Shown here: piece after piece, positions 1 to 29,922 of the stretch
How positions within the stretch are numbered: the stretch's first letter is position 1
Layout of the letters: every line of letters starts with the position of its first letter
IMG/VR virus record: IMGVR_UViG_3300010354_000397
Coordinates: 1 to 29,922 of that record
DNA: 29,922 nt
Source of the DNA: a virus
Reading direction: 5' to 3' (one strand)
The notes under the pieces: model-generated
Told to the model about the DNA's origin: nothing
Database searches by the model: none
The model's input: only the letters and a program-made list of their open reading frames with translations
Made by a program: the position numbers and the translations under genes

Positions 1-405
1 AGCAACAATAGCGGCAACTTAGACATTTCTGCTGGTGGTGTTAATTTAGTAGGAACAGGGTCGTTTATTGGTTCTGGTTATGGTTTGTACGGTATACTTG
101 GCCCAAACATTAAACATACATATGATTTCTTAACAGCAAGCGGTCAATCCGCTTCTGCTGGATCTTCTGTTGTATATTTAAATGATGGTAATAATGCAGA
201 CTACGGTTTACCAGACATAACTAATCATGATGGTATTATAATATTTATGAAAAATTTAAAGAATCAACAGGCAACAATACACCCATACAGCGGACAAAAA
301 ATAAATGATGCTGTAGGTACACACACTGTTGCTGGAAATGGTCATGAAGCATTCCATGCAGTAAGCAGCAGTTCTGGTATAACTTGGAGTACATTGTTTT
401 CATAA
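1..405 (+). CDS. C-terminal part of a fibre-like virion protein (5' truncated)
   Basis: The reading frame is open from the first base, so the start lies outside the window; 134 residues are visible. The sequence is rich in Gly, Ser and Asn. Its end alternates short hydrophobic strands with Gly/Asn turns (IIIFMKNLKNQQATIHPY, then a final GITWSTLFS). This beta-rich pattern, a polar strand followed by an ITI-like strand and a terminal Trp strand, is typical of C-terminal domains of phage fibre or spike proteins, but no specific family is recognised. An internal TTG at 85 could be read as a start, but the frame continues well upstream and no ribosome site precedes it. It lies upstream of the head genes. 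The fibre or decoration role is inferred from composition. Confidence 0.5.
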   Translation, partial: SNNSGNLDISAGGVNLVGTGSFIGSGYGLYGILGPNIKHTYDFLTASGQSASAGSSVVYLNDGNNADYGLPDITNHDGIIIFMKNLKNQQATIHPYSGQKINDAVGTHTVAGNGHEAFHAVSSSSGITWSTLFS

Positions 406-435
406 TATGATACAATAATATTTTACGAGGTTAAT

Positions 436-885
436 ATGGATAAAAATAGTCTTAAAAAAGTAATAAAGCCACTAATTAAAGAATGTTTAACAGAAATTCT
501 TTATGAACAAGGTTTGAACAAGCTTATAGAAGAATCTATTAACGCAAAAAGTCGTGAAGTTGTTAAGGAAAGCAAAGAAGAAGAAGCCTATGAAGCTAAA
601 GAAGTTAGTTTTATGAAAAATACTCAACCAAATAAGACAAACAAACTTCAAGAGGCAAAAAAACAACTGCTACAAAAAATTTCAATGAACGGATTTGACC
701 CTTTTGCTGGTTCAACACCAATTGAAGGTGATGGGCAACAAATCGCAGAATCAATAAACCCAGAAATGGCAGTAGTACCAGGAATTCAAGGAAGTGGTGT
801 CGATATCTCTGGATTGTTAGGTCAAAATAAACAAATATGGAAGTCATTTTCAACCGCCTTAAATGGAAAAGGCAAGAAAGAATAG
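436..885 (+). CDS. Hypothetical protein with charged N-terminal helix, possibly head-associated
   Basis: A 149-residue protein preceded by an ACGAGG ribosome site nine bases before the ATG. The N-terminus (MDKNSLKKVIKPLIKECLTE) is an amphipathic Lys/Ile/Leu helix, followed by a Glu/Lys-rich stretch to about residue 70 and a Gly/Asn/Ile-rich C-terminal half. The helix resembles those at the start of the proteins at 4428 and 4808. T4-type phages target internal head proteins to the prohead with short N-terminal sequences cleaved after L/I-x-E, and LTE occurs here near residue 20. No family is recognised. Its place just before scaffold and major capsid genes makes a head-associated role plausible but unproven. 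Confidence 0.6.
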   Translation: MDKNSLKKVIKPLIKECLTEILYEQGLNKLIEESINAKSREVVKESKEEEAYEAKEVSFMKNTQPNKTNKLQEAKKQLLQKISMNGFDPFAGSTPIEGDGQQIAESINPEMAVVPGIQGSGVDISGLLGQNKQIWKSFSTALNGKGKKE

Positions 886-892
886 GTGTAAT

Positions 893-1195
893 ATGGCAAG
901 AGCAGCACATTTGGAAGTAAAATTACCTTCACACGTTAAACCAACTGACGAAACAAACGATCAGTTGATTAAAAAGTTCTTAAAAGAATGCAGCAAGGAA
1001 TCATTATTGCAATATTTAGCGGAAAAAAGCGCTTATTCAAGAAGATTTACAAAAAAATCTATCTTGGTGAGAGAAAAAAAATTAAGATATAAAAGGAACG
1101 CTAAAAAACACAATGAAGAAACGAATGGTAACTTACCATTAAAATCAAAAAAGAAAAAAATAAATCAATATCAAAGTATTGATAAAAAAGAATAA
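893..1195 (+). CDS. bS21-like small ribosomal subunit protein
   Basis: A 100-residue, strongly basic protein. The ATG at 893 is preferred over an upstream in-frame start at 863 because AGGTG lies five bases before it and it starts just after the stop of the previous gene. Residues about 24-75 match the layout of bacterial ribosomal protein S21: LIKKFLKECSKESLL aligns with the first helix (ALRRFKRSCEKAGVL in E. coli), then an F-x-K region, and REKKLRYKRNAKK aligns with the basic second helix. S21 is the last small-subunit protein to assemble, sits near the anti-Shine-Dalgarno region, and is known to be encoded by some phages, where it may replace the host copy. The Lys-rich tail from residue 80 is extra. 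An unrelated basic DNA-binding protein is the main alternative. Confidence 0.6.
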   Translation: MARAAHLEVKLPSHVKPTDETNDQLIKKFLKECSKESLLQYLAEKSAYSRRFTKKSILVREKKLRYKRNAKKHNEETNGNLPLKSKKKKINQYQSIDKKE

Positions 1196-1219
1196 ATAGA
1201 CATTTGAAATAAGCAAACA

Positions 1220-1228
1220 CTATTTATT
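1220..1228 (+). promoter_or_regulatory. Candidate late promoter element (CTATTTATT)
   Basis: CTATTTATT lies about 37 bases upstream of the scaffold start. Nearly the same string recurs upstream of other virion genes (4401, 4767, 8593, and as TTATTTATT at 13758). T4-type late promoters consist of a single AT-rich element near -10 (TATAAATA in T4). The role is inferred from recurrence and position only. Confidence 0.4.
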
Positions 1229-1264
1229 AAAAATATATTTTCCTGTCTACAGGAGTGAAACTAA

Positions 1265-2533
1265 ATGTCAAATTTGTTAGAGCAAGCAATTATAGACGCA
1301 GCTGCATTAAAGGAAGTAGCAATGAAAAATGCGGAAGCTGCATTAATAGAAAAATATTCAAAAGAGTTTAAAGAGTCAGTAGAAAAATTACTAGAGCAAG
1401 AAGATCCAGCTATTGCCGCCCCAGCGACTCCTTCAACAACACCAGCGGCAATGCCTATAGCTGGCTTAGGCGCTGGTGGGGATGTTGATAATAAAGAAAA
1501 GGCTTTTAAAAAAGTACCTTCTTCTTTTTTAGATTCTTCTGAAGATGATAATAAATTAATTACAATCGATTTTGATGAATTAAAAAAACAAGTAGCGGGT
1601 TCTTTAGGTGCATCTAATTCTTTATTAGACCAACCAGAAGTTTTAGCACCAGAAGTGGCAGCAGAAGAAGAACCTGCGGAAACTGGCGAAGAAGAATCAT
1701 TACAAGAACCAACCGAAGAGCCACAAGCAGATGCTTTGCAAGAAAATGTTTTTGAATTTGATGAAGTTTTGAGCGAAGCAGATGAAAGAGGCTCAAACGA
1801 ATCAACGAAAACTATGGCCTTGGATGAAGAAGAGATCGAAGAAGACGTTGATGAAGATAAATTAATAAATCCTAAAAAAGTAAAAAATGGTGTTCGCAAA
1901 AAAGTTGAAGAAAATATTGAAATTTCTGCTAGTGAGTTAAAAGAGCTAGCAGAAGAATTAAAAGTAGATATTAATGTAGAAAATTTAAGTGATGGGCACA
2001 TGGGTTCTACTGTAAAAGAAAAAAGAGAACAAAGAGCCTTAGAATTTGCTGCTGCTAGAGATTATAAACAAGAAGAAGCAAGAAAAGAAGAAGAAAAAGC
2101 TATGTCTGATTTAAAATTAGATGAAGCTATTGAACTTGGAACTCTATTAGCCGCTGAAAATGACGATTTAAAAGAAAAATTAGCAGAAATGTATTCACAC
2201 TTGGAAACGTTGAAAGAAAATGTAGAAAAATTAAGCATTTCGAACGCTAAATTACTATATACTAACAAAGTATTAGGAAATGTCTCTTTGAATGAGCGAC
2301 AAAAAGAACAAATTGTTGAAAACATTTCCAAATCTACTAGTGTTTTAGAGGCAAAAACCATCTATAACACGCTTCAAAGCGCGGTGTCGGGGGTTGGTTC
2401 ATCCAACAAACCGAAAGAGTCACTAAGCGAAGCGTTGATCCGTGGTAATTCGCCATTTTTAACACGTAAACAACAAACAGTCGAACTTTCGTTCGCTGAT
2501 CGCATGAAACAATTAGCAGGAATTCAAAAATAA
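1265..2533 (+). CDS. Prohead core scaffold protein, gp22-like
   Basis: A 422-residue, very acidic, Glu/Lys/Ala-rich protein immediately upstream of the major capsid gene, the position of the gp22 scaffold in T4-type phages. The N-terminal 45 residues form an amphipathic helix. Residues about 46-200 are acidic with Pro/Ala/Glu-rich low-complexity stretches. Residues about 215-360 are predicted helical coiled coil (for example LGTLLAAENDDLKEKLAEMY). A C-terminal segment ends in FADRMKQLAGI. In T4 the scaffold forms the prohead core and is later degraded by the gp21 protease. The start follows AGGAG at 1251-1255. Function is assigned from composition, helicity and gene order, as scaffolds diverge beyond easy recognition. 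Confidence 0.75.
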   Translation: MSNLLEQAIIDAAALKEVAMKNAEAALIEKYSKEFKESVEKLLEQEDPAIAAPATPSTTPAAMPIAGLGAGGDVDNKEKAFKKVPSSFLDSSEDDNKLITIDFDELKKQVAGSLGASNSLLDQPEVLAPEVAAEEEPAETGEEESLQEPTEEPQADALQENVFEFDEVLSEADERGSNESTKTMALDEEEIEEDVDEDKLINPKKVKNGVRKKVEENIEISASELKELAEELKVDINVENLSDGHMGSTVKEKREQRALEFAAARDYKQEEARKEEEKAMSDLKLDEAIELGTLLAAENDDLKEKLAEMYSHLETLKENVEKLSISNAKLLYTNKVLGNVSLNERQKEQIVENISKSTSVLEAKTIYNTLQSAVSGVGSSNKPKESLSEALIRGNSPFLTRKQQTVELSFADRMKQLAGIQK

Positions 2534-2536
2534 ATC

Positions 2537-2556
2537 GTAAATATAAATTTACAGGA
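2537..2556 (+). promoter_or_regulatory. AT hairpin with late-promoter-like TATAAAT before the capsid gene
   Basis: GTAAAT (2537-2542) and ATTTAC (2547-2552) form a perfect six-base inverted repeat around ATAA, directly followed by the capsid ribosome site AGGAG (2554-2557 region). The same bases contain TATAAAT (2542-2548), close to the T4 late promoter TATAAATA. The distance to the ATG at 2565 is short, giving a leader of about ten bases if it is a promoter. Confidence 0.35.
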
Positions 2557-2564
2557 GAATAAAA

Positions 2565-4328
2565 ATGAGTGTATTAGAAAAACTAACAGAAGGCGTCGTA
2601 GAACGCAACATGTTAAAGGAAACAGAAGCTGTCGTTTCCAAATGGGAAAAATCAGGACTTCTAGAAGGTCTAAAAACTGCTCGTCAAAAGAGCACAATGG
2701 CAGTTCTATTAGAGAACCAAGCTAAAGAACTACTAAAAGAATCAACCACAATGGCTGGTGGTGACGTACAAGGTTTTGCCGCTGTTGCGTTCCCAATCGT
2801 CCGTCGTGTATTTGCTGGTCTAATTGCAAACGATCTAGTATCAGTACAACCAATGAGCCTACCATCAGGCCTTGTATTCTTCATGGATTTCAAGCGCGGT
2901 ACAGACGTTGGTAACTACAATACAAATGGTGATCGCGTATTTTCACAAGACGAATCATTCTTTGGTGATCGTTTGGGCGTACAAATCACTGGCGGTGTCC
3001 GTGTTGATGGCGCTCAATCAGAAAAAGGTTTCTATAACTTAGCAAATGGTTATAATACCTCACGTTGGTACAACGTATTTACATCATCACAAGTAACCGT
3101 TGATGAAGCAGCGTTCTCACTTACAGCTGCAACTGACGCACAAGCTAAAAAAATTCGCTGGGATGCGGATCTAGTTTCAGGTTCAGCTTATACACACGCA
3201 GCTGTTCTTACAATTCCTTTCTCTTCATTAACCTATCCATCACTAATTGCTGAACAAGATATCTTTGCTCTATCGTTAGCACAAGTTAACTCTGGAACAC
3301 TAGATACTTCAAACGGCGCTGGCGATGTAACTGGATCAGTTTTAACATCACAAAGCTTCACAGTTATCCGTAGATTAACAGAAGTTGATAAAGCAAACAG
3401 CAAGATCAAGGTTGTTATCGCAGCTGGTAGCTCTGGTGCTTGTGCATTAGCAACAGGTAACGGTAAGCACGTAGTTGTTTCATATCCAATTAAGGATAAT
3501 TTGTCATCAGTTGGCGATTCAGCACTTGGCGCTGTCGTTGGTGCAGCTCCATGGACCTTTGAAGGTTCAGCAGCAATTCCAGAAATTGAATTAAAAGTTG
3601 ATTCATTCTCAATTACTGCTCGTACACGCAAGTTAAAGGCTAGCTGGACACCAGAATTAGGTCAAGATCTAAATGCATACCACAATTTGGATGCAGAAGT
3701 TGAATTGACCTCAATGTTGTCAGAACAAATCGGTCTTGAAATCGATCAAGAAATCATGAACGATCTAGTCAAAGGACAAACAGCTGGTATCAAATACTGG
3801 TCACGCCGTCCAGGTAAATTCGTTAATCGCGAAACTGGTGCAGCATTACCATCAGGAGCAGCTGACTTCACAGGTAACGTCTCAATGTGGTATGAAACAC
3901 TAGTTGAAACAATCAACGACGTTTCAGCTCTAATCCACAGAAAGACCCTACGTGGTGGTGCAAACTTCCTAGTTTGCGGTCCAGAAGTTGCCAACATCCT
4001 TGAATTCACCAGCGGATTCCGCGCTTCAGTAACTGCTGACGCAGAAAAAGGTACAGTTGGTGCTGTTAAAGTTGGCGATCTAAACAAGAAGTGGGATGTT
4101 ATTGTTCACCCATACTTCTTACGTAACGTAATCCTAGTTGGCCGTAAGGGCAGCAGCTTCCTAGAAAGCGGCTATGTATATGCTCCATACGTTCCACTAC
4201 AATCAACACCAACCATCTTCGATCCAGACACCTTCGTACCACGTAAGGCTGTTATGACTCGTTATGGTAAGGCGATGGTTCGCCCAGATATGTACGGCTT
4301 GGTTGTCGTAACAGATCTATTAGGCTAA
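2565..4328 (+). CDS. Major capsid protein, gp23-like
   Basis: A 587-residue HK97-fold capsid protein of the T4 gp23 type. The segment around residues 72-110 (FPIVRRVFAGLIANDLVSVQ, then PMSLPSGLVFFMDF) closely follows the conserved gp23 stretch containing MVRRAIPNLIAFDICGVQPM. The C-terminal YGKAMVRPDMYGLVVV region is also typical. T4 gp23 is matured by the prohead protease after L-x-E; here LKE at residues 57-59, followed by Ser and a Gly-Gly stretch, is the likely equivalent site. Codon choice (CTA, CGT, AAC, AAG) differs from neighbouring minor genes, as expected for the most abundant virion protein. A strong AGGAG ribosome site precedes the ATG and an intrinsic terminator follows the gene. 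Confidence 0.95.
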   Translation: MSVLEKLTEGVVERNMLKETEAVVSKWEKSGLLEGLKTARQKSTMAVLLENQAKELLKESTTMAGGDVQGFAAVAFPIVRRVFAGLIANDLVSVQPMSLPSGLVFFMDFKRGTDVGNYNTNGDRVFSQDESFFGDRLGVQITGGVRVDGAQSEKGFYNLANGYNTSRWYNVFTSSQVTVDEAAFSLTAATDAQAKKIRWDADLVSGSAYTHAAVLTIPFSSLTYPSLIAEQDIFALSLAQVNSGTLDTSNGAGDVTGSVLTSQSFTVIRRLTEVDKANSKIKVVIAAGSSGACALATGNGKHVVVSYPIKDNLSSVGDSALGAVVGAAPWTFEGSAAIPEIELKVDSFSITARTRKLKASWTPELGQDLNAYHNLDAEVELTSMLSEQIGLEIDQEIMNDLVKGQTAGIKYWSRRPGKFVNRETGAALPSGAADFTGNVSMWYETLVETINDVSALIHRKTLRGGANFLVCGPEVANILEFTSGFRASVTADAEKGTVGAVKVGDLNKKWDVIVHPYFLRNVILVGRKGSSFLESGYVYAPYVPLQSTPTIFDPDTFVPRKAVMTRYGKAMVRPDMYGLVVVTDLLG

Positions 4329-4361
4329 TCTTAGCTAAACAAATTAAAGGTTGAAAAACCG

Positions 4362-4391
4362 CCCCCAGCTTAAAAACTGGGGGTTTTGTTT
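4362..4391 (+). terminator. Intrinsic terminator after the major capsid gene
   Basis: CCCCCAG (4362-4368) pairs perfectly with CTGGGGG (4377-4383) around an eight-base A-rich loop and is followed by TTTTGTTTTT. It separates the capsid transcript from the next unit. Confidence 0.9.
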
Positions 4392-4400
4392 TTGTAGAAA

Positions 4401-4409
4401 CTATTTATC
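4401..4409 (+). promoter_or_regulatory. Candidate late promoter element (CTATTTATC)
   Basis: CTATTTATC lies just behind the capsid terminator and 27 bases before the ATG at 4428. It shares nine bases and the preceding AAA with the copy at 4767. A promoter is needed here if the terminator works. Function is inferred. Confidence 0.45.
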
Positions 4410-4427
4410 CTATTCTGGGAGAAAAAT

Positions 4428-4685
4428 ATGAAAATTACAAAAAATATTTTAAAAGAGATGATAGAAAAAGAATTAAAAGAAGCTATGCCATCATATATGA
4501 GCGATTCCAGTGGAGATCCAAAAATTGGCGATATTGACTATATTGTTTATAAAGGTTATGGTGATTCAACTGTTGCTAAAATTTTTACTGATCAAAAATC
4601 AGCAGAAAATTTTGTTAGAAAAGATCAAGATGCCTCAACACGTATTTATGAAGTAGAATTAAAAAGAATCATTGATGTAGATTAA
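4428..4685 (+). CDS. Small hypothetical virion-region protein
   Basis: An 85-residue protein with ribosome site GGGAGA ahead of the ATG. Residues 1-18 form a charged amphipathic helix (MKITKNILKEMIEKELKEAM) that contains L-K-E followed by Ala, the form of the T4 prohead-protease site. The rest (residues 30-85) looks like a compact alpha/beta domain containing YKGYGDSTVAKIFTDQKSAE. It is a monocistronic unit, with its own upstream motif and flanked by terminators on both sides, which suggests independent and perhaps high expression. No family is recognised. An internal or decoration head protein is possible. Confidence 0.65.
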   Translation: MKITKNILKEMIEKELKEAMPSYMSDSSGDPKIGDIDYIVYKGYGDSTVAKIFTDQKSAENFVRKDQDASTRIYEVELKRIIDVD

Positions 4686-4708
4686 AATATTATTTATATT
4701 TATTTTAT

Positions 4709-4745
4709 AAACCCTGTCAATCGCAAGACTGGCGGGGTTTTTATT
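4709..4745 (+). terminator. Intrinsic terminator after the 85-aa gene
   Basis: AAACCCTGTCA (4709-4719) pairs with TGGCGGGGTTT (4730-4740), with two G-U pairs, around a ten-base loop, followed by TTATTT. It ends the single-gene unit at 4428. Confidence 0.8.
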
Positions 4746-4766
4746 TGCTTTAACTTTAACATAAAA

Positions 4767-4775
4767 CTATTTATC
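4767..4775 (+). promoter_or_regulatory. Candidate late promoter element (CTATTTATC)
   Basis: CTATTTATC occurs 33 bases before the next start, again directly downstream of a terminator and preceded by AAAA like the copy at 4401. Function is inferred from recurrence. Confidence 0.45.
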
Positions 4776-4807
4776 TCATAATATTTAAGGAAAATTAGGA
4801 GAAAGCT

Positions 4808-6766
4808 ATGAAAGTTAAAATTATTAACAAGACAGTAAAAGAAGCTTTTTTAGGTTTTGGTTCAAATCCAAAAGGTGAAGAGGGAAGTCCACAAAGGCAA
4901 AAACTATCAAATGAATTAATGTCTTTAGACCGTAAAATTTCTCAAAAATTTAAAGATGTAATTTATAAAGGTGACGCTAAGAGAGATACGCCATTATTTG
5001 ATTTTTTTAGAAAAGATATTGCTGCTTATGGATGGGTTGGTGGAAAACAAGGCGATTTAAACTCTCTTATCCAATATGCAAATACTAGAATAGAGGACGT
5101 AAAAGAAGCAAATGGTAATAAAACAATTGATACTGCCTCTGCAAATCTTTATATTGCAGGTATCAAAAAAATATTCTTATATATCAAAGAAAACATTTTA
5201 GATCCGCTTAGTGAAGCTAGACTAAAAGAAGCTTTTGGTATGAAGCAAAAAAGAATTGATACATTTTTGCTAGGTTTAGACGGTCTTGAAGATAATGGTG
5301 TTAAAGCTGACGATAGCGGCGATAGCGAAGGAGCAGAAAATCCACAAGCACCAACGGCTCCAACAGCCCCAACTGGACCATCAGTAGAAGATGCGGTAAA
5401 AAGTATTGATCCTAAAAAGATGGAACAAAGATTTCAAGTATTTAAACAAAATACAGCCGCTGTAGTTAATAATGTTGCTGAAATTATTACTGGCATCTTT
5501 TCTAGAGTAAAACCAACCCCAGCGCCTAATGCTCAACAACCAGCTGCGCCAAAACCAGCTGCGCCAGCTCAAACAACCCCAGCTCCAGCCCCCGCTGCTC
5601 CTACCCCTACTGCTCCAGCTGCCGCTCCTGCAACTGGTGCTGCAAAACAATTAAACGAAATTACTGCTACAACACCAGAAAATGCAATAAAAATCCTTGA
5701 TCTACAAATAAAAAAACAATTAAATGATGTTTTGGCAAAAATAACATTAAAAGATTTCCAAGAAGCGTATGTTGCTGTTGCAAAGACAAAATTTAAAGAT
5801 CCAGCACAACTACAAAAAGCTTTTAAAAGCATGAGAATGCTAGAAGAGCAAGTACAGGGCATACAAAGTACAGAGTATCAATTGATGGATATTCTTTTTA
5901 AAATGAAAGGTCCAAAAGGACAACAAAGAGGCCAAGAGGGTCTTATGTTCACTGTTTTAAATATTATGAATAGCCCCGCAGTTAACTTAAGTAAAGTTTA
6001 TAGCCCAGCCGATTTAGAAAAAATAAGATCTGCCGTTAAATCTACATTTAGTAGAGTTATGAACATAGGAAATGCTGGCGATCCTAACCAAAAATTTATT
6101 ACTAATCCAAAAACTGCTCCAAAGTCCGATGCAGCTAATGCTGCTAAGGCTGTATCCCGTGCTGACGGGCGTGTTGGAGGCGATGCCGCTGCTCCTGCTG
6201 CCAAACCAGCTGCTACCACCCAGCCTTCACCTACTCCAGCACCAGCTTCTTCTGGATCTGACAATTTAGGAGATGTTATACCAGATAAGGGTGGTGAAGA
6301 AAAGCAGGCAGTACTAAATGAACCATTAAAATTTGAAAAAGCACAGCTTGTTAACCAAATGATAAGTTCAATTCAATCTACCTTAAAAAATAAAAATAAA
6401 AACAAACAGGCTGCTCAAGCGCAGCAAGCTGTAAATATAGCCATTCCATACATAAAAGATTATATTAAAAAATATGGTATTGATGCACAAATACTTGGTG
6501 AAGGAAAACCAAAATTTGCGACAGCCGAAAAATTGGAAGGGTTTCAAGAATTTGTAGCAAATTTAATAAAATCTTTTGATGAAAAAAAATTAACGCTTAG
6601 TCAAAATGAAAAAGAAAGTTTGGCTACACAAATTGCAAACGCCATGAAGCGTTTTATAATAGACAAAGTAAAAGAAAAAGAAGATAAAATAGGCTCTGCT
6701 AATCTTCAAGAAAGCAAAAAAATTCTGAACAAGATGTTATTATTATCTGGAATTATTAAAAGATAA
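4808..6766 (+). CDS. Large hypothetical protein with Pro/Ala-rich linkers
   Basis: A 652-residue protein made of helical charged segments joined by three Pro/Ala/Thr-rich linkers at about residues 178-195, 235-278 and 455-485. The N-terminus (MKVKIINKTVKEAF) contains V-K-E followed by Ala near residue 12. The C-terminus is a Lys/Leu-rich helix (ILNKMLLLSGIIKR). The middle domain (about 285-440) is helical. No enzymatic motif was found. It lies between capsid and neck genes and has its own upstream motif, so a virion protein, perhaps packaged inside the head, is plausible. No family is recognised. Ribosome site AGGAGA lies seven bases before the ATG. Confidence 0.7.
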   Translation: MKVKIINKTVKEAFLGFGSNPKGEEGSPQRQKLSNELMSLDRKISQKFKDVIYKGDAKRDTPLFDFFRKDIAAYGWVGGKQGDLNSLIQYANTRIEDVKEANGNKTIDTASANLYIAGIKKIFLYIKENILDPLSEARLKEAFGMKQKRIDTFLLGLDGLEDNGVKADDSGDSEGAENPQAPTAPTAPTGPSVEDAVKSIDPKKMEQRFQVFKQNTAAVVNNVAEIITGIFSRVKPTPAPNAQQPAAPKPAAPAQTTPAPAPAAPTPTAPAAAPATGAAKQLNEITATTPENAIKILDLQIKKQLNDVLAKITLKDFQEAYVAVAKTKFKDPAQLQKAFKSMRMLEEQVQGIQSTEYQLMDILFKMKGPKGQQRGQEGLMFTVLNIMNSPAVNLSKVYSPADLEKIRSAVKSTFSRVMNIGNAGDPNQKFITNPKTAPKSDAANAAKAVSRADGRVGGDAAAPAAKPAATTQPSPTPAPASSGSDNLGDVIPDKGGEEKQAVLNEPLKFEKAQLVNQMISSIQSTLKNKNKNKQAAQAQQAVNIAIPYIKDYIKKYGIDAQILGEGKPKFATAEKLEGFQEFVANLIKSFDEKKLTLSQNEKESLATQIANAMKRFIIDKVKEKEDKIGSANLQESKKILNKMLLLSGIIKR

Positions 6767-6783
6767 AAAGGAAAATAAATTAG

Positions 6784-8058
6784 ATGGCGTTGCCAGAGTT
6801 TTCTCCTTTATCACAAATGAGCAAAGTAATATTACCAATAACTGGTAATACTACTAATGTTAGTACAAATATTTTACCTTTTGGCATTTATCTTGATTCA
6901 AATTACTGGAGTCAAGAGCAAATAAGCATGTTTAAAACTGGTGCGGCAGAACAAGTTGCATTTGTTTATAAAAGATTAGGCGGCGATGTACTTGACATTG
7001 AGCTAGTCGAAGGTAACGTTTATTCAGCATATGAAGAAGCAACGCTAGAATATTCATATCTTTTAAATTTGCATCAATCAAAAAATTTATTACCATTTGT
7101 TCTTGGACAAACAACTGGAACATTTAATAATGATGGGCAATTAACTGGTTCGGATGCTGCAACAAAAAATGCTAATTTAGCATTTCCAAAAATGTCTTTT
7201 AGCTATGCAAAAAATGTTGCATATGCCGCTAGTGGTGAAGCTTTGTTGAATGGTGTCGAGCCAATTTATTCAGCTTCGTTTGAAATGGTCCCTACACAAC
7301 AGGATTATGATTTACAAACAATAATAAGCGGCGCTAGTGAAGCAAATGGTTGGAATGTAGATAATAAAAGAATTGTAATACGAAGAGTTTATTATAAAAC
7401 ACCTGGAGCATCTTGGAATTTCTATGGTTATTTTGGTGGTCTTAACGTTGTAGGCAACTTAAGTACATACGGCCAGTATGCCGATGACAGCACATTTGAA
7501 ATAATTCCTGCTTGGCAAAACAAATTGCAAGCTATGGCTTATGAAGATGCTATTAAAACAAGAGTTTCCGACTGGTCTTATCAAATAAGAGATAACAAAT
7601 TAAGATTATTCCCAGTGCCTAATGCTGCAAGTCCTTCTCAGTATTGGATTGAATTTACAGTTCCAAGCGATGCTTGGAAAGAAACAAGAACAGATATAAA
7701 AAGTGGTATTGATGGTATTAATAATATGAATAGCATACCATTACAAAATTTGCCATTTGATAAAATTAATAGCATTGGTAAACAATGGATTCGTCGTTTT
7801 GCTTTAGCGCTTTGCAAAGAAATGTTGGGACAAGTTCGTAGCAAATTTAATAATGTGCCAATTCCAGGCGAAAGTGTTACTCTTAATGGTGATAAATTAA
7901 TAAGTGAAGGTAAAGAAGAACAAAAAGAGTTAAGAGAAGAATTAAAAACGTTATTAGCTGAAATGACTTATGCAAAGATAGGCGAAGATGGTGCCAAGAT
8001 AATGGAAGATACAAGCAAAACACAAACATTTTTCCCTTCACTAATATTTGTAGGATAA
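6784..8058 (+). CDS. Putative neck or head-completion structural protein
   Basis: A 424-residue protein starting just after an AAGGA site. Residues about 60-105 are helical (VYSAYEEATLEYSYLLNL), which resembles the helical bundle of head-tail adaptors. The middle is beta-rich with Tyr/Gly/Trp (WNFYGYFGGLNVVG). Residues about 275-300 read NKLRLFPVPN followed by YWIEFTVP. The C-terminal region (about 335-410) is helical and charged. Its position between head genes and the tail sheath, followed by a smaller closure-like protein, matches the gp13/gp14 neck slot of T4-type phages. Sequence similarity to those proteins is not obvious to me, so the call rests on order and general character. Confidence 0.5.
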   Translation: MALPEFSPLSQMSKVILPITGNTTNVSTNILPFGIYLDSNYWSQEQISMFKTGAAEQVAFVYKRLGGDVLDIELVEGNVYSAYEEATLEYSYLLNLHQSKNLLPFVLGQTTGTFNNDGQLTGSDAATKNANLAFPKMSFSYAKNVAYAASGEALLNGVEPIYSASFEMVPTQQDYDLQTIISGASEANGWNVDNKRIVIRRVYYKTPGASWNFYGYFGGLNVVGNLSTYGQYADDSTFEIIPAWQNKLQAMAYEDAIKTRVSDWSYQIRDNKLRLFPVPNAASPSQYWIEFTVPSDAWKETRTDIKSGIDGINNMNSIPLQNLPFDKINSIGKQWIRRFALALCKEMLGQVRSKFNNVPIPGESVTLNGDKLISEGKEEQKELREELKTLLAEMTYAKIGEDGAKIMEDTSKTQTFFPSLIFVG

Positions 8059-8061
8059 TAA

Positions 8062-8568
8062 ATGCCAAGAAAGAAAAAAGATGCAAATATAGCTCAACTA
8101 CCGCCAGATTCTCCACCGCCTCCACTTTTTCTTGGTGAAAAAGAGAGAAATCTAGTAAAACAAATTAATGACGAGATAATAGAACGTGTTATCGGTCAAA
8201 CAATAGTATATTATCCAATTGATAGAGATACAACGAGCTACCATCCAGTATATGGCGAGGCAGTTCAAAAAACATTCCTTGCTCCAATAAAAGTTCAAGC
8301 TCTTATTGAGTGGGAAGGATCAAAAACTTCAACTGAGGTTTTTGGTATTGATCGTGTTACTTCTATAACAGTAAATTTTCACAGAAGAAGATTAACGGAA
8401 GATCAAAATCTTTTTGTTAGAGAGGGCGATTTTGTTGCTTACGGCGACACTTTTTATGAAATAGTTACTTTAAATGAAGCCAAAAGATTGTTCGGCCAAA
8501 TAGACCATAAATTTGAAATTATTGCAAAATGTATTAAAGCAAGGGAATCTGTTTTTAATTCAAAGTAA
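8062..8568 (+). CDS. Putative head-tail connector (head closure or neck) protein
   Basis: A 168-residue protein starting three bases after the previous stop, with GGATAA as a weak ribosome site inside the preceding gene end. After a basic, Pro-rich N-terminus (residues 1-25), the core is beta-rich: IGQTIVYYPID, an FGIDRVTSITVNFHRR strand pair, and EGDFVAYGDTFYEIVTL. The last pattern (a strand, then GD-F-x-YG and YEI) is common in small head-closure and stopper proteins of tailed phages. It is translationally coupled to the neck gene upstream and precedes the sheath. The family was not identified with certainty. Confidence 0.5.
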   Translation: MPRKKKDANIAQLPPDSPPPPLFLGEKERNLVKQINDEIIERVIGQTIVYYPIDRDTTSYHPVYGEAVQKTFLAPIKVQALIEWEGSKTSTEVFGIDRVTSITVNFHRRRLTEDQNLFVREGDFVAYGDTFYEIVTLNEAKRLFGQIDHKFEIIAKCIKARESVFNSK

Positions 8569-8592
8569 AATGACATTTCAAAGGGTGGTCTA

Positions 8593-8601
8593 CTATTTAT
8601 A
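8593..8601 (+). promoter_or_regulatory. Candidate late promoter element (CTATTTATA)
   Basis: CTATTTATA, followed by an A/T-rich run, lies 47 bases upstream of the tail sheath ATG in one of the longer intergenic gaps. It matches the copies before the scaffold and head genes. Confidence 0.45.
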
Positions 8602-8647
8602 ATAAATAAAAATTCTTTTATTTCAGGCTCCCAAGGAGAAATAGATA

Positions 8648-11467
8648 ATGCCAATTGATAAATTTAGATTTGTAAGTCCTGGTGTTCAAGTTCAAGAAAT
8701 TGATAATTCACAAATTCCTAGACTACCAGATGCAATCGGTCCAGTAATTATTGGACGTTCTTTACGCGGACCAGTTATGCGTCCAGTAAAGGTTAATTCT
8801 TTCTCAGATTTCGTAGAAGTTTTCGGTGAACCAGTTGCTGGTGGTATTGGTGGCGATGTTTGGAGAGAGGGAAATAAAACCGCTCCAACATATGCTGCTT
8901 ATGCTGCACAAGCTTATTTAAGAAACTCTTCACCAGTTACATTTGTACGCTTGGCTGGTTATAAAAATCCAGATTCTGGAGAAACAGCTGCTGCTGGTGC
9001 TGCTGGTTGGTCAACACAAAACGCTTATGGCTTGTTTGTTATGCCAATTTCACAAAGCGCAGCAAATGTTTTCGCAACTGACGGCAAAGTTACTGCATCG
9101 CTTGCTGCCGTTGTTTATACTAATGGTGTTGCTGACTACGGTCTAACTGGAAAGCCATTAAGCGGAGCATTAGAAACAATTTCCGCTCAAAAAGGTAAAT
9201 GGGTCCGCGCCAATGGACCAAACTTAGAATTTAAATTAAGTGTTCACGATAATACTGTCGGTGGTGCATCACTAAAAACAGTCAATTTTGACACAAATTC
9301 AAAAAATTATATTAGAACAGCTTTAAACACAAATCCAGTATTTACAAATGATAAAATTGTTGAAGCCAAAGAAGATTATTTCTTAGGTGAAACATTTAGA
9401 ACTTGGGTAGAAGAAAATATACCAAGCTTTACTGGTTCACAAAATTTTGCTGGTATTCTTCTAAGATTGGATAATAATACAGTAGATTTTGCTAATCATT
9501 TAGTTGAAGCAGAAGATGCTTCAAGCGGTTGGGTTGTAAGCCAACACAAAGGAACTGGTTCAGCGTTTGTAAAAGATGGAACAACTGGCGAATACCCAGT
9601 TCAAAAATTGTTTAAATTTGTTGGTTTAACAGAAGGCGAATGGAATAGCCAAAATGTTAAAATTTCAATTGAAGACATTAAAGAGCCACCAAATGAATAT
9701 GTAAAATATGGTTCGTTTACAGTTTCCGTCAGAAAATTAGATGATAATGATTTAACACCTCAATATCTAGAAAGATTCACAAATGTTTCTCTAGATCCTT
9801 CATCTGAAAGCTTTATTGCTAAAGCAATTGGTGATAAATATACAGAATGGAACTATGAAAAACAATTGTTTGAAGAATATGGAACATATGATAATAAATC
9901 AAAATTTATTCGTGTAGAAATGAACCAAGATGTAGAAAATGGTTTAGTTGATACAGACTTAGTGCCATTTGGTTTCTATGGACCAGCTCAATTACCAGAA
10001 GTCGCTGTTTCTGGAAATAACTCTGAAGTTGCAGCTGGAGTTACTGGCTTCTTCTACGATACTGCGGTATCAGGCAACTCTTTGTTTACTGCAAGCTTTG
10101 CTTTGCCAACATTACCATTACTAGAAAGCGCCTCACAAACCCCAGTTCCTGGTTTATCTTCTATTTATTGGGGCCTAAAGACAAACTACGGTACAGTTAA
10201 AAAACACAATAAAGATTTGGTTGATTATTTAAGACCATATCCAAAAAGCTGGTCAGTTACAAAACCATCTTTCTTATTTACATTAGATGACGTAAGTGGT
10301 TCTGTCAGCGGTTCAACCTTAGTTGCCTCTGGTGGTGCTTATTGGGCAGAAGGTAATAGAGCTTCTGGTAAATCATTAACTAGCTATAATGGCAATCTAT
10401 TAACATCATCAAACGGATCAAGATTGGTTTTGTCAACTTTCAATAAGTTTACAATGCCATTGGTTAACGGATCAGACGGTGTAGATATTACAGAAAAAGA
10501 TCCATTCAACAGAAGAGTTCTAGCTGATGAAACACAACTAACAAGCTATGCATACAACAGCCTAAAAGTAGCGGTTGAATCAATTGCAGACCCAGAAGTT
10601 GTTGAAATGAATCTTGCAACAATTCCAGGTGTTGATAACGAAGCAATCACGGGAATGTTGCTTGATAAATGTGAAGCTCGCGGTGACGCATTAGCAATTA
10701 TCGATCTAAAGGGCGATTACGTCCCAGAAGAAGGTAAAGAATCAGCTACTACAAAAGCTTCTGCTCGTAAGCCAGTTGTAGCTGATGCAATTGCAAATCT
10801 AAAGAACCGTGCAATTAATAGTAGCTATGGTTGTGCATTTTTCCCATGGGTACTAGTTCGCGACAACTTAAACAACAATACTGTTTGGGTTCCACCATCA
10901 GTTGCTGCTTTAGGAACATTCTCAAGTTCACAACGCAGAACAGAATTATGGTTTGCTCCAGCAGGATTTAATCGCGGTGGATTAACAGAAGGTTCAGCAG
11001 GATTACCAGTTCTACAAACTGCTCTAAGATTATCTTCAAAAGATCGTGATGCTCTATACGAAGCAAACATCAATCCAATTGCAACATTCCCAAGTGAAGG
11101 AATTGTTATCTTTGGACAAAAGACACTACAAGTAACTCCAAGTGCATTGGATCGCATCAATGTTCGCCGTTTGATGATTTACTTGAAGAAAGAAATTAGC
11201 AGATTTGCTTCGGGCGTATTGTTTGATCCAAATATCCAAACAACTTGGAAGGGCTTTACTAATTTAGCAGAGCCATTCCTAGCGAGTGTTAAATCAAGAT
11301 TTGGTTTGAGCGATTATAGACTAATCTTAGACGAAACAACAACAACGCCAGAACTTGTTGATCGTAACATTGTATATGCTAAGATTCTATTGAAGCCAAC
11401 ACGCGCAATTGAATTTATTGCAATTGATTTCGTGATTACGAATACTGGTGCATCATTTAACGATTAA
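8648..11467 (+). CDS. Tail sheath protein, gp18-like
   Basis: A 939-residue contractile tail sheath subunit. The N-terminus (FVSPGVQVQEIDNSQIP) and the following IGPVIIGRSLRGP are the hallmark opening of sheath proteins, and YAAYAAQAYLRNSSPVTFVR belongs to the first conserved domain. The conserved C-terminal domain spans about residues 690-939 and includes the ATFPSEGIVIFGQKTL segment, then RRLMIYLKKEI, FDPNIQTTWKGF, and a final strand used for subunit linkage. It is much longer than T4 gp18 (659 residues); the extra length lies in the middle (about residues 120-640), as expected for surface-exposed insertions. The ribosome site is AAGGAGA. The gene is followed by a 13-bp hairpin before the tube gene. 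Confidence 0.93.
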   Translation: MPIDKFRFVSPGVQVQEIDNSQIPRLPDAIGPVIIGRSLRGPVMRPVKVNSFSDFVEVFGEPVAGGIGGDVWREGNKTAPTYAAYAAQAYLRNSSPVTFVRLAGYKNPDSGETAAAGAAGWSTQNAYGLFVMPISQSAANVFATDGKVTASLAAVVYTNGVADYGLTGKPLSGALETISAQKGKWVRANGPNLEFKLSVHDNTVGGASLKTVNFDTNSKNYIRTALNTNPVFTNDKIVEAKEDYFLGETFRTWVEENIPSFTGSQNFAGILLRLDNNTVDFANHLVEAEDASSGWVVSQHKGTGSAFVKDGTTGEYPVQKLFKFVGLTEGEWNSQNVKISIEDIKEPPNEYVKYGSFTVSVRKLDDNDLTPQYLERFTNVSLDPSSESFIAKAIGDKYTEWNYEKQLFEEYGTYDNKSKFIRVEMNQDVENGLVDTDLVPFGFYGPAQLPEVAVSGNNSEVAAGVTGFFYDTAVSGNSLFTASFALPTLPLLESASQTPVPGLSSIYWGLKTNYGTVKKHNKDLVDYLRPYPKSWSVTKPSFLFTLDDVSGSVSGSTLVASGGAYWAEGNRASGKSLTSYNGNLLTSSNGSRLVLSTFNKFTMPLVNGSDGVDITEKDPFNRRVLADETQLTSYAYNSLKVAVESIADPEVVEMNLATIPGVDNEAITGMLLDKCEARGDALAIIDLKGDYVPEEGKESATTKASARKPVVADAIANLKNRAINSSYGCAFFPWVLVRDNLNNNTVWVPPSVAALGTFSSSQRRTELWFAPAGFNRGGLTEGSAGLPVLQTALRLSSKDRDALYEANINPIATFPSEGIVIFGQKTLQVTPSALDRINVRRLMIYLKKEISRFASGVLFDPNIQTTWKGFTNLAEPFLASVKSRFGLSDYRLILDETTTTPELVDRNIVYAKILLKPTRAIEFIAIDFVITNTGASFND

Positions 11468-11480
11468 AAAAGAAAAAATT

Positions 11481-11516
11481 AATTTGGGTACTATGTAAAA
11501 GTAGTACCCAAATTTT
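11481..11516 (+). terminator. Perfect 13-bp hairpin between sheath and tube genes
   Basis: AATTTGGGTACTA (11481-11493) pairs without mismatch with TAGTACCCAAATT (11502-11514) around an eight-base loop. Only two further T follow before the tube ribosome site AGGAG, so it could be a weak terminator, an mRNA-stabilising stem for the abundant tube message, or a processing site. Confidence 0.6.
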
Positions 11517-11530
11517 AGGAGAATAAAAAT

Positions 11531-12115
11531 ATGGCATTTTGGAGTCAAGTTGGATCAGAGCCTATCAGACAACATAGATGGTATGTAGATTTTGGGTCTG
11601 GTAAAAATTTACAAGACATGGTTTTTGCTTTAAAAAAAGTAAGTAGACCAAAAGCAAAAATTGGTTCTGTACAACATAAATATTTAAATCATTTTTTCAA
11701 TTACCCAGGTAGATTAGAGTGGGAAGATATTAGCATGAGTTTTGCTGCGGTTACGCAACCAAATGCTTCTAAAAAATTAATGGCTTTGCTTAAACAGGCT
11801 GGATATGGTGTACCATCGGCGGCGAACGGCGGCGTCGAGCGGTCTACAATTGGAAAAGAAAAATTTGTTAGTGCGCTTGGAGAGTTTGAAATTTTCTGTA
11901 TAGATCCAGACGGTGCAACAAATGAAAAATGGAAAATTCATAGGCCATTTTTTACCTCGGTACAATTTGGTGATTTAGACTACGCCAATGAAGACATTGT
12001 TGAAATTCAAACAACTGTAAAATACGATTGGGCTGAGTTGGCATCTGCAACAGATCCAAATCCTAATGATAAAGCTCCAGGTAATTCTCCAAATGGTAAT
12101 AAAATAGTACCATAA
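11531..12115 (+). CDS. Tail tube protein, gp19-like
   Basis: A 194-residue tube subunit of the T4 gp19 family. It opens with MAFW and EPIRQHRWYVDF, then FALKKVSRP and the YPGRLEWEDISMSF strand, and ends in the FGDLDYANEDIVEIQTTVKY beta pair characteristic of the family. Hexamer rings of this protein form the inner tube ejected through the contracting sheath. The ribosome site TTAGGAG precedes the ATG. A paralogue follows at 12131. Residues 105-115 (NGGVERSTIG) lie in what is probably a surface loop. Confidence 0.9.
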   Translation: MAFWSQVGSEPIRQHRWYVDFGSGKNLQDMVFALKKVSRPKAKIGSVQHKYLNHFFNYPGRLEWEDISMSFAAVTQPNASKKLMALLKQAGYGVPSAANGGVERSTIGKEKFVSALGEFEIFCIDPDGATNEKWKIHRPFFTSVQFGDLDYANEDIVEIQTTVKYDWAELASATDPNPNDKAPGNSPNGNKIVP

Positions 12116-12130
12116 TTATAATATTATATA

Positions 12131-12649
12131 ATGTCTTTTTGGACAGATCCAAAATTTAAAGAACCCCTACGTCAGCATCGTTGGTATTTAAAATTCAACG
12201 ATGCTGATTTAGACGTTTATACGTTTGCATTAAAAGAATGTAAAAAGCCAGAGTATGAAATAAACATAACAGAGCACAGACTATTAACACATACAATAAA
12301 ATTTCCTGGTCTTTTAAAATGGAAGCCAATTGATGTTAAAATAGCTTCTGTTGTTAGCACAAGCGCTGATGGAAAAATAGTTGGTAGTGTAAACGAAACG
12401 GTAGAAAATTTTGTTTCTAAATTTGGTTATAATGATCCAAATTTTAGTCATCAAGAAATACAAAAAAATAATATAGGTGTAAATTTTGAACTTTATCAAA
12501 TAGATGAAGATGGAAAAAGATTAGAACTCTGGTTAATATATAATCCATTAATTGCTAGTGTTACTTATGGTAATCTTAGTTACGAAAATGAAGGAATAAT
12601 GGACGTAAGCTTAAATATTAACTATGATTATGCTAAACTTATAAAATAG
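12131..12649 (+). CDS. Second tail-tube paralogue (gp19-like), probably a minor tube or baseplate-tube protein
   Basis: A 172-residue protein clearly homologous to its upstream neighbour: MSFW and EPLRQHRWYLKF at the start, FALKECKKPEYE, FPGLLKWKPIDVKIASV in the middle, and YGNLSYENEGIMDVSLNINY at the end, all in the same order. The start codon has no Shine-Dalgarno sequence; the 15 bases between the genes are only A and T. That suggests much weaker translation than the main tube. In T4, gp48, gp54 and gp3 are low-copy proteins related to or capping the tube, so a tube initiator or terminator is the likely role. This is an inference. Confidence 0.8.
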   Translation: MSFWTDPKFKEPLRQHRWYLKFNDADLDVYTFALKECKKPEYEINITEHRLLTHTIKFPGLLKWKPIDVKIASVVSTSADGKIVGSVNETVENFVSKFGYNDPNFSHQEIQKNNIGVNFELYQIDEDGKRLELWLIYNPLIASVTYGNLSYENEGIMDVSLNINYDYAKLIK

Positions 12650-12680
12650 TAATAATTTTAAAAAGAAAGCGTAGGTATAT

Positions 12681-13538
12681 ATGAGAAATAATGAAGAACG
12701 TTTTGGAGCAAATCCATTATTGCAAGATGCGTCACCAGTTCAACAAATAATCCAACAACAAATGCAACCTCAAGGAACTCCGCTGGAATTTATGGTTCCA
12801 ACGGAATTTGTTGATTTGCCGTCAAAAGGTAAATTTTATCCTGCTGGACATCCACTAAGAGGCAAGGATACAGTTGAAGTCAAACAAATGACAGCAAAAG
12901 AAGAAGATTTGCTTACGTCAAAAACCCTATTAAAAAAAGGTGTTGTTCTTGACCGACTGATCCAAGCCCTTGTAACAGATAAAACTATAGATACCGACTC
13001 TTTAACGATAGAAGATCGCAACGCTATTATTATCTCAGCAAGAATCGCTGCATACGGCCCAGAATACGCAACATCTGTTACTTGTCCATCATGCACACAA
13101 AAAAGTAAATATGCATTTAATTTATTAGAAAAAGTACCAAAAGAACCAGAAGAAGAAGTTCTTCACCAAATTCATGAAGATGGAACTTTTACTGTTGTTC
13201 TGCCAAAAACAAAATGGACTGTTGTTTGTAGAGCTTTAAGTGGCCGTGATGAAAAAACAATCATGAGTATGACCGAAGCTAAAAAGAAATCTCAAAACGA
13301 CTCAATGTTTTTAGATCAATTAAAATTGATGGTTGTTTCAATTCAGGGAGTTACAGCCAGAAGCACAGTTGACGTAGCGCTATCATCATTACCAGCGGTT
13401 GATTCACGTTTCTTAAGAACCCAATACCAAAAAATTGTTGTGCCATTTGATATGAAACAAAATTTTTCATGTTCACAATGCGAATTTGAAACAATTTTGG
13501 AGGTTCCGCTGACGGCAGACTTTTTTTGGCCTAAATGA
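12681..13538 (+). CDS. Tail assembly chaperone, gp26-like, frame-0 product
   Basis: A 285-residue protein resembling the T4 gp26 baseplate-hub family: after a Gln-rich N-terminus, residues 38-80 read FMVPTEFVDLPSKGKFYP and then VEVKQMTAKEEDLLTS, the family's typical opening. Two CxxC pairs (C135/C138 and C264/C267) could bind zinc. Its position directly before the tape measure is that of tail assembly chaperones, which in many phages are made in two forms by programmed frameshifting. Here the frame ends at TGA 13536, ten bases after a run of seven T, while a second frame stays open to 13710. The start follows AAGAAAGCG and is not strongly marked. Confidence 0.8.
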   Translation: MRNNEERFGANPLLQDASPVQQIIQQQMQPQGTPLEFMVPTEFVDLPSKGKFYPAGHPLRGKDTVEVKQMTAKEEDLLTSKTLLKKGVVLDRLIQALVTDKTIDTDSLTIEDRNAIIISARIAAYGPEYATSVTCPSCTQKSKYAFNLLEKVPKEPEEEVLHQIHEDGTFTVVLPKTKWTVVCRALSGRDEKTIMSMTEAKKKSQNDSMFLDQLKLMVVSIQGVTARSTVDVALSSLPAVDSRFLRTQYQKIVVPFDMKQNFSCSQCEFETILEVPLTADFFWPK

Positions 13539-13710
13539 TGAATATCAACAGGGTGTTTATGAACAATTTTTTTATTTGAAATATTATGGTGGGTTCTCAC
13601 TTTTTGAAAGTTATAACTTACCAGTTGCTCTTAGGAAATGGTTTGTAGAAAAACTAGTAGATCAGTTAAAAGAAGAAAATGATGCAATGAAGAAAGCATC
13701 AAAGAAATAA
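13513..13710 (+). CDS. Frameshift extension of the tail assembly chaperone
   Basis: This frame, +1 (or -2) relative to the gp26-like gene, is open from 13513 to TAA 13710 and has no usable ATG start: the first in-frame ATG is at 13687, and a TTG at 13576 has no ribosome site. Reading across T7 at 13521-13527 gives a protein of 342-343 residues whose last 60 contain YQQGVYEQFFYLKYYGGFS, then YNLPVALRKWFVEKLVDQL and a Lys-rich tail. The LP-x-x-LR-x-W/F-x-x-x-L pattern is typical of post-frameshift domains of tail assembly chaperones. A base error in the T run is the alternative explanation. Confidence 0.65.
   Translation, partial: RQTFFGLNDEYQQGVYEQFFYLKYYGGFSLFESYNLPVALRKWFVEKLVDQLKEENDAMKKASKK
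13518..13538 (+). promoter_or_regulatory. Probable programmed frameshift site (T7 run)
   Basis: The bases GAC-TTT-TTT-TGG-CCT-AAA-TGA in frame 0 include seven consecutive T (13521-13527). A +1 or -2 slip here enters the frame that stays open to 13710. The overlap in which the switch must occur is only 13513-13538. Mu-type -2 and Gram-positive phage +1 shifts at this gene position are known. Confidence 0.6.
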
Positions 13711-13715
13711 TGAAG

Positions 13716-13744
13716 AGAGCGGGTATAAAGCCCGCTCTTTTTTT
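13716..13744 (+). terminator. Intrinsic terminator after the tail assembly chaperone
   Basis: AGAGCGGG (13716-13723) pairs perfectly with CCCGCTCT (13731-13738) around TATAAAG, followed by a run of T to 13744. It begins six bases after the TAA of the frameshift extension, which supports that frame as the true gene end. Confidence 0.92.
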
Positions 13745-13757
13745 ATTCTGTCTCTAA

Positions 13758-13766
13758 TTATTTATT
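13758..13766 (+). promoter_or_regulatory. Candidate late promoter element (TTATTTATT)
   Basis: TTATTTATT lies 23 bases upstream of the tape measure ATG and directly after a terminator. It differs by one base from the CTATTTAT core seen before other virion genes. Confidence 0.35.
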
Positions 13767-13789
13767 GAAGTGTAACTTAGGTAAAATAA

Positions 13790-16700
13790 ATGGCTGATGA
13801 ATCAAAACAGGCGCGTCAAAAGATTGACGAAATAGCTGCAATTACTGGCGATGTAAGAAGAGCAACTGAAACAATTGAAGAGTATCTTAATAGAATTGTG
13901 CCATTAGCTTCTAGCATTTCTTCTATCGATAAACAAAGAGTAGATAATTTAAGAGAACAAGCGAGATTGGCACAATTAGCAGCTGAAACAAGGGAACAAG
14001 AAAAAAAAGATTTAGAGGCAGAGCTCATTTCAGAAAAAGATATTTTAAAACAAGCAGAGCTACAATTACAACTTGAACAACTCAAACTACAAACAATGAA
14101 AGACACGGAGGGCATAACAAGACTTGCCATCGACGCTCAAAAAAATATGATTGAAAATGCGGAGAATCACTTAGAAGCAATTATTAGAACAAACAAACAA
14201 CAAGATGAAATGTTTAGAAAGGTTGATAAAGTAACTGGTGGGTATGCAAGCCAAATAACACAACTATTTGGTATTGGTAGAAATCTTAGTATTCAAGAAG
14301 CTGTGATGGAAAGAATTGGAGATCTTTTCAAACAAGTTCTTTCATCTAATATGGAATTTGCTCAAACTACTGGGCGTATTGCAGAAAGAACTGCAAGTTT
14401 TGGAATTGGATTTGCACAATTTGGTGTTAGTTTTGATAAATTAAATAAATCAGCTATTGAACTTTATACAAGTATGAGTTCATTTTCTGACTTGAACGTA
14501 GAAGTTCAGGAAAGACTAGCAGTTTCTGCAACAAAATTAGGCAATATTGGAATCGCTGCTGGTGTAACTGGTAAAAACTTAGACATCTTAACAAAAGGCT
14601 TAAAGATGTCTTCGGATGAAGCAATTAAAACCAACGAAGAAATTGCTAGAGCAGCAATTGGTGCTGGTATTGCTCCAAGCAAAATGGCAGAAGAGTTTGG
14701 TGCAAATATATCCAAAATTCAACAATATGGTAAACAAGGTATCCAAATTTATATCGACATGCAAAAACAAGCAAAAAGCTTGGGAATGGATTTATCATCA
14801 TTAAACCAAATAGTTGGAGATCAGTTTGATACTTTTGAAAGCTCTGCAAGAGCCGCTGGCCGTTATAACGCTATTTTAGGTGGTAATTTCCTAAATTCAG
14901 TCGAGATGTTAAATGCAACTGAGAGCGAGCGTGTTGTTCTATTAAAGAAATCTTTTGAAGAAAGCGGGAAAAATTTTGATTCGCTATCAAAATATGAGAA
15001 AAAAGCAATTGCAACAAGCCTCGGTATTCAAGACTTAAACGAAGCAAGTAAACTATTTGGCAAAACGTCTACTGAATTAGAGACTGATATGCGTAAGCGT
15101 TCTGCAACCGAAGAAGAGATGGCTAAAGCACAAAGAGAAGCAACGGATGTTATGGAACAATTAAAAAATATATTTAATTTATTGCTTATAGCCGTAAGAC
15201 CAGTTGTAGAAATTTTTAAAATTCTTATTAATGTTGTTGCAATGCTATCAGATGGAATAATGTTTTTACTAAATTTTGCTATTAAACCAATTATAGCGGT
15301 TGGTGAATTTTTTTATGAAATAATAGGAAAAATAGTAGACGCCGTTGGATTATGGAGAATTGCGCTCGGTGTTGTGTCTTATGCTTTAATAGTATACAAC
15401 GTGCAAATGAATGCGGCAATTCTTTCAACTATAAGATTTATAGGGCAAATGATAACTGCGACTATAAATATTATTTCTCTCGCGGCTACACTTACTGTAA
15501 ATGCTGTAGTTGCTTTGTATAGCTATGCTACCACACTGCTAGCCAGTGCAATACCAGCTACGCTTGCATTTATTGCCTCCTTGAGAGCCATGGGTCTTAG
15601 CGGAGTTATCTCCGCTGTTGTTTCTGGTATTGGTGCTATGATAGTTGCCTTTAGAGGCATGAATATTGCCATGCAAAGTGGCGTAATTGGATTAATTATT
15701 CTTTTTGCTTCTGCTCTTTATATGGTTTATGAATGGCTAATAAAACCACATTCACCACCTTTATATATTGCTTTAGGTCTATTGCCACCAATTTTCTTTA
15801 TGATAGGTAGGGCGTCGGATGCTTCTGCTAATTCATTATTAAAAGTTGGAGCAGCGTTCCTAATGATGGGTATCGGCGTTGGTATTGCAGCTTTAGGTTT
15901 GGCTAAATTAGTTGAAGCCTTTAGCCAACTATCTGGCGAACAAGCGCTTGCTGCTCTTGGAGCAGTAATAGCATTAATGGTGATGATGGTAGCGCCATTA
16001 ATTTTGATCACAATAGCTGGCAGCGCAGCTACTATACCTTTATTAGCATTAGGGGCGGCGTTCCTTATGATGGGCGTTGGTATAGGTATTGCAGCAGCTG
16101 GCTTATCTTTATTGGTTACTTCTTTTGGAGTATTAGCAGATCCTAAAGTTTTAGCTGGAATGATTGGTTTTGTTGGTACACTATATGCGCTAGTTCCAGC
16201 GTTAACAACATTAGCCTTACTTTCACCAGCAATATTACTATTATCAGTTGGAGTTAGCGTATTATCGGTATCATTGTTGGTCATGTCTGCCGCTTTTGTA
16301 GTTATTGGAGCTGCAATTACAATAGCATCAGTTGGAATAAAAACAATTATAGAATCGTTTCAAAAATTAACAGATGAAAAAATATTAAAAGGCGGTCTAG
16401 CGTTTGTTGGATTATTATATTTAATGACACCAGCATTATTTGCTCTTTCGGTCGCGTCCCCTGGGATTTTAGTTTTATCAGCCGCATTCTTATTATTATC
16501 TGTCGGTATTGTTGGTATAAGTGCTGGTCTTTTAATAATTTCTGTTGCATTAGAAAAACTAGTAAGTTTCTTAGGACAATTAAAAAATATCGCGGACGGA
16601 CTTCCAACAGCAATGCTAAAATTAGCAGCCTCATTTGGAATTTTAACTATTTCAATGTTAGGAATTATGGCTCTTGGTGCTGCTGGAGCAACTGGATTTG

Positions 16701-17125
16701 GAATGATTGCATTTGTTTCTGGCTTGGGCATGATGACTACTGCTATATTATTATTAGCAGCCGCTTTAGACGAAATACCAGAAGGAAAGACTGTAGCGTT
16801 AAGCACGTTAAACGAAACTTTAACGACTGCAAAAACAATAACAGAGGATAACATAAAACCAACAAAAGACTTTATAGGCGCGGTAAAAGAATATTATAAA
16901 TTCCAGGCAGATTCAAAAGATGCAGATAAGGATGCTCTTGTTGCAGCGCTAAAACAAGTGATTGGGGAGCAAAACAAATCAGCCGAAGAAGGACAAGGAG
17001 AAGGAACACCAATTAAACTTGTTATATCTGGTAATGATTTCGCAGAAGCAATCAATGGTGGCGGAAAGAGCGTTAATGGATTATTAAGCGGTCCAAGATC
17101 GTTTAGAAGGGCAGTCAGAGGATAA
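13790..17125 (+). CDS. Tail tape measure protein
   Basis: A 1111-residue protein with the usual plan of tape measures: an N-terminal helical, Glu/Gln/Lys-rich coiled coil (about residues 15-145), a Gly/Ala/Ser-rich helical middle, and a long hydrophobic part (about 455-990). The hydrophobic part holds repeated blocks such as GAAFLMMGVGIGIAAAGL. By the common rule of about 0.15 nm of tail per residue, it would set a tail of roughly 165 nm, longer than T4. It follows the chaperone gene, which would coat it during assembly. The ribosome site is weak (TTAGGT). The C-terminus is short and Gly/Arg-rich. Confidence 0.9.
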   Translation: MADESKQARQKIDEIAAITGDVRRATETIEEYLNRIVPLASSISSIDKQRVDNLREQARLAQLAAETREQEKKDLEAELISEKDILKQAELQLQLEQLKLQTMKDTEGITRLAIDAQKNMIENAENHLEAIIRTNKQQDEMFRKVDKVTGGYASQITQLFGIGRNLSIQEAVMERIGDLFKQVLSSNMEFAQTTGRIAERTASFGIGFAQFGVSFDKLNKSAIELYTSMSSFSDLNVEVQERLAVSATKLGNIGIAAGVTGKNLDILTKGLKMSSDEAIKTNEEIARAAIGAGIAPSKMAEEFGANISKIQQYGKQGIQIYIDMQKQAKSLGMDLSSLNQIVGDQFDTFESSARAAGRYNAILGGNFLNSVEMLNATESERVVLLKKSFEESGKNFDSLSKYEKKAIATSLGIQDLNEASKLFGKTSTELETDMRKRSATEEEMAKAQREATDVMEQLKNIFNLLLIAVRPVVEIFKILINVVAMLSDGIMFLLNFAIKPIIAVGEFFYEIIGKIVDAVGLWRIALGVVSYALIVYNVQMNAAILSTIRFIGQMITATINIISLAATLTVNAVVALYSYATTLLASAIPATLAFIASLRAMGLSGVISAVVSGIGAMIVAFRGMNIAMQSGVIGLIILFASALYMVYEWLIKPHSPPLYIALGLLPPIFFMIGRASDASANSLLKVGAAFLMMGIGVGIAALGLAKLVEAFSQLSGEQALAALGAVIALMVMMVAPLILITIAGSAATIPLLALGAAFLMMGVGIGIAAAGLSLLVTSFGVLADPKVLAGMIGFVGTLYALVPALTTLALLSPAILLLSVGVSVLSVSLLVMSAAFVVIGAAITIASVGIKTIIESFQKLTDEKILKGGLAFVGLLYLMTPALFALSVASPGILVLSAAFLLLSVGIVGISAGLLIISVALEKLVSFLGQLKNIADGLPTAMLKLAASFGILTISMLGIMALGAAGATGFGMIAFVSGLGMMTTAILLLAAALDEIPEGKTVALSTLNETLTTAKTITEDNIKPTKDFIGAVKEYYKFQADSKDADKDALVAALKQVIGEQNKSAEEGQGEGTPIKLVISGNDFAEAINGGGKSVNGLLSGPRSFRRAVRG

Positions 17126-17128
17126 CAA

Positions 17129-17989
17129 ATGGCAGATCAACCATCCGTAAGAATACCAGAATTTTCAGAAATTAACAACACCGTACCAAATACTAATTTA
17201 GACAGTGGTGTAAATGAAATATATTTTTATTCATTTTCTACAAATTCTTTTTTTAATTTTAAAGCATATCTAACTGATTATAGCGATCAGTATCAATCTA
17301 ACTGGACGCCTCAAGATATTTATGGTAGAATGGATCCAATATTTACTTATAAAAATACAGTTCGAAAAATCACTCTTGGATTTGATGTTCCTAGCCAAAA
17401 TAAAAACGAAGCAGCTTCTAATACTTCAAGAGCAGATTTATTAATTAAATCACTTTACCCAGTTTATAATTACAGGGAAGGCGTAGTAGGGTCTGCTTTG
17501 ATTGGGTCGCCTCCATTGTTTAAAATAAAATTTGCTAATTTAATAGCAAATGTAACAAAAAACGTAGAAGAAAACAATCCATCAGTGTCTGGTTTATTAG
17601 GATGGATTGATGGTTTTAATTTTAAACCTGAACTTGATAGTGGTGTTTTCGTTGAAGGTTCAATCGTATATCCAAAATTATTTAAAGTTAATTTTACTTT
17701 CAATGTTATTCATGAACATGCATTAGGCAATACAACAAGACCAAATGGTGTTAGAGTTACTAGATTGGAAGACAATTCGCAGGCATTTGCACACTCATTT
17801 GATACTAGATACACGCCAGCACCGCCGCCACCGACACCATCCCCACCAAGGACTAGAGCTGGAGAGGCAACACTTGTTGCTCTAGCAAGCGTCCCAGCTG
17901 GTACAGCTGGCAGTGCTTTTGTGCCTCTACCTACAACAGAACAACAACAACGCTTCTTAGCGGCAATACCAACAACAGTACCTCCTTAA
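17129..17989 (+). CDS. Putative baseplate/tube-junction protein (gp48/gp54 position)
   Basis: A 286-residue beta-rich protein starting three bases after the tape measure stop, with an AGAGGA ribosome site inside the preceding gene. Residues about 40-85 read FNFKAYLTDYSDQYQSNW, then DIYGRMDPIFTYKNTVRKI, and further on a LIKSLYPVY segment. Residues about 225-255 form a Pro-rich linker (TPAPPPPTPSPPRTR). The position right after the tape measure is where T4-type and related phages encode tube-initiating baseplate proteins. I recognise the pattern as a conserved phage structural protein but cannot match it firmly to gp48 or gp54. Confidence 0.5.
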   Translation: MADQPSVRIPEFSEINNTVPNTNLDSGVNEIYFYSFSTNSFFNFKAYLTDYSDQYQSNWTPQDIYGRMDPIFTYKNTVRKITLGFDVPSQNKNEAASNTSRADLLIKSLYPVYNYREGVVGSALIGSPPLFKIKFANLIANVTKNVEENNPSVSGLLGWIDGFNFKPELDSGVFVEGSIVYPKLFKVNFTFNVIHEHALGNTTRPNGVRVTRLEDNSQAFAHSFDTRYTPAPPPPTPSPPRTRAGEATLVALASVPAGTAGSAFVPLPTTEQQQRFLAAIPTTVPP

Positions 17990-18010
17990 AAATAAAACGA
18001 GGATCATAAA

Positions 18011-18349
18011 ATGATAGAAAGATACTTAAATAGAAGAATTTTGTTAAACGACAAAGAAATGTATGAGGACATCTTTTTTGAAAGAAACGTAAAACATATA
18101 AATCAATACGAAACGCCTAAATTTGAATTTCCAAATAAAGATAATATTTCAAAAATTTCCTTACAGCAGCATATTTGGAAAACTGGCGACAAATACTATA
18201 AATTAGCATCAAAATATTATGGAGATCCAAAAGATTGGTGGGTTATTGCAAAATTTAATAATAAACCGACTGAATCCCATTTAAAAATTGGTGATATAAT
18301 ACTAATACCAACACCGTTACAACAAGTACTAAATATAATGAAAGGCTAA
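18011..18349 (+). CDS. LysM-domain baseplate wedge protein, gp53-like
   Basis: A 112-residue protein whose C-terminal half (about residues 54-105) is a LysM-type fold: HIWKTGDKYYKLASKYYGDP, then WWVIAKFN and LKIGDIILIPTP. In T4 the baseplate wedge protein gp53 carries such a LysM-like domain and helps hold wedges around the hub. The N-terminal half is charged and would be the partner-binding part. The gene sits between two baseplate-type genes with a GAGGAT ribosome site. A small LysM adaptor joining hub and tube, as in other contractile phages, is the alternative. Confidence 0.7.
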   Translation: MIERYLNRRILLNDKEMYEDIFFERNVKHINQYETPKFEFPNKDNISKISLQQHIWKTGDKYYKLASKYYGDPKDWWVIAKFNNKPTESHLKIGDIILIPTPLQQVLNIMKG

Positions 18350-18356
18350 TATTTAA

Positions 18357-20972
18357 ATGGCAGATAAATCACCAGCACAAGTAGCGGCTGAAGCAGAAGC
18401 AAGCGACGAATTAGCAGCAGAACGACTTCGTTTAAACGAACAAGTCGCTTTGATGATTAATGCTGATCAATTAATTAAAAGTACGGCGGCGAAAGATAGT
18501 GGTCCTATTGAAAAAAAAGAATATAAACATTTTGCTACATTTAGAGGATCACCAGGAAGTCATATTGCTTTAACAAATAATTTATATAGAAACGAAAGTA
18601 TACAGTATATTTTTTCTGAAGTTGACAATGCCTCCCTTTCAGCTCTTGTTCCAAGTATAGAAATTTATAAAGTATTTTATCCAAAAAAAGAATCGAACTC
18701 TAGAGGTTTTTCTTGGAGAGTTCCTTTTGATGATATCCCAACTCCATATTCAAACCAAACATCCCCTTACGTCAACAATACTCTTAATGAAATATTAAGC
18801 GGCGATGGAAGAATGCATGGAGTTGGTATAAGATCTTTTAGATATAAATTTGTCGGAACCAACCCAGCTGAAGTAAATACAAACATAGAAGCTGAATTAG
18901 AGTTGTATTTTCAGGATGTACGAGATTTGGTTAAAAGAATATATTTTAATAAAAAAGACAAAAATTTTGATTATGAACCAGATTCAGAGCCAACTATGGA
19001 TCCTGATACTTCAGAGCCAGCTGGGTTTTCTTTTAGCTATTCAGACCTTGCAATAGACAGCCCAATGAATTTTGAGACAAAAAGTACAGATGGAAAACCT
19101 GTTTATAATGAAAGATACTTCAGGCTAAAAATTATTTTAGGATATTCTGATTCATATGATATAATTGAAAAAATATATGCGGATAAACCAGAAGTAGCAG
19201 AAAAGCTTAAAAAAGCTATAAAATCAGCAAAACTTATACTTTATTTAAATCCTTTTAGCCACGATATTCAATTCGAAGAAGACGGCTCCGTAATATTAAA
19301 GATACAATTTATTGCAGCTATGACGAGCATAATGAATAATATTAATGCGCTTGCTATAGGAAAAGACTGGGGTAAATTAAAAGAAGAACAAGAAAAATTT
19401 GATAGTTCTGCTTATGCCGAAAAAGCAAGAATAGAAGAAATTAAAAAAGATTGTAGCATAAGTGAAGATCAAAGGCAAAAAAGAGTAGATAATGAACAAA
19501 AGAAAATTGATACTGCGTTAGAGCAGCAAAAAACACAATTAGAAAATAATAAAAATATATTTTATCAAGAATTATTTAGGATGCTTGTTGGTGTAACAGA
19601 TGGTCCAAGCGGCATGAAACCAAAAATTTATAGTGCTATGTTTGACCAATACGCAATTGGCGCAAAACCATCTATTGGTAGTGACGAGGTTTTAGAAAAT
19701 CCAAATCAATTAAGAATAAAAAATATAAAATCAGCAAGAAGCGAAGATGTTAAAAAAACTTTTACCGTTGACAGCATAACAGAGAGCGACATACCTCTTG
19801 CTGGTTCTACGGCAGATGGTGTTTTTACTAGCCCAACCGCAAGAAAAGCTGGTGAAAAATTTGCAGAAGAAATAGGTAAAAAATCAAAAACTTCATTTAG
19901 CGATGAAGATGGAAAATATAAAATTAAATTTGTCTTCCTTGGAGATATTATTGATGTTTTTGCGTCCAATGTAATAACCGTTGACGCGATGGATAGACCT
20001 AGGATTATTTTAAGTAATTTTAGGATAGAGATCCCAGTAGCACCAGCAGGAGATCTAGCGCAAAAAAGTCTAGAAGATAAAACTCTTTCTCCTTTTGCTA
20101 CTGATGCGGAATATACAACTTTAGATTTAAATATTGCCGATATTCCCATTTCTGTAGAGATGTTGCAGGGATTTATGATTGAAAAAATTATAAAACCAAG
20201 AAGAACTTCCTATCCATTAACTAACTTAATAAATGATATCATGACTGATGTTGTGATACCATCAATTTCACCTTCGGTTTTTGGTAGAAAAACTGTTTTA
20301 AATAAAGCTGTTAGGCTTTCCAGCTTATCAATAACATTACCATTCAAGGGAGTCAATGATCCAATTTTTGAATCAAGAAACGCTTTTACTGATAATTTTT
20401 ATGGAACAATAGATAATTCTTTATTAGATAAAATAAAAGTTCATGATTCAACATTAAATAATTTAAATCAACCATTTGGAAACTATTTTATAATGTATTG
20501 CTCTAATCAACTCCCATCAAAAATTTTTGAAGGAAATGGTGTTGAACAAAACGACATAAGAAATGGAGTTTATCATTTCTTCATAGGTTCTGACAAGGGT
20601 TTAATTAAAAAAATTACATTTTCAAAACAGGATGCCCCGTTTAATAAAGAAGCTAAAGCAGCAGGCAGTACTGGTGATAAATCTTTAGGTAGATTAAGAG
20701 AAGTATATGATACAAGTATAGTAATGTTTGGAAACAATATTTACAGACCTGGTGATTTTATCTATGTTGAACCATTGTTTTTTACAAGAGAGGCTGCAAT
20801 AAATTTACAGAATAAATTGGGACTTGGGGGTTATTATCAGGTAATTGATGTATCAACTACGATAAATGAAAATATTTTTGAAACTACCCTCAGATGCGCT
20901 ATAGCTGGGTATGTAGATGGAACTCCACCATCCACGGTAAGAGAAGTTGACGTTCAGCGCGGAGGATGCTAA
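18357..20972 (+). CDS. Large baseplate structural protein, possible hub
   Basis: An 871-residue protein. Residues about 45-335 are beta-rich and include the segment GVGIRSFRYKFVGTNPAEV and then ELELYFQDVRDLVKR. Residues about 338-402 form a highly charged coiled coil. The C-terminal part (about 720-860) reads GLIKKITFSKQDAP, then YRPGDFIYVEP and GGYYQVIDVSTTI, ending in a TTLRCAIAGY strand. An arrangement of this kind, with a RPG-x-x-IYV strand and GYY-x-V-I-x-V near the C-terminus, recalls the beta-barrel end of tail hub proteins (T4 gp27, P2 gpD), but I cannot confirm homology. A weak AAAGG site precedes the ATG at eleven bases. Confidence 0.5.
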   Translation: MADKSPAQVAAEAEASDELAAERLRLNEQVALMINADQLIKSTAAKDSGPIEKKEYKHFATFRGSPGSHIALTNNLYRNESIQYIFSEVDNASLSALVPSIEIYKVFYPKKESNSRGFSWRVPFDDIPTPYSNQTSPYVNNTLNEILSGDGRMHGVGIRSFRYKFVGTNPAEVNTNIEAELELYFQDVRDLVKRIYFNKKDKNFDYEPDSEPTMDPDTSEPAGFSFSYSDLAIDSPMNFETKSTDGKPVYNERYFRLKIILGYSDSYDIIEKIYADKPEVAEKLKKAIKSAKLILYLNPFSHDIQFEEDGSVILKIQFIAAMTSIMNNINALAIGKDWGKLKEEQEKFDSSAYAEKARIEEIKKDCSISEDQRQKRVDNEQKKIDTALEQQKTQLENNKNIFYQELFRMLVGVTDGPSGMKPKIYSAMFDQYAIGAKPSIGSDEVLENPNQLRIKNIKSARSEDVKKTFTVDSITESDIPLAGSTADGVFTSPTARKAGEKFAEEIGKKSKTSFSDEDGKYKIKFVFLGDIIDVFASNVITVDAMDRPRIILSNFRIEIPVAPAGDLAQKSLEDKTLSPFATDAEYTTLDLNIADIPISVEMLQGFMIEKIIKPRRTSYPLTNLINDIMTDVVIPSISPSVFGRKTVLNKAVRLSSLSITLPFKGVNDPIFESRNAFTDNFYGTIDNSLLDKIKVHDSTLNNLNQPFGNYFIMYCSNQLPSKIFEGNGVEQNDIRNGVYHFFIGSDKGLIKKITFSKQDAPFNKEAKAAGSTGDKSLGRLREVYDTSIVMFGNNIYRPGDFIYVEPLFFTREAAINLQNKLGLGGYYQVIDVSTTINENIFETTLRCAIAGYVDGTPPSTVREVDVQRGGC

Positions 20973-20975
20973 AAT

Positions 20976-22301
20976 ATGTCATCATATAATTTTTTTGTTT
21001 CTAGCCAAATACCAATATTTAGTAAAAATTCTAATAATTCCGTTGCTTCTTTATTTGAAGCTAGAAAATTTTATGAAGATTCTACTATTCCTTTTATTAC
21101 CTCATCATATATAGAATTTGTCACACCGCCAGAAGCAAAACTAAGAAATGTGGCTTTTACTGATTTATATTTAAAAAATAATTTTTATGGTTTAGTAGAT
21201 AAAAAATCAGATGTTATTGTACCAATAAATAATCCATCATTTTTTAAATCAATAGGAAGAAACAAAGATGGGGAAATTTTAGTTTTAGATTTTGTTGCTG
21301 ATGCTTTTAATGAAATGAAAGACTATCTTAACAGGCAAATTATAAAAAACGCTTTTCCAAATACTTCTCCTTATTTTAATATAAAACCGAGGTTTGGATA
21401 TGAAAATCCAGACCAACTTTATATTGGTTTGTATTCAGTATTATCTGATAACTTTAGATCAATTTGTTTAAAAGATAAAAAATTAGATTCAAAAATAACA
21501 AATGAAGAAACTTTTAATGAACAATATATTAAATTTTTGTCACAAAATATTGCTTTTGGTACTGTTACAAAAACAAGAACTGTCATGTATTTTAATATGA
21601 CTGCTTTTACTAGTGGAATAATGTTTAATTTTAATACTGATGATGTGGGCGACGATGTAAACAAATATTTAAGATACTTTTTAGATGATGGCTTTATTTG
21701 TTTCTCCGAAGCGTGTGCTAGATTTGGTTTTGTTTTTGATAAACATCTTCCATTTGTTCTTACAGCCGATTTAGCATCTGAAGCTTTAAGACCATATTAT
21801 CAAAAATATGGATTACAAAGTATTGATGACGTTTTTGAGAAGAGATTTAAAAAAGTTTATATGGAAGATATTGATGAATTAAAAAAATATTTTTATGAAT
21901 CTTATAAAAGATTTTTAGTAAACAATACAGTATATGGAGAAGATTTAAATAAATTATGTTCTGGGAATGCAAATACTATAAAAAGTAAAGTAAGAAACTT
22001 GCCCACGAAAGAATATTATTACAAAAAGTTCCCAGATACGTATTGGATGCGTTTATATATTTATTTTAAAAATTTAGAATTAGATATGGGTTTTACCCAA
22101 CAACAATTTGAAAATATAGTAAAAATATCAAATGATTATATAAAATTAGGTAAACTTGAGGATGGATTAAAATTTGCTAATTCTAGGTTTAATGAATTAA
22201 AAGGCTCAAGATTTTATGACTCTTTACAAAATAATTCCTCCGTGGTACAAAGTGACAGTGCGGCTGTTGGCACTCAGTCTAAGCCAAAAATAATATTTTA
22301 G
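20976..22301 (+). CDS. Hypothetical virion structural protein
   Basis: A 441-residue protein, rich in Phe, Tyr, Asn and Asp, beginning three bases after the stop of the previous gene with a strong GGAGG site. No enzymatic motif, signal peptide or membrane segment was seen. Segments such as TVMYFNMTAFTSGIMFNF and FLDDGFICFSEACARFGF alternate strands and helices. It is the last gene of the baseplate block, so a baseplate or tail-associated role is likely. No family is recognised. The polymerase gene follows after only seven bases. Confidence 0.6.
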   Translation: MSSYNFFVSSQIPIFSKNSNNSVASLFEARKFYEDSTIPFITSSYIEFVTPPEAKLRNVAFTDLYLKNNFYGLVDKKSDVIVPINNPSFFKSIGRNKDGEILVLDFVADAFNEMKDYLNRQIIKNAFPNTSPYFNIKPRFGYENPDQLYIGLYSVLSDNFRSICLKDKKLDSKITNEETFNEQYIKFLSQNIAFGTVTKTRTVMYFNMTAFTSGIMFNFNTDDVGDDVNKYLRYFLDDGFICFSEACARFGFVFDKHLPFVLTADLASEALRPYYQKYGLQSIDDVFEKRFKKVYMEDIDELKKYFYESYKRFLVNNTVYGEDLNKLCSGNANTIKSKVRNLPTKEYYYKKFPDTYWMRLYIYFKNLELDMGFTQQQFENIVKISNDYIKLGKLEDGLKFANSRFNELKGSRFYDSLQNNSSVVQSDSAAVGTQSKPKIIF

Positions 22302-22308
22302 AGGAAAT

Positions 22309-23517
22309 ATGCTTTTTCAAACATTGGACGACAAAAAAGAATGCGTAGGAATCTACGCAGATAGTAAATTATTTTTTGATGAAATCCCGCAAAATTTAAC
22401 GGCATCTTGGAGTTATTCACCCTATTTAAAAGGGCAAGAAATCCAATATGCAAATTTATACTGTGAAGGCAAATCTCTTGATGAGATTTGTCCAGAACAT
22501 CTTCGCGATGAATGGACAGAAATCAAAACAAGATTAAAAGCCTTTATGTCTTCTTTTATTGAGGCAAAAGTTTCACTAGAAGAAAATTGCTTTTTTGATT
22601 TAACGCCACAAAGATTTTTGGAGAAGTATTGTGACATTAAAAACAAAATTACTCAACACGTATTTGACACTTATGAAAAACCACAAGAGTATAATTTTTA
22701 TCGTAGATTTAATGAGTTGCTTATCGACATTAAACATCGTGAGTTAAATCTAGATATTGAACAACTCAAAAATAATATATTAAGCGAACGGGATTTAACT
22801 TATTATCATCGCATGCGTGATGTAAGCAGAAATATTGAATACAACCTTTTTGGATCCATTACTGGACGTTTATCAATGAAAAAAGGAAGTTTTCCAATTC
22901 AAAGCTTCCAAAAACAATTTCGTAATGTCTTAAAACCGCACAACGATTGGTTTGTAGCATTTGATGTCAATGCAGCGGAGTTGAGAACGTCGCTCGCGCT
23001 TTTAAATTGTGTACAGCCGCAGGAGGATTTATATGAATGGATTGGGAAGAGCATTCTTGGAAATGTATCGCGAAACAACGCCAAGAAAATTGTCATTGAG
23101 TGGTTATACAATTCTAGTAATCCTATCTACCACCAATACGCTCAAAAACTCGATAATGTCTTTAAAAAAGATGCGTTAAAGCAACTTTATTGGGTAAATG
23201 GATACGTACACACTCCGTTTGGTCGTAAAATTGAAAGCGACGAGCATCATGCTATTCCATATTTAAACCAATCAACATTTATTGATCTTTTTCACAGACA
23301 AGCAATTAAAGTTGACGATTATCTACGGGATAAAAAAAGCTTTGTTGCTTTTTTGCTGCATGATGAATTTGTACTTGATATGACTGATGACGAAAAAGAG
23401 CATATTTTAGAGATTGCAAAAATTCTTCAAAATACACAGTTTGGACGATTTCTTTGTAACATTAAAGTTGGGCGTGATTATGGTAATATGAAGAAGCTAA
23501 ACCTGAAGGTAGAATAA
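22309..23517 (+). CDS. Compact family A DNA polymerase (polymerase domain only)
   Basis: A 402-residue family A (Pol I type) polymerase. Motif A is WFVAFDVNAAELRT with catalytic D219 and E224; a TGRLS motif lies at 185-189; motif B begins R255-N-N-A-K259; GYVHTPFGRK is at 298-307; motif C is LLHDEF with H351, D352, E353. No 3'-5' exonuclease domain with its acidic motifs was found in the N-terminal 150 residues, so this is the Klenow-type polymerase core alone, and any proofreading must be encoded elsewhere. In the finger helix, Ile263 occupies the place of Pol I F762 / T7 Y526, and Asn follows Tyr267 where Gly is usual. It follows the virion block with an AGAGGAAAT site. It may be the replicative polymerase or one half of a split one. 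Confidence 0.9.
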   Translation: MLFQTLDDKKECVGIYADSKLFFDEIPQNLTASWSYSPYLKGQEIQYANLYCEGKSLDEICPEHLRDEWTEIKTRLKAFMSSFIEAKVSLEENCFFDLTPQRFLEKYCDIKNKITQHVFDTYEKPQEYNFYRRFNELLIDIKHRELNLDIEQLKNNILSERDLTYYHRMRDVSRNIEYNLFGSITGRLSMKKGSFPIQSFQKQFRNVLKPHNDWFVAFDVNAAELRTSLALLNCVQPQEDLYEWIGKSILGNVSRNNAKKIVIEWLYNSSNPIYHQYAQKLDNVFKKDALKQLYWVNGYVHTPFGRKIESDEHHAIPYLNQSTFIDLFHRQAIKVDDYLRDKKSFVAFLLHDEFVLDMTDDEKEHILEIAKILQNTQFGRFLCNIKVGRDYGNMKKLNLKVE

Positions 23518-24345
23518 ATGTATACAGTAATTGGTCTTGGTAATGTTGGTTGCGATATAGCCGAATTATTTGAAAATAATTTAGAATACAAAGTTAAATT
23601 AATTGATGTTGATATCGAAGGAGAAAACTGCTTCTCATTGCTACAGCAAAAAACATCAGAAGCATATGAAAAAACAACTCCAGACCTTTCAAGTTTTTTT
23701 AATGATATAACAGATAAGGCGCTTTTAATTGTTGATGGCTCGGCAACAATAGCTGGTTGTACCCTACAAATATTAAAACAACTCAGCGATAAAGAAATAA
23801 ATATATTATATATAAGAAATGATGTAGAAATGCTTGGTAGCGTTGCCAAATTACAAGATCGCGTTGCTTTTAGTGTTTTACAAGAATATGCCAGGTCTGG
23901 AATATTTAAAAATATTTTTCTTATCAGCATACCAGCAATAGAAAATGTTCTTGGTGATATGCCAATTGTTGATTATAATAAAAATGTATATAAAGTTATT
24001 TATAATGCTTTTATTGGAATAACAAAATTTCAAAATGAAGATGCAGTTATAGATAACTCTAGTCCTCCAAAAGAAATAAGCAGGATCACAACTTTTGGTG
24101 TTTATGATTTAGAAAATGATATAGAAAAATTATTTTATCAATTAGATTTTATAGACGATAAATGCTATTATTTTGGTATAAATGAAAACGATTTAAAAAC
24201 AAATAATAAACTATTTAGAGCAATAAAAGAACGTATGCGTGAGAAAGTTCTTGACAAGACAAAGATTTCGTATAGAATACATCACACAGGCTATGAGCAA
24301 AGCTTTTGTTATGTAGCTGCATGGAGCAGAAAGGTTCAAGAATGA
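23518..24345 (+). CDS. FtsZ/tubulin-like protein (degenerate), function unknown
   Basis: A 275-residue protein whose ATG directly follows the polymerase stop. It starts with a nucleotide-binding turn (MYTVIGLGNVGCDIAELFE) and a second strand ending in acids (KVKLIDVD). Residues about 74-92 (DKALLIVDGSATIAGCTLQI) occupy the place of the FtsZ T4 loop, but without GGGTGTG. Residues about 112-163 (RVAFSVLQEYARSGIFKNIF, then IPAIENVLGD) match the order of FtsZ MAF...ITEL...SLITIPNDKLLKVLG. A C-terminal alpha/beta part (about 190-272) also fits a two-domain FtsZ layout. An NAD-type Rossmann protein is the main alternative. If FtsZ-like, GTP hydrolysis is doubtful. Confidence 0.55.
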   Translation: MYTVIGLGNVGCDIAELFENNLEYKVKLIDVDIEGENCFSLLQQKTSEAYEKTTPDLSSFFNDITDKALLIVDGSATIAGCTLQILKQLSDKEINILYIRNDVEMLGSVAKLQDRVAFSVLQEYARSGIFKNIFLISIPAIENVLGDMPIVDYNKNVYKVIYNAFIGITKFQNEDAVIDNSSPPKEISRITTFGVYDLENDIEKLFYQLDFIDDKCYYFGINENDLKTNNKLFRAIKERMREKVLDKTKISYRIHHTGYEQSFCYVAAWSRKVQE

Positions 24346-24575
24346 AAGCATACACAGGAACATTTAAAAAGAAAGATGGAAGCCTTAGAACAATGACTTT
24401 TGCAAAGATGAAAGATCTTCCACAGCAATTTTTAACCGAAACGCTAAAAGGTGGAAAATCCGCTAAACAAAATGATGGTTCCGAGGTAGTATATGATTTA
24501 GACCTTCGAGAATTTCGTGTATTTAATTGGAATGCCGTCGTTGGAGAGGTCGTAGAAAAAGATATTAATTTTTAG
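24342..24575 (+). CDS. Small conserved-type hypothetical protein
   Basis: A 77-residue protein. The ATG at 24342 overlaps the preceding stop (ATGA), typical translational coupling; upstream in-frame starts at 24321 and 24306 lie deep in the previous gene and are less likely. The sequence begins MKAYTGTFKKKDGSLRTMTF, followed by a KDLPQQF turn and a strand pair (EVVYDLDLREFRVFNW). The TFKKKDGS-x-R-x-M pattern is familiar from small beta-rich phage proteins, but no function is known to me. Confidence 0.7.
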   Translation: MKAYTGTFKKKDGSLRTMTFAKMKDLPQQFLTETLKGGKSAKQNDGSEVVYDLDLREFRVFNWNAVVGEVVEKDINF

Positions 24576-24579
24576 CTTT

Positions 24580-24638
24580 ACTCTCACCACAGACCGTGGT
24601 AGAGTCATAACAGTTCGGTGGGAAGATTTGCCCCCGAC
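24580..24638 (+). promoter_or_regulatory. Structured leader of the SSB gene (two hairpins)
   Basis: ACTCT-C-ACCAC (24580-24590, one bulged C) pairs with GTGGTAGAGT (24596-24605). A second stem pairs TCGG-U-GGG (24615-24622, one bulged U) with CCCCCGA (24631-24637). It ends three bases before the AAAGGAG ribosome site. T4 gp32 represses its own mRNA by binding a structured 5' leader, so a translational operator is a reasonable inference. Confidence 0.45.
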
Positions 24639-24652
24639 AAAGGAGAAATAAA

Positions 24653-25444
24653 ATGGGTATTGACGTAAAAAAAATGCAAGCGAAATTGAACGCTCTACAA
24701 AACAAAGGTGGCGGTAATAAGACAAGCTTCTTCTCGCCAAAAGAAGGTAATTCATACACCGTTCGTGTTGTGCCAACATCAGACGGCGATCCATTCAAGG
24801 AATACTGGTTTCACTATGAACTAGGCGATAAGGGTGGTTTCCTTTGCCCTAAAAAGAATCACAGCGATGTATGTCCAGCTTGTGATTTTGCTAGCAAGCT
24901 ATATAAGGAAAAGAACGAGGAAAGCGCTAAGATGGCTAAGAAGTTTCTTCCTCGTCAGCGTTTCTTCTCACCAGTAATTGTTCGCGGTGAAGAAAAAGAA
25001 GGCGTTAAGGTTTGGGGTTATGGTAAGAATGTTTATCAAGAGCTTATTGGTCTTGTATTAAACCCAGATTATGGCGATATCACAGATCCAGAAGAAGGTC
25101 GTGATCTAACTTTGACTGTTAGCAAAGCTCCAGGCCAAAGCTTCCCAATGACAAAGGTTGTTGCTCGCGTTAAGACAAGCAAGCTTTGCCAAGGAACTGG
25201 TGATGAATGCAAAGAACTTCTAGAGTCAATTCCAGACTTTGAGAAGCTACACACTCGCAAAACAACTGAGGAAGTTGCTGCTATTCTAGATGAGTATCTA
25301 GCTGGCGATCATAGCGAAGAAGAAGTAGAAAAAGAATCAAAGGAAACAGTTAAATTTGGTGCAAAGCAAGTTGCTAAATCTGCACCAAAGTCTTCTAGCA
25401 AGAATGCTGTTGACGCTGCATTCGATGAACTAATGGATGCTTAA
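24653..25444 (+). CDS. Single-stranded DNA-binding protein, gp32-like
   Basis: A 263-residue protein with the three-part plan of T4 gp32. The basic N-terminus (about 1-25) would mediate cooperative binding. The OB-type core carries a zinc site: H54, C65, C74 and C77 match the spacing of gp32's H64, C77, C87 and C90. The acidic C-terminal tail (EEVEKE and DAAFDELMDA) would recruit replication and recombination partners. It coats ssDNA for the polymerase and loads UvsX, whose gene follows. The ribosome site is a strong AAAGGAGA. Codons such as CGT, CTA and AAG are used more than in neighbouring genes, which fits high expression. Confidence 0.9.
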   Translation: MGIDVKKMQAKLNALQNKGGGNKTSFFSPKEGNSYTVRVVPTSDGDPFKEYWFHYELGDKGGFLCPKKNHSDVCPACDFASKLYKEKNEESAKMAKKFLPRQRFFSPVIVRGEEKEGVKVWGYGKNVYQELIGLVLNPDYGDITDPEEGRDLTLTVSKAPGQSFPMTKVVARVKTSKLCQGTGDECKELLESIPDFEKLHTRKTTEEVAAILDEYLAGDHSEEEVEKESKETVKFGAKQVAKSAPKSSSKNAVDAAFDELMDA

Positions 25445-25469
25445 CATAAATTAAGCCCTATAGTATAAC
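25441..25469 (+). promoter_or_regulatory. Sigma70-type promoter for the recombinase gene
   Basis: TTAACA (25441-25446) and TATAAC (25464-25469) are separated by exactly 17 bases, each one mismatch from the -35 and -10 consensus. The start point would fall near 25476, inside the left arm of the following terminator, so transcripts begun here would lack a full hairpin. Confidence 0.5.
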
Positions 25470-25470
25470 T

Positions 25471-25501
25471 GGGGGACAGGGTGGATCCTTGTCCCCCTTT
25501 T
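25471..25501 (+). terminator. Intrinsic terminator after the SSB gene
   Basis: GGGGGACAGGG (25471-25481) pairs with CCTTGTCCCCC (25487-25497), eleven pairs with one G-U, around TGGAT, followed by TTTT. It insulates ssb from the recombinase gene. Confidence 0.9.
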
Positions 25502-25515
25502 ATTTGGAGAAAAGC

Positions 25516-26649
25516 ATGAAGAAAAAAGAAAATACTGGAGCAGGAAAAGTTTCAATCGCAGATATGCGAGCGATGATTAATAAAAAATTAGGTCGTGAAG
25601 TTGCATTTGATTTGCATGAAGATAATCCTACAGAAGTAACAGATTGGATTTCAACAGGTTCACGCTGGCTAGATTCAATTATTTGTCGTGGTAAATTAGC
25701 TGGTGTACCAGTTGGTAAAGTAACAGAATTAGCTGGTCTTGAAGGTTCTGGTAAAAGCTATATGGCAGCGCAAATTGCTGCAAATGCACAAAAGCAAGGT
25801 ATTTCAGTTGTCTACTTTGATAGTGAAAGTGCTATTGATCCAGACTTCCTAGAAAAAGCTGGTTGTGATATTCAAAAACTTCTATATGTTCAAGCCGATT
25901 CAGTTGAATTCGTTCTTGAAACAATTGAAGATCTCCTAAAAACAACAGACGAGAAGTTCTTATTTGTTTGGGATTCAATGGCTTTAACACCAAGCAAAAC
26001 TGATTTGGAAGGCGACTTTGATCCACAATCATCAATGGCGGTTAAACCACGTATTCTTGCAAAAGGTTTATCAAAGTTGATTCAGCCAATTGCTAATAAG
26101 CAAGCAACGCTATTGATCCTGAATCAATTAAAAACAAATCTAACAGTTCAAAATCCAAAATATGCAACGGATTCTGAAAAATACTCAACTCCTGGTGGAA
26201 AAGCATTAGCTTATTCATACAGCTTGCGTATTTGGTTAACAGGTCGTAAAGCCAAAGATTCCTACGTTGTTGACGAACGTGGTTATCGTGTTGGCTCTGA
26301 GGTTAAATGCCGTCTTGAGAAATCGCGTTTTGGTTCACAAGGTCGTGAATGTTTCTTCCGTATTATGTGGGCTGATCAAATTGGTGTTCTTGATGAAGAA
26401 TCAATCTTTGAAGCCGTTAAACCGTTTATTAAGCAAAGCGGCGCTTGGTATGAATTGGATGTAGCAGGAAAGCCAAAGAAATTTCAAGAAAAACAATGGG
26501 TTGAATTAATGCGAGGAGATTCGGAATTCCAAAAAACAGTTTACGATCTAATGGAACAAGAAGTTGTTGTTAAATTTGATAATCGTGAAGGTGACGCAAA
26601 AGCCTTTTATAATCTAGAAGGTGATAGCGAAGAAGCACACGCAGAATAA
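25516..26649 (+). CDS. uvsX: RecA/UvsX-like recombinase
   Basis: A 377-residue strand-exchange ATPase. Walker A is GLEGSGKS (residues 74-81), the FDSESA motif with its catalytic Glu lies at 101-106, and Walker B is KFLFVWDSM (147-155). The loop region ILNQLKTNLT follows at 201-210, and STPGGKALAYSYSLRIWL is characteristic of the family. It forms filaments on ssDNA and drives recombination-dependent replication with the gp32-like SSB. The ATG at 25516, six bases after GGAGA, is chosen; an in-frame TTG at 25489 lies inside the terminator. The Walker A is closer to RecA (GPESSGKT) than to T4 UvsX. A host-type RecA acquisition is possible, but the gene order favours UvsX. Confidence 0.9.
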   Translation: MKKKENTGAGKVSIADMRAMINKKLGREVAFDLHEDNPTEVTDWISTGSRWLDSIICRGKLAGVPVGKVTELAGLEGSGKSYMAAQIAANAQKQGISVVYFDSESAIDPDFLEKAGCDIQKLLYVQADSVEFVLETIEDLLKTTDEKFLFVWDSMALTPSKTDLEGDFDPQSSMAVKPRILAKGLSKLIQPIANKQATLLILNQLKTNLTVQNPKYATDSEKYSTPGGKALAYSYSLRIWLTGRKAKDSYVVDERGYRVGSEVKCRLEKSRFGSQGRECFFRIMWADQIGVLDEESIFEAVKPFIKQSGAWYELDVAGKPKKFQEKQWVELMRGDSEFQKTVYDLMEQEVVVKFDNREGDAKAFYNLEGDSEEAHAE

Positions 26650-26655
26650 AAGAAC

Positions 26656-26684
26656 TTGACATCTCTGCCTCACCCTGCTACTAT
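26656..26684 (+). promoter_or_regulatory. Sigma70-type promoter of the small-gene cluster
   Basis: A perfect -35 TTGACA (26656-26661), a 17-base spacer, and -10 TACTAT (26679-26684). The start point is expected near 26691, only about 14 bases before the ATG at 26705, so the transcript would begin inside the right arm of the terminator hairpin. Confidence 0.75.
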
Positions 26685-26704
26685 CTAGAGGGTGAGGTTT
26701 TCTT
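26668..26704 (+). terminator. Terminator of the recombinase gene overlapping the next promoter and ribosome site
   Basis: CCTCACCCT (26668-26676) pairs perfectly with AGGGTGAGG (26689-26697) around twelve bases, followed by TTTTCTT. The right arm also serves as the Shine-Dalgarno sequence of the gene at 26705, and the loop contains the -10 box of its promoter. Confidence 0.85.
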
Positions 26705-26926
26705 ATGTCCAAAATCGAATGGTCTACAATCAACATCAAAGAATTCAACAAAGTTAAAATTATTGGTGACAACGGACCAATTAAAATTGTTATTGGTGGT
26801 CCACTAGAAACAGGCGAATATTGGTGGACAATAAAAGTAGAAGAAAAAGGTACAGCTCCGTCAATAGAAAGTGCTAGACAGGCAGCGTTGGATAGTGTAG
26901 CCTATGATCTAGGAGAACTAGAATGA
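26705..26926 (+). CDS. Small hypothetical protein, first gene of the early-type cluster
   Basis: A 73-residue protein directly behind a strong promoter. It alternates strands (KVKIIGDNGPIKIVIGG, EYWWTIKVEEKG) and ends in a helix (IESARQAALDSVAYDLGELE), a plan similar to small double-strand-plus-helix domains. Its ribosome site GGTGAGG is embedded in the terminator stem, so translation from read-through RNA should be blocked. No function is known to me. Confidence 0.7.
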   Translation: MSKIEWSTINIKEFNKVKIIGDNGPIKIVIGGPLETGEYWWTIKVEEKGTAPSIESARQAALDSVAYDLGELE

Positions 26927-27114
26927 GATACCTAGTTTGGAACTATCCAAAAGAAGATGACACCGTTGGTTACGAAAAGCGTACCGAAGCGGAAGCAATC
27001 GCTTATCAGCGTGAATACGCCCTTAAGAAACATAACTTTACTTATGAGAGCGATGAGCAAGCACTTGATGATTATATTTGCGTAAATTGGGCGTATTGGG
27101 TGGAGGAACTATGA
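26923..27114 (+). CDS. Small hypothetical protein
   Basis: A 63-residue protein, start overlapping the previous stop (ATGA) behind AGGAG. It has an N-terminal strand (MRYLVWNYP), an acidic/Arg helix (TEAEAIAYQREYALK) and a C-terminal DDYICVNWAYWVEEL rich in Trp and Tyr. No family is recognised. Confidence 0.65.
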   Translation: MRYLVWNYPKEDDTVGYEKRTEAEAIAYQREYALKKHNFTYESDEQALDDYICVNWAYWVEEL

Positions 27115-27299
27115 AACTTATAGGCGATTGGAAAGGTAAGTATCTTGGGTATATCTATAAAGGCTATGCCTACTACATCTTCTGGCAACATCCAGATGTT
27201 CGCAGATTTGGATATTTTGAAGAATGGCACGATGGGCCAATCACAACTATCGGGTTGTGGTTTATTGGATTCCAAAAAATTTATGATGATTTTGTATAG
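27111..27299 (+). CDS. Small aromatic-rich hypothetical protein
   Basis: A 62-residue protein. The ATG at 27111 overlaps the preceding stop (ATGA) and has GGAGG six bases before it, so it is preferred to an in-frame start at 27078. It has many aromatic residues (GYIYKGYAYYIFWQHP, WHDGPITTIGLWFIGF). The Y-D-G-P-like turn is seen in other small phage proteins, without known function. The hydrophobic stretches are too short and too polar for a clear membrane segment. Confidence 0.65.
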   Translation: MKLIGDWKGKYLGYIYKGYAYYIFWQHPDVRRFGYFEEWHDGPITTIGLWFIGFQKIYDDFV

Positions 27300-27308
27300 G
27301 AGAAGTAA

Positions 27309-27638
27309 ATGAGCGGTAAAATTCGTGTTTGGGACGTTTATCAAACTATCTCTCCGCATAGTGGTCTTCGGCATAATATTACCATAATGCAAAATGCAGA
27401 GGCTGCTGGCGAGAGTGGTGAATGGACAGAATTGCATTTTGAACCTAATGGTAACGATGATTTTCATCCATCAGATTGGATTATTGTTGGCTACCGCTGG
27501 GAAACCGATAAAGAATATGATAAGCGTATGAAAGATTTAGAGAAGGCGAAAGTTTTAGCAGACAAGCAAAAAGAAAAGCAAAAAGTTGATGAACGCAAGC
27601 TGTACGAGAGACTTAAAAAGAAGTATGGTGATAAATGA
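27309..27638 (+). CDS. Small hypothetical protein with C-terminal basic helix
   Basis: A 109-residue protein with TAGGAGAAG as ribosome site. Residues 1-75 look beta-rich (IRVWDVYQTI, NITIMQNAEAAG, WIIVGYRWE). Residues 76-109 form a long Lys/Glu helix (MKDLEKAKVLADKQKEKQK). No family is recognised. Confidence 0.65.
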   Translation: MSGKIRVWDVYQTISPHSGLRHNITIMQNAEAAGESGEWTELHFEPNGNDDFHPSDWIIVGYRWETDKEYDKRMKDLEKAKVLADKQKEKQKVDERKLYERLKKKYGDK

Positions 27639-27898
27639 GCAAACACGAAAATCACAACAGTTGGAATATGTACGAGTGTACTTGTTCTATGACTGATTAC
27701 GAAATGATGGCGAACAATCTACACCAAGATTATATACAACTAAAAAGTACAGCTCTTGATCTACTCCAATCACTTGAAGCCGAAGATCAACTAAAAAATG
27801 GCTTTAATGGTATGGGTTATAATATTGTGACAGAAACAGCAAGTAAGAAGCGTATGCACATACGGCGACTACGCGGTATGATAGGAGAAGACCAATAA
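27635..27898 (+). CDS. Small hypothetical helical protein
   Basis: An 87-residue protein overlapping the previous gene by four bases (ATGA). Mostly helical and polar, with an N-terminal His/Asn/Cys segment (NMYECTCSMTDYEMM) and a basic C-terminal helix (KKRMHIRRLRGMIG). No family is recognised. Confidence 0.6.
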   Translation: MSKHENHNSWNMYECTCSMTDYEMMANNLHQDYIQLKSTALDLLQSLEAEDQLKNGFNGMGYNIVTETASKKRMHIRRLRGMIGEDQ

Positions 27899-28137
27899 TG
27901 ATTTTATTTAGTGGTCAAGATATATTAAAAAAATGGGTAATAGTAAAAGGTAAAACAAAATTTAAACTCCTGCGTATAAATCCTTTTAGTCATCACGATT
28001 GGGAAGATTATTACAGCAAAGATGTACTGCTATTTGCTTCACGGGAACAAGCACAAACTTATATACAAAATAATTTACCAAGTCTTAAAAAATTTCAAGA
28101 TGCACACGTAAAATTGCTAACGATAAATATCAGTTAA
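27898..28137 (+). CDS. Small hypothetical protein
   Basis: A 79-residue basic protein. The ATG overlaps the previous stop by one base (TAATG) and follows AGGAG. Pattern: strand-strand (WVIVKGKTKFKLLRI), then a helix (SREQAQTYIQNNLPSLKKF) and a final strand (VKLLTINIS). No family is recognised. Confidence 0.6.
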   Translation: MILFSGQDILKKWVIVKGKTKFKLLRINPFSHHDWEDYYSKDVLLFASREQAQTYIQNNLPSLKKFQDAHVKLLTINIS

Positions 28138-28150
28138 GGAGAAGAATAAA

Positions 28151-28447
28151 ATGACAGCAGAACAGTTTACATATTGGTTACAAGGGTATTTTGAGCTATC
28201 GGGCGCAACAACCCTAAACGAAGCGCAAGTGAAAATTTTAAAGGAACATCTTGGTCTTGTTGTAAAGAAAGTGACACCAAATACCGTTACTATTATTGGC
28301 GGGCAGGGTGTAGGCTATGATCCAAAACCAATTTACATTCCTACGGTACAAGTAGTACAAGATGCTGTAAAACCACCAGTTGATTGGACAATTACAACAA
28401 CAGCAGATAATAAAGTGATGGACATTAAAACAGAACTAACTTGTTGA
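28151..28447 (+). CDS. Conserved-type phage hypothetical protein
   Basis: A 98-residue protein behind AAGGAGAAG. The N-terminal 40 residues (MTAEQFTYWLQGYFELSG, then EAQVKILKEHLGLV) follow a pattern I recognise from many unrelated phages: F-x-YWLQG-F/Y-x-E and Q-x-x-I-x-x-HL. Its function is not known to me. The C-terminal half is variable, with Gly, Pro and Val. Confidence 0.7.
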   Translation: MTAEQFTYWLQGYFELSGATTLNEAQVKILKEHLGLVVKKVTPNTVTIIGGQGVGYDPKPIYIPTVQVVQDAVKPPVDWTITTTADNKVMDIKTELTC

Positions 28448-28454
28448 GGATAAA

Positions 28455-28715
28455 ATGAAACCTTTTTTATTAATTGCTGGTTATGGATATTATCCCTCTG
28501 CTGGCACAGAAGATTGGCGTGAGACTTATTCTACCCGTGAAGAAGCAGAAGCAACGGTTACTCAAATAGCAAATCACGATCTCTATACAAAAGGTCCAAA
28601 AAAAGGACAGATTAAGAATACAATTTATACTTATAAAGTAACCGACTCACAAGGAGAAGCCACAGTAGATTGGTATGAAATTGTTGATCTGCGAGATTGG
28701 ATACAGAGGTTATAA
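28455..28715 (+). CDS. Conserved-type phage hypothetical protein
   Basis: An 86-residue protein with TGAGGA overlapping the previous stop. It begins FLLIAGYGYYPSAGTEDW, followed by a helix (TREEAEATVTQIANHDLY) and a strand (TIYTYKVTD), ending WYEIVDLRDWI. The I-A-G-x-x-YYP-x-x-G-x-x-DW pattern is common in small phage proteins of unknown role. Confidence 0.7.
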   Translation: MKPFLLIAGYGYYPSAGTEDWRETYSTREEAEATVTQIANHDLYTKGPKKGQIKNTIYTYKVTDSQGEATVDWYEIVDLRDWIQRL

Positions 28716-28716
28716 A

Positions 28717-28950
28717 ATGAAACTCAAACTAAACCGTGTTCCCTACATCTGTCCTGTTATGGACGATCATTTAGGCAGCGGAGGCGGTCATTACATGTTT
28801 AATGAAGCATGGATCGGACAAACTATCAACTTGCTATTGGAAGAGGAAGATGATAGATTCTGGCGTGGAAAGATCGCTACCCAATACGAAGGTAGTGAAG
28901 GCTGGATACGGGTAGAACTAATAAAAGAATGTTTCCATGTGGAGGAATAA
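28717..28950 (+). CDS. Small hypothetical protein
   Basis: A 77-residue protein. The ATG at 28717 directly follows the previous stop with AGAGG nine bases upstream, and is preferred over an in-frame start at 28675 inside that gene. It contains GSGGGHYMFNEAWIGQ, then LLLEEEDDRFWRGKIA and an amphipathic end. No family is recognised. Confidence 0.6.
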   Translation: MKLKLNRVPYICPVMDDHLGSGGGHYMFNEAWIGQTINLLLEEEDDRFWRGKIATQYEGSEGWIRVELIKECFHVEE

Positions 28951-29250
28951 ATGTTTGATAAAGACGGCAAGTTGAAGGATGAATTAATCAAACAAATGAT
29001 AGATAACCAAAAGACAGTCGCAAAAGAAGGCAACTTACTTCCCCGAAGTATGCTTATGGAACGCGATGCGCCTATTGGCACCAAATGCCCAAGTTGTGAC
29101 AAAGAAACATTAAAGATCAGAAGTATGCCACTAACTGGTCCCTATTCGGGCAGCATTATTTGTTTCTCTTGCAACTACACCGACAGCGTGGTAAACTTTC
29201 TTGGTAAGCAGATGGTGCGGGTAGAACTGCTGCCCAATAAGGAGGAATAA
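28951..29250 (+). CDS. Small zinc-ribbon protein
   Basis: A 99-residue protein starting directly at the previous stop, behind GGAGG. After an Asp/Lys-rich N-terminal helical region, residues about 49-80 carry CPSCDKETLKI and, after about 20 residues, CFSCNYTDSV: two CxxC knuckles that should bind one zinc ion. Function unknown; zinc ribbons of this size bind nucleic acids or proteins. Two similar-sized Cys-rich proteins follow. Confidence 0.7.
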   Translation: MFDKDGKLKDELIKQMIDNQKTVAKEGNLLPRSMLMERDAPIGTKCPSCDKETLKIRSMPLTGPYSGSIICFSCNYTDSVVNFLGKQMVRVELLPNKEE

Positions 29251-29445
29251 ATGCTTACAGGTACTTGGCAAGAAGTTGGCTGTTGTAGCAAAGTCATAGA
29301 TTACAAATTAATCTTTTATTCTTTTAAAGATAAAAAGTTTTATTTTAGTAATTTTATTAGTTATGCCGACTTTGACCAATCAATTTCATGTTGTCCTTGG
29401 TGTGGCATTAAATTAACAGAAGACCATTTTTTGAGGATTTACTAA
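29251..29445 (+). CDS. Small Cys-rich (probable zinc-binding) protein
   Basis: A 64-residue protein directly following the previous stop, with GGAGG. GCCSKV near residue 11 and SCCPWCGIKL near residue 47 provide two cysteine pairs for a zinc ribbon around a beta hairpin (KLIFYSFKDKKFYFSNF). No family is recognised beyond the zinc-ribbon type. Confidence 0.65.
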   Translation: MLTGTWQEVGCCSKVIDYKLIFYSFKDKKFYFSNFISYADFDQSISCCPWCGIKLTEDHFLRIY

Positions 29446-29645
29446 TGTTAGGACCACCAGTTTGTCTGCCTTGTAAAGTTATTTATCGCCATTTAGAAGA
29501 AGACGAGTGGCAACAGTTAAGAAAAACTAGACCAGATATTGGAAGATGGATCTGTCCAAAGTGCGACAAAGATGATAGCACCGACTGTGTTTTCTCTATT
29601 AAGAAAGAACTTTGGAAAGAAATAGAAGGGTTATCAGAGGAATAA
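29445..29645 (+). CDS. Small Cys-rich (probable zinc-binding) protein
   Basis: A 66-residue protein whose ATG overlaps the previous stop by one base (TAATG), with TGAGGA as ribosome site. CLPCKV near residue 7 and ICPKCDKDDSTDCVF near residue 36 supply two CxxC pairs plus one more Cys. Acidic and Trp-containing. It is the third consecutive zinc-ribbon-type gene. Confidence 0.65.
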   Translation: MLGPPVCLPCKVIYRHLEEDEWQQLRKTRPDIGRWICPKCDKDDSTDCVFSIKKELWKEIEGLSEE

Positions 29646-29646
29646 A

Positions 29647-29916
29647 ATGAAGCGATATTTTGCTAAAAAAGACACATTCTTTAAAGAAGGTTCAGAAGCC
29701 TTTAGAGAAGACGAAATGTTTGCTTATGGTACTTTGTTTAATGATGATGGCACTCCAACAAGTTCTGCTATTTATCGTGGAATCTATGTAGTTGGCTCAA
29801 ACGGTGGAAAAGGAACAAATGATGAATATTGGTATGGAAAAGGTTATAAAGACGGTGATGAAGTTTTTATAGGCGAACATTGTACCGATGATGAATTTGA
29901 TGTCGTGGAGGAATAA
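29647..29916 (+). CDS. Small acidic hypothetical protein
   Basis: An 89-residue acidic protein starting just after the previous stop, behind GAGGAA. It contains FFKEGSEAFREDEMFAYG, a Gly/Asn-rich middle, and a C-terminus of the form DEVFIGEHCTDDEFDVVEE. The pattern of a GTEAF-like start and an acidic C-x-x-DEFD end is familiar from small phage proteins with no known function. Confidence 0.65.
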   Translation: MKRYFAKKDTFFKEGSEAFREDEMFAYGTLFNDDGTPTSSAIYRGIYVVGSNGGKGTNDEYWYGKGYKDGDEVFIGEHCTDDEFDVVEE

Positions 29917-29922
29917 ATGAGC
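29917..29922 (+). CDS. Start of the next small gene (3' truncated)
   Basis: ATGAGC follows the previous TAA directly and is preceded by GTGGAGGAATAA, the same GGAGG-to-ATG spacing as upstream genes in the cluster. Only two codons are in the window. Confidence 0.5.

What the first reader, a model, noticed from the sequence alone, without database searches (positions are those of the whole stretch)
12681..13710. gp26-like protein joined to a 60-residue extension by a probable programmed frameshift: a cryptic tail assembly chaperone
Seen: the frame-0 gene stops at 13536, just after seven T (13521-13527). The +1/-2 frame is open from 13513 to 13710, has no credible own start, and ends six bases before a strong terminator. 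The extension contains NLPVALRKWFVEKL, a pattern typical of the second part of frameshifted tail chaperones. Known: tail assembly chaperones (lambda G/GT, Mu, SPP1) lie just before the tape measure and use -1, -2 or +1 shifts. T4 has separate gp26 and gp51. Inference: in this lineage the gp26 family acts as the chaperone and the short form is extended by slippage.
Basis: partly seen in the sequence, partly recalled or inferred. Interest (0 to 1): 0.8.

Follow-up and report, generated by a model that had tools for sequence, protein, structure and literature searches.

The report
Frameshifted tail-assembly chaperone, gp26 family
This phage gene for a tail-building helper protein appears to make a short and a long product because some ribosomes skip one base at a conserved U-rich site, a trick kept by hundreds of related phages although the best-known member of the family, T4, uses two separate genes instead.

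Summary
The 285-codon gene at 12681-13538 belongs to Pfam PF12322, the family of T4 gp26 and gp51. It overlaps an out-of-frame 60-codon extension across GAC-TTT-TTT-TGG, just before the tape-measure gene. All 78 viral-contig relatives that reach the site keep it (55 distinct alleles, 45-64% protein identity), so it is not a base error. Their extensions show protein-coding substitution. Seven alleles have TTCTTTT, and a sister clade has TTT-CTT-TGG. These forms cannot support slippage on a seven-T run or a general -2 shift. The best model is a +1 ribosomal shift by tRNA-Phe, UUU to UUY, usually with UGG waiting. A wider survey found the extension out of frame in 265 of 266 classifiable loci: +1 in this clade, Flavobacterium, Microcystis and Streptococcus phages; -1 at U-UUU-UUC in cyanophages and others. 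T4 gp51 carries the extension domain at its C-terminus, and two bacterial injection-system loci have both domains in one ORF. That gp26/gp51 are the tail assembly chaperones of T4-like phages was already proposed (Vladimirov 2022, full text not available here). What seems new is the conserved +1 signal and the switch of direction within one gene family. No expression data exist.

The parts
12681..13538 (+). short form (TAC-N): gp26-family protein, 285 aa, ending ADFFWPK-stop
   Evidence: PF12322 E=2.8e-14, phrog_150 'baseplate hub' E=3.8e-16; AlphaFold mean pLDDT 80
13499..13503 (+). GGAGG, Shine-Dalgarno-like, 20 nt before the P-site TTT; possible stimulator
   Evidence: GAG codon in 55/55 alleles against 21% background; lineage-specific, absent at this place in Mel-JY01
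13518..13529 (+). shift site GAC TTT TTT TGG; proposed +1 slip of peptidyl-tRNA-Phe on UUU with UGG in the A site
   Evidence: conserved in 78/78 relatives that reach it; TTC-TTT-TGG in 7 of 56 alleles; UUU-Y present in 128/128 distinct +1 alleles of three clades plus two single phages
13528..13710 (+). out-of-frame extension (TAC-C), 60 codons + TAA; joined by +1 shift gives ...ADFF-GLNDEYQ..., about 345 aa
   Evidence: codon-position substitution bias; invariant G1, L2, G21, Y29, P32, L35, R36 of the extension across three clades; predicted as helices
13712..13742 (+). intrinsic terminator-like hairpin + T run
   Evidence: hairpin-plus-T sequences at the same place in most relatives (read by eye)
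13754..13761 (+). CTAATTAT, possible late-promoter element before the tape measure gene
   Evidence: CTA[A/T]TTA at the same place in most listed relatives (read by eye); further copies in the window
13790..17125 (+). tape measure protein, 1111 aa (by position and size)
   Evidence: same place as the annotated tape measure in Flavobacterium phage immuto; no family hit of its own
12131..12649 (+). tail tube protein, second of two gp19-like genes
   Evidence: phrog_4542 E=1.9e-14
11531..12115 (+). tail tube protein, first of two gp19-like genes
   Evidence: phrog_4542 E=1.7e-18
8648..11467 (+). tail sheath protein, 939 aa
   Evidence: phrog_23 E=1.1e-70; PF17482

Best explanation
The locus encodes a tail assembly chaperone of the gp26/gp51 (PF12322) family in two forms. 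Most ribosomes read GAC-UUU-UUU-UGG-CCU-AAA-UGA and make the 285-residue short form. A minority, with tRNA-Phe on UUU in the P site and UGG waiting in the A site, slip one base forward (UUU to UUU, cognate re-pairing) and read on as GGC-CUA-AAU, making a long form of about 345 residues with a helical C-terminal domain. By analogy with lambda gpG/gpGT and P2 gpE/gpE+E', many short copies and few long copies would coat the tape measure, and the long form's extra domain would recruit tail tube subunits. Shown here: the conserved site, the conserved coding extension in the +1 frame, family membership, and gene position. Inferred: that shifting really occurs, its efficiency, the +1 mechanism, and the division of labour between the two forms.
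For: Conservation of site and extension in 78/78 reachable relatives and in 7 more phage contigs binned with bacterial genomes; coding substitution pattern; no usable start codon before the conserved part of the window's extension. Direction: seven alleles with TTCTTTTGG, 11 of 12 LR756508-type alleles with only a four-T run, and 32 of 61 immuto-type alleles without any run of four T (TTT-CTT or TTT-CTA), while 128/128 have UUU followed by U or C. Function: PF12322; T4 gp26 and gp51 are both in PF12322 and are listed as hub assembly chaperones (PMC3004832); position between tube genes and tape measure; extension domain at the C-terminus of T4 gp51 (E=1.6e-6) and fused in frame to PF12322 in two injection-system loci; predicted-fold matches to 'baseplate hub assembly' proteins.
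Against: No expression, proteomic or ribosome-profiling data. Similarity of the short form to the solved HK97 chaperone is not significant (2ob9, E=1.8, probability 0.28). The extension has no significant profile match to P2 E' or lambda T. The GGAGG element lies farther from the P site (20 nt) than in the classical prfB +1 signal (recalled, not looked up). T7 alleles alone would also permit -2 slippage.
Confidence: 0.87

Rival explanations
1. The frames are one gene split by a homopolymer sequencing or assembly error.
For: A seven-T run is a classical error site, and one T fewer would join the frames.
Against: Same break in all 78 contigs that reach it, in cultured phage Mel-JY01 and in more distant clades, several without a long T run.
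Confidence: 0.01
2. The shift is -2 (Mu-like) rather than +1.
For: The frame is the same; T7 lets tRNA-Phe re-pair two bases back; a GGAGG lies upstream as at backward-shift sites.
Against: Seven window-clade alleles (TTCTTTTGG) and all 12 LR756508-type alleles offer no same-residue -2 slip, while every +1 allele offers a UUU-Y +1 slip.
Confidence: 0.07
3. RNA polymerase slips on the T run and makes mRNAs of other lengths.
For: T7 in 46 of 53 window-clade alleles.
Against: 52 of 128 distinct +1 alleles have no run of five or more T.
Confidence: 0.04
4. The extension is a separate small gene with its own start, as in cyanophage annotations of a small 'gp51'.
For: Some relatives have an ATG at extension codon 7; S-SCSM1 and Cygsa01 carry small ORFs annotated 'baseplate hub assembly catalyst'; L182 and L188 have an ATG just after the stop.
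Against: The window and most close relatives have no start before the conserved GLxxEY block near the slip; two injection-system loci fuse both domains in one ORF.
Confidence: 0.04
5. The frameshift is real but both forms are structural parts of the baseplate hub, not chaperones.
For: Annotations call the family baseplate hub; some T4 genetics placed gp26 in the hub (PMC3004832).
Against: gp51 is required for assembly but absent from the T4 particle (PMC3004832); gene position and the short/long pair match tail assembly chaperones.
Confidence: 0.08

Closest known systems
T4 gp26 and gp51 (PF12322), identified as tail assembly chaperones of T4-like phages (Vladimirov, Gautam, Davidson 2022, Virology 566:9; full text not held)
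   Same: Same protein family; gp51 ends in the same extension domain; role before the tape measure.
   Different: T4 uses two separate genes on opposite strands and no frameshift; here one gene with a +1 shift.
Cyanophage (S-CAM8-type, Kyanoviridae) gp26 with out-of-frame extension
   Same: Same family, same extension domain, overlap at the 3' end.
   Different: -1 at U-UUU-UUC instead of +1 at UUU-UGG. PMC12846349 cites Vladimirov 2022 for poly-T -1 signals in TAC-N genes of T4-like phages, so the -1 form may already be described.
Phage lambda gpG/gpGT and phage P2 gpE/gpE+E'
   Same: Short and long chaperone from one gene by a shift near its 3' end, just before the tape measure.
   Different: -1 shifts; no significant sequence similarity of the extension detected.
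Haloarchaeal myovirus HSTV-2 tail chaperone (very likely +1; PMC5009743)
   Same: +1 direction in a tail assembly chaperone.
   Different: Archaeal host; homology and site not compared here.
DUF6760 (PF20546) next to or fused with PF12322 in bacterial contractile-injection loci
   Same: Extension-like domain as C-terminal partner of a PF12322 domain.
   Different: In-frame fusion in two loci, separate overlapping ORF in a third.

Membership tests
Tail assembly chaperone (TAC) | gene lies between tail tube and tape measure genes | tested here: met
   tube genes 11531-12649 (phrog_4542); next gene 13790-17125 in the place of the annotated tape measure of immuto; the tape measure itself is assigned by position and size
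Tail assembly chaperone (TAC) | conserved out-of-frame C-terminal extension near the 3' end with a conserved shift site | tested here: met
Tail assembly chaperone (TAC) | fold like a solved TAC (HK97, 2ob9) | tested here: inconclusive
   2ob9_B has the highest probability of the listed PDB matches (0.28, TM 0.50 over the target) but E=1.8
Tail assembly chaperone (TAC) | extension homologous to P2 E' or lambda T | tested here: inconclusive
   no profile hit; only a weak chain: extension to DUF6760 (E=0.0014) to P2_GpE (E=0.014)
Tail assembly chaperone (TAC) | both forms bind tape measure/tube and are absent from the virion | not testable with these tools
   needs experiment
gp26/gp51 family PF12322 | profile match above gathering score | tested here: met
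   53.8 bits against 24.5; T4 gp26 and gp51 also match
+1 programmed ribosomal frameshift | conserved site allowing P-site tRNA re-pairing one base forward | tested here: met
   UUU-Y in 128/128 distinct +1 alleles
+1 programmed ribosomal frameshift | measured production of the shifted protein | not testable with these tools
   no expression data
-2 programmed frameshift (Mu-type) | site allows re-pairing two bases back in all members | tested here: not met
   7 of 53 window-clade and 12 of 12 LR756508-type alleles have no same-residue -2 slip

The most novel reading that the evidence does not exclude
Within one homologous chaperone gene, the same extension domain is reached by +1 slippage in one large branch, by -1 slippage in another, by a separately started ORF in a few members, by gene duplication in T4 and by in-frame fusion in contractile injection systems. 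The UUU-UGG site with upstream GGAGG/CCGC...GCGG elements would be a previously undescribed +1 signal, and T4 would be a derived loss rather than an exception.
Probability: 0.65. Interest if true: 0.65.

Novelty: new variant of a known kind. Interest (0 to 1): 0.52.

Why it matters
T4 has been named the exception among long-tailed phages in not frameshifting its tail chaperone (PMC5009743). If this is right, frameshifting is the rule in the gp26/gp51 family surveyed here, and T4 replaced it by two genes. The family becomes a natural experiment on how the short-to-long ratio is set by different decoding tricks. It also supplies a conserved +1 site that can be tested in an ordinary E. coli reporter, and explains why these phages are annotated with a truncated 'baseplate hub' gene plus an orphan small ORF (Mel-JY01).

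Tried and rejected
Base error: rejected by relatives. A -2 shift and transcriptional slippage: disfavoured by alleles without a long T run. Own start for the extension: rejected for the window, possible in L182, L188, S-SCSM1 and Cygsa01. Downstream stimulatory structure: no consistent one; a 4-bp CCGC/GCGG hairpin just upstream in one subgroup only. Solved-structure search by sequence: no relative. Homology of the extension to P2 E' and lambda T by profile: not detected. An HMM from +1 extensions alone does not hit T4 gp51; the one from -1 extensions does. The Vladimirov 2022 paper, which bears most on novelty, is not in the held library. DUF6760 has no paper in the library.

Full report
Observation. 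The window carries an ORF at 12681-13538 (285 aa) that ends ...ADFFWPK-stop. Seven T lie at 13521-13527. The frame one base forward is open from 13513 and stops at 13708-13710. The extension frame has only five codons between its upstream stop and the slip, none of them a start. A terminator-like hairpin follows at 13712-13742. The window is the whole of a 29,922-base virus record.

Identity. The short protein matches Pfam PF12322 (E=2.8e-14) and phrog_150 'baseplate hub'. T4 gp26 and gp51 both match PF12322. A published table lists both as hub assembly chaperones (PMC3004832). Upstream are two tail tube genes and a sheath gene; the next gene downstream, 1111 codons, lies where relatives have the tape measure.

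Conservation. Eighty relatives were fetched from viral contigs. Seventy-eight reach the site, and all keep GA[C/A]-TT[T/C]-TTT-TGG followed by a +1-frame extension; two end before it. With the window there are 56 distinct alleles. Asp before the run is GAC in 55/55 (background 21%) and the Glu codon at -9 is GAG in 55/55 (background 21%); CCG follows in 47/56 (background 11%). Substitutions in the extension fall mainly on third positions of the +1 frame (16102/10379/32044), whereas the flank after its stop shows no preference (18313/18734/18483). This excludes a base error and indicates that the extension is under selection as protein in the +1 frame. These counts treat related alleles as separate.

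Direction. Six scans of viral contigs plus cultured phages gave 274 family loci; 8 run off their contig, 1 shows no extension, and in 265 the extension lies out of frame. The window clade, the Flavobacterium immuto clade, the LR756508 clade, Mel-JY01 and a Streptococcus phage are +1 (175). Cyanophage-type loci are -1 at U-UUU-UUC (80, with S-SCSM1 an exception in the +1 frame with a possible start of its own). LR756511-type loci, Vibrio phage Bakedbeans and Cygsa01 are in the -1 frame, the last with a possible start of its own. L182 and L188 seem to have replaced the shift by a start codon after the stop. Among 128 distinct +1 alleles, all have UUU followed by U or C in the overlap, and 52 have no run of five or more T; 7 of 53 window-clade and all 12 LR756508-type alleles have no site for a same-residue -2 slip. 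The common denominator is forward re-pairing of tRNA-Phe from UUU to UUY, most often with UGG in the A site. Which of two possible UUU codons slips in the T7 alleles is not settled. Seven further contigs binned with bacterial genomes are also +1.

Tree. A tree of the short forms groups +1 and -1 loci strongly, with four changes of state among all groups, and places T4 and Aeromonas gp26 and gp51 together on the -1 side. Several long branches make the deepest joins uncertain, so the ancestral direction is not claimed.

The extension domain. A profile from -1 extensions finds T4 gp51 (E=1.6e-6 among T4 ORFs of that region) and not gp26; one from +1 extensions does not. In a joint alignment the matching part of gp51 is its C-terminal tail. 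Profile-profile comparison of +1 and -1 extensions gives E=1.4e-5, probability 80%. Ten of 28 extensions weakly match DUF6760 (best E=0.0014). In two bacterial genomes with contractile-injection-like gene order (sheath, tube) a single 255-codon ORF matches PF12322 and then DUF6760 (in the second the DUF6760 match is below the curated cut-off). [quoted passage not shown] DUF6760 in a third locus weakly matches Phage_P2_GpE (E=0.014); I take this as a lead only, because direct profile search against P2, Mu and lambda regions found nothing.

Structure. The short form folds with mean pLDDT 80. Against solved structures nothing is significant; the HK97 tail assembly chaperone 2ob9 is the entry with the highest probability in the list (0.28, E=1.8). 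Against predicted viral proteins the best named matches are annotated baseplate hub or hub assembly proteins. The extension is predicted helical.

Mechanism. I propose ribosomal +1 slippage producing a short and a long chaperone, acting like lambda gpG/gpGT on the tape measure and tube. The conserved GGAGG and CCG...GCG sequence upstream may stimulate pausing or slippage, but it is lineage-specific and its distance is unlike the prfB case (the latter from memory). Everything from actual slippage onward is inference.

Novelty. A review states that tail-chaperone frameshifting is widely conserved except in T4 (PMC5009743). The gp26/gp51 assignment as chaperones without frameshifting is published (Vladimirov 2022, known here only through citations in PMC10274946 and PMC12846349); the latter attributes poly-T -1 signals in T4-like chaperone genes to that paper. 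I found no report of the +1 branch in the searched library, which lacks most subscription journals. I therefore rate it a new variant of a known kind.

Noticed in passing
window 13754-13761; also 1220, 4401, 4767, 8593: CTA[A/T]TTA[A/T] occurs 27-55 nt before several gene starts and before the tape measure gene in most listed relatives; 9 copies on + against 2 on -. It may be the late promoter element of this phage group.
   Followed up: partly
L287:859-1623 and L288:859-1623 (Bacteroidota genomes): PF12322 and DUF6760 fused in one ORF next to tube- and sheath-like genes: DUF6760 may be the C-terminal domain of the tail chaperone of contractile injection systems.
   Followed up: partly
L089 (S-SCSM1), L091 (Cygsa01), L182, L188: Members whose extension may have its own start codon, i.e. 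apparent replacements of the frameshift.
   Followed up: partly
window 11531-12115 and 12131-12649: Two adjacent tail tube (gp19-like) paralogues, both matching phrog_4542.
   Followed up: no
window 22309-23517: 402-aa protein that by eye resembles the polymerase part of a family A DNA polymerase and seems too short to hold an exonuclease domain as well.
   Followed up: no
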